Both the position numbers and the translations under genes were made by a program. Below the pieces are notes generated by a model. The model searched no databases. It was not told the origin of the DNA and saw only the letters and a program-made list of their open reading frames with translations. Shown here in pieces: positions 1 to 64,000 of a stretch of 64,000 nucleotides of DNA (positions are counted from its first letter, which is position 1; each line of letters opens with the position of its first letter). Source of the DNA: a virus; IMG/VR virus record IMGVR_UViG_3300020473_000021, positions 62,001 to 126,000 of that record, one strand, 5' to 3'.

Positions 1-575
1 GAATCGAGGTGAATTGAATTATTGTCATTGTCAGCGACAAGGAACTTACCATTCTTAGTATCCAACTGAATTGTATATTCAAACGGCTCACCATCCGCTT
101 GCGTTGTATGTAGAGTAATGTGTTTACCGTGAGTAGATACCTCAAGAGAATACATGTTGTCGCCGGGTTTAAGATCGGCGTATTCTTCTTTGGTAGCAGA
201 CCACGCATAAATCACCGTCTCTAGACGCCTCAGATCGTCGTCTAAGCCTGTAGGAGACCAATAATACTTATCAGTATCACCATACTGCCAGATAAGTAAC
301 CTTTCGCCTCTACGGACGTTAGGGGACGTTGTGCGGTTACTACCATGAACTGGTATCCATGTTGCTTTTAATGCACTACGTTGTTTTATCTTGACCGTGT
401 ATTCTTTTTCAGAGGCATCCTCAGCAGACACATCGGTCTCGGTGATGGAGTCAACAATATCTCCATCTCCCATCGGTAGTACTTCGATTGGCACTACACG
501 TAATTCATGTGAATCTAATTTCTTGTTTTCGGCTGCAATACCAATGGAAAACAATTTCATCTTTGACATAAACAT
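1..575 (-). CDS. Baseplate/spike-like virion protein (partial, C-terminus outside window)
   Basis: The minus strand is open from an ATG at 575 to the left edge, about 191 residues, with no stop. The start has GGGTG nine bases upstream; ATGs at 569 and 560 are alternatives. The protein begins MFMSKMKLFSIGIAAENKK and has a run resembling an OB-fold region (WQYGDTDKYYWSPTGLDDDL) followed by beta-rich text ending LVADNDNNSIHLDS. That pattern recalls phage baseplate or spike proteins that lead into a beta-helix. The exact role is inference. It is divergent from the SbcC-like gene, with a 72-bp shared upstream region carrying a TATG motif (600-603, minus strand) consistent with late expression. Confidence 0.6.
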   Translation of the reverse strand, partial: MFMSKMKLFSIGIAAENKKLDSHELRVVPIEVLPMGDGDIVDSITETDVSAEDASEKEYTVKIKQRSALKATWIPVHGSNRTTSPNVRRGERLLIWQYGDTDKYYWSPTGLDDDLRRLETVIYAWSATKEEYADLKPGDNMYSLEVSTHGKHITLHTTQADGEPFEYTIQLDTKNGKFLVADNDNNSIHLD

Positions 576-599
576 AGTAAATTACACCCGTGGTTAATA

Positions 600-622
600 C
601 ATACAGTGGGGCGTCACTGTAT
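600..622. promoter_or_regulatory. Inverted repeat and TATG motif in a divergent promoter region
   Basis: Perfect 8-bp arms ATACAGTG (601-608) and CACTGTAT (615-622) flank the loop GGGCGT. The left arm contains the minus-strand TATG motif 25 bp upstream of the start at 575. The right arm runs into TATAGAAACAT (620-630), which recurs upstream of 3479. The palindrome could bind a regulator of both genes or form an RNA hairpin; nothing in the sequence decides. Confidence 0.4.
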
Positions 623-647
623 AGAAACATAATAAAGTGAGTCCGAT

Positions 648-3146
648 ATGCGAATACAGGAATTAGAATTAAAAGGATACAAGCGCTTAGGGTTAAGCGA
701 TATCCGTCATATCCGCATTGATTTAAATAGTGACTATCAAGTCATACTTGGTTCTAATGGTAGCGGTAAGAGTTCGTTGCTTAATGAACTATCGCCATTA
801 CCTGCTCAACCAAAACAATACAGTAAAGGTGGTTTTAAACGGATCGTCATCCACCACCACGGTAAAGAGTATGTTCTCATATCAAACTTCGATGGGAAGA
901 ACCATCACTCATTTAAAGTCGATAAAAACGAACTTAATGAGGGTGGGACCATAACCGTACAACGCGACTTAGTTAAAGAACACTTTAACATCACAGACGA
1001 GCTCTTTCAGTTAATCTGCGGTAAGCTAAAGTTCACGCAGATGACAGCGTCTAAACGTCGTGAGTTCTTCACGCGTATGTCTAATAATGACTTGACTTAT
1101 GCTTTCGATATCTTCAAACGATTAGCATCAAAAACTCGCGATGAGCAAGGTGCTGTGAAACATTTAAAGAATCGCATTGCATCTGAGACCGACTTACTTC
1201 TATCGATGGAAGATGACGAGTTAGAAAAGAAAGTTGATAAGCTTCAAAAAGAACTAACGTTGTTAATGGAGCATCGTCGTGTGGATTTACCCAAAGCCGT
1301 TGAGGCTGAAAGAGTATTGAATGAGTCGTTAGATTCTATTAACTCAATATCTACTGAAATATTGGAAGCGCCATTTAGGCAACCTAGTGAAGAACACTTC
1401 GAGAACCTCGAGTCTTTAAGTGTGGCTTGTCAGAAATTATCAAGTGAGTTGTCGGCACAACAACAAATACTCAGTCACTACTCAGAAGAACATGAACGAA
1501 TGACTCGTCTTGTCGGTGAGATGAGTGAGGTCGGTACGACATCTGTCGATGAGTTGAAGGAAAGACTTTCTAGTATCGAAAAAGAAATCGAACAACGTAA
1601 GTCTAAGATCAAAGAATTTGAGTTTAAAGGTGATGTGAGTAACCTCATCGCTAAAGCTCAGGAGATCAAATCTCAGCTTGTCGATACGTTAGGTGCCCTA
1701 CCGGACAACTCAAACCTTAAATACTCTCGTGAGCGCGGACAGAACGCTCTAGACGCCATCGACAACCTTACTCGTGAACAAAGTCATGTTCTGTCTAAGA
1801 TACGCCGTAATGAAGAGCACATCCAACACATCAAAGATGCTAAAAACATCGAATGTCCAGATTGTGGATATCGTTGGAAGCCAGGTGTGTCGGAGCATGA
1901 GCTAAGACAACTTGAAGAAGAAGTTGTTTCGCTTGCTAATCGTGAAGGTGAAATTAAGCAGAAGTTGAGTGAGCTTCGAGAATATCGAGAGTCTTACGAT
2001 TCTTACGTCACCATGTTTAATAGACTTCGGGGTATTGCACACAGCTATCCTGAGGCTAGTAACTTATTCGATTGGTTACTCGATAAGGATCGTATCATAC
2101 ATCAGCCGTCACAACACATACCTAAGATCGACGTATGGATGGATGACTTGTATATACACAACGATCTATGGTCATTGCAGAACAACTCAAAGCTTTTACA
2201 TAGTGCATTGCAAAAAGCGGAGATGTTGGGTGATGGTGAGGCTGGCCATATTGAGGGTAGCTTACGGTCTATTGAAAAGAATGTCGAGGAGACAAACGCT
2301 AATATAGCTAAAATCCGTGAGAAGAAAGATCGTTATGATCGTGCTTTGGTTCAAGCAAAACATCGGATGAAGTTATACGAGCGACTCAACAGTCTACACT
2401 CACACTTCATGGATCAGTTAGATATCGTTTACAACGCACAACGTAATGATGTCATATCGAACTTAATCGATGAACACCAAGGACTACTTGCTGTTAATAG
2501 ACGGAAGTTGAATGAACGTCAATCGGTTTCTAACATCATTGATGATTTAACTAAGTCATTACAGACAGTGGAGCAAAGCTATCTTGATCACAAGCTTTTG
2601 TGTCGTGCGCTGTCGCCCACTGATGGCATCATCGCTAAGCAGTTGACTACGTTTATCAATGCAGTCGTCATGCAGATGAATGATATCTTGTCCCAGATCT
2701 ATACCTACCGGATCGAGATACAACCTTGTGGTATCGAATCCAACGACTTGGACTTTAAGTTTCCGTTGATTGCCGAGTCAACAGGTGGTACAGATGCCAA
2801 GGATGTAAGTGAGGGTTCTGAAGGTCAACAAGAAGTAATCAACTTTGCGTTTCAATTGATTGCTATGTTGTATATGGACTTTGAAGACTATCCCTTATTC
2901 TTAGATGAGGTGGGTCGTGCTCAAGATGAGCAGCATATGACAAACATCATGAACTATGTTAAATTGTTGATTGATTCTAATCGACATAGTCAACTATTTA
3001 TGATTAGTCACTTCGCGGCAGGTCATGGTGCATTTACTAACGCTAACTTCTTAGTGTTGAATCCAGCGAACATCTCAGTTCCGATCAACCATAATGAAAA
3101 TGCGGAGATCAACGAACAATGTCAAGACACAAAAGAGGTAGCGTAA
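648..3146 (+). CDS. SbcC/Rad50/T4 gp46-like recombination ATPase
   Basis: 832 aa with the full layout of an SMC/Rad50-type ATPase. Walker A GSNGSGKS is at residues 35-42. Long charged coiled-coil arms follow, with a zinc-hook CPDC at 403-406 between them. An ABC signature-like SEGSEGQQE lies near 720-730, Walker B LFLDEV near 750, and a final switch His in MISHFAAGHG. The family pairs with an SbcD/Mre11/gp47 nuclease to process DNA ends during recombination-dependent replication; T4 gp46 is the phage example. No nuclease partner is present in the window. AAGTGAG lies about 7 bp before the start. The 3' end overlaps the next gene by 28 bp. Confidence 0.88.
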   Translation: MRIQELELKGYKRLGLSDIRHIRIDLNSDYQVILGSNGSGKSSLLNELSPLPAQPKQYSKGGFKRIVIHHHGKEYVLISNFDGKNHHSFKVDKNELNEGGTITVQRDLVKEHFNITDELFQLICGKLKFTQMTASKRREFFTRMSNNDLTYAFDIFKRLASKTRDEQGAVKHLKNRIASETDLLLSMEDDELEKKVDKLQKELTLLMEHRRVDLPKAVEAERVLNESLDSINSISTEILEAPFRQPSEEHFENLESLSVACQKLSSELSAQQQILSHYSEEHERMTRLVGEMSEVGTTSVDELKERLSSIEKEIEQRKSKIKEFEFKGDVSNLIAKAQEIKSQLVDTLGALPDNSNLKYSRERGQNALDAIDNLTREQSHVLSKIRRNEEHIQHIKDAKNIECPDCGYRWKPGVSEHELRQLEEEVVSLANREGEIKQKLSELREYRESYDSYVTMFNRLRGIAHSYPEASNLFDWLLDKDRIIHQPSQHIPKIDVWMDDLYIHNDLWSLQNNSKLLHSALQKAEMLGDGEAGHIEGSLRSIEKNVEETNANIAKIREKKDRYDRALVQAKHRMKLYERLNSLHSHFMDQLDIVYNAQRNDVISNLIDEHQGLLAVNRRKLNERQSVSNIIDDLTKSLQTVEQSYLDHKLLCRALSPTDGIIAKQLTTFINAVVMQMNDILSQIYTYRIEIQPCGIESNDLDFKFPLIAESTGGTDAKDVSEGSEGQQEVINFAFQLIAMLYMDFEDYPLFLDEVGRAQDEQHMTNIMNYVKLLIDSNRHSQLFMISHFAAGHGAFTNANFLVLNPANISVPINHNENAEINEQCQDTKEVA

Positions 3147-3415
3147 AAACCTACCGCCTGATGGCAGTAAAAGAGGATAGGGTCATCACGACCCTAAACC
3201 TCGATCTAAACGAAACGACTATCGATGGTTTAAATAAAGATCACTTCAGGCGCATCAACGTTAGAATGTTAGGTTGGGAGATATATCTACATCTAGGCGT
3301 GAGTGCGAGAGTGAAAGCATTCGATGGTGTAGTTGTGTGGGAAGGTAGAGAGAAGATTGTGGGTAAGTTTACGTGGGATGAGTACGTAGAATCCGGTAAC
3401 CAAAAGTCGATTTAA
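3119..3415 (+). CDS. Hypothetical protein, 98 aa
   Basis: Unrecognised basic protein (MSRHKRGSVKTYRLMAVKED...) overlapping the end of the SbcC-like gene by 28 bp in another frame, so probably translationally coupled. GGAG lies 11 bp before the ATG. An internal Met at 3161 has no ribosome site, which favours the upstream start. The content is beta-strand-like and Trp/Val-rich at the C-terminus (FDGVVVWEGREKIVGKF). Its position suggests co-expression with the recombination gene. Confidence 0.6.
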   Translation: MSRHKRGSVKTYRLMAVKEDRVITTLNLDLNETTIDGLNKDHFRRINVRMLGWEIYLHLGVSARVKAFDGVVVWEGREKIVGKFTWDEYVESGNQKSI

Positions 3416-3416
3416 A

Positions 3417-3463
3417 AAATTCATAGACCTATATTGTAGATGTGAGTTTGCATATAGAAACAT
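3417..3463 (+). promoter_or_regulatory. Promoter-like element (early/middle type) upstream of 3479
   Basis: AAATTCATAGACCTATATTG starts at 3417 and GATGTGA follows at 3439-3445. A near copy starts at 38504: AAATTTATAGACATATATCA followed by GATGTGA. A second motif, TATAGAAACAT (3453-3463), also occurs at 620-630 before the SbcC-like gene. Conservation across separate loci and position between a stop codon and a start support a transcription signal. The class (early or middle) is inferred from the genes served. Confidence 0.5.
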
Positions 3464-3478
3464 CAAAGGGGATGTAAT

Positions 3479-3892
3479 ATGAATAATGTAATCGAATTGG
3501 TAGAAAACAGTAGCCCACTAAAAGCTGCATATAACTGGTTCATGTATGGTTGGAAAAGAAAAACCTACTACACAGCAATCAGTTTAGTTCAAGGTGAAAC
3601 GGAAGAACTTGTTGAATTTTCTATCAAGTTGACGTTTAATCGTGAAATCAAGACTCCTTCCACTGCAAGTAATGCAGCTAAGGTTGTTGTCGATAAGTTA
3701 AAACTTAAAGGTAAGCTTGAGGGCTTTGAAGAAGATATGTTTGCTGTTCGCTTCTTTGACGCTGATCCATCTAATGGGAAATTAGTAAATGGGTTTGCCG
3801 TTAAATGTGGTGGCGTCATGTCTCAGATCTCTGAATTTACCACGCGTGTGAGTGAAGAGAAAATCAAAAGCTTAAAGCCACTGTCTTTATAA
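3479..3892 (+). CDS. Hypothetical protein, 137 aa
   Basis: Unrecognised soluble protein with a strong ribosome site (AAAGGGG, 7 bp before ATG). The N-terminal half is amphipathic, with a basic run YGWKRKTYYT around residue 25. No signal peptide or membrane segment is visible. It sits alone behind a promoter-like element repeated at 38504, so it is probably a short unit expressed with the other small non-structural genes. Confidence 0.65.
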   Translation: MNNVIELVENSSPLKAAYNWFMYGWKRKTYYTAISLVQGETEELVEFSIKLTFNREIKTPSTASNAAKVVVDKLKLKGKLEGFEEDMFAVRFFDADPSNGKLVNGFAVKCGGVMSQISEFTTRVSEEKIKSLKPLSL

Positions 3893-3946
3893 TCGAATAA
3901 TTTAAATTAAAAACTTCTAATTAAAAATACAAAAAGGAAAAACACT

Positions 3947-4165
3947 ATGTCTAACGTAACTACTTTCTTCTCAAACAATCCAGATGCTCCAGCACAGATC
4001 GTCATTGCCGAGCCAATACCGAAAGATGAGCCCATCATTAATATCGATTTAAATGGCGTGGGTGTCATGTGTAAAGGTGGACAATGGTTCCAGTATGTTA
4101 CTGGTGGTAAAATCGCTATCGATGGTCCTGGTGACCTGCGTGAAGATCCAGTTCTTCACGCATAA
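3947..4165 (+). CDS. Hypothetical small acidic protein, 72 aa
   Basis: Unrecognised 72-aa protein (MSNVTTFFSNNPDAPAQ...) with an AAAAAGGAAA ribosome site. It has a Gly-rich beta-type centre (VGVMCKGGQWFQYVTGG) and no catalytic motif. It follows the 137-aa gene by 54 bp and is closed by a strong terminator, so the two form a short transcription unit. Confidence 0.62.
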   Translation: MSNVTTFFSNNPDAPAQIVIAEPIPKDEPIINIDLNGVGVMCKGGQWFQYVTGGKIAIDGPGDLREDPVLHA

Positions 4166-4173
4166 GCAAATAG

Positions 4174-4202
4174 TGGGGTGTTCTGCACCCCATAATTTTT
4201 TT
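4174..4202 (+). terminator. Rho-independent terminator
   Basis: Stem TGGGGTG (4174-4180) and CACCCCA (4186-4192) with loop TTCTG, followed by TAATTTTTTT. It ends the unit of the 137-aa and 72-aa genes. Confidence 0.85.
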
Positions 4203-4208
4203 GACTGT

Positions 4209-4254
4209 TTAGCACTTTAGTATGGACAAACACACACTTACTTGTAAGTGCTAA
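4209..4254 (+). promoter_or_regulatory. TATG promoter motif and alternative leader hairpins before 4264
   Basis: TATG (4221-4224, context TTAGTATGGACAAAC) lies 40 bp upstream of the start. TTAGCACTT (4209-4217) pairs perfectly with AAGTGCTAA (4246-4254), and the second arm abuts the AAGG ribosome site. A competing palindrome, ACTTACTTGTAAGT (4236-4249), uses the same bases. If transcription starts near 4221 only the short hairpin would be in the mRNA. If it starts upstream, the two folds exclude each other. Confidence 0.35.
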
Positions 4255-4263
4255 GGATTTTAA

Positions 4264-4959
4264 ATGTTAAGACCATCTATGTTTAATGAATCGAATGAAA
4301 CAAAAGACGATTTCGGTTCACAGGTCGAGAACATATTCGATCATTACTTCAGAGCAAACCAAGCCGCTATGTCAACTGAATCATCGCAAGAGGATGAGAT
4401 TGAGAAGGTTTGGTTTATCAAGATCGATGACTTCTCGCAATTTGAAAAGTCGATTCTTACAGAGCATCACGTTCAATGGGAATATCGACTGAAAGATCCT
4501 GACGGTAAACCATTAGGTACAGAACGTTCTCGTGAAATCAATCATGGTGAGCGTTATGAGCTAACGATTAAGTCATATCGTAAGGATGGTGCAGGTTCGG
4601 TAGAGACGACGCTTGACTCCACCGCAGAAATGCACGAAGTTATCTCTAACCTCGCCGATAGAGCTTTACACAAGACGCGCTATCTTGTACCATCGGGTGT
4701 TATGGTTGAGGTAATGGATGAGAAGGGAGAACCAACAGAGAAAGAACTTATCTGGGAAGTGGACGCGTTCTTAATGGAAGACGGTTCATTCTATCCTTGG
4801 GTTAAGATCGATCTTGAAGTACCACATGAAAAGGTGGATTCTCCCGCACTACCTTTTAAGTATGTCGATGCTATCAATGTATCTTACGACGTAACTGTCA
4901 CTGAAGAGCAACGCGCTATCGTAGATTCTATCTTCGATGCTGTTAAGCGTAGCAAATAA
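4264..4959 (+). CDS. CYTH-like (tripolyphosphate-binding fold) protein
   Basis: 231 aa. From residue 45 the order of motifs resembles the CYTH/triphosphate tunnel fold: EIEKVWFIKI (family: ExExK start), YRL and RYELTIKSY near 98-105, and WEVDAF...WVKIDLEVP near 160-182, which matches the family's 'eVDvF...aEiE' pair of strands. CYTH enzymes bind or hydrolyse triphosphate groups (thiamine triphosphate, polyphosphate) or cyclise ATP. The first motif is degenerate here: Lys follows the second Glu directly instead of one residue later, so activity is uncertain. The first 40 residues are an acidic extension. AAGGA precedes the ATG. A profile search against the CYTH family would settle the call. 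Confidence 0.5.
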   Translation: MLRPSMFNESNETKDDFGSQVENIFDHYFRANQAAMSTESSQEDEIEKVWFIKIDDFSQFEKSILTEHHVQWEYRLKDPDGKPLGTERSREINHGERYELTIKSYRKDGAGSVETTLDSTAEMHEVISNLADRALHKTRYLVPSGVMVEVMDEKGEPTEKELIWEVDAFLMEDGSFYPWVKIDLEVPHEKVDSPALPFKYVDAINVSYDVTVTEEQRAIVDSIFDAVKRSK

Positions 4960-4982
4960 AAAATTAAAAACGAGGAGCTATC

Positions 4983-5570
4983 ATGCAACAGACTCGCCTT
5001 ACAACGGAAAACGTATCACCAAAGCTTTTGGATAAGCTGGCTGTAGAAGAAGCTGGTCTATTAGGGCCCTATACTCGTGCTGAGTATGAAAAGCTATTGA
5101 CGGTTGATGGTGGTAGTTGGGAGTTTGTATTCGTACCCAGTAAACTGGATGAGAATTTTGGTCAGTTGAAGATCCGACCTAAGTCCACTCAATCAACGCG
5201 ATTGTTAGATAAGGGTCGTGCATTGAAGTTGAAAGATCTCAATTTGGATAAAGACTATCCACTGGGAACCTTGATCAATTTCATTGGTGCTACTAAACGT
5301 GACCCCGTTGGTCGTATTAAGAAAGTTCAAGAGTTCTTACTCAATAACTGGGAAGCGTTTGAAGATGCATTTCCTGAGAAACCATCTGACGATGAGTTTC
5401 ATCAGTGGATGATGCAATTTAAAGCTTATCGTTTTAAACCGTTTCAAGTGGATGGTGTTCGTAAGCTGATGCCCGCGACTGTTAAAGCTATGCGTAAGCC
5501 TAGCGCACAGAAAGCAACTACACCACGCCAACAACGTAACAAGCGACAGTTCAACAAGAAACAAGCGTAG
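4983..5570 (+). CDS. Hypothetical protein with basic C-terminal tail, 195 aa
   Basis: Unrecognised. GAGGAG lies 6 bp before ATG. Residues 1-165 look globular. The last 25 residues are strongly basic and Gln-rich (QQRNKRQFNKKQA), suggesting nucleic-acid contact. It is 23 bp downstream of the CYTH-like gene and shares its terminator, so the two are probably one unit. Confidence 0.65.
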   Translation: MQQTRLTTENVSPKLLDKLAVEEAGLLGPYTRAEYEKLLTVDGGSWEFVFVPSKLDENFGQLKIRPKSTQSTRLLDKGRALKLKDLNLDKDYPLGTLINFIGATKRDPVGRIKKVQEFLLNNWEAFEDAFPEKPSDDEFHQWMMQFKAYRFKPFQVDGVRKLMPATVKAMRKPSAQKATTPRQQRNKRQFNKKQA

Positions 5571-5588
5571 TCCGTAAAGCGAAAATAA

Positions 5589-5632
5589 ATACATGGGAGG
5601 CAAGCGCCTCCCATGTATGCTGTCTTTATTTT
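5589..5632. terminator. Bidirectional terminator between convergent genes
   Basis: A 13-bp stem (ATACATGGGAGGC 5589-5601 with GCCTCCCATGTAT 5606-5618, loop AAGC) has a T-rich run on the plus side (CTTTATTTTTT) and an A-rich run upstream that serves the minus strand. It separates genes ending at 5570 and 5636. Confidence 0.88.
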
Positions 5633-5635
5633 TTG

Positions 5636-6262
5636 TTAGATCAAGTTGTTATCGATCAATATCTTCTCTAACGTCTTAATCCTTTCATAAAGCTCTTGGT
5701 TCTTCTGACGTTCTTTGAGGTACTTAGCGTGATCGGTATCTTGATACGTTATGTTGTCAAGACGAGATGCTTCCAGCGCCTCATGTTCAGACTCTGTAAT
5801 GTTTCCAGAATACGGTGCAAGATGTAGGTTAACATCCGGTACCTTACCCAACACTTCAGAACCTACCGTACCCAACCGCACTTTAACATCATCCAAGTCG
5901 ATGCTCTCTGGCAGTAGAGCAAAATCAACCGACAATACCACACGATTGTAGCGAACACCCCCCAATGAAGGAAACGATAGGATATACGTATCTGGTATAT
6001 AAATGACTTCTCTGTTTTGAGAAGGATCATCGATAACTAGAGTTACGATATTCGCCTTCGCTTCCTTATCTTGAGTAAACGTTTCGCGTGAGATGCCTTT
6101 AGGTTCGTAGTACTGACTATAGACATCTATGTTCTTCTGATAAAGATCGTCAAATGAACGGACAGCTTCACAAACATAGACCTTACCATCGGTAACGCTA
6201 AACGGTGTCTTAACTTGGTAAGTACCGCGTGCACCGACAGTGGGTGTCATTTTAACTGCCAT
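5636..6262 (-). CDS. Probable virion structural protein, 208 aa
   Basis: Unrecognised. AAGGATAG precedes the ATG on the minus strand. The protein is beta-rich for about 150 residues (GKVYVCEAVRSF, REVIYIPDTYILSFP, NRVVLSVDFALLPESI) and ends in a short coiled coil (YLKERQKNQELYERIKTLEK). It lies 15 bp downstream of the 441-aa gene in the same unit. A structural role is inferred from composition and from this pair being read like the other late tail genes. Confidence 0.6.
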   Translation of the reverse strand: MAVKMTPTVGARGTYQVKTPFSVTDGKVYVCEAVRSFDDLYQKNIDVYSQYYEPKGISRETFTQDKEAKANIVTLVIDDPSQNREVIYIPDTYILSFPSLGGVRYNRVVLSVDFALLPESIDLDDVKVRLGTVGSEVLGKVPDVNLHLAPYSGNITESEHEALEASRLDNITYQDTDHAKYLKERQKNQELYERIKTLEKILIDNNLI

Positions 6263-6277
6263 ATCAACTATCCTTCA

Positions 6278-7603
6278 TTATGTCTCAATCGGAACGTCAA
6301 AGATCTCATTGTACGATTTCTGAGAAACCACAAGATATTGCACCTGATCGTGCATCATAGCCACATACATCACGTTATCCCGAATGACTCGAGTATAACC
6401 CAACGGCACGTCACTGAATGTATCCATAGTCTCAGCGATCTTAAGCATTTCTGAGAACTTCATCACCCACTCTTGCGTAATGGGGCTCATTCGACCAAAC
6501 TCATTTGAAGAGGTTGGGATGACGATGTAGTCTGGGAACTGTGCTTTGAATGTGTAGATACCATCGCGGTTCTCAGTACCACCCACCACGATAAACCCGA
6601 GTGACTTATAGTTGGCTACCGATACCTGTGTGTATTGATCTACATGCACGTCTGGATATTGCGTTGCTGTAGCGCGCGCTTTCTCCAAGATAATGTTGTA
6701 GTCAATGATAGGACTGTTTAATCCAGCTGTAAGCGTTTCATTAGGAATACTGTATTCATCCCAAAGTGGAGTAATCAAAAACTCCGTAACCTTGAATAGG
6801 TCGGGAATGAATTTCTCCCACTCATCTTCAGGGTAGGCGCTATTTTCAAGAACCCACTCTACAGTAGCACGACGGATACGGTCAAGCGTATTACCAGCAG
6901 CACCATAAATGATAACAGTCCACGGTGTAGATAGCTCATACTCCATCTGCAATGGATTATGCCATGTATACATATCGACACGTGTATGGGTATCGGGATT
7001 CTGTTCACGGGTTTGCTCGATACGAAGCATCCGCTTAGAATCATCCATCTCATCTAAAAGCGCCTTAACTTCTTGAGGCGTCTTAAATAAGTCATCCACA
7101 TTCTCAACAGGTGGAACAACCAATATCTCATACTCGTCGTATTGACGACGGAATGAATCGTCAGAGAACCAAATCTTGATGTAGTTATCGTCTTGATTTC
7201 TGACTTTAAATTGGATATACTCAGGTAAGAAATTACCTTGAGAATTTTCTAACATACGACCTGTAGTTAGATCAGATATCTGTTCAGAGAATTCATTGAG
7301 TACTTTCGTTACGAAGTCATCAGGTTCACCGATCAAGATACCATTGACTGAATTCTCATACATCCATTGACCAAGATGTAAAAGAACGTCAGAATGTGTA
7401 GAGGGTACGACAACATCAAGACCGTTCGTGTCGACGCTGTGGAAGCTAACAAAGTCGACATCGGGGTACTGTGAGTTATTGTAATATCCCAATTCACGCG
7501 AGTAGGTTTTAGCGTGGGTAGACAATTCACCGAGCGTTGCAATTTGCCCTGGGGCGTTATCTGCGAGCGCTTGGATTGTCATGAACCCTTTAAGCATGTA
7601 CAT
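6278..7603 (-). CDS. Probable virion structural protein, 441 aa
   Basis: Unrecognised 441-aa protein. TAGGAG lies 7 bp before the first ATG (7603). Mixed alpha/beta content, no signal peptide, no obvious catalytic motif. It reads like the mid-sized structural proteins of phiKZ-like phages (repeated short beta strands, few Cys). A minus-strand TATG motif at 7664-7667 upstream fits late expression. Co-transcribed with the 208-aa gene. Confidence 0.58.
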   Translation of the reverse strand: MYMLKGFMTIQALADNAPGQIATLGELSTHAKTYSRELGYYNNSQYPDVDFVSFHSVDTNGLDVVVPSTHSDVLLHLGQWMYENSVNGILIGEPDDFVTKVLNEFSEQISDLTTGRMLENSQGNFLPEYIQFKVRNQDDNYIKIWFSDDSFRRQYDEYEILVVPPVENVDDLFKTPQEVKALLDEMDDSKRMLRIEQTREQNPDTHTRVDMYTWHNPLQMEYELSTPWTVIIYGAAGNTLDRIRRATVEWVLENSAYPEDEWEKFIPDLFKVTEFLITPLWDEYSIPNETLTAGLNSPIIDYNIILEKARATATQYPDVHVDQYTQVSVANYKSLGFIVVGGTENRDGIYTFKAQFPDYIVIPTSSNEFGRMSPITQEWVMKFSEMLKIAETMDTFSDVPLGYTRVIRDNVMYVAMMHDQVQYLVVSQKSYNEIFDVPIET

Positions 7604-7703
7604 GTGTTAACTCCTACAGTGTAATTCTATGATATTTCCTAACTTACAAAATCATTACAGAGACATAGTAAGTGGGTAAGAAACTTTTTACGCTCGTCAT
7701 AAC
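7604..7703. promoter_or_regulatory. Divergent late-promoter region
   Basis: On the plus strand TAATTCTATGATATTTCC (7622-7639) carries TATG at 7628-7631, 73 bp before the spanin gene. On the minus strand CACTTACTATGTCTC carries TATG at 7664-7667, upstream of the 441-aa gene. The core AATTCTATGA recurs on the minus strand before 11565 and before the sheath gene. Confidence 0.5.
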
Positions 7704-8237
7704 ATGATTAACGTCGTGGGGCGATTAGATAAGATAGAAGGTATGTTTTTCGTAAAATTTGTTAAGCTATTTAACACACTACGGCCATTCTTCGCGGAGA
7801 TATTCTTACCGGGTGAAACCGATAAGGATAAGATCGCCAAAAATAGAACACTGACTATCATCACATTGATTGTTGCGCTCAACTTGTTTTTATTCACTAA
7901 TAAGATTGTTGTCTTCAACCCCCCTTGGGGGAGAGATGAAGAATCTACAAGTGATAAAAATGAAGTGGTCGCTGATAGTCCAAATAAAGTGTGGTTGGAT
8001 TTCTTGGAAGATCAAATGAAAGATCACGTCAATGAAATCGCAGAGTTAGAGCAGCAACTTGAAAGTAGTGAAGCTGAACTCGACGCTGAGAGTGAGTTAA
8101 ACAATCAACTCAGAAGAGAGATACAATCTCTCAAAGATAAAATCAGTCTACTCAAAAGTCAAATAGAAAAGGGAGCAAGCTCTCGAGACATCTACGAGAG
8201 ACTGAAGGAGTTAGAGGAGAATAGAAATGTTGATTAG
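7704..8237 (+). CDS. Inner-membrane spanin (Rz-like i-spanin)
   Basis: 177 aa with one membrane segment (about 49-66, LTIITLIVALNLFLFTNK) and then a long periplasmic coiled coil (about 100-172). That is the i-spanin architecture. It overlaps a lipoprotein gene by 11 bp, as Rz/Rz1 pairs do. Spanins fuse inner and outer membranes in the last step of Gram-negative lysis. The cytoplasmic N-terminal stretch (48 residues) is longer than usual. No good ribosome site precedes 7704; an ATG at 7743 (residue 14) is also poorly served, so the start is uncertain. No endolysin or holin lies next to it. Confidence 0.75.
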   Translation: MINVVGRLDKIEGMFFVKFVKLFNTLRPFFAEIFLPGETDKDKIAKNRTLTIITLIVALNLFLFTNKIVVFNPPWGRDEESTSDKNEVVADSPNKVWLDFLEDQMKDHVNEIAELEQQLESSEAELDAESELNNQLRREIQSLKDKISLLKSQIEKGASSRDIYERLKELEENRNVD

Positions 8238-16364: not shown

Positions 16365-16827
16365 ATTCGTTGTCTTCACTAGGACCTTCCATTTCTTCAA
16401 GGAAGTCCTTAGAACGAGAATTACTGAGTCCCTGTTCTTTCTCTTCTTCACTGAAAGTGAGACTGGGGATTTCACTTGGGTCAGGTTCAGGAATACGATC
16501 GACTTCTTGACCTGGTTCTACACGTAAGCCATATGGATTGACCATCGATAGTTTCTTCACGATTTCTTGTGCGGCACGATCGTTCTCAATACCGTCACGA
16601 TCCACATCGACTTTCTGAGATTGTATCGACGTGTGGTCCATATCTCGTAGAACACCCATTAATAGCTTAAGGTCATCTTCACTTGTTGGGATACCATTTC
16701 TGGTCATTTCAGCAGTGACTTGACGGCGGATGTTTTGACTGTGGTTGAGGAGTTTCTCAGGACTTAGCTCTTCTTCGCTATATCCACGGAGAACAACTCC
16801 TTCCTGTACTTCTTTGTCGTCAGACAT
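16363..16827 (-). CDS. Hypothetical acidic protein, 154 aa
   Basis: Unrecognised, strongly acidic with Glu/Asp-rich C-terminus (EEEKEQGLSNSRSKDFLEEM). GGAG precedes the ATG on the minus strand. It is divergent from 16913 and convergent with 15576. Composition would suit a scaffold or regulator, but nothing specific supports either. The only signal upstream on the minus strand is CATGATATAT, not a clear TATG motif. Confidence 0.6.
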   Translation of the reverse strand: MSDDKEVQEGVVLRGYSEEELSPEKLLNHSQNIRRQVTAEMTRNGIPTSEDDLKLLMGVLRDMDHTSIQSQKVDVDRDGIENDRAAQEIVKKLSMVNPYGLRVEPGQEVDRIPEPDPSEIPSLTFSEEEKEQGLSNSRSKDFLEEMEGPSEDNE

Positions 16828-16850
16828 ATTTCTGTTCTCCAGAATAATTT

Positions 16851-16880
16851 AAAAATATATCATGAGAGTGAACTATTGTC
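16851..16880 (+). promoter_or_regulatory. Promoter-like element upstream of 16913
   Basis: ATATATCAT (16855-16863), five bases, TGA (16869-16871). The same spacing occurs at 38515 and 40311, and a variant at 3431. It lies 50 bp before the start of a non-structural gene. Confidence 0.45.
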
Positions 16881-16912
16881 CTCTCAGCTAAACTAAGTGC
16901 GCAGGTTAGTTA

Positions 16913-17458
16913 ATGCTAAAACGATTAATATGGAGATGGCTCTATAAATCCATTGTGAATAACAATACGGAGCCCAGTGTAAGTATCTTACCGATGCTTA
17001 AACGTTATCGCAGGCTAATGCGTACAATGTCATTTAATAAGGCAGGGTATCGCGACAGAATAGGCTATAGCGTCAATGTTAAAACAAACAATTTGGGGGA
17101 GTTTTTATCGACAATAACAAGAGTAAGAGAACTTATAGAGATCCAAGTCCATGAACTTGATTTCAACATAAAACTCAATGCAAGAAGAAAACTGAGACTG
17201 GATTCCTGGCTAGTCGATGAAGAAGATTTCTTGTATGATGAAATAGAAGCCTCACGATTATTACTCAATGAACTCGAGGCTTTGGTGGTAGCGTTAGAAC
17301 ATGTAAAATCTAAGAAGCCGCCACTGTATGTGTATTATGAGGATGCCACTCGATATATCATTCAAGATCTTATCGATGCAATGGACGCCCTCATCGCACT
17401 TAACTTAGGAGTCAATGATGTCAAAAGACATGCACCAAATATTATCCTTAGACGATAA
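16913..17458 (+). CDS. Hypothetical helical protein, 181 aa
   Basis: Unrecognised. A basic N-terminus (MLKRLIWRWLYKS) is followed by long helices with coiled-coil character (about 65-150). CAGGT precedes the ATG. It overlaps the next gene by 41-44 bp, so the two are coupled. Confidence 0.6.
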   Translation: MLKRLIWRWLYKSIVNNNTEPSVSILPMLKRYRRLMRTMSFNKAGYRDRIGYSVNVKTNNLGEFLSTITRVRELIEIQVHELDFNIKLNARRKLRLDSWLVDEEDFLYDEIEASRLLLNELEALVVALEHVKSKKPPLYVYYEDATRYIIQDLIDAMDALIALNLGVNDVKRHAPNIILRR

Positions 17459-18113
17459 AGGTGTTAGTCAAGCTGTCAGTACGGCAGCGAAACTATTCCG
17501 CATGATTCTTTTGGATTTGAATATTAGTCCGATGCAATGGGACCGTATGTTACGGGAGTACTTGAAGAAGCCTATCAGCGGTGTCGCGAATGACCGCAGT
17601 AAGCTTTCAAGTCAACGAAGTAACTTTAATCGAAACCTATCGCGTCCAAGAATCACCTGGCGGAAGTTCAGGGAAGGTATTGATATCCTCAATCCGGTTA
17701 AGGTCAACTATGAGTTAGACTTAGAGTGGGACCCTAAACTTACCTTACCTAATGAACCACCCAAGCAGATCTCGATGGATCGCCAAAACCAAAGTGATGA
17801 GTTGTGCCAAATGTTCCGTTATCTTTTGATAGGAGTTGGTGCTGATCGTTATCGCATTTGGGATAAGCTTTTACGCCGTCAGATCGATAAGGATTTTAAG
17901 GGCAAAGAAGATAACCCGCCCGACAAAAGCACCGAACGTGGTAATCTGCACAAGTCGCTGATTAATGATAAGAACTCTTATACGTGGGAAACTTTCTGCC
18001 GTGGACTGAGTGTCCTAGGCGTAATGAAAGCAACCTATCACATTAACTTAACTTGGCGCAATGGTAAATCCACACGACACAGCTACAAGTTTATTACGGG
18101 AACAGAACGATGA
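17418..18113 (+). CDS. Hypothetical protein with an internal domain duplication
   Basis: 231 aa. The start is at the second of two tandem ATGs (17415, 17418), since AGGAG is 7 bp from the second. Two copies of one 80-residue module are visible: LFRMILLDLN...QWDRMLREYL...SQRSNFNRNL...ITWRKFREGIDIL...KVNYELDLEW (about 27-104) and MFRYLLIGVG...IWDKLLRRQI...ERGNLHKSLI...YTWETFCRGLSVL...KATYHINLTW (about 135-215). The shared pattern W-D-LR, RgN-n-L, TW-F--G-L, K--Y-i-L-W is reminiscent of small DNA-binding-type proteins seen in large phages, but I cannot assign a function. Overlaps the next gene by 4 bp. Confidence 0.68.
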   Translation: MSKDMHQILSLDDKGVSQAVSTAAKLFRMILLDLNISPMQWDRMLREYLKKPISGVANDRSKLSSQRSNFNRNLSRPRITWRKFREGIDILNPVKVNYELDLEWDPKLTLPNEPPKQISMDRQNQSDELCQMFRYLLIGVGADRYRIWDKLLRRQIDKDFKGKEDNPPDKSTERGNLHKSLINDKNSYTWETFCRGLSVLGVMKATYHINLTWRNGKSTRHSYKFITGTER

Positions 18114-18589
18114 CTGAATTCAACGTTAATAATGTTGAACGACCAAATCCCGAAGAGGATGGCGTTACACACATTCGTCTAGCTCCTGGCGCAAAAACTG
18201 AATTAGGACGGTTACTCCACATGGGCGCTCACCGCCCATTTACCGATCCTGAATACGGACAGTTTGCAAGTATTACAGCATTTTGGTGTTGGTATACTTG
18301 TAACCGTAGTGATGCGTTACGAGAGATTCACCACTCTAACATGATTCGTGCTAGTACCTATAGCAACAATTATGTTCAGGGTGCTGAAGAGAAAACACGG
18401 GAAGTTCTTCGTAGAAGTATTGAGAACGATCCTAAATTGAAAGCTGCGTTAGAGAATAACACGTTACCATTTATCAGTTATGATGTGGTTAACTTTCCTA
18501 AGCGCGGTCAAGATAGTAATATCGTTTATGTTAGTACTAACATCGCTTGGTATGATACAACATTGAACGAGTTATCGAATATCGACTAA
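18110..18589 (+). CDS. Hypothetical protein, weakly NADAR-like, 159 aa
   Basis: 159 aa starting in an ATGA overlap. GAKTELGRLLHMGAHRPFTD followed by EYGQFASITAFWCWYTC resembles a phage family with a 'TELGR-LSNFA--PF...fasvEgFWyW' signature. That has a distant likeness to NADAR proteins, which act on ADP-ribose-type substrates. The usual SNF is HMG here, and the Glu of the family motif is replaced (SITAFW). Low confidence on function; a profile comparison with NADAR would decide. Confidence 0.62.
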   Translation: MTEFNVNNVERPNPEEDGVTHIRLAPGAKTELGRLLHMGAHRPFTDPEYGQFASITAFWCWYTCNRSDALREIHHSNMIRASTYSNNYVQGAEEKTREVLRRSIENDPKLKAALENNTLPFISYDVVNFPKRGQDSNIVYVSTNIAWYDTTLNELSNID

Positions 18590-18595
18590 TATTGA

Positions 18596-18624
18596 GGGAG
18601 ACTTCGGTCTCCCCTTTATTTTTT
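18596..18624 (+). terminator. Rho-independent terminator with UUCG loop
   Basis: GGGAGAC (18596-18602), TTCG, GTCTCCC (18607-18613), then CTTTATTTTTT. Ends the 16913-18589 unit. Confidence 0.85.
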
Positions 18625-18634
18625 GTCTTCATCC

Positions 18635-18638
18635 TATG
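18635..18638 (+). promoter_or_regulatory. TATG late-promoter motif
   Basis: TTCATCCTATGGTTAAAG lies directly behind the terminator and 27 bp before the 18665 start. Another TATG is at 18651-18654. Confidence 0.4.
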
Positions 18639-18664
18639 GTTAAAGTAAATTATGGGTTGGTGTT

Positions 18665-19915
18665 ATGATTAAGATCAATGAAAAAGGATCAAAAGCGATA
18701 GATACAGGAGAGAATATCTCCGAGGTATTATCGACGTTTATTGAGACTGGACCCAAAGACGAATTAAGTGCAATCGATGGTTATCGTGCACCATCTCCAG
18801 ATGCTTTAGAAAAACTTAAAGGTACAGACTGTGAGTGCGACACTCCAGCTAGTGAAGTTGCAAGCTCCAGTGGTTTATTCGGTGGATCTGGTGGTAGTGG
18901 TTCTGGTGGTAGTGGTGCCTCAGACACTAATGGTGAAGGCGGTATACCCGGCACGAATGGTCTTTGGACAGCATTGTTGTGTGGTGGCCGAAGTGGCGTT
19001 GGTAGGAACACTATACCTACAGGACGACAAGCAGCCGCTGTATCGCTTTGGATGCGTTTATTGGGTTGTAGCGCTAGTGATATACTCAAGCTCGTAGATA
19101 CCCGTTCAGGTGAACCTCAGATTAATGTGGGTGTACTACAGAGTCGATTAAGTAATGCGCTTGGTCAATCGATCAATGAGTTAAGTAGTGAAGATAAAGA
19201 ACGACTTGTCTCTAACCTCAAAAATGAAGAAGAGTCTCAAAGTGGGGATTCTGAAGTTGAAGAGGATGATTCAACATTAAGTATCGGTGGCGTTAAACGT
19301 GCTTTCAGTGCAGTATCTCTAGACGATGCGAAAAGCTTCGCTAAACTATTGCAATCTTCAGGTGATGATGAAGTATCTGTAGAAGTAGAAGATAATTCCT
19401 CTAAGTCTCAAATACAGCTGGCTACGTTTGATAAAGCAATAAAGATGAATGATCCTGAATCGTTCGGTCGAATTGCTAGCAACATAGAACGTACGCCGAA
19501 GAATCGTCGTCTATTTCTAGGTAAGACTAATGATGTTGCTAAAAGTGGTAATCTAGAGATGATGAATCATCTGTTAGATATTGTCGGTGTAGACATGGTT
19601 TTATCGCGCTATCCCGATATACTTCGCGATATCATACGCTATTATGTCATACCTAAGGGACTGAGGCCCTCTCAAGCGCTTCCTGAGCTCTTAACTACAC
19701 TTAATCGAATAGACAGTGGTTGGAATAGTTCAGGAGCATATGGTGCTTCTCAGAGCGATATAGAACCATACACTTGGTGTAGTCCTGATGCGGAATCTGT
19801 ATTTATGTCATCAGACGATCATCGAACTCAAGTGATGATCGCATCGTCTTATCGTTCTACTGATAAAAGAACGTTGATAAATCAATATCACGATTACTTT
19901 GCGATGACAGCATAA
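18665..19915 (+). CDS. Probable virion structural protein with glycine-rich linker, 416 aa
   Basis: Unrecognised. Residues 70-92 form a Gly/Ser-rich linker (GGSGGSGSGGSG). An acidic stretch lies near 185-210 (SEVEEDDS). The C-terminal half is helical. TTGGTG is a weak ribosome site. A modular protein with flexible linker suits a virion part, and it has its own TATG promoter and terminator; the role is inference. Confidence 0.58.
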   Translation: MIKINEKGSKAIDTGENISEVLSTFIETGPKDELSAIDGYRAPSPDALEKLKGTDCECDTPASEVASSSGLFGGSGGSGSGGSGASDTNGEGGIPGTNGLWTALLCGGRSGVGRNTIPTGRQAAAVSLWMRLLGCSASDILKLVDTRSGEPQINVGVLQSRLSNALGQSINELSSEDKERLVSNLKNEEESQSGDSEVEEDDSTLSIGGVKRAFSAVSLDDAKSFAKLLQSSGDDEVSVEVEDNSSKSQIQLATFDKAIKMNDPESFGRIASNIERTPKNRRLFLGKTNDVAKSGNLEMMNHLLDIVGVDMVLSRYPDILRDIIRYYVIPKGLRPSQALPELLTTLNRIDSGWNSSGAYGASQSDIEPYTWCSPDAESVFMSSDDHRTQVMIASSYRSTDKRTLINQYHDYFAMTA

Positions 19916-19948
19916 GTAGGAGGGCATTAGCCCTCCTACTTATTTTTG
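19914..19948. terminator. Bidirectional terminator
   Basis: Stem AAGTAGGAGGGC (19914-19925) and GCCCTCCTACTT (19930-19941), loop ATTA, then ATTTTTG. Lies between convergent genes ending at 19915 and 19951. Confidence 0.85.
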
Positions 19949-19950
19949 CT

Positions 19951-21933
19951 TTACTGACCACGCTCAGCTTCACGTGCCAAGGCGGATATTAACTGTCCCG
20001 GCATGGTTTGTGATACCCACTGTGCGTAATGACCTGGACTACTCCAACGTCTCCACGATGCTCTTTCTCTAGCAAGATTAAGTCGCAGACGACTTCCCGC
20101 CCACACTTGATCTGCTAAAGATAGACTACCCAACACCGCTAAGTAATCGGTATATGCATTGTCTTCATCGAAGATACCCGGTGAAGAGTTGATTGGCATA
20201 TGCATGATACTACTTAGATCCACAACAGAGAACGACACATCAATACCTAAAGGCCGTTCATCTCTCGTCCATCCTAAGTTACCTACACCACGAGTAATGC
20301 TGATTGAATCGATAATACCCAATCGAGTCTGAGCTTTACCTTTGTCGTATATCTCAACGAGGAATGGCGCGTCGTAAGAATGTTTACCCGTTGACTTAGG
20401 TAATGCACCTGCCAGCAACATAGATAATGGAACCATCAGGTTCTGATAGATCGACATCTTGTTGCCATAAGGCGTTCTAAGTTCGATGGTGTAATCGTTC
20501 TTAGGTAGATCCACACTTGAATCTTGCCATACCTCAGGAATGTCCACAAACGCATTACCAGCAAAGGCCATTAGACCACCCATGCCAATAGAATCTAGTC
20601 CACCACCAATTAGATCAGTCACACTAGACATTGCGCTTTTTAACATATCCCCGATAAAACCACCACCTAGGTTACCTTCTGCTAAGTTGAATCGCTTATT
20701 CCTTACATCGGCAGACGTACCGTTAACCATACTAGATATACCCGACTCACCAGTACTATTGTTTACCGATTCGCCTGTAGTCCCGGTGTGGTTAACACGA
20801 AATGATACAAACTGACCACCATCTCTTATCTCTGCTGCTGCGAATTCAGCAAACGTATCCCAAATGCTGGGGTCATCTACAGGTGCTGATTCTGTGGTAT
20901 CTATAGCGTCGTCTTCACCCGTAGGTTTGGGATCAGACATCGACTTTTGATTATTCCACGCTGCTAAATAAGCATTGATGCCAGTCTCTGAACTTGTGTT
21001 GAATTCACCTTTAGGAATATCCATATCAGATAGGTTTTCTTGATACTCCTTCATTCTAGCCCGGAGCTCTTCAAGTGTATTCACCGACGAGTAGGCTTTC
21101 TCTTGACGCTTTCTAGCGGCGTCCGCAACACGCTGTTGTCTAGATGCAATCGCATACACATCAACACCACCACCCTCGTGGTAAACGTGTGGAAGCAACT
21201 CGTGATATGCTCGAATGTCTTCAGCTGTATACTCGGGACCATCCATTTTATCGCGAGTATTATAAACAAAATCATTATCGTCATCATTCTTATCGGAAGT
21301 GGTTATCTCCGATGTAGCAGCATTGCTAGCATCCGATAGAACAAGTGGGATGATTCCCATGTTAACACCAATACCGTTTGCGATGGTATTTACTGCGTTC
21401 CAATACAACGGCATAGCTGGTTTTGAAAAGTAGTACTTACTCGATGGTTCATTCGCCATAAAGCTATAAATCTTACCTGCGAGTAAGAGTGGTTGCAATG
21501 GTAGCGTTACCACGAATCCAGCTACCTTACCAAGCTTATAAAAGAAACCCGGCGCTCGACCAGTTCTGGATAACACACCAGCCTCGTATGAATATGCCCC
21601 ACCAAAGAATCTTGTTAATGGGTTATACTGAGGTACTCCAAAACGCATGTGAATGAGTTGACTATGATCATCAATCATCTCACTATATTTACGACCCATT
21701 CCGTAGCTATATGCTCTACCTTGCGATCCACGACCTGCAAATGCTCCAGCGACTTTCAGGTCAGCATAGCGAGTCCATTGTGGTGGTGGATTAATTGCAA
21801 AGTTACCACCGAGTGTTGTGTCTGTGTATTTGTTAAAAGCAGTTGTGTCACTGCGATCCGAAACCATCGTCGTCGCAGACTTAGGCAACATAAAACTTGT
21901 CTTGACCCACTGCGAATCTGTAATTCTTGGCAT
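19951..21933 (-). CDS. Tail/baseplate-type virion protein, 660 aa
   Basis: The start is placed at 21933 because GGAG lies 6 bp upstream; the upstream ATG at 21945 contains that site and lacks its own. 660 aa. The C-terminal third has a run PYGNKMSIYQNLMVPLSMLL, then APFLVEIYDKGKAQTRLGII, SISITRGVGNLGWT, PLGIDVSFSVVDL. This resembles baseplate or tube-initiator proteins that contact the tail tube in contractile phages, but I recall it as a pattern only. A hydrophobic stretch lies near 130-165. It is downstream of the giant tail protein on the same strand. Confidence 0.6.
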   Translation of the reverse strand: MPRITDSQWVKTSFMLPKSATTMVSDRSDTTAFNKYTDTTLGGNFAINPPPQWTRYADLKVAGAFAGRGSQGRAYSYGMGRKYSEMIDDHSQLIHMRFGVPQYNPLTRFFGGAYSYEAGVLSRTGRAPGFFYKLGKVAGFVVTLPLQPLLLAGKIYSFMANEPSSKYYFSKPAMPLYWNAVNTIANGIGVNMGIIPLVLSDASNAATSEITTSDKNDDDNDFVYNTRDKMDGPEYTAEDIRAYHELLPHVYHEGGGVDVYAIASRQQRVADAARKRQEKAYSSVNTLEELRARMKEYQENLSDMDIPKGEFNTSSETGINAYLAAWNNQKSMSDPKPTGEDDAIDTTESAPVDDPSIWDTFAEFAAAEIRDGGQFVSFRVNHTGTTGESVNNSTGESGISSMVNGTSADVRNKRFNLAEGNLGGGFIGDMLKSAMSSVTDLIGGGLDSIGMGGLMAFAGNAFVDIPEVWQDSSVDLPKNDYTIELRTPYGNKMSIYQNLMVPLSMLLAGALPKSTGKHSYDAPFLVEIYDKGKAQTRLGIIDSISITRGVGNLGWTRDERPLGIDVSFSVVDLSSIMHMPINSSPGIFDEDNAYTDYLAVLGSLSLADQVWAGSRLRLNLARERASWRRWSSPGHYAQWVSQTMPGQLISALAREAERGQ

Positions 21934-21950
21934 GACGATCTCCATTAGAG

Positions 21951-21980
21951 AAAATAACGGGAGGGCACTCAGGCCCTCCC
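21951..21980 (-). terminator. Terminator between two minus-strand tail genes
   Basis: GGGAGGGC (21959-21966) and GCCCTCCC (21973-21980), loop ACTCAG. Minus reading continues GTTATTTTCTC. It may reduce expression of the 660-aa gene relative to the giant upstream gene. Confidence 0.65.
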
Positions 21981-21988
21981 TAATAGCG

Positions 21989-24900
21989 TCAACGATTCAT
22001 ATTTACGGCAGGTTTAACATCACCGTTACCGGTTGTGTTTTGCCGCTGTTTAGGTTTGTTGTCTTTTTTGTCTTTCGACTGAGACTCATCCTTCTTAGCA
22101 GCACCTGTACTATCTCTTAAGTAACTACTTATCTGAGACAGTTGATCCACCATAGTTTTCTGAACGCCAACGCTTTGATTCAGGATTGATACCATACGAT
22201 TGGTGTTCTCTGTTAACTTGGTGTTATGTACTTGGTTCTGAGCAGCAGCAGCTGCTACTGAACGTTCTTGACGTCTAGCGTCTCGATCAAGTACCTGTCT
22301 CGCTACAGCAGCTCGCTCATCCCGCTCATCGTCTACCGCAGTCGGTTTAGCATATTGACTACCATATACGCCGCGCTCTAACTCATTAGCTTTACGCAAC
22401 ATCATCTGTTTAGCACGCGGATTAGTTTGTCTCTCAGCAGCCGCACGTAATCTATCGGCAGCGCCGCGAGGGTCTAATCCACCATCAGATTCTTGGTCTC
22501 CCTCAACCCTTTGGGTGTCCCCTTGAGTATCGTTAGGTTCGTTTGGTTTAGAACCAGGAGATTCGAAATCTGCAAACAATGCTGCATCGGTTTGATAACC
22601 GTCAGCCTTCTGACCACCCAAGCGACCGAGCTCTTCTGTTTCATCCTTACCGAAGTCTGGACGACTCTTCTGAACATCAGCCTGACTTGATTGATCTTTA
22701 CGCGTTAAGAGTTCATTTAAAAACTCCCTTACTTGCGCTGAGTTATCACTTAGCTTGTAGTCTGGCCATGGTGGCGCAAAGACTGTCCATACAGACATCT
22801 GCGAACCATTAACCGCACTACGCATATTTGAAGCAACTTCATAAGGTCCTTGACCTTTAAGTGACATAGGACTATAAAACGAGCCTTTCATAGCACTCAT
22901 CTTACTCATGTATGTTGCTAACACGGGTATGAATCGTTTAGTGAACCATTCGGTCCATATCGTCCGATCTTTGTCAGACTCAGGATCACGACCAAACATG
23001 GAAGCGTATTCGTTGAATAGCTTCACACGAGACCCCTTAAACGTAGCCTTACCATTTGATATTTGCATCATTGGTTTGACGACACGTTCAAGTTCTAGTA
23101 AGTGTTGAACCTTTTCAGTTTCATCTGTCGATTGTAGGCCGTATGTAACTATACGAGTTTTACCAACAGCATCATTCACTAGACTCGCGTCTGGTAATTC
23201 AGCTACTTGACCCTCTTGGAGTTGTAACTCAATTGGACCCTCACCGTTTGCGGCAATTGCCATACCGGCTAAAGTTGTACCTTTAGAACCTTGACGTTTC
23301 TCCAACCGATTTGCAGCGTCTAACATCTTACGCTTTATTCGCGGATTATCCTGACGACTAGCGGATGCTCGCAACCGTTCGGCTGGCGTCATTGCCATGA
23401 GTTCTTCTTTGGTATGCTCAGTCTTCTCAGTCTGAGCTTCGGCTGTAGACGTATCCGTTGACTCACCCTCGCCTTCATCTTCAAGTTGTGACTCTAATAA
23501 CTCCATCACTTCATTGTAGACTCTATCGACTTGTGAGAAGCCAACGACACCACTATCTTCCTTGTATGGTGAGGTCATTTTACGATAGGGTGAATCTGGT
23601 CCATCTTCGAACTTCGACCGTTTCATCACCTCGATCTTTTCTTTAACCTCTAGCTGATCCTCCATATCCTCAACATCGAAATCTTCCATGTAAGGTTGGC
23701 CTGCTGCAATCCACGATAGATAGACTGGCTTAAAGCGATCATTCAACCACTGGTAGAACCGCTCTATCTGCTCTTCATCCTCTTCAGGATCAAGGTCGAT
23801 TTCATCCAACAGATCTTCAGGATCAACACCTTCAAGTTTAGGTGGTTGGTCTTTTGGCATGACGACGTAGTCTTGGAAAAAGTTTTCCAGCTTGTACATC
23901 ATACCAACATGCTCATCGTTCTCTAGGTCTGCACCGTATTGAGTATAACGAGCACGGTTGACATCGTCTAGATCGGCCTGATCTGCCCACTTATACAAGA
24001 AGTAAGCTCCAGCACCGATCGCAACAGCTGCACCGACTGCAAGTGCTACAGGAGCACCTAAGATGGATACTGCTGCTGTACCCAATGCCCATAGACCACG
24101 TATGGCCCAAGAGGTACCTGAGCGAATGACATTATTCCAAAGGAAACTACCAGCGGTTTTCAAACCCCCACCGATAGCATTTAGACCCAATGCCCCACCG
24201 ACTCTACTACCGACGTTCTTGACACCTTGCCAAAGTTTACCAAGTTTAGTCTTAGGCTTATTGTTCTTGTTATTGCGGTTCTTATCGCGATCCTTATCAT
24301 TATCGCCATCACCACCGACATCGACGTAGCTATAATCGTTACCATCATCGCCACCGTCTCCGCCGCCAAGACCAAATAACCCACCAAGCTTACTTAGGAT
24401 GCTATTTCCTTTATCGGCAAACTCACCTTTATCCTTACCATCTTTACCCTCGGCATCATCTTTCGATTTATCACCGTAAAGTTTAGAACGCCAACCGCCA
24501 TCGCGTAGTCCGTCATCATCTTGATCGAAGAACTTATCAGGCGGATTAACGCGCTCGTTAATCAGGTCACGGATTTCAGTAAGTAATTGAGTTTGCTGTT
24601 CTGAATCAGACAGTAGTTTCTCAGCGTTTTCACCTTTCAGTTTACCGCCGAACATTCCACCGAATAATCCACCTACAGCACCACCGATACCTTTAACAAC
24701 GCTCTTACTAGCCTTGAAGACACCTTTGGTTAACCCAACTGTCATATCTAGACCCTTACGGGTTAGGTTCATCGCATGTTGAACAAGACCATTACTTTTG
24801 CCAGTTGATAGATCCAACGGTTTCCCTCTGGAGTCAACTAAACCTTTCTTAATGTCTTCATGCGACAACACGACATTGCCATCGAGATCTAACACCTCAC

Positions 24901-27900
24901 CATCGATATCTTGGATGGTTCTAATGGGCTCCTCAGTTTCAGCCGATAGATAACCACCGGTTTTCATGATCACTGCACGGAGTCTAGGTTCTGTCTCACC
25001 TTTAACGTAAACGTCTTTAGCGGACTTCTCTTTTTCCTTACCAAATAACAAGCCTGGTAAGAAACCACCGACTTTCTTCACCGCAGTAAAAATACCGCTT
25101 TGAATAGAACGTGCAGCATTCCAATATCCACCGAATAAACCTTTAGCGCCTTTACCAAGTAATGATGCACCACCCTTTAAGAAATCAGCAATGGGTCGTG
25201 TTTCTTTTCCTGAAAGGACATACAACTTACCCTGCTCTACATCTTCGGATGTAATTACAACATCCCCATCGGAATTTATAACGGCACCATCGATATCATC
25301 GAATGAATGTATCGGATCACCAGATTCGAGGTCACTATATAACCCGCGCTTAAGGTCTCTAGCTAGGATGATGGGTTCTTCGACACCTTCAAGGTAGATA
25401 TCCGCAACCGTACTACTTCCCGATTGCTTCTCTCTTTTATTGAATAACCCACCAAGTAGATTACCCGCACCTTGTCCAGCGCCTTTGAATAGACTACCAA
25501 TACCGCTAAACGTTTTACCATAATAACCCATGAGGTTACTACCTACGCTAGCTGCACCAGAACGCAATGTATCGAAGGTCTTACCCAATACACCTCGGTT
25601 ATCTTGAGCTGCTATGGCGCGTATCAACATTTCAGTCTTAACATCCAAATGTTGTTTCAGCTCATCCAACCATGGTCTAAATGGTTCATCAGTTGCACTA
25701 TAGCGACCGCCTGACGATGGTTCACTATCACTAGGGTGTGGGAGTTCACCTGTTGGAGGCTCGTCGCCACCACCACCAAAGAAACGCGACTTCGCATTAT
25801 TCAGCAATCGATTAAACGATGCTCTAAACCGAGCAGTACCCGCAAGCTCATCTACCTTATCTGGCGATATGTCCGAATCGTCTAACTGACCAACGACCTC
25901 ATCCACCTCACCATTTGAGTTACCGAAATGCTCCGTTAGGTAAGAACGTAATTGCTCTACCTTACTACCGGCATTCTCTTTAAGGTCTGAAAATGAGTCT
26001 TGCATGGAAGCTCTAGCATCATCAAAACGACCTTTAGCTTCGTCCAGTTTAGGTTTGAACTTAGTGAACGTTTCCGATTGCTCTACGCGCTTACGTAGAT
26101 CACCATAACGAGTCGATAAGTCGTCAACCTTCGGACTGAACTTAGTGTATATATCCGAACTTTCCACACGACCTTTAATGTCATCGAAACGATCAGATAT
26201 ACCACTCACGAGATCATCTTTAACGAAACCAGCTCGACGAGCGAGTTCACGACGACCCTCTTCAGTTTGCATGTGATCGTAGATGCTTTCGCTTAAATTA
26301 ACCGCGTTTTCTTTAGCAGTATTTAGACTATCGAGAGCCTTATCCTTAGCATCTTGATATATCTCACCACGAGCATCTTTGTCAGACAAGATCTCCAATG
26401 CTTCGGAAGAGAAATCACTCAAAGCACCTAACCGTTTTTCTAACTCCTCGACGTACGGTTGGCCTTTAGCTTGTGCATCCTGATAAAGTCCTTGTATGTA
26501 AGCTTCACCATCTTCGGCTAACTTAACAACGTCGATACCGTTGTCCAATAAAAACTCATTGACATCACTCGAAACTTCATCAAACTTAGAACGCGCCTTA
26601 CCAACGTAGCCTTGCAGTTTAGATCCCTCATAACGCTCTGAGAGGTCGGCTCTTGCTTGATCCCACTTTCCCTTGGCTGAGTCGGTTAATCGACTTGCAT
26701 CGCCTTTGAGTTCGTCTAACACTGATTCAGAACTACGATAGCGACGGTAAGTACTCTCTACTTCACCGAGAGCTCTGTTTCCATACTCAGACGCCTTAGA
26801 ACGTAGACCTTCGGTCTTATCTTTAGCTTTACTGAATAGGTTTCCAGCCATAGTACCTAATTTCTCACCCATGGAACCTTCGCTATTGGGATTATAGGTA
26901 CTTTCACTAAAACCAACGTTAGGTTGTGGTTGACCAACGTCTCTATCCCAAGGCGACGTCACCATCGATTTAAATGAACCTACCGCTCTGTCCCAAGGAG
27001 AACTACCGCTAGGACCAGTCCAAGTTGGTCGATCCCAAGGGGAGCCGCCCGGTGGTGGTGTTCCGCCGCCTGATCCATCAGGTGGATCGCCATCAAAACG
27101 TTCTATAAGGAAATCGTAAATCCCTTCAATGAACGCTTTAGACTCATCCATCGTTTCCCACAGTACTTGTAGGTAAGGTTCTACCCACTGTTTAGCACTA
27201 TCCATCAGTTTGTCCCAACGTGAGACATCGACTTCAGGTTGTGGGGCGTATACAGGTTCACTGGACCCTACATCAGCGTTAGATATGTCATCTAGAACAT
27301 TGCGCTGACTACCTTGGACTTCAGTACGTACAACATTGCGATTGTCGTCTAGGTCTTTAAAGATGTCTCTTACAGTTTCAGAACGAGTTTCATGTAACCC
27401 ATCCTTACCTGTATATTCAGACAACCCAGCACGCTCAAGGACTCCAGAGCCATAGGTACTCGCACTTCTAGCAATAACCTCTTTATAGTTAGGTACACCC
27501 CGCTTAGCATCACCATACACCTTAGATGCATCCTTACGGATTTCACTAGCCTTTCTGTCTTTCTTAAACTTACCATCTTCCATGTATTGGTTGTTGATAA
27601 GTTGTGTAACTTTATCGGCTTCATCGCTTGATAACATATCGAGGTTATCAGCGTCGGCGTAATTTTCGATAGTAAACGCTTTGTTTTGGAAAACGTCTTT
27701 CTCAATCTGGTCTGCTAATTTAGCACGAGTCTCATTATCGAGTTTACCTTCACCATCTAAAAGGTCGACTACTTTGTTAACCTTTTCAGTTAGACCTCGA
27801 ACATCACCCGAATCGACAATCTTCTGACGAATGTCATCCTGTAATTGAGACTCTCTTACTACCTGTCCCTTATCGAAATCATAGACTTGTCGCTCTGCAT

Positions 27901-29350
27901 CGCTTGATCCTGTGCGGATCATTTCAGCTTCACGTAAGATTTCAGAAAGTAAGTTAGGGATAGTTTCGGTAATCGTCTTATCGGTAAGTTCCGTATACGT
28001 CGATACTTCTTCAGCTAACGTATCTGATGACATCCCGAATCGGCCTTCCTCCGTATAACGAGGAATCATGTCAGCGATACGCTCTAATAACGCCAGTTCG
28101 CCTCTCTCTCGAAAACTGACCTTCTCACCCTCTAACTCTTTACGATCGATCTCCTTACGGAGCGACTCTACTCGAGCATCGACATTACCTGCAACTGATT
28201 GGGCTGCCCTATCTGTACCGCCTTGAGCAAGATATTCAAGGTCAGAACCTACTCTAGCTAAGGTATCGTTATCCTTAGTAAAGCGACCGATAAGTTTACC
28301 GATTTTACCAGCAGCCCAATTACCACCCTCACTACCTACAAGGTTACCTGCTAGGTCTAACGGGTCAACACCATCCCCTGCCATATCCATCGTTTCGGCA
28401 GTTTCAGTAATGTTATCCGCTATCGATTGGGTAAAGTCGCTGACCTTACCTTTTATATTCTCAAATAGGTTACCAGTGAAATCTTGACTAAAGCCATATA
28501 GGCTATCGCCGATCTTACCTAGGGTTTTATCCCTAAGCATTTCACGTACCCGCTCAGAACCACGCATCTTAAGAAATTCAGGCAGGGCTGTATTCTTACG
28601 AATATCAACCAATGACTGACCTGACTCTTCAGCATATTCCTTTAATAGCGAGTATTGGTCTTTAGCGACGAAGTATTGACGGAATTGAAGTTCTAAAGAT
28701 TTCTTTTGGAACTTCGATGCAATATCTTCTTGATAACCCACGACACGACCAATAGCTTCTTGGATGTGTTCAAGCTGGCTCTTATTGTCCAGATGACGCG
28801 CATCTTCTAAAGCACGGTCGGTCTGCTTCTCCGTTTGTTCCTCTACGTCATCCTGAGCTTTCTGCTCTTGTTGCGTTTGGAATATTTCACCTAACGTCGT
28901 TTGGATTTCATTTTCTTGAGGATCATAAGCTTCACCACGACTATCGTCTGGATCTTCTTTAGTCCAACTATCAAGTTTATCATCCAACCACTTAGGGATA
29001 TAAGGAGAAGCCTTTTCTCTTACTTTTCTCCCGATCTTTTTAGCATCTTTAGCCGCAGGTCTGAGTCGATCTTTTGCGGTATCGTATAGATCCTCGGCAG
29101 CATCGGCAGCATCAGTTACGCCTTGATACGCACTACCATAACCTTTCGGTAATGCATTATCTAACAGTTTCTTTTGTGTGCTGCGACTTATTGCCGACTG
29201 CTTGATGCCGTCAGCAAACCCACGACTTGCTCGATCGACGGGCGATCGGTCGGAGGGGTCTGATTCGGGATCATCAAAATCGAGATCGGGGAGATCCAGA
29301 TCATCATCTAAATCATCATCTAGATCGAGGTCATGGTCTTCGTTAGCCAT
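21989..29350 (-). CDS. Giant tail protein, probable tape measure (2453 aa)
   Basis: The largest gene. The start is at 29350 because AAAGGAG sits 7 bp upstream; the ATG at 29377 has that site inside its frame. An acidic Asp-rich N-terminus (about 1-50) is followed by very long coiled-coil and helical regions. Two adjacent hydrophobic helices lie at about 1740-1785. A duplicated module of about 70 residues occurs at about 1316-1385 and 1444-1515 (DIYLEGVEEP... and DVYVKGETEP...). Length, helices and hydrophobic pair fit a tape measure, which sets tail length. The gene next to beta-prime in phiKZ (gp181) is a similarly giant virion protein, as I recall. I see no lysozyme or transglycosylase motif. 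Confidence 0.68.
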   Translation of the reverse strand: MANEDHDLDLDDDLDDDLDLPDLDFDDPESDPSDRSPVDRASRGFADGIKQSAISRSTQKKLLDNALPKGYGSAYQGVTDAADAAEDLYDTAKDRLRPAAKDAKKIGRKVREKASPYIPKWLDDKLDSWTKEDPDDSRGEAYDPQENEIQTTLGEIFQTQQEQKAQDDVEEQTEKQTDRALEDARHLDNKSQLEHIQEAIGRVVGYQEDIASKFQKKSLELQFRQYFVAKDQYSLLKEYAEESGQSLVDIRKNTALPEFLKMRGSERVREMLRDKTLGKIGDSLYGFSQDFTGNLFENIKGKVSDFTQSIADNITETAETMDMAGDGVDPLDLAGNLVGSEGGNWAAGKIGKLIGRFTKDNDTLARVGSDLEYLAQGGTDRAAQSVAGNVDARVESLRKEIDRKELEGEKVSFRERGELALLERIADMIPRYTEEGRFGMSSDTLAEEVSTYTELTDKTITETIPNLLSEILREAEMIRTGSSDAERQVYDFDKGQVVRESQLQDDIRQKIVDSGDVRGLTEKVNKVVDLLDGEGKLDNETRAKLADQIEKDVFQNKAFTIENYADADNLDMLSSDEADKVTQLINNQYMEDGKFKKDRKASEIRKDASKVYGDAKRGVPNYKEVIARSASTYGSGVLERAGLSEYTGKDGLHETRSETVRDIFKDLDDNRNVVRTEVQGSQRNVLDDISNADVGSSEPVYAPQPEVDVSRWDKLMDSAKQWVEPYLQVLWETMDESKAFIEGIYDFLIERFDGDPPDGSGGGTPPPGGSPWDRPTWTGPSGSSPWDRAVGSFKSMVTSPWDRDVGQPQPNVGFSESTYNPNSEGSMGEKLGTMAGNLFSKAKDKTEGLRSKASEYGNRALGEVESTYRRYRSSESVLDELKGDASRLTDSAKGKWDQARADLSERYEGSKLQGYVGKARSKFDEVSSDVNEFLLDNGIDVVKLAEDGEAYIQGLYQDAQAKGQPYVEELEKRLGALSDFSSEALEILSDKDARGEIYQDAKDKALDSLNTAKENAVNLSESIYDHMQTEEGRRELARRAGFVKDDLVSGISDRFDDIKGRVESSDIYTKFSPKVDDLSTRYGDLRKRVEQSETFTKFKPKLDEAKGRFDDARASMQDSFSDLKENAGSKVEQLRSYLTEHFGNSNGEVDEVVGQLDDSDISPDKVDELAGTARFRASFNRLLNNAKSRFFGGGGDEPPTGELPHPSDSEPSSGGRYSATDEPFRPWLDELKQHLDVKTEMLIRAIAAQDNRGVLGKTFDTLRSGAASVGSNLMGYYGKTFSGIGSLFKGAGQGAGNLLGGLFNKREKQSGSSTVADIYLEGVEEPIILARDLKRGLYSDLESGDPIHSFDDIDGAVINSDGDVVITSEDVEQGKLYVLSGKETRPIADFLKGGASLLGKGAKGLFGGYWNAARSIQSGIFTAVKKVGGFLPGLLFGKEKEKSAKDVYVKGETEPRLRAVIMKTGGYLSAETEEPIRTIQDIDGEVLDLDGNVVLSHEDIKKGLVDSRGKPLDLSTGKSNGLVQHAMNLTRKGLDMTVGLTKGVFKASKSVVKGIGGAVGGLFGGMFGGKLKGENAEKLLSDSEQQTQLLTEIRDLINERVNPPDKFFDQDDDGLRDGGWRSKLYGDKSKDDAEGKDGKDKGEFADKGNSILSKLGGLFGLGGGDGGDDGNDYSYVDVGGDGDNDKDRDKNRNNKNNKPKTKLGKLWQGVKNVGSRVGGALGLNAIGGGLKTAGSFLWNNVIRSGTSWAIRGLWALGTAAVSILGAPVALAVGAAVAIGAGAYFLYKWADQADLDDVNRARYTQYGADLENDEHVGMMYKLENFFQDYVVMPKDQPPKLEGVDPEDLLDEIDLDPEEDEEQIERFYQWLNDRFKPVYLSWIAAGQPYMEDFDVEDMEDQLEVKEKIEVMKRSKFEDGPDSPYRKMTSPYKEDSGVVGFSQVDRVYNEVMELLESQLEDEGEGESTDTSTAEAQTEKTEHTKEELMAMTPAERLRASASRQDNPRIKRKMLDAANRLEKRQGSKGTTLAGMAIAANGEGPIELQLQEGQVAELPDASLVNDAVGKTRIVTYGLQSTDETEKVQHLLELERVVKPMMQISNGKATFKGSRVKLFNEYASMFGRDPESDKDRTIWTEWFTKRFIPVLATYMSKMSAMKGSFYSPMSLKGQGPYEVASNMRSAVNGSQMSVWTVFAPPWPDYKLSDNSAQVREFLNELLTRKDQSSQADVQKSRPDFGKDETEELGRLGGQKADGYQTDAALFADFESPGSKPNEPNDTQGDTQRVEGDQESDGGLDPRGAADRLRAAAERQTNPRAKQMMLRKANELERGVYGSQYAKPTAVDDERDERAAVARQVLDRDARRQERSVAAAAAQNQVHNTKLTENTNRMVSILNQSVGVQKTMVDQLSQISSYLRDSTGAAKKDESQSKDKKDNKPKQRQNTTGNGDVKPAVNMNR

Positions 29351-29382
29351 AGACGATCTCCTTTGTGAAAAATACAATTTGT

Positions 29383-29386
29383 CATA
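29383..29386 (-). promoter_or_regulatory. TATG motif upstream of the giant tail gene
   Basis: Minus strand AAATGCTATGACAAATTG, 33 bp before the start at 29350. The 56-bp divergent region has no plus-strand TATG for the polymerase genes. Confidence 0.42.
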
Positions 29387-29406
29387 GCATTTAAAGTGAG
29401 GACGCT

Positions 29407-31044
29407 ATGAGTATAGAGCGCTTACCCTTTAACATTAGTTTGTTAAAGTTAACTCCAGGACAGATACGTTTATTAAAACCGATCACGAGTTTAGATACCG
29501 TAGATGCCCCCGGTTCAAGTGACTTTCATTCTGAAGGTCTTTTTTCAACTGAAATATTTGGGCGTGTAGGTGAAGACGCACGTGATGAGACCTTCGCTTA
29601 TATACCACTTAAGACTAAGATACTTCATCCAATTGTTTATCAACGGCTTGAGCGTTTGAAGCGTCTATATGCTGGGATATTATCAGGCAAAACCTATGCG
29701 GTTTGGGATGATAAAGAAAAAGACTTTGTGCAAAGTACTGAGGTGGAAGGAAAAACTGGTTTCCACTTCTTCATGTCTAAGTGGAAAGATATTGTCTTTA
29801 AGAAAGGCGATAGTGAGATACGTAACCAACGAATCGACTTGATCAATAAGTATCGAGAGGAAGCGGTCATCAGCGACGTACTTGTTATGCCTGCTGGGTT
29901 ACGGGATGCTGAGATAGATGCTATCGGTCGAACTCAAGAAGATGAGATCAACACACACTACCGTCGATTGATTGGTATTGTAAACACCATTGGTGATGGT
30001 AATAAGAATGATGGACCCATCCTTGATAATGCTCGGTACTCACTACAGATGACGTTTAATGAAATCTACTTTACCATTGAGAAAATGTTAAGTGGTAAGA
30101 AAGGTTTCATTCAGAACAAATATGGTTCACGTCGAATCATGAATGGTACTCGTAACGTTATATCGGCGATGGAGTTGTCACCACCTGACTTAGATGAGTC
30201 TAACTTCCCTGAAGCAGACGATACAGTAGTGGGTCTATTCCAGTGTTCAAGAGGCGCACTCCCAATCACCATCAATCGTTTGATGAACAATATTCTGCAA
30301 CCGGCTTTTGGTGATGAGGAAGGTCAGGTAAAACTTATCGATCGAAAAACACTTCGTTCTGAGTTCGTTAATGTGTCTGCACAAACGTTTGACCGTTGGA
30401 CTACTACTGAGGGTTTAGAAGCAGTTATCTCATCTCAAGAAATGACTGAGGCCCGTGCTAAACCTGTGGTTGTGGAAGATCGCTATTTAGCTTTGGTGTA
30501 TAAACCTAAAGATCGTAAAGTGTTTAAGGTATTCTACGACATCGATGAGCTACCTGATGACTTTGATAAAGATGACGTATATCCAATCACATTACATGAA
30601 ATGATTTATTTGTGTAACTATAGTGGTTGGAATGATTTACGCATCCAATCAACTCGTTATCCGGTGACCGGTGAAGAGAGTTCTTATCTATCGCGTGTCT
30701 TTGTACGAACCACAGTTAAGAGTGAAGAACGTGTCGAGTTGAACTCTAACTGGGAAGATCAAGAACCCAGTAAAGAGAATACAGCTTACGTTTATCCCGT
30801 ATTCGAACCTGAGTCTTATATCGATTCTCAAATGGTTCATAGCTATCGCTTGGGTGGACTCGGTGGTGACTTCGACGGTGATACGGTATCGGGTAACATC
30901 ATTTATACAAAAGAAGCAAAAGAAGAAGTTGATAAGTATCTCAACTCAAGAGAAGCCCACGTAGATCCATCAGGGGGACTGCGTGCGTCTGCCTCGATTG
31001 ATACGATTCAGCTTGTTATGCACAATATGACTGGAGACGCGTGA
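29407..31044 (+). CDS. RNA polymerase beta-prime-like subunit, N-terminal half
   Basis: 545 aa. The catalytic magnesium motif is present as GGDFDGDTVS, with D488, D490 and D492. The N-terminus (GLFSTEIFG...YIPLKTKILHP) follows the start of RpoC ('GLFcarIFGP...HIeLasPvaHi'), but the zinc-finger cysteines are absent. The last residues (REAHVDPSGGLRASASIDTIQLVMHNMTGD) match the RpoC stretch ending 'QDvVLGLYYMTRD', so the subunit ends right there. Bridge helix and trigger loop must come from another gene not in this window. By synteny with phiKZ gp180 it belongs to the virion polymerase. GTGAGG precedes the ATG. Confidence 0.88.
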   Translation: MSIERLPFNISLLKLTPGQIRLLKPITSLDTVDAPGSSDFHSEGLFSTEIFGRVGEDARDETFAYIPLKTKILHPIVYQRLERLKRLYAGILSGKTYAVWDDKEKDFVQSTEVEGKTGFHFFMSKWKDIVFKKGDSEIRNQRIDLINKYREEAVISDVLVMPAGLRDAEIDAIGRTQEDEINTHYRRLIGIVNTIGDGNKNDGPILDNARYSLQMTFNEIYFTIEKMLSGKKGFIQNKYGSRRIMNGTRNVISAMELSPPDLDESNFPEADDTVVGLFQCSRGALPITINRLMNNILQPAFGDEEGQVKLIDRKTLRSEFVNVSAQTFDRWTTTEGLEAVISSQEMTEARAKPVVVEDRYLALVYKPKDRKVFKVFYDIDELPDDFDKDDVYPITLHEMIYLCNYSGWNDLRIQSTRYPVTGEESSYLSRVFVRTTVKSEERVELNSNWEDQEPSKENTAYVYPVFEPESYIDSQMVHSYRLGGLGGDFDGDTVSGNIIYTKEAKEEVDKYLNSREAHVDPSGGLRASASIDTIQLVMHNMTGDA

Positions 31045-34000
31045 TGGTTGTTTATCCAACTTTCTATCGCAAACACGGTATTTGGAAATCTCAGGATGTC
31101 GCTAGCCCAAGCGTTAGCGACTACTCTGAATTGGTTATGCCAAAAGAAAGTATCCTTCATTATCTTACTTTTGAAGATTCTTCTATTGGTCCAGATCCAA
31201 ATGATCCGTTCTTTGTGAATTCAGATAACCGAGTATTGGTAGAGCATGTGACTCAACATATCAAACCGATCGGTAATCCAAAACCCAATAAAGGCGTAAC
31301 AGAAGAACGCCTTAAACGCGACTACCATCGTCGTTATCGTAAGATGCGTCCACTTAACGATTTCTCTCGTTCATTGAGAGATGAGAAAACACTTATCGTT
31401 GAGAACTACGCTGGGTTAAGTGACTTGTATATTTACATGCGTTCTGTTTATGGTCTTTACTATCGCAACTACAACATTTTAAACACATTGTTTAAAGTAG
31501 TCAATGATCGTTGTAAAGATAATGAACGTCAACACTTTATTCCAGTAACGTTACCGCGTCGTTTACCTTCACTACAAATGTTGAAGAAAGCATCGGGTGA
31601 ATATTCAAAGATACCACGCGACCTACTGACTGTATTCTCACAACCACAATACTTGATGGTTCTTGAGATTTTCAAATGGTTAGGTGAAGATAGACAATAT
31701 TCTACTTTGTCAAACATCGATCCTCAGAATTATGATAAGGTTAACTTCATTTGGATGGAGTCTGGTAAGTTTGTCGTATTCAATTTGGGTAAAGTCTTAG
31801 AGGTTACCCAAAACGAAGTTGGGGAAGATGACGAAGATGTAGGATCTAGTAAACTACAGCGTCTATTCCTACGTATGCTCATTTCTTTATTTGAACTTAG
31901 AAACGCTGGTGTCAAAACAAGTGTTAATGAGGGTGAGGAAGAAAAGCCGGAGGATTCTGATGAGGTTGAGGGTGTCTCGGTTAAAGGTAAATCGGAAGCG
32001 CAGGTTGATGAGGAGAAGATTGAGAAGGATATCGAGAAGTTAAGTGAGATATCTGATCGAGAAGTTCCCGAAGAAGAATTAACCTTTGATGATATTCCAG
32101 GCGACGTTAAAGATCCGACTGACTCATTAACCCAACGCATTCAACAGTTGGCAGAAGAAGGTGGTTTATCTCCCGCTCAAGTTCGTCGTTATGAAAAGAT
32201 CATTGAGAAGACACGCAATATACCTAACCCCTATGGCGATGGTAAATTGTTAGACTTCTCTAAGATTACAGACGAAGATTTACAACTGTCAGAGGAAGAG
32301 ATAAAACTTCCCGATGTGGCTGGTGTAACCGATGAGTCAATGACCGAATCGACACTTAAAGCGTTTGATAGTAAATACCTAAATGAAGTATTGAAGAAAG
32401 ACATCGTTAATTGCGCGATGGATATTCAGCGTGCAGGTGTAACGGTTTTAGCTTACGATGTGGAAGAAGTTAAAGACGCTGCTAACGATTATCAAGTCGT
32501 CACTATGCAGTTGTCACCTGTTGATGGTGAGACGTCTACCATCCGGTTTAAGGTTCCTAATGTTAAAGAAAATGGCGAGTTCGTTTCTAACAACGTTAAG
32601 TATCGTCTACGTAAGCAGAGGGCCGATAAACCCATCCGTAAAGTTTCGCCGTCGACCGTGTCGTTAACGTCTTACTACGCTAAAGTGTTTGTTGATCGTT
32701 CTGAAAAGTCAGTGGTGAACTATCCACGCTGGATCATTAAACAGACGCTTGGTTTGTCTGAACAAGAGAATCCAGTCGTAACCGGAACTCGATTGGTTAA
32801 TTGTTTCGACAATACTGTACGACTTCCTCGCATATACACCATTATGTCTGAACGCTTCCGAGAGTTCACTGTTAATGGTCAATATCGTTTGTTTTTCGAC
32901 TACAATAAACGTACCGAAGAGTTTGGTGAAGATTTCATCAAACAACACGAGCAGGAAGGATTCGTCGTTGCGGGCGTTAGTCTAGAACGTGGTAAGGCAC
33001 CTATCTTGGTTGATGAGAATAATGTATTCTACATCAAGAAAGGCGACCAATTGGATATCCTAGGTCCTATCGAAACGATCTTGGGTCTCGATCCAAGTAA
33101 AGCACCGGTTGAGATTGCAGAGTTCCGTCTATTCTCTAAAACTATACCTGTGGCTATGGTGTTAGGTTTCCGTTTTGGTCTAAGTCGCCTCATGTCTTTG
33201 TTAGGCGTACAACCACGTCGAGTACCTGTTGGTTCTCAAGTGAACATGTCTGACAATGAGTTCGGCATTCGCTTTGCTGATGAAACTTTGGTATTGACTA
33301 AAGACGACCCTAAAGCACAACTCATCTTAGCGGGATTTAATCGTTACCATAAAACCATTGCTCGATATAACGTTGACAGTTTTGATGATCCTGAGATCTA
33401 TGAAAATGTCTTAGAGGACAATGGTCTTCGCGTTGGCTTCATTCGAGAGCTTGAGCTTGCAATGGATATGTTTGTCGATCCTATCACTCGTGACTTACTT
33501 GAGCAGATGGGTGAACCTACCGCATTGGACCGTCTTCTCATTCGTGCTTGTGAATTGTTAACGATTGATTGGCATCCAGATGAGACAGATATGGAAGCAA
33601 TGCGTATTCGTGGATACGAACGTATGGCTGGTGCTGTGTTCTCAGAAATCACGCGAGGCGTCCGGCGCTATCGTTCTCGTGGTGTAGGTAGTAAAGCTAA
33701 GATCGAGATTAACCCTGAAGCCGTATGGCAGGTCATCAACCAAGATCCTAGTATTTCTCAAGTCGAAGAATCTAACCCGATTCAAAACTTGAAAGAAAAG
33801 GAATTGGTGACTTACATGGGTACGGGTGGCCGTAGTACACGAAGTATGGTTAAACATACTCGTCGCTATCACCCATCTGACATGGGTGTAATCAGTGAGG
33901 CTACACCAGACTCAGGTGCGGTGGGTGTTAATACTTACCTGACAGCAAATCCACAGTTTGCTAACTTGCGTGGTTTAACCAACAAATATGAGTCGGGTAA

Positions 34001-35192
34001 AACGGGTGCGGCATCAATGTTGAGTACGTCTGCATTGTTAGCACCAGGTTCTGATATCGATGATCCTAAACGTGTTAACTTCGTGTCTATTCAAAATACT
34101 CACGTGGTTTCTGCTGAAGGCTATGAAACTATTCCACTGCGTACTGGCTATGAGCGGGTTATTGCGCATCGCGTTGATGATCTGTATGCATATACAGCTA
34201 AGGCAGATGGTGAGATTGTAGCGGCAGATGATGAGCACGTTAAGGTGAAATATAAAGATGGTACTGAAGTTGCTGTCGAAATAGGGACTCGTTACGGTAG
34301 TGTTACTGGAACGACTGTACCACACCAAGTACGTTCTAACGTCAAGGTGGGCGATAAAGTCAAAGAAGGTAATGTCATTACGTATAACTCTGGGTTCTTT
34401 AGTGTCGATCCACTCGATCCTAAACAAGTACTTATGAAAGGCGGTATCTTAGTTAAGACGGCCATCATGGAGCGTTCACACACGTTTGAAGATGCGTCAG
34501 TTATTTCTGAGAAACTATCTGCTCGATTAGGTACTAAAATAACTAAGGTAAGAACCGTGTTGGTTTCGTTTGACCAAAACATTCGTAACTTGGTTAAACC
34601 TGGAGATGAAGTCGACATCGATAGTCTTCTGTGTATGATCGAAGATTCATCAACAACAGACACTGACTTGTTTAGTGAGGATAGCCTCGACAGCTTGAAG
34701 TTAATGTCGTCTAATGCACCAAAGGCTAAAGTGGCTGGTAAGGTCGAAAAGATCGAAGCGTTCTATCATGGTGACATGGAAGATATGCATGAATCAGTTA
34801 AGTCTATTGCTAAACGTTCTGATCGTCAGAGAGTTAAGCGATTAAAAGCATTGGGTGAAAAGGCAACGACAGGACAAGTAGATGGTACTGTTCGCATCGA
34901 GAAAGATCCTTTAGATATCGACACCATGGCGATTAAGATTTATATCACAAAAACGTTAGGTGCTGGTATTGGCGATAAGGGCGTTCTTGGTAATCAGATG
35001 AAAACCGTCTTTAGTAGTGTCATGACAGGTACCAACCAAACTAAGTCAGGTACTGACCTTGATATGTTGTTTGGTTACATGAGTATCAACAACCGGATTG
35101 TGTTAAGTCCGGAACTCATGGGTACGACAAATACACTACTGAAACTTATGTCTAAGAAGGTTGCCGACAAATACTTCGCCACGAAAAAGTAA
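31044..35192 (+). CDS. RNA polymerase beta-like subunit lacking the C-terminal clamp
   Basis: 1382 aa, starting at ATG 31044 (TGATG overlap with the upstream stop; GGAG 7 bp before). Motifs in RpoB order: FVSNNVKYRLRKQ near 520, LAPGSDIDDPKRVNFVSIQN (for 'PFlehdDanRaLMGsNMQ') near 1005, KVGDKVKEGNVI near 1100, HTFEDASVISEKL near 1146-1158 (for 'GyNFEDAilISErl'), and GAGIGDKGVLGNQMK near 1307-1320 (for 'pGDKmaGRHGNKG'). The end (LDMLFGYMSINNRIVLSPELMG) matches 'vDivLnPLGVPSRMniGQ'. The final RpoB region is missing and appears at 13952-14620. An acidic insert occupies about 270-350. Confidence 0.88.
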   Translation: MVVYPTFYRKHGIWKSQDVASPSVSDYSELVMPKESILHYLTFEDSSIGPDPNDPFFVNSDNRVLVEHVTQHIKPIGNPKPNKGVTEERLKRDYHRRYRKMRPLNDFSRSLRDEKTLIVENYAGLSDLYIYMRSVYGLYYRNYNILNTLFKVVNDRCKDNERQHFIPVTLPRRLPSLQMLKKASGEYSKIPRDLLTVFSQPQYLMVLEIFKWLGEDRQYSTLSNIDPQNYDKVNFIWMESGKFVVFNLGKVLEVTQNEVGEDDEDVGSSKLQRLFLRMLISLFELRNAGVKTSVNEGEEEKPEDSDEVEGVSVKGKSEAQVDEEKIEKDIEKLSEISDREVPEEELTFDDIPGDVKDPTDSLTQRIQQLAEEGGLSPAQVRRYEKIIEKTRNIPNPYGDGKLLDFSKITDEDLQLSEEEIKLPDVAGVTDESMTESTLKAFDSKYLNEVLKKDIVNCAMDIQRAGVTVLAYDVEEVKDAANDYQVVTMQLSPVDGETSTIRFKVPNVKENGEFVSNNVKYRLRKQRADKPIRKVSPSTVSLTSYYAKVFVDRSEKSVVNYPRWIIKQTLGLSEQENPVVTGTRLVNCFDNTVRLPRIYTIMSERFREFTVNGQYRLFFDYNKRTEEFGEDFIKQHEQEGFVVAGVSLERGKAPILVDENNVFYIKKGDQLDILGPIETILGLDPSKAPVEIAEFRLFSKTIPVAMVLGFRFGLSRLMSLLGVQPRRVPVGSQVNMSDNEFGIRFADETLVLTKDDPKAQLILAGFNRYHKTIARYNVDSFDDPEIYENVLEDNGLRVGFIRELELAMDMFVDPITRDLLEQMGEPTALDRLLIRACELLTIDWHPDETDMEAMRIRGYERMAGAVFSEITRGVRRYRSRGVGSKAKIEINPEAVWQVINQDPSISQVEESNPIQNLKEKELVTYMGTGGRSTRSMVKHTRRYHPSDMGVISEATPDSGAVGVNTYLTANPQFANLRGLTNKYESGKTGAASMLSTSALLAPGSDIDDPKRVNFVSIQNTHVVSAEGYETIPLRTGYERVIAHRVDDLYAYTAKADGEIVAADDEHVKVKYKDGTEVAVEIGTRYGSVTGTTVPHQVRSNVKVGDKVKEGNVITYNSGFFSVDPLDPKQVLMKGGILVKTAIMERSHTFEDASVISEKLSARLGTKITKVRTVLVSFDQNIRNLVKPGDEVDIDSLLCMIEDSSTTDTDLFSEDSLDSLKLMSSNAPKAKVAGKVEKIEAFYHGDMEDMHESVKSIAKRSDRQRVKRLKALGEKATTGQVDGTVRIEKDPLDIDTMAIKIYITKTLGAGIGDKGVLGNQMKTVFSSVMTGTNQTKSGTDLDMLFGYMSINNRIVLSPELMGTTNTLLKLMSKKVADKYFATKK

Positions 35193-35218
35193 GCTTAGTG
35201 CTTTAAGCTGAACAATCG

Positions 35219-35222
35219 TATG
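35219..35222 (+). promoter_or_regulatory. TATG late-promoter motif
   Basis: CAATCGTATGGTATTGTC, 53 bp before the 35275 start. No terminator separates it from the polymerase genes; only a weak AGCTTA/TAAGCT hairpin follows their stop. Confidence 0.38.
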
Positions 35223-35274
35223 GTATTGTCGCGGTAAGCTTGACAAACACGTTTATCCATTCATGGGGTGTACA

Positions 35275-35523
35275 ATGAGTACTGAAAACAAAAATACAGT
35301 CGGGTCAGTTCCTACTGGCTCGGCGGGGGTGTCTAAGTTTGGCACCCTTACCGTCCTGTGTAACGCTACTCAGTTAGGCAGTAACGTAATTAAAAATATC
35401 GCTGGTAACGACATCGCCAGTGGTTTTGATGGAGAAGAGATTTCTCCACGTGAGCTTCACAACATTTTCTCAGCTAAGTTGTCGAGCTACGTCAACAAAG
35501 GTAAGAGTGGGGGTCAACAATAA
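35275..35523 (+). CDS. Small probable virion protein, 82 aa
   Basis: Unrecognised. The start is at 35275 (MSTENKN) because GGGGTG lies just upstream; the ATG at 35263 has no ribosome site. Gly/Ser/Thr-rich with no long helix before residue 60. TAATG overlap with the next gene indicates coupling. It sits between polymerase and head genes, so it is probably a virion or head-assembly protein. Confidence 0.6.
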   Translation: MSTENKNTVGSVPTGSAGVSKFGTLTVLCNATQLGSNVIKNIAGNDIASGFDGEEISPRELHNIFSAKLSSYVNKGKSGGQQ

Positions 35524-36965
35524 TGCTCACTAATCAAGCACTGAATGCGGTTATGTTACCCGCTGATAAACTCGAAGAATCTGGTCGGAGTCTATCTCCG
35601 ATCCCAGGTACTGAATTGGCGAAGCTGTTTGATGCTTCGATTACCGCATCGACTGCGGCGAGCATCAGTACGATGGATACTGAGATTGCCGTACAAGAAA
35701 TGATCGAAGGAAGTCAAGTAACTGATAATGGCGCAGTAACCCACGATGAGGTTATGGCGAACTCAGTTAACTTGGTTTCTAAAGTTGTATTGGCTAACCT
35801 CGACTTAGCTCGTAACCACGTTATCCCAACGACTAAGACACTCCGTGAAAAGTATCAAACTTACATGGAACGTGCTGAGTTGGATATCGCACAACCGGTT
35901 ATGGTTATTCCAAATGTCTACCATGACATCTGGTCAACAAGTGAATTGCATGGTTTGGTAACCCGTTTTGAAAACGTACCGGTTAACCAATACAGTATGC
36001 GTTTCTCACTACCGCGTGTAACTGGTGATGAACTTCGCGCCATGATGAAAACTGGCATTGGTCAGTTAGATGAAATGGTTGATGGTTGGATTGAAGACAT
36101 GCAAACTGATAAATTATTGCATGCTTACGATCGCATCTTCATCGAGGGTACACCAATCGGTAAAGTTCCTGGTGCTAACCACTTAACGGATACTGGACTT
36201 GATCGCAATGATCTATTGATCGCACACTTGATCAGTATTGGGTTTGAAGAAGAGATGCCGGATGGCGTTAACGCTGATCTATCGAGTCTGCGTGAAGCGT
36301 TGTCTAATGTACGTCGTCAAAGCGGTCGTGCCATCGTTGGTATCTTAAATCGTCGCGAGCGTGACATTCGTCAGAAGATTCTTTCTTTTGCGGTAACAAA
36401 CGTTCCTTGGGAATTCGCTACCAACAAGACTCGTGTAACCGTCCAACTGAACAATGATGTTTATATCAAGTTCCTTGAAGAAGGTGGTTCGGTAGAAACT
36501 ATTTATGGTGCGGCACTTAAAGGTGATCGTGTAGACTACAATGCGTTGCTTGAGAAGAAAGCGATGTATGAGCAGTTCTATGAGCGTCGCATTAGCTTAC
36601 ATCGCCAGGAGGTAGGTTCTAAAGTCTATATGGCTCAACAGGAAGCTGCTCGCCTTGCGATGCGTGACCTTGTTAATGAACTGGAAGAAGATCAACTACC
36701 TTATAGTCGTTCTGACTTACACGCTAAAGCACGTGAGCGTTTAGGTTGTTATGAACCTCGCTACTTTAAAGATGAAGTCTATGTACTTCGTAGTTTGGTA
36801 TGCGAAGTTCTATATTCTGACACCAACGTTAAGATGGTACTGGATGCTATGGATGCTGCTGAACAAAGCGATCCTGAGATCAGTCCACGTGAGTGTGCAT
36901 TACACGCAACAATCGATTTAATTGCTCGTTGGTTAGCAAGTCAAATCAACGTCAACTACAAATAA
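35523..36965 (+). CDS. Probable virion (head) protein, 480 aa
   Basis: Unrecognised by name. 480 aa, helical, with a conserved-looking core (VMVIPNVYHDIWSTSEL, RFSLPRVTGDELRAMMK). It lies between the polymerase genes and the prohead protease, the place phiKZ uses for gp177/gp176 virion proteins, as I recall. TAATG start overlap and GGGGGT ribosome site. Confidence 0.6.
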   Translation: MLTNQALNAVMLPADKLEESGRSLSPIPGTELAKLFDASITASTAASISTMDTEIAVQEMIEGSQVTDNGAVTHDEVMANSVNLVSKVVLANLDLARNHVIPTTKTLREKYQTYMERAELDIAQPVMVIPNVYHDIWSTSELHGLVTRFENVPVNQYSMRFSLPRVTGDELRAMMKTGIGQLDEMVDGWIEDMQTDKLLHAYDRIFIEGTPIGKVPGANHLTDTGLDRNDLLIAHLISIGFEEEMPDGVNADLSSLREALSNVRRQSGRAIVGILNRRERDIRQKILSFAVTNVPWEFATNKTRVTVQLNNDVYIKFLEEGGSVETIYGAALKGDRVDYNALLEKKAMYEQFYERRISLHRQEVGSKVYMAQQEAARLAMRDLVNELEEDQLPYSRSDLHAKARERLGCYEPRYFKDEVYVLRSLVCEVLYSDTNVKMVLDAMDAAEQSDPEISPRECALHATIDLIARWLASQINVNYK

Positions 36966-36975
36966 GGAGTAAGCG

Positions 36976-37692
36976 ATGAACTTAGATGCATACAAACGCG
37001 ATGCTTCCAAAGTTCAAGCCTATCTCAAAGAGTTGAAAGATGGTAGTGTGATTACGACGAAGGGATGTAAGATCTACATCCCGACTCGTTTTCGCGATAA
37101 GAGTCTTGCGACAATCGGTAAGGAGACCTATATTCTAGGTCTCTTTATGATCGCTGTTGAAGATAAGTATTATGCGGTTAATAATGTTAATGCAATGATC
37201 CGCATCGAACCGAGTTCCATCAATACGGTATCGATTGATAACAAAGACTATTTTGAATTTGTATTCGAACAAAACGATACGGTATTTCCATCGACCGATT
37301 TAGTTAAAGACGATACGCTTTTGTATTACATCTTTGATGAGGTCGTTAGTAAGGGTAACATTCCTGCTTACCTTAACTATTTGGACTTGGGACATCTATT
37401 TGACACCGCACAAGAGTTTGCTGGGGTTAAATTAGTTAGCACACCAACAGTCATGCATATGCTACTTTCTAAGTTAGCACGTGATCCAGGTGATCTAAAT
37501 ACTTATTTCCGACAGGTATCCAACGGCGATGATTTGGATAATGCAAAATTCTTACAACTTCGAAGCAGTACGCATGGCGCTACCAACACCACAGCCCGAA
37601 TGATGGGTAGTTACTTCTCAGATAACATCACCAGCGCTTTGGTCAACCCGGCTGGTCGAGAAGAAAACATTGAACGCATCTTAAGAAGTTAA
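36976..37692 (+). CDS. Probable virion (head) protein, 238 aa
   Basis: Unrecognised. AAGGAG precedes the ATG; 10 bp after the previous gene and 10 bp before the protease, so clearly one operon. A beta-rich first half (GCKIYIPTRFRDK, ETYILGLFMIAVEDKYYAV) is followed by helices. Possible head or internal protein by position. Confidence 0.6.
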   Translation: MNLDAYKRDASKVQAYLKELKDGSVITTKGCKIYIPTRFRDKSLATIGKETYILGLFMIAVEDKYYAVNNVNAMIRIEPSSINTVSIDNKDYFEFVFEQNDTVFPSTDLVKDDTLLYYIFDEVVSKGNIPAYLNYLDLGHLFDTAQEFAGVKLVSTPTVMHMLLSKLARDPGDLNTYFRQVSNGDDLDNAKFLQLRSSTHGATNTTARMMGSYFSDNITSALVNPAGREENIERILRS

Positions 37693-37702
37693 GGAATTTA
37701 CA

Positions 37703-38464
37703 ATGGCCGATAAAGTTACCTATGGTAATACTGTCTTAAAAGGCATTAATAAGGCAGGCAATTTAAAACCTGATGAGAACGGTTACTATACTGTTGTATT
37801 GGGCGCTATCGGTGTTATGAACTCTGGGGGTGAATGTTACCCAGATACTGAAAAGGCTCGTAACACGTTTAACCGTAGCAGCAGCTTACTACGTCGGATT
37901 AACCAAGGATTACTTCGTGGTGAATATGCTCACCCAGATCCTGCTGGTTATCCCAACATGATCGCCTTTGAACGTCGTGTTCGTCAAATCAAAGAAGACC
38001 GCATCTGCATGCACATTGCCGATGTTTGGTTGGAAGAGATTGAACATGAGGGTAAGAAACTTACTGGTATCCTAGGACGCATTCGTCCGACCGGTCCTTA
38101 TGGTAAGGTTCTTAAAGAAATGTTAGACAACCCTGAAGAGAACGTTACTTTCTCTGGGCGTTACTACAGTGATGTCTACATGAAGAACGGTGTGCGCCAT
38201 CGTGAGATTCATACGGTAGGTACTTGGGACTTTGTTTCTGAACCTGGCGTAGCAGCATCACAGAAGTATTGTTCACCGACACTTGAGTCAGCTGACGATA
38301 CAGTCTTCTACCGCACTCAGTTAGAAGGTGCTGTTGTTGCTGAAGAAAACGATAAAGAGATGGCCATGAGTATGGAGTCATCTGGCATCACAGCTCAAAC
38401 ACTAGTTGAAGAACTTGGTTTTAGTCGTAAGACTAAAGGTAGTCGCGCTTCTTTAGACTGGTAA
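37703..38464 (+). CDS. Prohead protease (T4 gp21-like, S80-type)
   Basis: 253 aa. Residues 69-80 (GLLRGEYAHPDP) match the 'GllGEldHP' His motif with H77, and 150-153 (FSGR) the 'SsR' motif with S151. Between them lie VWLEEIEHEGKKLTGILGRI and GPYGKVLKEML, which correspond to the family's 'G.l.I..TP.Gk.lk.ll'. These enzymes cleave scaffold and head proteins during capsid maturation. It closes the head operon and is followed by a hairpin. phiKZ gp175 occupies the same place. Confidence 0.78.
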   Translation: MADKVTYGNTVLKGINKAGNLKPDENGYYTVVLGAIGVMNSGGECYPDTEKARNTFNRSSSLLRRINQGLLRGEYAHPDPAGYPNMIAFERRVRQIKEDRICMHIADVWLEEIEHEGKKLTGILGRIRPTGPYGKVLKEMLDNPEENVTFSGRYYSDVYMKNGVRHREIHTVGTWDFVSEPGVAASQKYCSPTLESADDTVFYRTQLEGAVVAEENDKEMAMSMESSGITAQTLVEELGFSRKTKGSRASLDW

Positions 38465-38465
38465 T

Positions 38466-38492
38466 ATGTGGGGAGGGTAATCCTCCCCATAT
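38466..38492 (+). terminator. Hairpin after the prohead protease
   Basis: TGGGGAGG (38469-38476) and CCTCCCCA (38482-38489), loop GTAAT, extended by wobble pairs to 38466-38492. No U-run follows, so it may be a weak terminator or processing hairpin. Confidence 0.5.
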
Positions 38493-38503
38493 GCCGATTG
38501 CTC

Positions 38504-38536
38504 AAATTTATAGACATATATCATTGATGTGACTTG
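38504..38536 (+). promoter_or_regulatory. Promoter-like element upstream of 38595
   Basis: AAATTTATAGACATATATCA starts at 38504 and GATGTGA lies at 38526-38532. It matches 3417-3450 at about 26 of 33 positions. The ATATATCAT (38515-38523), five bases, TGA core also occurs at 16855 and 40311. Confidence 0.5.
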
Positions 38537-38594
38537 TAGTTAATCTAGATGTATGCAACACATGTATTGATGTAATTTAATTTAAGGATATCTC

Positions 38595-38939
38595 ATGTCT
38601 AATCGAAATAGCATTTTGGAGATTAGTGATAAGCTTGCGTTAAAGGCAGCTATCAATACTTTGATCCATGATTTGGGTTTAGTAAAAGAGAAATGTACCG
38701 ATCTGATGAATGATGAAAATTGTTCTGAAGAGGATAAGGTTGCATGTGAAACAATACTGAAAGATTACGACGGTCACCTTGAAGACCTTCAAGATCAAAT
38801 GGACTCTGTTTATCTAACGCGTGGTGAGGAACAATTTAAAGTTGCTTTGAATCGTTTCGCTGATACTGCGCAGGCAATAACGGACCTGATTAGTGATAAT
38901 CTGGGAGCTAGCAATGATGAGGAAAACTCAGAACGCTGA
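38595..38939 (+). CDS. Hypothetical acidic helical protein, 114 aa
   Basis: Unrecognised. All-helical and acidic (LMNDENCSEEDKVACETILKD). TAAGGA precedes the ATG. It leads a small unit of accessory genes behind the conserved promoter-like element and overlaps the next gene by 26 bp. Confidence 0.62.
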   Translation: MSNRNSILEISDKLALKAAINTLIHDLGLVKEKCTDLMNDENCSEEDKVACETILKDYDGHLEDLQDQMDSVYLTRGEEQFKVALNRFADTAQAITDLISDNLGASNDEENSER

Positions 38940-39129
38940 CTTCCTTAAACAATTACATGATGTACTTGATTTAGACGAGGATGCGAAAGTATCCTCTATT
39001 CAAGAGATATTGGATAAGGACGTCGGTCCAATCGGTGGTACTCGAAGAAAGAATGAACGTCGCTTTTTATGTGGCGAGATTACTTTCGATGAATACCTTG
39101 AATTATTAGAAAATCCATTAGGAGGTTAA
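38914..39129 (+). CDS. Hypothetical protein, 71 aa
   Basis: The start is at 38914 (MMRKTQNADF), with GGAG 6 bp before; a longer frame from 38893 lacks a ribosome site. Unrecognised small helical protein, coupled to the upstream gene by overlap. Ends in LENPLGG, the last bases of which build the GGAGG of the mini-ORF that follows. Confidence 0.58.
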   Translation: MMRKTQNADFLKQLHDVLDLDEDAKVSSIQEILDKDVGPIGGTRRKNERRFLCGEITFDEYLELLENPLGG

Positions 39130-39131
39130 TT

Positions 39132-39152
39132 ATGACGTTTATTTTAAATTAA
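39132..39152 (+). other. Mini-ORF with strong ribosome site (MTFILN)
   Basis: TTAGGAGGTTAATTATG gives an ideal Shine-Dalgarno for a six-codon frame ending TAA, two bases after the previous stop. See also 10681 and 40220. Confidence 0.3.
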
Positions 39153-39169
39153 TAAAAATAGGAGAAACT

Positions 39170-39550
39170 ATGAAAAAATACGAAAACACTACAATAAAAA
39201 CTATTGCAACAACACTATTCGGCATCTTGATGTATGATGCGTTAAAGTCTGTGGGAATAATCCCAATGCTTATAACCGTACTCGTATGTTTGGGTGTCTT
39301 GATTTTATTCACAATAACAACGTGGATAGATTCACCTCGTGAAAAGCGAAGTGATAACCTGATAGCTATTAATCAATTGATGATATTACCGATACTAGAT
39401 TTCATGTGTAATACAGTCATTGGACTATCTATAGCCATATTGACTGACGATGGAATCGTTCTTGATACCTATCACGTTGTCACTCTCCCGTTGTTGACCG
39501 CGACGTTAGCTCTATTTACGATCTATGCGTCACGTAAGCTGCAAGAGTAA
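39170..39550 (+). CDS. Small multi-spanning membrane protein, 126 aa
   Basis: Three clear membrane segments (about 30-52, 67-92, 103-121) and a possible first one (12-28). The N-terminus is basic (MKKYENTTIK). GGAG precedes the ATG. Size and topology would allow a holin or an inner-membrane exclusion protein, but no motif decides and it is far from the spanins. Followed by a strong terminator. Confidence 0.6.
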   Translation: MKKYENTTIKTIATTLFGILMYDALKSVGIIPMLITVLVCLGVLILFTITTWIDSPREKRSDNLIAINQLMILPILDFMCNTVIGLSIAILTDDGIVLDTYHVVTLPLLTATLALFTIYASRKLQE

Positions 39551-39558
39551 TGCGTATC

Positions 39559-39588
39559 GAGGAACCTTCGGGTTCCTCTTTTTTTTTT
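39559..39588 (+). terminator. Rho-independent terminator with UUCG loop
   Basis: GAGGAACC (39559-39566), TTCG, GGTTCCTC (39571-39578), then ten T. Ends the 38595-39550 unit. Confidence 0.92.
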
Positions 39589-39589
39589 G

Positions 39590-39614
39590 ACATGACTGCA
39601 TTATCTAGTGACTA
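39590..39614 (+). promoter_or_regulatory. Repeated upstream element (GACTGCAT type)
   Basis: ACATGACTGCAT, then TATCTAGTGACTA (39602-39614). A close relative is at 40386-40413 (ACACGACTGCATCG, TTATATAGCGACGA). Each precedes a separate gene, 23-48 bp before the start, so it looks like a shared promoter or operator. A host-like TTGACA at 39587 overlaps but has no well-spaced -10. Confidence 0.4.
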
Positions 39615-39636
39615 ATAATAACTCTAGGGAAATGTC

Positions 39637-40209
39637 ATGGAACCGAAATATCGCCATTTAGATATTGATCGAGAAAAACCCGTTGTATTTTTAGATTTAT
39701 GTGGGGTCGTTAACCATGTGCTAGCCTTTAGACCATGGTGGATGACTGTGGCTAATATGTCGGTAAGTAAACACGATTGGGCTGATACACACATGATCAA
39801 GTTACTCGGGGAGATATTCAGACAAACCAACACACAGATAGTCATCGTATCCTCTTGGGCACCAAGCTTTAAAGGTCCGGAACATGAGACCATCCGGCGG
39901 ATCGCTAAAGATCTTGAATTGGATAATGTATTGGGTAGCGCACACACAGGTGGTGGCGACTTTAGAGCGCAGTGCATATTGGAGTGTGTTGCTGAGAAAA
40001 AGCTAGAGAAGTACCTTATCATTGATGACGCGATGCCGATGTACGAGAAATCGACAGATCTGCATGACAATCTAATTTCTCCAGATGGTCGTTGGGGCAT
40101 CACATACCGTGAACTCGATGAGATCTACATCACGTTAAAGCGTATGTTGGGTGAAGAACTCAACCAAGATGAGGAGTTTACTGCTAACGTAATCGATAAT
40201 GGTAGGTAG
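39637..40209 (+). CDS. HAD-superfamily hydrolase-like protein with altered nucleophile motif
   Basis: 190 aa. VVFLDLCGVVNH (17-27) is HAD motif I with the nucleophile D20 but Cys22 in place of the second Asp. IVIVSSWAPSF (68-78) is motif II of the type found in HAD domains of RNA-repair-type proteins. KYLIIDDAM (125-133) supplies the D130-D131 pair of motif IV. HAD enzymes remove phosphate from nucleotides, sugars or nucleic-acid ends; loss of the second Asp, the usual general acid, may change or weaken activity. AGGG precedes the ATG. Stand-alone unit after a terminator. Confidence 0.72.
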   Translation: MEPKYRHLDIDREKPVVFLDLCGVVNHVLAFRPWWMTVANMSVSKHDWADTHMIKLLGEIFRQTNTQIVIVSSWAPSFKGPEHETIRRIAKDLELDNVLGSAHTGGGDFRAQCILECVAEKKLEKYLIIDDAMPMYEKSTDLHDNLISPDGRWGITYRELDEIYITLKRMLGEELNQDEEFTANVIDNGR

Positions 40210-40219
40210 GAGCTCCTGT

Positions 40220-40240
40220 ATGCGCCTGTACGAGGTTTAA
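40220..40240 (+). other. Mini-ORF with ribosome site (MRLYEV)
   Basis: AGGAG (40208-40212) overlaps the previous stop and serves a six-codon frame ending TAA, at spacing 7. Third instance of this pattern in the window. Confidence 0.3.
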
Positions 40241-40461
40241 ACTCTTAACTCGACAACTTATGCATCTTTTGATTATATCTCCTTAGAATGTAAATAAAAC
40301 AATGTGAGATATATATCATCAATTTGATTCTGCGTTAAAGAATCTCCTTATAAATACCAATTATAAAACATACGTGTAAAGTTTTACACGACTGCATCGT
40401 TATATAGCGACGATAGTGTCGCATCGTTAAATCAACAAACCATAATTAAGGAAAAAGACAC
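40241..40461 (+). promoter_or_regulatory. Long AT-rich leader of the 151-aa gene
   Basis: Longest non-coding stretch. It holds a promoter-like element (GAGATATATATCATC from 40306, TGA at 40325-40327), the palindrome CGTGTAAA/TTTACACG (40373-40380 and 40383-40390, spacer GT), the GACTGCAT element (40386-40413), a hairpin GCGAC/GTCGC (40407-40421), and a direct repeat GCATCGTTA (40394 and 40421). No tRNA or gene is visible apart from the mini-ORF before it. Confidence 0.5.
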
Positions 40462-40917
40462 ATGTCTGATATCAGTCCAAATGTAAACAAGCTTGCCGAA
40501 CAATTCCAGGGTCAAATGGAACAAGGCGAGGGTGGTGTACTTAACCTTCCGGCTAAAGCCTATGAGCAGAGTCTTCCTGAAGATCTGTCTATGGATACCG
40601 TAAAGCGTGTCAAATCACATGACGAAGATGTGGTCGCAGCACTGACTCTGGCAACCGGTCGTCAGGGTGAGCAGATGATGAAGAATGACAAAGGCCTTCA
40701 GTCTGTATCGTCTTCTATGAAGTTTGGTAAGTTCGGTGATGTTAACGTACAGTATGACCGCGCTAAGGTTGGTCCTAAGTCAATCACTGACCGCACTGAA
40801 GTTACTCGCTATGGTCAGACGCAAGCCCGCGTTCGCACGTTCGCTGGTAAACCTCGCGGTGATCTGAAGAAGGTCCGTGAGACTCTGGCGTCTAATGCTG
40901 AGAAACTATTCGGTTAA
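40462..40917 (+). CDS. Conserved-type phage protein, probably abundant, 151 aa
   Basis: MSDISPNVNKLAEQF...LSMDTVKRVKSHDEDVVAALTLATGRQGEQMM...TRYGQTQARVRTFAGKPRGDLKKVRETL. I recall similar proteins in T4-like and other large phages, without a function. Codon use differs from its neighbours: leucine is CTG or CTT (one CTA) with no TTA or TTG, glycine and arginine are mainly GGT/CGT/CGC, as in highly expressed genes. AAGGAAA precedes the ATG. The elaborate leader and a strong terminator support regulated, high expression. Confidence 0.72.
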   Translation: MSDISPNVNKLAEQFQGQMEQGEGGVLNLPAKAYEQSLPEDLSMDTVKRVKSHDEDVVAALTLATGRQGEQMMKNDKGLQSVSSSMKFGKFGDVNVQYDRAKVGPKSITDRTEVTRYGQTQARVRTFAGKPRGDLKKVRETLASNAEKLFG

Positions 40918-40933
40918 GTTTCCTGCGTAGGTG

Positions 40934-40976
40934 GACCTACCTCTTCGGAGGTGGGTCTGCCAACTTTTATTTTTTG
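40934..40976 (+). terminator. Rho-independent terminator with UUCG loop
   Basis: GACCTACCTC (40934-40943), TTCG, GAGGTGGGTC (40948-40957) with one G-U pair, then CTTTTATTTTTT. Confidence 0.85.
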
Positions 40977-40988
40977 AGGTGACTCATC

Positions 40989-41573
40989 ATGAATGTTAAA
41001 ATACACTTTTTGTTAAATCCACAAGTCATCACCATGATGTCTAATACCTATTCTTGGGCGCTCAAGTCTAAAGAGGAATTTGATGAGTTGCCCGATAAAG
41101 AAAAATCAGAAATACGAGATGTACGTGGTAAATTCAATTACATCGATCAAGCTGTTGAACTTATCAACTTAGAATTAGAAGATCAATATCGATATGTCGG
41201 TCTTAAACGTATCGATGAGACTGACTTAAAACGGGCCTATCGAATTCAACTGGGTCAAGAACCCGATGACCGCTTAGGTACTATCTACAACTGGGTTATG
41301 GCTAAATTCCCATTATTGCTTCCATATGAGGGCAACAAGTGCGTTAAACATCTATGTGACTGCAACACTAAGCATGAAGTACAACTCAAGCTCTATGACG
41401 ATTTCATAGAGGATATGGAAGATCGTGGTAAGTTAACCTCCATCACTCGTATTCCCGGTGGATATTTAGACGCACACACCATCGAGCAGTTATTCTTAGA
41501 TGTATTGGAAGTTATTGAAGATTATAATCCTGAGATGGCTAAGATCTATGACTTTAACATGGTGAAGGAATGA
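40989..41573 (+). CDS. Hypothetical protein, 194 aa
   Basis: Unrecognised helical protein. GAGGTG precedes the ATG. A CVKHLCDC run near 120 has closely spaced Cys/His residues and might bind metal, but the spacing is not a known finger. It overlaps the DUF488-like gene by 4 bp, so the two are coupled. Confidence 0.6.
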   Translation: MNVKIHFLLNPQVITMMSNTYSWALKSKEEFDELPDKEKSEIRDVRGKFNYIDQAVELINLELEDQYRYVGLKRIDETDLKRAYRIQLGQEPDDRLGTIYNWVMAKFPLLLPYEGNKCVKHLCDCNTKHEVQLKLYDDFIEDMEDRGKLTSITRIPGGYLDAHTIEQLFLDVLEVIEDYNPEMAKIYDFNMVKE

Positions 41574-41950
41574 TTGAGTTATATACTGTTCAGATTAGTA
41601 ATGTAAACAATATTGACGATGAGACGATTGAGGTATTGGATACAACAGTAAAGTCTGGCTACGGTATGTTAGCGCCCACTTGGAATATGGTCTGGGATTT
41701 TAAGTCAGGAGAATTAAGCTGGCGGGACTATACAAGGCGTTACTTAGAGATGATGCGCGAGTCATTAAGTGCGAATCGTCCGTTGTGGTCTAAGTTGTTT
41801 TCGAATAACACCAGTGGCAATAGGAAAATAGCACTTGCTTGTTATTGTAAACCTAACGCTTGTTGTCATCGTTATCTGTTAAGGGACTTTATCATTGACT
41901 GGAAAAGTTCGGAAGGTGAGGAGATTCTAGATATGGGTGAATTGCTATAA
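41570..41950 (+). CDS. DUF488/DUF4326-like protein, 126 aa
   Basis: Starts in an ATGA overlap. The C-terminal motif LACYCKPNACCHRYLLRDFI (about 88-107) matches the 'laCwCkP.aCHg..l' signature of this small family. The N-terminal half has SGYGMLAPTWNMVWDFKSGELS. The family's reaction is not established; the Cys/His motif suggests a redox, metal or nucleotide site. Confidence 0.65.
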   Translation: MIELYTVQISNVNNIDDETIEVLDTTVKSGYGMLAPTWNMVWDFKSGELSWRDYTRRYLEMMRESLSANRPLWSKLFSNNTSGNRKIALACYCKPNACCHRYLLRDFIIDWKSSEGEEILDMGELL

Positions 41951-41964
41951 TCAAAAAAAAAAGA

Positions 41965-42072
41965 GGGAGGTGTTACCCTCCCCCAAATCAGTCAGACACT
42001 CGCCAGGGATCGAGTGCCTATACCATTAAGGCGGATAAAGAGGGAGGCCGAAGCCTCCCCTTTATTTTTTGT
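41965..42072. terminator. Paired terminators between convergent genes
   Basis: Hairpin 1 (GGGAGGT 41965-41971 with ACCCTCCC 41975-41982, one bulge) is followed on the minus strand by CTC and ten T. Hairpin 2 (GGGAGGC 42042-42048, CGAA, GCCTCCC 42053-42059) is followed on the plus strand by CTTTATTTTTT. Each serves one strand, so the 59 bp between them is in both 3' ends. It contains a further hairpin CACTCG/CGAGTG (41998-42017). Confidence 0.75.
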
Positions 42073-42073
42073 C

Positions 42074-42949
42074 TTACTGACCTGTTCCAACGCCAGACTC
42101 GCTCGCACGCTGGATACTTTCACGGTAACCATTGTTTTGAGCGCGGATGTCTGCTTGAATCTGATCAACGAATGCTGGGCGCTGATGCGGTCCGGCATTG
42201 ATATAGTTGATTTCATCAAGACGTGCTTGGGCAAAGTCCATAACACCACGCGATTGAACTGGGATACCAGTAAACTCGATTGACAACTCCGGTACTTCTT
42301 GACCAGTAGTTAAGTCACGAGTAGACTCGATGATACCAGAACTCAGAGGGAACATGTTAGTTACCATCCAAGCGTGGACAACTTTACGACGCAACGGATC
42401 TGGTTCGATGTACAACGTAGTGAAGCTGTACATGTCTGCCAACTGATCGTCGATAGCATCAGGGTTGATCGTCATGATACCCGGTTGCTTAGTCGTTGGA
42501 TCAGCAATCAAGTTGCGGATGAAGTAAGACCAGAAGGTACTGATCGCTGCACCGTAACGCTCGTCGTAAGCGTGAGTCGGTGTGATCTGTTCTTCCGTCA
42601 CATTGTTAGGGTCACGTTGCATGTGGCCTGCACCACCAATTTGACGTTCACCTGCTTCAACCGTCAAACCACGAGAGATGCCCGTGATGTTCTTCGATTG
42701 AGTTTCAATAAGAGACTTCAGAGTAGCTACCAATTGATCAGAATCCGGTAACCCAGAGAAACCACGAGGAGCCTCAACAAGTAATGGGATAAGATTCTGT
42801 GGTACGTAACCTGTGTTAGAAACGTACGTATCAATATCAGGCTGGTAGCCATACTGACCGTCTACGGCAAGGTTGACTTGGGGAGCGAGATTCTCGCGTC
42901 CCCGTGTATGACCTACGCCGCGTTTGAAAATGTCTTTAGTTCTGCTCAT
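42074..42949 (-). CDS. Tail tube protein
   Basis: 291 aa, 25 bp downstream of the sheath gene on the same strand, the usual place of the tube. C-terminal half TLYIEPDPLRRKVVHAWMVT and PELSIEFTGIPVQSRGVMDF reads as the beta barrel strands of a tube subunit. The tube is the inner channel of the contractile tail. phiKZ has sheath gp29 followed by tube gp30, as I recall. Confidence 0.7.
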   Translation of the reverse strand: MSRTKDIFKRGVGHTRGRENLAPQVNLAVDGQYGYQPDIDTYVSNTGYVPQNLIPLLVEAPRGFSGLPDSDQLVATLKSLIETQSKNITGISRGLTVEAGERQIGGAGHMQRDPNNVTEEQITPTHAYDERYGAAISTFWSYFIRNLIADPTTKQPGIMTINPDAIDDQLADMYSFTTLYIEPDPLRRKVVHAWMVTNMFPLSSGIIESTRDLTTGQEVPELSIEFTGIPVQSRGVMDFAQARLDEINYINAGPHQRPAFVDQIQADIRAQNNGYRESIQRASESGVGTGQ

Positions 42950-42974
42950 ATTTCAACGCTCCGTAATCGGTGTA

Positions 42975-45032
42975 TTAACCAGCGAAATCGGCACGACGAC
43001 GCGCGACGATTGTGTACGATCCAACACTACGCATGTTGTTCATGTATAGCTCGATGGTCGTAGACCATGCATAACCCAGCTCTTCATCGATGTCAGTGAA
43101 TTCTGTGCGAGGCACAACAATCACACGATCATCAAAACGACCTTGGGTCATGTCAGCGATGAGGTCATCACTGCGCTCAATGAACTGATCGGCAGTAAGT
43201 TTACTGTTACCAGTAAGCTGACGCCATGCGCGCTCTGCAACTTTCTCAACTTCAGCAACAATGAACATGTTGATAGCTGAGTTCAACGTTGAAGTTGAAT
43301 CATCATAAACAGTTTGAATTGCTGGGAAGAACAAGCTGCGACGATCGAAGTTCTGTACCCAAACCAGACCAGCGTCCCAATCATTGTCGTAGACGTTTTG
43401 TGGTTTGTAGGTAGCGTTGACGTTCTTGAACATGTCAACTTGGTTGTATGGTGCAGTATCGAAACCACGATCGGCTTTCCAGATACCATCACCAGCACCC
43501 ATGAAGCTCGAACACATATCTGCAAACTGGATAGTCAACGGCAATAGACCTTTGTAAGGGCTACGCAGTAATTCACCAGAGTGACCGATAACAACGGCAC
43601 GACAGACAGATGTACCATAAACTTCTGACTCAGGGAAAGCACGAGCAGCTGCACGTAACGTGGTAGCCATTGCACTTTCTTGCTCGGCAGTGTTCTGCGG
43701 TAGCAATACATCTTGTGTAGACAAGATGGTCACGACGTCTTTCCGGCGAGACATTGGGATAAGCATTGCTTTCTTAGTATCCAAGTCAAAACCAGTGTCG
43801 TAGAATACGCTGTGTGGGTACATCGCTGTATCCAACAGTGGGAATTCACCGTCACCATATTGCTCACATTCGTTCTTAACTAACTTGTTAAGGTTTTCGA
43901 ATGAGATGGTACCATCAGAACCGCCAGCGGCATAATGGTTGGTGTTTGGTGTAAATACTGCACCGCCACCTGCTACGCCTTCAAGTTTCAGCGTATGGTA
44001 AGCATTACCTTCCAGATCTTCACCACCAACGAAGTTAAATAGATATTTAGCTTCTTCAGGGTCAGTAGGCCAATCCGGTTGTTGTGGCTGCTCGGCAGTG
44101 TACAGCATTTCTAAAACAGTATCGATATCGTCTTGGTAGACGTGCAGTCCATTGAATGGACCATACTGTTTAGGCAATACATCCAGGTCACGGTAAGCAT
44201 CCAACAGGATGTCGCCAGCATAAAGCTCTGCATCGAAGTTCTTATCGATACTACCTGGTTTCAATGAGAACTCAACCGTTTGAGAACCGCGTTTGGTCTC
44301 AATGATGTTTGGTTGAGAACGGGCGTCTGGACGCTCGATCATCTGCATACGGAATAAGAATGCAGATTGGTCAACGATGGCTGACTCGTTAGCAACCTGA
44401 GAAGAACTCAGTGTTGGAGCAAACATACGCAGACCTTTCAGGTTGCCGTGTGCACCAAAATCGCTAACTTGTAAATCCATGATTGGATATACAGTAGACT
44501 GCTCGTCGTTGGCATTTAACATTTCACCGGCTTGCGCTTGCGCATTGCCGATTTCGCCAGTCTCAGAATGAGTAACCAACCAACGCGCGCGATTACCGGC
44601 GACAGTATCACCAGTTTCGATTGGTTTGCCGTCAACGTCTAATGCGACGCTACCGTCTGGGTTACGCTGATAAACTGGAACCTGATCAGATACAACTTCA
44701 AGAGACAAACGAATCGTCGCTGGAGCATTTGCATCTTCAGGCTTAAGACGCTGAACCATCATCGCGTTGCCGTTGCCATTTAAGACACTAGCCAACACAG
44801 TCTGATGCGTTGCGTACTTACTGCGCAAGTCGAAGGACTTCGAACCATACATGCGCTGAGCTGAAGAGCCAGACACGATTTGAGGTTCTAATGGTCCTTT
44901 TTCTGTGAATAGGAATACATGAGGTAAATGCGTGGGGATTTGCTCGGGGATAACTGGAAGGTTACCACCGGACTCATCACGCACCCCTTTTAAGATCGCC
45001 TTTGGGGCGGCTTTTAACTTGTTGGTGCTCAT
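42975..45032 (-). CDS. Contractile tail sheath protein
   Basis: 685 aa from the start at 45032 (MSTNKLKAAP), chosen because AAAGGAGGG lies 8 bp upstream; an ATG at 45086 in frame has no such site. The N-terminus has LPHVFLFTEKGPLEPQIVSG. The C-terminal domain has typical sheath text: GLVWVQNFDRRSLFFPAIQT, SAINMFIVAEVEKVAERAWR and GYAWSTTIELYMNNMRSVGS. The sheath surrounds the tube and contracts at infection. Divergent from 45168, with TATG motifs for each strand. Confidence 0.82.
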   Translation of the reverse strand: MSTNKLKAAPKAILKGVRDESGGNLPVIPEQIPTHLPHVFLFTEKGPLEPQIVSGSSAQRMYGSKSFDLRSKYATHQTVLASVLNGNGNAMMVQRLKPEDANAPATIRLSLEVVSDQVPVYQRNPDGSVALDVDGKPIETGDTVAGNRARWLVTHSETGEIGNAQAQAGEMLNANDEQSTVYPIMDLQVSDFGAHGNLKGLRMFAPTLSSSQVANESAIVDQSAFLFRMQMIERPDARSQPNIIETKRGSQTVEFSLKPGSIDKNFDAELYAGDILLDAYRDLDVLPKQYGPFNGLHVYQDDIDTVLEMLYTAEQPQQPDWPTDPEEAKYLFNFVGGEDLEGNAYHTLKLEGVAGGGAVFTPNTNHYAAGGSDGTISFENLNKLVKNECEQYGDGEFPLLDTAMYPHSVFYDTGFDLDTKKAMLIPMSRRKDVVTILSTQDVLLPQNTAEQESAMATTLRAAARAFPESEVYGTSVCRAVVIGHSGELLRSPYKGLLPLTIQFADMCSSFMGAGDGIWKADRGFDTAPYNQVDMFKNVNATYKPQNVYDNDWDAGLVWVQNFDRRSLFFPAIQTVYDDSTSTLNSAINMFIVAEVEKVAERAWRQLTGNSKLTADQFIERSDDLIADMTQGRFDDRVIVVPRTEFTDIDEELGYAWSTTIELYMNNMRSVGSYTIVARRRADFAG

Positions 45033-45167
45033 TAAGAGCCCTCCTTTGTCTAATCTGGACCAGATTCTATGGATAATGTTGATCATACATCATCATAGAA
45101 TTAACGCTATATTGATGGTAATGTGATTTTTTACACAACCTTCTAATAGGACGGAGTAACAAAAACT
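45033..45167. promoter_or_regulatory. Divergent late-promoter region between sheath and 45168
   Basis: Minus strand: GTTAATTCTATGATGATG (TATG 45094-45097) and GTATGATCAAC (45084-45087). Plus strand: CAGATTCTATGGATAATG (TATG 45068-45071). The minus-strand AATTCTATGA matches 7624 (plus) and 11610 (minus). A TGTGTAAA half-site (minus strand, about 45130-45137) recalls the palindromes at 16324 and 40373. Confidence 0.5.
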
Positions 45168-46067
45168 ATGTTTACCACACCTTACCAGACTACGGTTTGC
45201 CGATCACATAAAGTGGACGACATCGTAAAAGAATTAAAAGAACGGATTATCGCGCATACGTTGCACAGTACCAATCCCTACATTCTATTTGTAACACAGC
45301 AGGATACCGAAGTAAAACCCTTCGTACATCCCATGCTCATAGAGATGGACAGGGACGAGCGGTACATTGTATCCGACCTTCGTCCAGTAAGCCGCATTAA
45401 TTCAAATGGAGAGATCGTCCAGACGAGTGATTTCCAATACATGAACTACCGTTGTGTTCTGATGAAAGAAGCATGGATTGATGGTAATGTAGAAGATCTA
45501 TTGAACTTGGGTGATTACCAAATAAAAGTATTCAGTAAGTTGATGGCTGAGAACTTAGGTCGCCGGATGAACCTTAAGATTGAAACACAGCTTCGCATCC
45601 AAGTTCTATCTTGCTTCTACTACTTATCTTTGTTTGAAGAGCAAGACGATTATGATTACAACGATGAAGACCAGTTGATGCGTCGTGCTAAACGTTGTAG
45701 TCGAATTTCTGGTTTGCCGATTCAAGACGTGTTAGAGATCATTGATTCTCTTCCAAATATCGGAACAATGAATATGTTCACTGAAGCATTGCGTGAACGC
45801 ACTCAAAGTGTTCGACTTGAAAAGTTATCTGCGGGTGTGATCTACACCATGTTAGGTGGTGTATGGTTTGGCAATAATGCATCTGAGCAGGTAGCTGTAG
45901 CACTTGAACATCCGCCGACGTGGTGCGCCATGTTGTATATGGCTACTGTAAATCGTGGTTATCGTAAAACCATCTTGGGACAACTGACACAACAAATGAA
46001 TAAACGAAGTGACTTAGGTGACACATTTATTCGCAACTTCGGTGCGTTGACTCGAGACTACTCCTAA
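45168..46067 (+). CDS. Probable virion structural protein, 299 aa
   Basis: Unrecognised by name. First of three structural-type genes between sheath and terminase, the place of phiKZ gp28-gp26 as I recall. Mostly helical, with ALEHPPTWCAMLYMATVNRG near the C-terminus. GACGGAG precedes the ATG. Confidence 0.6.
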   Translation: MFTTPYQTTVCRSHKVDDIVKELKERIIAHTLHSTNPYILFVTQQDTEVKPFVHPMLIEMDRDERYIVSDLRPVSRINSNGEIVQTSDFQYMNYRCVLMKEAWIDGNVEDLLNLGDYQIKVFSKLMAENLGRRMNLKIETQLRIQVLSCFYYLSLFEEQDDYDYNDEDQLMRRAKRCSRISGLPIQDVLEIIDSLPNIGTMNMFTEALRERTQSVRLEKLSAGVIYTMLGGVWFGNNASEQVAVALEHPPTWCAMLYMATVNRGYRKTILGQLTQQMNKRSDLGDTFIRNFGALTRDYS

Positions 46068-46076
46068 GGAGTACCC

Positions 46077-48638
46077 ATGTTAGAATATTTAATTGATCAT
46101 GCGAGGGACAATATCTGGTGCTCACCAGATCAAGATTATCAGTCCATCGTAGCACCTCACCGACTTAGCGGTCGGTTTGGTGCGCTCGACTATCAAGTGG
46201 TCATGTGGGATAAAGTCTATCTACCAACTTGGGATGAACGTTATCACGTTTTCCAAATTGGACACATCCACCCCAAATTGTTGGGTATGTTAACCATTAG
46301 CGATAAATGGCAGAAGCTGACAGACTTGATCAACGATTCAGATCTAACGGCTGAAGTCTATTTTGAAGATGGCGTTCAAGTACCTCGTTGTGAGTGTTGG
46401 TTGCGTTATGGCCGCCATCGCAATCTTATCATGGCTGTAAAAGACCATGTCCGCATCCCTAAGATCAAAACTGAAGCACCCTACATTCGAGTTTATACCA
46501 ATGCATATTACAAATCGGATCGCTTCGATGGAGTACCTGCTACAACTACAACGCAGGGTCGTGTTGTATCCACGTCAGATGAGATACTTGCGTTCCAACG
46601 TAAGTTCCACGACGCTCTTCAGTTAGAAGGTGCGGCTTTAGCGTTTTGTAATGGTCGACTGGTTAACGACTTAAGTCCTTTTAATGTACGAAATGGCGAC
46701 TATGTTGAATTCGTACAAGACAATTCGGTCTACCGGACGGTTGACTTTAAAGTATCTGATCTACAATCGTTTGAAAGTGAGTTAGATAACAAACGTAAGT
46801 TCTTACTGAGTTATCCTGAATTTGGAAACGATACGATCGACTTTGAAGATGATATCGATTTGTATATCTATAAACCAGGTGAGCAGGGTCGATATTGGGG
46901 TGTTTATTATCATAACAACCAAAAAGATGCAATCCGCATGCTAACACATAAGGACTATTCTGTTCCTGTGTCTTACGTACAAGGTTATGCTAACGATAAT
47001 GGTTGGGGCGACATAAACGATCTAGTCATTCGGATGTATGTTCGTAAATCTGGATTTAAACGCCAGTTGGTTCAAGAAGCTAACCGCATCTTTGAGCTAT
47101 ATCGCTTGAGTCACGATAAAGTGAAACAAGCGATGTTGGGCATTGACTCCACAGTACCTAATTGGAGAGCTGAACACCTCGAGCAATCACCTTACGTTAA
47201 GATCATGCGTTCGATTTCATCCGACCTTGATCCTATCATGGTTCAAAAGACCTTCGGCTACAATGCAATGTCTCGCCTACTAGGTGATACACCAACCGAA
47301 GTTCAGTTTGAAGAGAACTGGCCTTATGTGGAACTGCCACCGGGTTTGTACGTCGACTCAACTGCATACGAGTATGATGAAGATGGTTTATTGTTAGGTT
47401 TCTACCACCATCAAAATGGCGTTACGTATCGTTGTAATAACAAGGCGGCGAGAACCGTGGAGATGTTGGGCGGTATTGGCGACTCTTCTTTGGATGTAGA
47501 ATTCCATAAAAGTGAGTTAACCATTGATCCTACCTACGACTACCGCGTTTACCTTTGTACGTTATTGGGTAATCAGCCTGCTTGGGATTGGGTGGATATA
47601 TCGAATACGAACATCGTCTCTATTATCAACGACGAGATGTCACTCAACATCAATCCGTTAGTTGACTACTCCGCTATTGTAAGTAACAAGAAGTTCCTTT
47701 CTTACGAAATGCAATTGGAACCAGTCAACGGTGTGATGATATTTAGCGTCAACGTCGATGAAGAACACTTCGGTGTTAATGAGAAGATGGTATCGACCAT
47801 ACCACCACGTCGAATCGATCTGTGGATGAATAAACACCCGTTGATTGAAGGGCTTGATTTCCACGTAAAATGGCCTGAAGTCGTCATCTGTAATAAGCAA
47901 TATCACGACGAATCTAAAGCCAAACAAGACATCGTAGTTCGCTGTACAGGTTTCTGCAATGAAGACCTAACTTTAGATAATCAAAGAGAGTTTGGTTTTG
48001 TTGAACACGGTTACTTAAGTGCGGATCGCCGCTATGATGTTCGAGACGATAAAGTATTGTCTTGTATTGTTGGTGGTAAGCTAGTTCATCGTGATAACTT
48101 GGAGTTTGCAGAAGACAACTTAGGTGTGAGTATTCCGGGGATTGATAATGGTACACCATATTCAGTTCGTGAGAATATCGTGCCGATGCGTGGGGAGATG
48201 ATGGATGACACGTATGTCATGCGTGAACGGTCTATGGAAGTGGATACAATCATCAGTGACTACATGACGGTCAAATATCCAGAACCAGAAATCCCTGAAG
48301 TAAACGCCATCCCTCAGCGGTATCGTTTGTACAGTCCGTTTCTATCGCGGTTGATTAATAACTTACTGGAGGGTCACATCGACAATGAACCATTGAAGGA
48401 GCACTTTTCAAACTCCGATATGGTTGACATGGTCAAAGAGTATGAGTACTTGTTAGAATTTGATCCTGCACATTTAGGCTACAATGAAGATTATGTAACG
48501 GTACATCCACACCGTTATACTGGTAAGATTCAGCTTGATGTCTACCAGAATAATTTCATCCGCAGAATCATTCAGTATTACTTTGACGATAAGATTGATG
48601 CAAGTCGCTTCATCGAAGTGACCTTACCGATAAATTAA
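46077..48638 (+). CDS. Large virion structural protein, 853 aa
   Basis: Unrecognised by name. 853 aa, Tyr- and Asp-rich, beta-dominated with repeated strands (VYLPTWDERYHVFQIG, EAPYIRVYTNAYYKSDRF). Typical of tail or neck proteins. AAGGAG precedes the ATG, 9 bp after the previous gene; 12 bp before the next. No protease or lysozyme motif seen. Confidence 0.62.
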   Translation: MLEYLIDHARDNIWCSPDQDYQSIVAPHRLSGRFGALDYQVVMWDKVYLPTWDERYHVFQIGHIHPKLLGMLTISDKWQKLTDLINDSDLTAEVYFEDGVQVPRCECWLRYGRHRNLIMAVKDHVRIPKIKTEAPYIRVYTNAYYKSDRFDGVPATTTTQGRVVSTSDEILAFQRKFHDALQLEGAALAFCNGRLVNDLSPFNVRNGDYVEFVQDNSVYRTVDFKVSDLQSFESELDNKRKFLLSYPEFGNDTIDFEDDIDLYIYKPGEQGRYWGVYYHNNQKDAIRMLTHKDYSVPVSYVQGYANDNGWGDINDLVIRMYVRKSGFKRQLVQEANRIFELYRLSHDKVKQAMLGIDSTVPNWRAEHLEQSPYVKIMRSISSDLDPIMVQKTFGYNAMSRLLGDTPTEVQFEENWPYVELPPGLYVDSTAYEYDEDGLLLGFYHHQNGVTYRCNNKAARTVEMLGGIGDSSLDVEFHKSELTIDPTYDYRVYLCTLLGNQPAWDWVDISNTNIVSIINDEMSLNINPLVDYSAIVSNKKFLSYEMQLEPVNGVMIFSVNVDEEHFGVNEKMVSTIPPRRIDLWMNKHPLIEGLDFHVKWPEVVICNKQYHDESKAKQDIVVRCTGFCNEDLTLDNQREFGFVEHGYLSADRRYDVRDDKVLSCIVGGKLVHRDNLEFAEDNLGVSIPGIDNGTPYSVRENIVPMRGEMMDDTYVMRERSMEVDTIISDYMTVKYPEPEIPEVNAIPQRYRLYSPFLSRLINNLLEGHIDNEPLKEHFSNSDMVDMVKEYEYLLEFDPAHLGYNEDYVTVHPHRYTGKIQLDVYQNNFIRRIIQYYFDDKIDASRFIEVTLPIN

Positions 48639-48650
48639 TGGAGTCACCAA

Positions 48651-50318
48651 ATGGCTAACAGTAATGTTGTACCAATCGTAGATCCGGATCGCGGATTTAA
48701 GATGTGGCACATAGATGAAATCTTCACAGGTCAGGCCGGTATGACTGAAGATGATAAGCGCTACGTCCCGAATGAACGGGACTTAGTCTTTTCAGCTACC
48801 GAAGGTTTCTTCGTAGTCGAAGAAGTCGACTACACCACCGGATTAAGTGTATTGAAGCCTTGGGATGAGGTACGTGAAACAGGGTTTGGTGAAAACGATC
48901 GTGATCTTTTATTAGGTCAAGGACCGGGTAAGATATCTGAGTCCTATCGCGTGTATCTCGATACATCTGTTACACCACATACTTTAGCATTCGATGCCCG
49001 TCTCAAGGTCTACGGTACCACAACGAAATACGTTAAAGTGTTTAAAGGTACCCGCATTGAAAATGGTGATGTCATATCCCGTCAGTATGACCAGAACGGT
49101 TCTCTGTTAGGTGAAGACATTCCACTTGAGATGGCTCGTACTGAGGACGCTAGCAATTTAGCGATTAAAGCACCTCAGGTTGGATACAGCGCTAAAGCGA
49201 TGGAAGATGGTGAAATCGTAACGGCTGTATTCTACGATGATGCAGGCGATGTTGTATCGATCTCACATCTGCTTGTGAAGAATACTTCTTTCATTCGCAC
49301 GATGAATGAATCGACGAAGTATATCACAAGTATCGAAATCGAGTCTCCGTTCTTGTCTAAGTCTGACAACCGTGTATTGGAATGTCCTATCAATATCCCA
49401 ATCGAAGCTATTGCTCGTATGGGTATTGTTAAGTACAGCAACGGTGAAGAAGCGCGCATGCCGATCGATGGTACTAAATTCGATCTGTACGGCCTCAGAC
49501 GCTTCGTTTCCACCATACTGGGACAACGACAGCCAATTACGCTTACATACCGCCTGTCGCCTAATGAGGTGGCGTACGGGTCAGTTCCAGGTGCCACTAA
49601 TCACATCACCGAAGATTATCTGGCAACAACGACTAAAGTTGATGGTGCATACAGCGTTAAGTTGTTTAGCTACCCTACTTGGGTTGATGAAACGAGCGGT
49701 TATCGTTTAGAGCACTTCTTGTACAACTTGGAACGCGATGAAGTCTTCAACGTAACTCAGTATGTAGAGCTAGCTGCTAACTCAAAAGCATTCGAACCAA
49801 AAGAATACGGTGTAGCGCAAGATATCACATTTGCGGTTGACCTTTCTAAAGTATCGAATCGCTTTAAGAACTATCGCCACCTTCAAACGACGCGTATCGT
49901 TCTACGTCGTCCTGGTTTAGATACCAATACGACCAACTGGACTGTACAGTTTGATCGGGGCGAGGAAGCTTATGGTGAAGGCCTCAAGGCAGAACTTGAA
50001 TTCGTTAACTCAAACTTATGGAACCTGAGAGTCGATAATGACTTTGGTTCTATGGAACATTGGTTGCGTGAAGTGTATGAGAAAACCTTACCGCTTTACG
50101 ATAAAACGTCTGAAGACAAACCACCGACACCGACTCACTTCCGTCTGATTGCAGGCAACTACTCTAACGAGTGGCCTGTCAGTATGTGGAATGAAGTATT
50201 TACCTTGAATACGATTCAAGAAGCAGGTGAAAACGTTTACTTGCAATTCTTCCGTCGCACATCGCAGACTGATTTAGAGTTGAGTACGGCTGGTTTAATC
50301 ATCCGTCAAATCAACTAA
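48651..50318 (+). CDS. Virion structural protein, 555 aa
   Basis: Unrecognised by name. Beta-rich, begins MANSNVVPIVDPDRGFKMWH. Last gene of the three-gene structural operon, TGGAG before ATG and a strong terminator after. Position suggests the phiKZ gp26 counterpart. Confidence 0.62.
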   Translation: MANSNVVPIVDPDRGFKMWHIDEIFTGQAGMTEDDKRYVPNERDLVFSATEGFFVVEEVDYTTGLSVLKPWDEVRETGFGENDRDLLLGQGPGKISESYRVYLDTSVTPHTLAFDARLKVYGTTTKYVKVFKGTRIENGDVISRQYDQNGSLLGEDIPLEMARTEDASNLAIKAPQVGYSAKAMEDGEIVTAVFYDDAGDVVSISHLLVKNTSFIRTMNESTKYITSIEIESPFLSKSDNRVLECPINIPIEAIARMGIVKYSNGEEARMPIDGTKFDLYGLRRFVSTILGQRQPITLTYRLSPNEVAYGSVPGATNHITEDYLATTTKVDGAYSVKLFSYPTWVDETSGYRLEHFLYNLERDEVFNVTQYVELAANSKAFEPKEYGVAQDITFAVDLSKVSNRFKNYRHLQTTRIVLRRPGLDTNTTNWTVQFDRGEEAYGEGLKAELEFVNSNLWNLRVDNDFGSMEHWLREVYEKTLPLYDKTSEDKPPTPTHFRLIAGNYSNEWPVSMWNEVFTLNTIQEAGENVYLQFFRRTSQTDLELSTAGLIIRQIN

Positions 50319-50329
50319 GACTAATAATG

Positions 50330-50357
50330 GGAGGGCAGTAGCCCTCCTTTATTTTTT
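50330..50357 (+). terminator. Rho-independent terminator
   Basis: GGAGGGC (50330-50336), AGTA, GCCCTCC (50341-50347), then TTTATTTTTT. Confidence 0.87.
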
Positions 50358-50364
50358 GAAATGG

Positions 50365-50368
50365 TATG
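50365..50368 (+). promoter_or_regulatory. TATG late-promoter motif before terminase
   Basis: AAATGGTATGATTCTTAG immediately after the terminator and 38 bp before the terminase start. Confidence 0.42.
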
Positions 50369-50405
50369 ATTCTTAGAAGAATAACGCATTTAAAGGTATT
50401 AGAAA

Positions 50406-52550
50406 ATGATCGTTTTTAAACAAGATTGGAGAAAATACCCTAAAGCGATTGTGGATACCAAGACGCCCAATAAATCATTCCTTAACATGGCGGCCCTACT
50501 TAGGGATATGGGCGTCGATCATTACTATTTCCACTTGGCTCTTTTACAGCCAGAGCTCCAGGGAGTTAATCCTCACGCAGAGGGTCTTACTCGAGATGAA
50601 AGAGCACGCGTTTTATACGAGTGTGATAATAATCCTTGGTATTACCTTCGTGAGATTGTTATTGACCACGGTGCCGGTATTGAGATAGACGATAAACGCT
50701 TCAGAGCGAATCGTGCGAATATCGCTGCTATGTGGTTACTGTTAGCCTGTATCGATTATATCCAGATCCAACCCCGTCAGACGGGTAAGTCCTATGGTAC
50801 GGATAATAACTCGTTATGGCTGATGTATTTCTGTTATACAGACACACAACTTAACTTGATTACTAAAGATGAGTCGTTGCGTAAAAACAACATTGCTCGT
50901 CTAAAGAAACTTAGAGATGGTTGGCCTGATTGGCTAAACCGTAATACAAAGAAAGATGATAACAACCAAATCTCTTTGAGTTGCCAAGATCGCAACAATA
51001 AGTATTATACTCACGTATCTCAAAGTTCAGAAAAAGCAGCCAACAACCTTGGTCGTGGTATGACGTCGCCGTTCATACACATCGATGAGGGTCCGTTCAT
51101 CAATCACATTGAGACAACTGTTTCTGCGGCAATGGGTTCAACCAACACGGCTCGTGAGATAGCGAAACGAAAAGGTGTTCCTTATTGCACTATCTTTACC
51201 ACAACAGCTGGTAACCAAGAAGATAGAGACGGGCGTTATGTCTACAACCTGATGAACGAGGCAGCAGTTTGGACTGAGCGTTTCTACGATTGCTTTGATC
51301 GAGATGATCTTGTTAAGCTGATTAAGACTAACTCATCTGGACGTTCGGTTATGGTTAACCTGACTATGTCCGCATTGCAGTTAGGATTTAGTAAACAATG
51401 GTTGTATGAAGCTATTGCTAACGCACGCAGTGATGGTGATAATATCGATCGTGACTATTTCAACGTTTGGACGTCGAGTAGTAACTCATCGCTTATCCCT
51501 CAACATTTAGCTAAGCAAATACGTGCTTCTGAAATGCTACCGACCGATCAATGGATATCAAAAGAAAACTACATCTTCCGTTGGTATGAAGATGTCGATC
51601 CATCTACATGGTACGTCCTGTGTGTGGATACTTCCGATGCCATTGGTCGAGATGATATTGCTGTTACGCTGTTGAATTCTAAAACGGGAGCCACTGCTGG
51701 TTCTGCTACGTTTAATGAAACAAACCTAATGCGTTTTGCACAGTGGTTGTTAGAGTTCATGCTAACTTACAAGAACAGCGTATTGGTAATCGAACGTCGG
51801 TATAACGCGCAAACGATCATTGACTACTTGTTGTTAAAACTACCTGTCAATGGAGAAGATCCTTTTGTTCGGATTTTTAATCAGATCGTTCAAAAGCGTG
51901 ATGAGCGTGGTGATGACTTTAGTAAGATATCCACTACGAATGTTTCGCGCCCTAAACATGTATACGATCGATATCGTCGTGATTTTGGTTTTCTCACTAA
52001 TAGCGATACTCGTAAATTACTTTATAATAACGTTATGATGAACGCTGCCAAGGACGTAGGTAGTAAGGTTCGCGATAAAACGTTAATTCACCAAATGCTT
52101 AACCTAGTTATTAAGAACAACCGCATCGATCATGGGTCGGGTGGTCATGATGACTTAGTCATTAGTTGGCTCATGGGTCATTGGTTCTTAAACTACGGTA
52201 TCAATCTGAGTCATTATGGTTTAGATTCTAAGATGGTGATGATCGACAGAAATAGTGGTGGTAAGAAAATGTCTCCTAAAGAACGGATGGAGAGAGAAGA
52301 GCAGGAAGCTCTCATGAGTAAAGTTAAGACACTACACGAGAAGCTGAAAGAAGCAACCAGTCAGTTGGATATCATTCGATTGGAGATGGAACTTTCCTCA
52401 GTAATGTCGAAAGTGAAATCAACCGAGGATGATGGTATGACTCTAGACGCTTTATTGCAAGAAGCTAATGAAGCGAGAGACGTTCGTCGTAATAACAAAT
52501 ATGGCGGTCGCAACCGACAGGCTTCCGAGCTTTTGCGATATCATAGCTAA
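50406..52550 (+). CDS. Terminase large subunit
   Basis: 714 aa. ATPase: QPRQTGKS (122-129) is Walker A and PFIHIDEGPF (about 223-232) Walker B with catalytic Glu; IFTTTAGN follows as the coupling motif. Nuclease: LCVDTSD near 405, VLVIERRYNAQT near 460 and GHDDLVISWLMG near 580 supply the metal-binding acids. The C-terminal 100 residues are an extra charged coiled coil. It packages DNA into the prohead and cuts it. No small subunit is recognisable. AAAGGT precedes the ATG, and the gene has its own promoter motif. Confidence 0.92.
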   Translation: MIVFKQDWRKYPKAIVDTKTPNKSFLNMAALLRDMGVDHYYFHLALLQPELQGVNPHAEGLTRDERARVLYECDNNPWYYLREIVIDHGAGIEIDDKRFRANRANIAAMWLLLACIDYIQIQPRQTGKSYGTDNNSLWLMYFCYTDTQLNLITKDESLRKNNIARLKKLRDGWPDWLNRNTKKDDNNQISLSCQDRNNKYYTHVSQSSEKAANNLGRGMTSPFIHIDEGPFINHIETTVSAAMGSTNTAREIAKRKGVPYCTIFTTTAGNQEDRDGRYVYNLMNEAAVWTERFYDCFDRDDLVKLIKTNSSGRSVMVNLTMSALQLGFSKQWLYEAIANARSDGDNIDRDYFNVWTSSSNSSLIPQHLAKQIRASEMLPTDQWISKENYIFRWYEDVDPSTWYVLCVDTSDAIGRDDIAVTLLNSKTGATAGSATFNETNLMRFAQWLLEFMLTYKNSVLVIERRYNAQTIIDYLLLKLPVNGEDPFVRIFNQIVQKRDERGDDFSKISTTNVSRPKHVYDRYRRDFGFLTNSDTRKLLYNNVMMNAAKDVGSKVRDKTLIHQMLNLVIKNNRIDHGSGGHDDLVISWLMGHWFLNYGINLSHYGLDSKMVMIDRNSGGKKMSPKERMEREEQEALMSKVKTLHEKLKEATSQLDIIRLEMELSSVMSKVKSTEDDGMTLDALLQEANEARDVRRNNKYGGRNRQASELLRYHS

Positions 52551-52565
52551 ATTAGGTACCTAAGT

Positions 52566-55500
52566 ATGAATATCGAACAACTCTCTAAAGAGATAAATAA
52601 AGTCGTCCGAGTACTGGGCGATAAGCTATCGGCTAGACATAATGAATTGGATAACCGAATAGCTTCACATGAGCAACGTACTGATAATCCACATGCCGTT
52701 ACTAAACAGCAAGTGGGCTTAGGTGAACTACCTAATGCAACTACCATCAGTCGGAGTGATGAGTCGACGGACAAGTTACTCCTTGCTAGATCGCTCGCCG
52801 ATCACACGAATAATAGTACCGATCACGACGATCGGTATTATACTCAAGTGCAAGTCGACGATAAGGATACGTCAGTTCTAAATGCGGCTAAGGGATATAC
52901 TGACACTAATGTCAATAATACCAATGAAGCATTGGAATTCCATAAATCGTCTACTGACCATGATGACCAGTATTACACTCAAAGTCAAGTAGACGATAAA
53001 GATGCGTCTGTATTGTCGCAAGCAAAACAACATGCAGATAACGTATCTCAACAAAATTCCACTGAAGTAAACAACAGTCTAGAAACCCATAAGTCGTCAA
53101 ACGACCATGATACGCGTTACTATACTCAACTTCAATTGGATGATCGTTTTGAAGGTCTTGTTGGGGACATTAATTCTGCGTTGTCTAATCGTGACGAAGC
53201 ATTCGAGACACACAAAGACTCGAATGATCACGATGAGCGTTATTATACGAAAACTCAAATCGATAGCCAAGTAAGCACTATCAATACGACTATTTCCGAT
53301 AATGATACTGCACAAACGCAGGCGCTTGAGACACATAAAACATCGACAGATCACGATTATCGTTACTACACTAAAACGCAGATCGACGATCAGATGTCTT
53401 TGGTAAATCAAACGATCAACCAGAACGATACCGATCAAACTCAAGCTCTGACAACACACAAAGGGTCTGGCGACCATGATGGTCGCTATTATACTCAGAC
53501 ACAAGTGGATACGTTAGCCTCGACTATACGGGATGAAATATCTCAAACTGGAAGTTCGGCTACGACTGATCTAGAAAACCACAAGACTTCAACAGACCAC
53601 GACTATCGTTATTATACGAAAGCACAGGCGGATGCTCAGCTTGCTCTTAAAACGGATATCAGTAGCATTGTAGATAATTTAACATCTACATTAGTGGATG
53701 TTCCTTTAAGTGCTAATCAGGGTCGAGTGTTGAAAGGTTTAGTCGATCAAATCAACGCCACTATTATGTCCGACGATGCAACCCTTGATGAGTTGCAAGA
53801 GATTGTGGACTTCATTAAACTCAATCGAAATGAGTTAGATGCATTGTCGATATCTGGTGTAGCTGGACTACAAACTGCACTTGATGGTAAAGTTGATAAG
53901 GTCACTGGTAAAGCGTTGTCGACTAACGACTTAACTGACGTGTTGTTAGCTAAATTGCAAGGCATTGAAGATGGTGCTCAAGTAAACCGACCCATCACCA
54001 ATAGTCGCACTACAAACAGTGCTGAGACAGCATTATCGGCCAAGGGCATGAATGATCACGTGATGAGTGGTGATCATGATGGTCGCTACTACACGCATAC
54101 TCAGGTAGATAGTAAAGATGCTGCTACTTTACAATCAGCAAAAGAATACGCCGATAGCGTTGGGTCAAATACCGGTACACAGGCTACTCAAGACTTAGAT
54201 GCGCATAAAACGTCTACTGATCATGATACTCGTTATTATACACATCAACAAGTAGATGATGCGATTGCCGCTGCAAAGAGTGAGGCTATTTCATCTGCGA
54301 ACAGTTCTTTGACGACACATAAATCGTCAACAGATCACGATAGTAGATACTACACACAGACTCAAGTTGAGTCTATGTTGGCTGATACTCAAAGTGCGGC
54401 TGAAAGTACCGCTAGTGGTGCATTGACTACACATAAGAGTTCGGGCGATCACGATGGTCGATATTACCGTAAAGGTGAAATCGATACGAAATTATCTCAA
54501 ACTCAATCTGCTGCGGAAAGTACTGCAAGCACTGCGCTATCGAATCACAAATCTTCTGGCGATCACGATGGGCGTTACTATACGCAATCTCAAATCGATC
54601 AGAAGTTTGCGGATGTTCAATCCACTATCGACCAAGGTGTGGCCGACGACCTTAATGCTCACAAATCTTCAAGTGACCATGATAGTCGTTACTACACTCA
54701 AAGTCAGGTGGATGCGAAAGTATCTGGTGCAGAAAGTCGAGCTACATCATTGACTGAAACTCGTTACGAGCAAGTCCTATCGGAATTCGTTAAGACGGAT
54801 GTTAAGATAGCTGCGCGTGGTGATGATGTTGAGGCGATGAAAGGTACTGAGCAATCTTTCCAAGAGATATTTAACTCTTGGATGAGATTCAGTCGTAGTA
54901 CTAGTGGTTTAGGTAATGAAGCCAATCCAGCAGAACTCACTGAATGGATCTACAATTCAACAGACGACACGATCGAGTGTGCTATAAACTCAGGCTCTTA
55001 CATTGGGTTTATTTCACCCGATAAGTTTGAAGAATATGTGTTTGAAGTTAAGATGAGTTCGACCAGTACTGATGACGATTGGATTACTGTTGTTGCGGCT
55101 TATGCTGAAGACAATAATGGTAATGGCTTCACGCTTGACGTTGTTCGTGCTCTCAATGGCGATGCACCTATGGTTATTAATTATAATCATAGTTCGCAGG
55201 GCACCATTAAGTTGGCTGAAGTGCTTGACCCACTACACTGGGGTGATGGAAATATCGCTACTGGCCCAATCGGTGGTAATACGCTACCGGGTTGGGGTAA
55301 TGGTTCACCCAACGGTGTTCGTGTTAAAGTTACTCGCAATGGTGACATATTCACTATTGAGACAACTCAAACGAATGATGGTAGCGACAACTACCTACCG
55401 GGTGCTACAGTAACGATTGACTTAAATAGTCGACCTGAACTATCGGTGTTTAAAGGTCCTAAGCAATACGGTATCGGTGCACAATCTCAGGCTAACTCAA

Positions 55501-55838
55501 CTTGGGATTTCATTCAGAAACCAAGTTCACTAGAAGACATCGTGGATGTCGTCAATGGTGTAGTTTGGCGGTATGATTCGGTCAGCGGGTGGACTTCTTC
55601 AGCGATCACTGATGCAACTCAATACGTTACACCAGATCGTGTTTATCGAAATGATGGACGCATATTTGTATCGGATGGCGAAGGAAACATCTTAGAGGTT
55701 GCTACAAAAGATCCTCTAACTGGTAGTATTCATGCTGGCGACAGCGTGACCCTCGGTGGACCCGACGCTTCGGGTGCTCGTTATAGCGTTTCCTATGACA
55801 GCGACACCGATTCTTTGGATGTTACCCATTTGGGATAA
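52566..55838 (+). CDS. Repeat-rich tail fibre protein
   Basis: 1090 aa. The N-terminus contains NPHAVTKQQVGLGELPNATT, typical of fibres. Thirteen copies of a module with the core DHD-RYYT-Q-D follow, seven at about 84-355 and six at about 495-705. A middle section (PLSANQGRVLKGLVDQ, SDDATLDELQEIVDFIK, GKALSTNDLTDVLLAKL) is also standard in fibres. The C-terminal 330 residues are a beta-rich domain, probably the receptor-binding part, with a small 'GGVYSYD'-type end lacking. The repeats would form a trimeric shaft. A hairpin terminator separates it from the next fibre gene. Confidence 0.85.
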   Translation: MNIEQLSKEINKVVRVLGDKLSARHNELDNRIASHEQRTDNPHAVTKQQVGLGELPNATTISRSDESTDKLLLARSLADHTNNSTDHDDRYYTQVQVDDKDTSVLNAAKGYTDTNVNNTNEALEFHKSSTDHDDQYYTQSQVDDKDASVLSQAKQHADNVSQQNSTEVNNSLETHKSSNDHDTRYYTQLQLDDRFEGLVGDINSALSNRDEAFETHKDSNDHDERYYTKTQIDSQVSTINTTISDNDTAQTQALETHKTSTDHDYRYYTKTQIDDQMSLVNQTINQNDTDQTQALTTHKGSGDHDGRYYTQTQVDTLASTIRDEISQTGSSATTDLENHKTSTDHDYRYYTKAQADAQLALKTDISSIVDNLTSTLVDVPLSANQGRVLKGLVDQINATIMSDDATLDELQEIVDFIKLNRNELDALSISGVAGLQTALDGKVDKVTGKALSTNDLTDVLLAKLQGIEDGAQVNRPITNSRTTNSAETALSAKGMNDHVMSGDHDGRYYTHTQVDSKDAATLQSAKEYADSVGSNTGTQATQDLDAHKTSTDHDTRYYTHQQVDDAIAAAKSEAISSANSSLTTHKSSTDHDSRYYTQTQVESMLADTQSAAESTASGALTTHKSSGDHDGRYYRKGEIDTKLSQTQSAAESTASTALSNHKSSGDHDGRYYTQSQIDQKFADVQSTIDQGVADDLNAHKSSSDHDSRYYTQSQVDAKVSGAESRATSLTETRYEQVLSEFVKTDVKIAARGDDVEAMKGTEQSFQEIFNSWMRFSRSTSGLGNEANPAELTEWIYNSTDDTIECAINSGSYIGFISPDKFEEYVFEVKMSSTSTDDDWITVVAAYAEDNNGNGFTLDVVRALNGDAPMVINYNHSSQGTIKLAEVLDPLHWGDGNIATGPIGGNTLPGWGNGSPNGVRVKVTRNGDIFTIETTQTNDGSDNYLPGATVTIDLNSRPELSVFKGPKQYGIGAQSQANSTWDFIQKPSSLEDIVDVVNGVVWRYDSVSGWTSSAITDATQYVTPDRVYRNDGRIFVSDGEGNILEVATKDPLTGSIHAGDSVTLGGPDASGARYSVSYDSDTDSLDVTHLG

Positions 55839-55851
55839 AAACAATAATCGT

Positions 55852-55892
55852 GTGTGGGGTGGGCTGGTCCTACCCTACACGCGTTATTTTTC
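55852..55892 (+). terminator. Terminator/attenuator between fibre genes
   Basis: GTGTGGGGTGGG (55852-55863) pairs with CCTACCCTACAC (55869-55880) using two G-U pairs; loop CTGGT; followed by GCGTTATTTTTC. No promoter is obvious after it, so it may attenuate. Confidence 0.72.
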
Positions 55893-55904
55893 TGTGAGGC
55901 AAAA

Positions 55905-58757
55905 ATGGCTATCAAATACCACTTACCCTTGAATGGTAACCTGGACGAGGTTATATCTGGACACCCCATTACTTCAGTGGGTAATGTTCGGTTTGTAGAT
56001 GGTCCAGGATTGCAAGTTTTAGAACAAACGAGTAATGACCCATGTGGCGTTACTTTAGAAGATCCAGATATTAACATATTGAATTTCTGTGTAGCTTTTT
56101 GGGTAAGACCAACAGTTGTACCGGATACCGAATTCGATATGGTCATGAGTGGTGTAGACCAACAAGGCGAGCGCATAATCCAAGTTGATACACGGACTCC
56201 CGATAATGCGTTTTTACTTGCTGCGTTTAAATCTAACAGCGAACGAGTTTGGACAACGCACAACCTATCCACTACGTCTGAATTAAATCAATTCAGATGG
56301 ATGCATATTGTGATTGGTGTGAGTGAAGGTCACGCATATTTCTATCGCGATGGAGAATTAGTTGGCCGTAAAGAAATGAACCACCTTTACAATGAAAACA
56401 CACCGCTTAAAGAATTGCGATTAGTGGAAGTCAACGCAACAAACGATTTTAATGGTGCGTCTGAAGTACGTGGTGGTGACTTTGAAGTGAGTGACTTCAG
56501 AGTTTACGATTCCATGCTATCGCAACAACAAGTCTTCACGTTGTATAAGCGACCCATATTCCACTTCCCACTGATAGATGAACAATCGGTTAATTCGGGA
56601 ACATTCGTTTATAGTGAGAATCAAGGTTCAGCATTTAATCATCTGTTAAAAGGTCATGATTTCACTAACGGTGGGATTGTTACAGATTGGAATCCAAGAT
56701 ATTTACCGGGGCAAATCCATTTCACCATGTCTGCTGAGGTTAAATTGGAATCTGCTGGAGATGGTAGGATATTGGAAGTTAGAGATGCTAACAAGCCGGG
56801 TGCTCCTTTGATAACGTTTCGTCAAGAAAGCGGCACCATATACGCTCTATTAAGGGATGATGCGGGCGGTAGAAAAGACTTGACTCATTCAATGGAAGTC
56901 GATGGTAAATGGCATACTGTAACCATTGTTGTTTTAGATGGTAGAGCATCCATATACATCGATGGAGAATTTATTAAGTCACACCCAGATAAGTTAGCTG
57001 GGACTATCGATCTTAGGGGTCAGTATTTTGTTGTTGGCGCTAGAAATATTGACGGTACGATAGATTATCCTTATCAGTCGGTACTTAGAAATGTCTTTTG
57101 GTTCGATACAGCATTGACTAAATCTGAGATAAGAAAATTAATCATCAATGGTAACGGTAACGATGGTGAAGGCGGTTTCATGGTTAAGAAAGGGTTGTGG
57201 GAGCAACCTGTATATGATCCTCTTGTAGATGGATATAACTTGCTGATGGCGGGTGATGAGGAATATGGATATCGCCATGCTAACGACTCTTTCCAATACA
57301 TCCCTAGAGAAGATGGCAATCACGAATATATCGTCGATATACAACACGCAGTCATCTGGTTTGATCAAGCCATTGAGGTTTATGGAAATGGTCTAGATAC
57401 ATTTGACAACTACGGTATTTATAGCGAAGTAAAAGCGCTTGATGTTGTTTCACAAACTTACTTCATGATTGTCTGTTACGATAAAAACATGCGTAGAATA
57501 GCCATTCAAGATGTAAATATTCAAAGTGGAACGACCACGACGGTGACGCAGCAGGTGAACCCCGGAGATCAATGGGTGTATGTCGATAATGTAGCTGGTT
57601 GGACAACGGGTAGTACTAGACCAAGTACATATCACAACATGGTTTATTGGCTAGATGATCCGTCACCTTATGATGTCTATAAATACGCTCGTCGTCGGGA
57701 GAATTACACATCTACCGATGTAGACAACAATCGTGTCTATTTTGAAAACGGTTGGCCTGGACCCACACTACCTGCTGGGACTCCAGTAGCTAATTCTTTT
57801 TCAGGTGGAACGTTCTCTTACATCGGTGCTTCGGGAAGAAACCTCAATCCGACTGAGGGTTGGGTAGGTCTTGAAGGACAGACTGGTAACTCCGATAGCG
57901 TCGGCGGACTACGCTATGGTACTAAATTCATCAAAGTGGGTTGGTTACTAAACCGGTATACGAGTGAACACTCGAGGTCTGCACTTCGACGCATTCGCTG
58001 TTGGAATAAAGACTCACATCAACGTATTGACTTCCTTAAAGGTAAGTTCTTTGCCGATAGAGAAGGTCGAACTAATATCTACGAGTTGAATGAAGGTGGG
58101 TCAATAAACGAACCCGACCACTGGTTTCCATTCATTGGGAACGTGGATGACTATGGTAAGTCATCCTCAGTATCTAACGTTGATGTTTATTACGATTACG
58201 AGAGTGTCTACTTTAACGGTACGTCGTCTCACGTAACTATCGAGGACCACGTACCATTAGGGGTGGAGTTTACGGTATTTACTTGGTACAAGATGAGTTC
58301 TAATGATAAATATACTCATTTACTGTCTAACAACAACCAATATGTCTTCGCGTTCAAGATAGGTATTACTGACCCGTACGATGCTGATGCGTACATACAC
58401 ACCGGTAAAACCGGTAGTAAACGATTTGGCATAAAGGTACCTGTAGATGAATGGGTATCGTTGGCGGTGACCTATAAAGACGGTGCGTTGAAACAATACT
58501 ACAATGGTAAACTGGTTAACACGCACTACGTTAACTTCGACTCCATACCTGGTGGTAGATACCAAATCGGAAGAAATGGTCAGACGACTGGGGAATGGTC
58601 ACATGGCAACCAAAAAGATCTCTTTGTCTACACTAAGAAATTAGAAGACATAGATCTTGCCAGACTACATTCTTCAACTGGACCTAGTAAGAAGAATAAG
58701 ATATCTCACGTGCAAGATAAACTACTCGTAACTGGGGAAGTTTATAGTACAGTTTAA
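55905..58757 (+). CDS. LamG/concanavalin-type adhesin of the tail
   Basis: The start is at 55905 (MAIKYHLPLN), behind GAGG; a longer frame from 55854 runs through the terminator. 950 aa. At least three laminin-G/concanavalin-like domains: about 1-215 (FHYDSMLSQQQ-type end, DFEVSDFRVYDSMLS), 222-405 (KWHTVTIVVLDGRASIYIDG) and 740-930 (WVSLAVTYKDGALKQYYNGK). These bind glycans in many fibres. Co-directional with and similar in domain type to 58773. Confidence 0.75.
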   Translation: MAIKYHLPLNGNLDEVISGHPITSVGNVRFVDGPGLQVLEQTSNDPCGVTLEDPDINILNFCVAFWVRPTVVPDTEFDMVMSGVDQQGERIIQVDTRTPDNAFLLAAFKSNSERVWTTHNLSTTSELNQFRWMHIVIGVSEGHAYFYRDGELVGRKEMNHLYNENTPLKELRLVEVNATNDFNGASEVRGGDFEVSDFRVYDSMLSQQQVFTLYKRPIFHFPLIDEQSVNSGTFVYSENQGSAFNHLLKGHDFTNGGIVTDWNPRYLPGQIHFTMSAEVKLESAGDGRILEVRDANKPGAPLITFRQESGTIYALLRDDAGGRKDLTHSMEVDGKWHTVTIVVLDGRASIYIDGEFIKSHPDKLAGTIDLRGQYFVVGARNIDGTIDYPYQSVLRNVFWFDTALTKSEIRKLIINGNGNDGEGGFMVKKGLWEQPVYDPLVDGYNLLMAGDEEYGYRHANDSFQYIPREDGNHEYIVDIQHAVIWFDQAIEVYGNGLDTFDNYGIYSEVKALDVVSQTYFMIVCYDKNMRRIAIQDVNIQSGTTTTVTQQVNPGDQWVYVDNVAGWTTGSTRPSTYHNMVYWLDDPSPYDVYKYARRRENYTSTDVDNNRVYFENGWPGPTLPAGTPVANSFSGGTFSYIGASGRNLNPTEGWVGLEGQTGNSDSVGGLRYGTKFIKVGWLLNRYTSEHSRSALRRIRCWNKDSHQRIDFLKGKFFADREGRTNIYELNEGGSINEPDHWFPFIGNVDDYGKSSSVSNVDVYYDYESVYFNGTSSHVTIEDHVPLGVEFTVFTWYKMSSNDKYTHLLSNNNQYVFAFKIGITDPYDADAYIHTGKTGSKRFGIKVPVDEWVSLAVTYKDGALKQYYNGKLVNTHYVNFDSIPGGRYQIGRNGQTTGEWSHGNQKDLFVYTKKLEDIDLARLHSSTGPSKKNKISHVQDKLLVTGEVYSTV

Positions 58758-58772
58758 AGTAGGAGATAAATA

Positions 58773-61700
58773 ATGTCATTAGTAGCAAGATGGCCACTCA
58801 ATGGTCATGCTAGAGACATAGTGGGTGGCTTAGATGCCACCCGAGTTTCTGGATCTGGCCTAACTTGGAATACGTCGCCTATTGGGCTAGGTGCACAATT
58901 TAATGCAAACGATGACCGCATCATCATTCCACATGACGACTATATAAACAACCGCTGTTTTGGTAAATCAAAAGAATTTTCAGTATCGTTCTTTTATTAC
59001 CCGATAAGTTATTCGGATTATGGGTGTGTCATTCAAAAAGCAAGAGCAGGTAGTTGGTCTAACAGCACGATGGGTGTCTGGATATATAGTGGTGGAATAA
59101 GATTCATCATGGGATCTGATGTATCGGGTAATCCATCGGCTAGCTATACTGCCATAACTAAAAAACCCCCAGTCAATCAATGGGTTCATGTAACGTGTAT
59201 CGCCGATAGTAAAGAGATGGGGATGTACCTAAATGGTGAATTGGTAGGTAGAGTGGATATATCCACCATATCACACCCTAGGACGTCCAACGACGCACCC
59301 ATCACCATAGGTCCAAGATACGATAATGATGGCACCTACAGTAGTCTTAGGGGCGTTATAGCAGACATCAAGTTATATGATCACGTTTTAAGTAAACAAG
59401 AGATAATGGAAAATGGACTTGGGTTAATGTCTCATTGGCCGTTAACCAATCCACCCATTAATGGTGAGATATCTGGCGATTGTATAAACTCATCAAATGC
59501 AACGTTGTTACCGGACTACCTATATAAAGGAGGTATACCGGGTGAAATAACGTCTTACATTGAATTTACTGGAACGTTAAATGGTGGCGTATCGTTACCT
59601 AAAGATGATTTCTCTCAGAACTCAAAGTGGGGATCTGTTAGTTTTTGGTTTAAGATAGATCAGCTAACAAACTACAAACAATGGTTGTGGCATACCTATG
59701 TAAACCGAGATCGTGGAACCTATATCTCGGAAACAGGTGAAATAGTTGGTTTAGTTATACGTGGCGGTACTGATCCTAGTGCAGGTGAGTTTGCGACAGG
59801 TAAAACAATAAATGTTGGTGAGTGGCACCACCTAACGATGAGTTGGAATATATCCACTGGTGCAATCCATTTACATCTAGATGGTGTGTTAATACATACT
59901 GAGAATACTGGAAGTTGGACTGATGTTGAAAATGGCGATGAGACAACTATAGGTACCAGTACTGTGGGCGGTAGAACCATATTAGGTAAAGTTGCACACT
60001 TTAAAACGTTTGCTAGTCCACTTAGCTCACATCAAGTTAAGTTGTTGTATAAAAAGAGAACATCTATGTCAATGGAGGGTGCTCTCAATATCGAGAACTT
60101 AGATGAGGGATATGATCGAATTGCCGCAAAGGGTGAATTTCTTGTTGTAGATAGTGGGTTTTATGGTGACATACCCATATACGCCTATGAGGACAATACA
60201 GACCTTTATATCGGTGGGTATAAGGTAGCTACCCTATCACGAGGGGAGAGTTATACGTTACCTACGTCGATGCAGTCAGTTGGATTATCGATAAGTGCTT
60301 TTGGCAAACCCATCAGTATCGGCGGTACCCGCAACTGCATTTCAACACGTTGGGCCGGTAAAGCATTTGGTGTATGGGTCGATAGAGATCCAGGTGAAAT
60401 TGTTATATTCGCACCTTTCTCAGATGCGACTGTAGAGGTCGTTAGTACTCCGTTTGCAGATGCGACAGAGACAATCTCAACCATAACCATTCCGGCTGGA
60501 GAAAGTCATGCGGTGCCAAATGAGATACAGTACTTATATTTCATTCGATCGAATGTTGATATATGCGTTTATGCGATGGGTGTGAATTACGATAATCGAC
60601 CCGTATATCCCGCATCTAAAGAGCTGTATGGTATCGCCAGTGGACACGCGGATCTCGTTTCTCTAACTGATGGTGATGTTGAGGTATTTGGATCTGACGG
60701 TAGTTATGTCGACTATGGATTCAAAAGAAAGAATAGTGGTACCGGGAATGTAGCGGCGACTGGGGGTCTTTATACTGGGGCATCTAGTTTAATAAAAGCT
60801 ACCGGGTTAGTTTGCGTACATGCACAAGCAGATAGTGACGGTGGTGAAATAACCCCGTTTATAACTAAAGACGCTATGTCAACACATTTCTTACTCCCTA
60901 GCGATTGTGACTTTGTTGCATTTGTAGGATTGGAAGATAACGTCGCAGTTAAACATCTCGATACTAACATGATTGAACAACAATCCACCACAGCCATTTC
61001 TAATGGTGAAGGATTCCCGAGTAAGGCTAGGTTAGAAGGTGGTCTTTTAGCTGGACATTGGATTATCTGTGATCGTCCCGTGTACGCTATAATGCAACCT
61101 ACAGCAACAGACGACGAAACTGTCCTTTATGGATATAATCCGGATGTAGACAACGTATATCGTGAACACATCGATAAGTTTAGTGAAAACGGTTTATTCC
61201 CACAGGAATACATAGCCTACTTACCATTACACTCCGATGTGGTTGATCATGGCGTAAATGGTTTATATCACGATTCTATCAGCAAACCAGTTAAGTCAGA
61301 TCGTGGATTCACGTTCGATGGGATAGATAACTACTTAATGGTCTTATCTAACCAAGAAGCTGCCGATTTTATCGGTCAACCGGAAACTCAGTCAATCACG
61401 ATAGCTATGTCGTTTAAGAGTCTTGGCTCTTTAGCAACGAGCTCTGCATCGGCTAGGTTAATAACGAGGGATGCTTCCGACTATTGGGCTGTTGGTATCG
61501 ACCAGACGTCTGGGTTCCCACAACGCTTGAGGTGGTGGGATGCTTCTTCTGCATATAGTGAAGTCGGAGCAATAACTGATGGTTGGCACCGCTTGGTTAT
61601 GATTAGAGATTTGAATACTAATGTCGGTAAAATGTATCTCGATGGTAACTTACTTGGTGAATTTGTCGCTAGCTCAGGACCCGGTTCAAGTAGACCGATC

Positions 61701-61898
61701 TTAATTGGAGCCAATACCGAACAACAAATCAATAACACCGGAGATGCTTTCTACGGTGACATCGAAGATGTTCACGTTGTGGCTGGAGTTGTATCGGAAC
61801 AACATGTTAAGTCTGACTATCAGAGATTCGTGAAAAGAAATCGATCTTTATCGTTTGATAGATCTAGCAAAAATGTATATCAATTAATCGAGAGGTAA
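58773..61898 (+). CDS. LamG/concanavalin-type adhesin of the tail (second)
   Basis: 1041 aa. N-terminal LamG-like domains at about 1-215 (WVHVTCIADSKEMGMYLNGE) and 217-430 (EWHHLTMSWNISTGAIHLHL), a beta-rich middle (430-800), and a C-terminal LamG-like domain at about 808-1030 (GWHRLVMIRDLNTNVGKMYL). AGGAG precedes the ATG. Domain order resembles the upstream protein, so the two may be diverged duplicates. Confidence 0.75.
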   Translation: MSLVARWPLNGHARDIVGGLDATRVSGSGLTWNTSPIGLGAQFNANDDRIIIPHDDYINNRCFGKSKEFSVSFFYYPISYSDYGCVIQKARAGSWSNSTMGVWIYSGGIRFIMGSDVSGNPSASYTAITKKPPVNQWVHVTCIADSKEMGMYLNGELVGRVDISTISHPRTSNDAPITIGPRYDNDGTYSSLRGVIADIKLYDHVLSKQEIMENGLGLMSHWPLTNPPINGEISGDCINSSNATLLPDYLYKGGIPGEITSYIEFTGTLNGGVSLPKDDFSQNSKWGSVSFWFKIDQLTNYKQWLWHTYVNRDRGTYISETGEIVGLVIRGGTDPSAGEFATGKTINVGEWHHLTMSWNISTGAIHLHLDGVLIHTENTGSWTDVENGDETTIGTSTVGGRTILGKVAHFKTFASPLSSHQVKLLYKKRTSMSMEGALNIENLDEGYDRIAAKGEFLVVDSGFYGDIPIYAYEDNTDLYIGGYKVATLSRGESYTLPTSMQSVGLSISAFGKPISIGGTRNCISTRWAGKAFGVWVDRDPGEIVIFAPFSDATVEVVSTPFADATETISTITIPAGESHAVPNEIQYLYFIRSNVDICVYAMGVNYDNRPVYPASKELYGIASGHADLVSLTDGDVEVFGSDGSYVDYGFKRKNSGTGNVAATGGLYTGASSLIKATGLVCVHAQADSDGGEITPFITKDAMSTHFLLPSDCDFVAFVGLEDNVAVKHLDTNMIEQQSTTAISNGEGFPSKARLEGGLLAGHWIICDRPVYAIMQPTATDDETVLYGYNPDVDNVYREHIDKFSENGLFPQEYIAYLPLHSDVVDHGVNGLYHDSISKPVKSDRGFTFDGIDNYLMVLSNQEAADFIGQPETQSITIAMSFKSLGSLATSSASARLITRDASDYWAVGIDQTSGFPQRLRWWDASSAYSEVGAITDGWHRLVMIRDLNTNVGKMYLDGNLLGEFVASSGPGSSRPILIGANTEQQINNTGDAFYGDIEDVHVVAGVVSEQHVKSDYQRFVKRNRSLSFDRSSKNVYQLIER

Positions 61899-61902
61899 TA
61901 AG

Positions 61903-62322
61903 ATGGCTAATCTAAAAGATACCACGGTCAATGGTGAGTTGCGCGTGACGCGTGGTGTTAAAATGCTAGGGCCTCTCTTGAGGTTTTTCAAGAGTCCGAC
62001 GTATGGTACTGGTGAGCCAATAGAATATGTTAAGGTCGTCGATACTGACGTCAATATCGGTGCCAATACGAATATCCAATATAACTTAGGCGATTACGTT
62101 AGTGATGTTTCTAAGTTTGATATTCGAGGGGCTCGTATTGAAGTTACCGCCTTGGATACCGAAACGGGGTCTCCTACAAATGGCGACTACGTAAACTCAG
62201 AAGCAATGATCACTAAAGCTATCTCTGGTGGTAATGCTGTTAAACTACATAACTACTCTAACGCAACTGCTCAATGTAAGGTATATATCGCACTTCCCAT
62301 TAAAGCAAGGGCTAATGCATGA
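61903..62322 (+). CDS. Small fibre/tail-tip protein, 139 aa
   Basis: Begins MANLKDTTVNGELRVTRGVKM, a start common in tail-fibre modules, then beta-rich text. AGAGG precedes the ATG. Overlaps the next gene by 4 bp (ATGA). Likely part of the host-recognition apparatus. Confidence 0.65.
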   Translation: MANLKDTTVNGELRVTRGVKMLGPLLRFFKSPTYGTGEPIEYVKVVDTDVNIGANTNIQYNLGDYVSDVSKFDIRGARIEVTALDTETGSPTNGDYVNSEAMITKAISGGNAVKLHNYSNATAQCKVYIALPIKARANA

Positions 62323-64000
62323 TAGTAAAACCGAATAAGGTACCGGGACACTACCCGGTACCCATCGACTTGAGATTAAAAGGCGAGTCGTTAGTAGACA
62401 CTGTTGCATTGTCTAAAAACGCTGCGCCTCCGGCTAACTCTAAATACATCGGGTATGATGAGTTAACGCCACCTAATCCATTTCTTGCTGTTACTCAAGA
62501 TGGTAAAGGTAATGTTGTATATGACGGTGGTTTTCCTAAGTTCTACAATACTAGATCTTTACCTGCTGGAACACCTTTCAGTGAGTTGAATGCACAACAT
62601 AAATTCCTTTGGAATGCTGTAAACTTTATTGCCAATAAGCAAAAGGTTGCATCTGGTAATAAGGAAGTGTTGTTAATTGGCGATCGAACTGCCGATAATT
62701 ACTGGGTGAAGTCGACCATCGGTAATGGTTTTAAGACCACATTCACCAACGTCATTACGACGATGGGTTACAATCTAACCATTAAGGATGCAAACGATTA
62801 CGGTGGTATCATCGATGCGACCTTAAGTGAGTTGGAACAATACTGTTGCGTTATCTTCATGTCGTCTTGGTATACAGACCAGCCAAAGATAACACAAGCA
62901 TGTATCAATAACTTCCTGACATATCGTCAAAACGGTAGTGGTTTGTTTTTCATCACTGACCACGGTAACGTCATTAATGATTTTGATACAGCAGTTAACG
63001 GTAGTTATAGTGGTTTCTTTAGAACTGCCAATGCCATTACGGTTAACTTTGGTGCTTGGTTCTCTGGGAACTACGATAGAACGAGTGTAAATGTTGGTTA
63101 CCTACGAAACAACTATGGCGATCACCCACTTTATAGTGGTTTGTCTGATGCTGAAAACATTTCTGCGGGTGGTAGTGAGTCTGAGGTTGTTTTGGCGAGT
63201 AATGACACATTCTCGGGTGATGCGATACCTGACATAAACATAAACTCTAGTGGCGTCAATACAGTCAACGTTTTATCAGTTACAAAAGATGGTGAGGTTG
63301 TCACTGAGCGATATCTATACACCATTGGTAGTAATCCGCTTGTTAGCGTTAAAACTCAAGGTACGAGAATTCCATTCGGTGGAACTATTGAGACCTATAA
63401 AAAGTTTGCTGACTTTGACTTCATCAATAACTTTCCTGAACTGGGTACGCTAGTGGGTGAAGTTTACATCGATGGCGTTTATCTGGGTACGGTGAATATA
63501 GACGGTAATAGATCCACCTACAAGTGGATAACCGATCCATTGACACCGATTATATCTGGTAGCGATCTACGGCTTGAAATCATACAACCATATCGCTATA
63601 CGTTAAATTGGACCATCAATCAGTTGAGTACTGGTTTTGGCGATGCTAGAAGTAAATGGCGGTTGTTTGATACTGATTTCATAAAAGGTAGGGGTTTGGG
63701 TTTAATACGCAACATAAACTCTCACTTTGCCGAATCAATCAAACCGACATATCGTCCGGATAGCGCGAGTGTACTTGATGATTTGGAAGTGTATGAAAGT
63801 GGTGAGGTTGACTTTGGATCAATCGAGGTTTACTTAGTTGGTGATTTTCAGGAGATATTCAACAACAGACTATTCAGTCCAACCGAGAAAGTCACTGTGG
63901 TGAACAGAAACACTCGGGAGGTATATCTACCTACTGATAATGGTTGGGTTTTATCCGATAAGTCCGCTGGTGAACTTTTGGGCGTGGGAAGGACATTGAT
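62319..64000 (+). CDS. Large tail/receptor-binding-type protein (partial, C-terminus outside window)
   Basis: Open from ATG 62319 (ATGA overlap) to the right edge, 560 codons without a stop. N-terminus MIVKPNKVPGHYPVPIDLRL. Residues about 118-215 form a Rossmann-like block (KEVLLIGDRTADNYWVKSTI, CCVIFMSSWYTDQPKI, NFLTYRQNGSGLFFITDHGN), reminiscent of the class I amidotransferase/ThuA-type fold, without a clear catalytic triad. Beta-rich after that. It continues the fibre cluster. Confidence 0.7.
   Translation, partial: MIVKPNKVPGHYPVPIDLRLKGESLVDTVALSKNAAPPANSKYIGYDELTPPNPFLAVTQDGKGNVVYDGGFPKFYNTRSLPAGTPFSELNAQHKFLWNAVNFIANKQKVASGNKEVLLIGDRTADNYWVKSTIGNGFKTTFTNVITTMGYNLTIKDANDYGGIIDATLSELEQYCCVIFMSSWYTDQPKITQACINNFLTYRQNGSGLFFITDHGNVINDFDTAVNGSYSGFFRTANAITVNFGAWFSGNYDRTSVNVGYLRNNYGDHPLYSGLSDAENISAGGSESEVVLASNDTFSGDAIPDININSSGVNTVNVLSVTKDGEVVTERYLYTIGSNPLVSVKTQGTRIPFGGTIETYKKFADFDFINNFPELGTLVGEVYIDGVYLGTVNIDGNRSTYKWITDPLTPIISGSDLRLEIIQPYRYTLNWTINQLSTGFGDARSKWRLFDTDFIKGRGLGLIRNINSHFAESIKPTYRPDSASVLDDLEVYESGEVDFGSIEVYLVGDFQEIFNNRLFSPTEKVTVVNRNTREVYLPTDNGWVLSDKSAGELLGVGRTL

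What the first reader, a model, noticed from the sequence alone, without database searches (positions are those of the whole stretch)
29407..35192. Polymerase cut in an unusual way: beta-prime ends just past DFDGD, beta runs almost full length
Beta-prime stops at the residue equivalent of RpoC 'YYMTRD', leaving out bridge helix and trigger loop. Beta is one 1382-aa chain through the GDK motif with an acidic insert. The zinc-finger cysteines of RpoC are absent. The remaining beta-prime half must be encoded outside this window.
Basis: partly seen in the sequence, partly recalled or inferred. Interest (0 to 1): 0.6.

Follow-up and report, generated by a model that had tools for sequence, protein, structure and literature searches.

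The report
Ordinary phiKZ-type split virion RNA polymerase

Summary
The sequence reading is largely right; the claim of an unusual cut is not. The 545-aa beta' ends 58 residues from the start of DFDGD, at the equivalent of E. coli RpoC YYMTRD (511-516). Beta (1382 aa) ends 73 residues from the start of GDKGV. Both match phiKZ-type virion RNA polymerase end to end, with ends within about 4 residues; across 53 related loci the beta' tail has a median of 59 residues. phiKZ gp180 looks shorter in GenBank (490 aa) only because a group I intron interrupts its DFDGD codons. The published enzyme has five chains. Four are in this window: beta'N (29407-31044), betaN (31044-35192), betaC (13952-14620, phiKZ gp149 homologue) and the beta'C candidate (36976-37692, phiKZ gp176/SPN3US gp244 family). 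Only beta'M (phiKZ gp80; bridge helix and start of the trigger loop) is missing. The 133.6-kb record is a fragment; in its nearest large relative beta'M lies outside the shared stretch, and all 13 tested relatives over 200 kb have it. The acidic insert and missing zinc-finger cysteines are family traits. Verdict: new member of a known kind, low interest.

The parts
29407..31044 (+). vRNAP beta'N subunit (phiKZ gp180 / SPN3US gp240 type), 545 aa
   Evidence: phrog_2986 E=1.2e-201; 42-45% identity over the whole chain to phage homologues; AlphaFold2 model matches AR9 nvRNAP beta'N, E=8.9e-20
30868..30882 (+). codons of the catalytic DFDGD motif, beta' residues 488-492
   Evidence: aligned with phage homologues
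31044..35192 (+). vRNAP betaN subunit (phiKZ gp178 / SPN3US gp241 type), 1382 aa; start overlaps the beta'N stop (TGATG)
   Evidence: phrog_3148 E=0 over residues 2-1379; 37% identity to phiKZ gp178 over residues 8-1378; RpoB match
31827..32144 (+). variable acidic stretch of betaN (residues 262-367), present and longer in all eight compared relatives
34971..34985 (+). codons of GDKGV (betaN residues 1310-1314), 73 residues from motif start to chain end
   Evidence: 38% identity to phiKZ gp149, E=1.4e-44; phrog_3233 E=2.8e-75; colinear with RpoB 1161-1310, weak by sequence (E=0.0088)
   Evidence: phrog_2926 E=1.5e-82, the family of phiKZ gp176; gp244 is named as homologue of gp176 and as beta'C in PMC5105663; own sequence and fold tests not significant
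35523..36965 (+). phiKZ gp177-type gene between betaN and beta'C, shared gene order
   Evidence: phrog_3841 E=1e-58
37703..38464 (+). head maturation protease (phiKZ gp175 type), shared gene order
   Evidence: phrog_3014 E=2.8e-67

Best explanation
These are the beta'N and betaN subunits of a phiKZ-type virion RNA polymerase. The enzyme consists of five chains: beta'N with the DFDGD catalytic barrel, beta'M with the bridge helix and the start of the trigger loop, beta'C, betaN and betaC. By analogy with SPN3US and phiKZ it assembles in the producing cell, is packaged in the head, is ejected with the DNA and transcribes early genes. Four of the five subunit genes are in this window; beta'M most likely lies in the part of the genome that this fragmentary record does not cover. 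Shown here: homology, synteny and split points. Inferred from studied relatives: packaging, ejection and early transcription.
For: Family matches of both chains; end-to-end alignment and equal split points with phiKZ-type phages; betaC in the window; beta'C-family gene in the window next to the protease, as in phiKZ; beta'M in 13 of 13 relatives over 200 kb and outside the syntenic stretch of the nearest one; beta'N model matches AR9 nvRNAP beta'N and cyanobacterial split beta'; published five-chain model (PMC7598289, PMC5105663, PMC5694885).
Against: beta'M itself was not found in this record. The beta'C identity rests on the gp176/gp244 family and published genetics; hhalign to RpoC, PDB profile search and fold search were not significant. 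No expression or virion data exist for this phage.
Confidence: 0.96

Rival explanations
1. The split is a new, lineage-specific architecture: beta' cut at a novel point and beta fused into one nearly full chain.
For: The deposited phiKZ gp180 is only 490 aa and ends before the last four residues of DFDGD, which looks different at first sight.
Against: The phiKZ record is short because of a group I intron; its second exon continues FDGDTVSFN..PKQRD. The intron-less SL2 ortholog is 550 aa. Tail length from DxDGD has median 59 in 53 loci against 58 here. phiKZ gp178 is equally one chain of 1451 aa.
Confidence: 0.01
2. The genes belong to the non-virion RNAP (phiKZ gp55/gp74/gp71-73/gp123 type), made early in infection and not packaged.
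For: The beta' split site is shared by vRNAP and nvRNAP (PMC7598289); best PDB match is the AR9 nvRNAP beta'N, the only group of phage nvRNAPs that phmmer found there.
Against: Family scores separate the two clearly: 671.6 bits to phrog_2986 (phiKZ gp180) against 20.4 to phrog_2987; betaN matches phrog_3148 (gp178) over its whole length. Gene order is that of the phiKZ head-gene region gp181-gp175.
Confidence: 0.01
3. This phage has truly lost beta'M and uses an incomplete or host-complemented polymerase.
For: No gp80 homologue and no phrog_2962 match in the 133.6-kb record.
Against: The record is a fragment. It is colinear with 22-159 kb of its 222-kb relative G005, whose gp80 homologue lies at 203-204 kb; 13 of 13 relatives over 200 kb carry it.
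Confidence: 0.02

Closest known systems
phiKZ virion RNAP (gp180, gp178, gp149, gp80, gp176)
   Same: Same chain boundaries for beta'N and betaN; same order tail gene / gp180 / gp178 / gp177 / gp176 / protease gp175; betaC homologue present
   Different: 37-42% identity; no group I intron in beta'N here; shorter acidic stretch in betaN (106 against 167 residues); beta'M not covered by this record
SPN3US virion RNAP (gp240, gp241, gp218, gp42, gp244)
   Same: Five-chain plan established by mass spectrometry and amber mutants; lengths 519, 1401, 222, 431, 240 aa (PMC5105663) against 545, 1382, 222, not found, 238 here
   Different: No virion data for this phage; beta'M not found in the fragment
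AR9 non-virion RNAP beta'N (PDB 7s00/7s01)
   Same: beta' split after the DFDGD barrel; best structural match
   Different: Non-virion enzyme with betaN and betaC split elsewhere (PMC7598289); only about 16% identity in the structural alignment
Cyanobacterial RNAP split beta' (gamma subunit)
   Same: beta' cut at the corresponding place (PMC7598289); next-ranked group in the fold search
   Different: Cellular enzyme with alpha and omega subunits; beta is one whole chain

Membership tests
phiKZ-type virion RNAP | beta'N chain with DFDGD that ends after the double-psi barrel | tested here: met
phiKZ-type virion RNAP | betaN chain of about 1400-1500 aa ending about 70 residues after GDK | tested here: met
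phiKZ-type virion RNAP | separate betaC chain of about 222 aa | tested here: met
   window 13952-14620
phiKZ-type virion RNAP | beta'C chain of the gp176/gp244 family | tested here: met
   window 36976-37692, phrog_2926; that this family is beta'C is from the literature, own tests not significant
phiKZ-type virion RNAP | beta'M chain of the gp80/gp42 family | tested here: inconclusive
   not in the 133.6-kb fragment; expected outside it by synteny
phiKZ-type virion RNAP | presence of the subunits in virions | not testable with these tools
   needs mass spectrometry
phiKZ-type non-virion RNAP | best match to nvRNAP families | tested here: not met
   beta'N 20.4 bits to phrog_2987 against 671.6 to phrog_2986; betaN best match phrog_3148

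The most novel reading that the evidence does not exclude
The phage has no separate gp80-type beta'M chain and completes its virion polymerase with a differently cut or host-derived bridge-helix and trigger-loop part.
Probability: 0.02. Interest if true: 0.6.

Novelty: new member of a known kind. Interest (0 to 1): 0.08.

Why it matters
It adds one more divergent member to the phiKZ-type virion polymerases and shows that their split points stay fixed at 37-47% identity. Practical value: all subunits can be named in such contigs, including betaC and beta'C, which carry generic names elsewhere. It also warns that the deposited phiKZ gp180 is cut short by an intron and should not be used as a yardstick for split points.

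Tried and rejected
Pfam gave no match for beta'N and only a sub-threshold Rpb2 domain 3 for betaN. Searching the record for PF04998, phrog_2962, phrog_3015 and phiKZ gp80 found nothing; I read this as truncation, not loss, because of the synteny. phiKZ gp81 and gp79, neighbours of gp80, were considered as the missing end of beta' and dropped: no RNAP match, and the literature assigns gp176/gp244. Direct evidence that 36976-37692 resembles the RpoC C terminus was sought by hhalign against RpoC and phiKZ gp74, PDB profile search, and AlphaFold2 plus Foldseek; none was significant, and the last 40 residues were modelled with low confidence.

Full report
WHAT WAS CLAIMED. It stated that coincidence with the phiKZ split points would make the arrangement ordinary.

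The ORFs are at 29407-31044 (545 aa) and 31041/31044-35192 (1382 aa from the ATG) on the + strand. They overlap in TGATG. DFDGD is at beta' residues 488-492 and GDKGV begins at beta residue 1310. The chain end '..LVMHNMTGDA' corresponds to E. coli RpoC 'LGLYYMTRD'; DFDGD is at RpoC 460 and YYMTRD at 511. No CxC or CxxC zinc-finger motif is present, here or in nine relatives.

THE ARRANGEMENT IS THE phiKZ ONE. beta' matches phrog_2986 and beta matches phrog_3148 almost end to end; phiKZ gp180 and gp178 fall in the same two families. tblastn finds each chain in 295 phage records, including phiKZ, phiPA3, Noxifer and Erwinia, Klebsiella and Vibrio phages. In the alignment beta'N ends within a few residues of all homologues with complete chains; SL2 is 4 residues longer. 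From DxDGD to the stop the window has 58 residues; over 53 other measurable loci and phages the median is 59. Outliers are a truncated contig end (L064, 44), L097 (69) and one extended chain (L095, 180). From GDK to the end of beta the window has 73 residues; the median of 36 is 71, with a few values distorted by later GDK triplets. The motif pattern in that script skipped many intact loci whose flanking residues differ, so 53 is an undercount, not a count of losses.

WHY phiKZ CAN LOOK DIFFERENT. In GenBank PHIKZ180 is 490 aa and ends at 'LGAD'. The missing end, FDGDTVSFNAVYSEEA..PKQRD, is encoded between gp179 and gp178, behind a group I intron (Rfam RF00028, 92 bits) that sits inside the DFDGD codons. 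The intron-less ortholog in SL2 is 550 aa. LucasX, L050, L087 and L092 have group I introns at or near the same place. Comparing with the deposited phiKZ protein would therefore suggest a false difference.

THE OTHER SUBUNITS. The literature describes five vRNAP chains: N-, Mid- and C-beta', N- and C-beta (PMC7598289; PMC5105663; PMC5694885). betaC is in the window at 13952-14620: 38% identical to phiKZ gp149, phrog_3233 E=2.8e-75. The beta'C candidate is in the window at 36976-37692: phrog_2926, the family of phiKZ gp176, which PMC5105663 names as homologue of SPN3US gp244. beta'M (gp80, phrog_2962) is not in the record. The gp80 family aligns with RpoC 758-936, which covers the bridge helix and the first part of the trigger loop (positions of these elements from general knowledge). 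13 of 15 relative records have it; the two without are 40-kb and 170-kb fragments. All 16 records tested have betaC. The present record is colinear with about 22-159 kb of its 222-kb relative G005, in which gp80 lies at 203-204 kb. Its absence is therefore what truncation predicts.

STRUCTURE. An AlphaFold2 model of beta'N from 40 sequences (mean pLDDT 82) matches AR9 nvRNAP beta'N first (E=8.9e-20), then the split beta' of cyanobacteria. Global TM-scores are low (about 0.3-0.4), as may be expected for a multi-domain chain modelled without its partners. The beta'C model gives no significant PDB match and hhalign to RpoC is not significant; its identity as beta'C therefore rests on the published work, whose authors also called the sequence match alone too weak.

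ACIDIC INSERT. It is beta residues 262-367, within the N-terminal part that the SPN3US authors describe as lacking homology to prokaryotic beta and propose to target the enzyme to the head (PMC5105663). The same stretch is acidic in all eight compared relatives (20-33% D+E) and is shorter here than in any of them.

HOW IT WORKS. Shown here: homology, split points, gene order and presence of four subunit families. Inferred from phiKZ and SPN3US: assembly before packaging, packaging in the head, ejection with the DNA and transcription of early genes.

VERDICT. A good reading of raw sequence, but an ordinary feature: a new member of the phiKZ-type virion RNAP family.

Noticed in passing
L001:36159-37790 (phiKZ NC_004629, between gp178 and gp180): PHIKZ180 is deposited as 490 aa ending at 'LGAD'; a group I intron splits the DFDGD codons and the second exon (FDGDTVSFN..PKQRD) is not annotated. 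Introns are marked in Fig. 7 of PMC5105663.
   Followed up: yes
L015:4936-5274, L050:8477-8788, L087:8447-8775, L092:8465-8801: Group I introns at or near the same catalytic-motif site of beta'N in other phages; further introns lie within or near the beta gene in L021, L076, L080, L087 and L095.
   Followed up: partly
L095:6935-8983: A beta'N of 682 aa that continues about 120 residues past the usual split point with sequence of unknown nature.
   Followed up: no
window 21989-29377 (-): A 2462-aa protein of the phiKZ gp181 family (phrog_3201) whose best-matching stretch covers only residues 5-672 of the protein.
   Followed up: no
L005/L023 (IMGVR_UViG_3300020383_000007): Another IMG/VR contig (95 kb) encodes an identical beta'N; it too lacks a phrog_2962 match.
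   Followed up: partly
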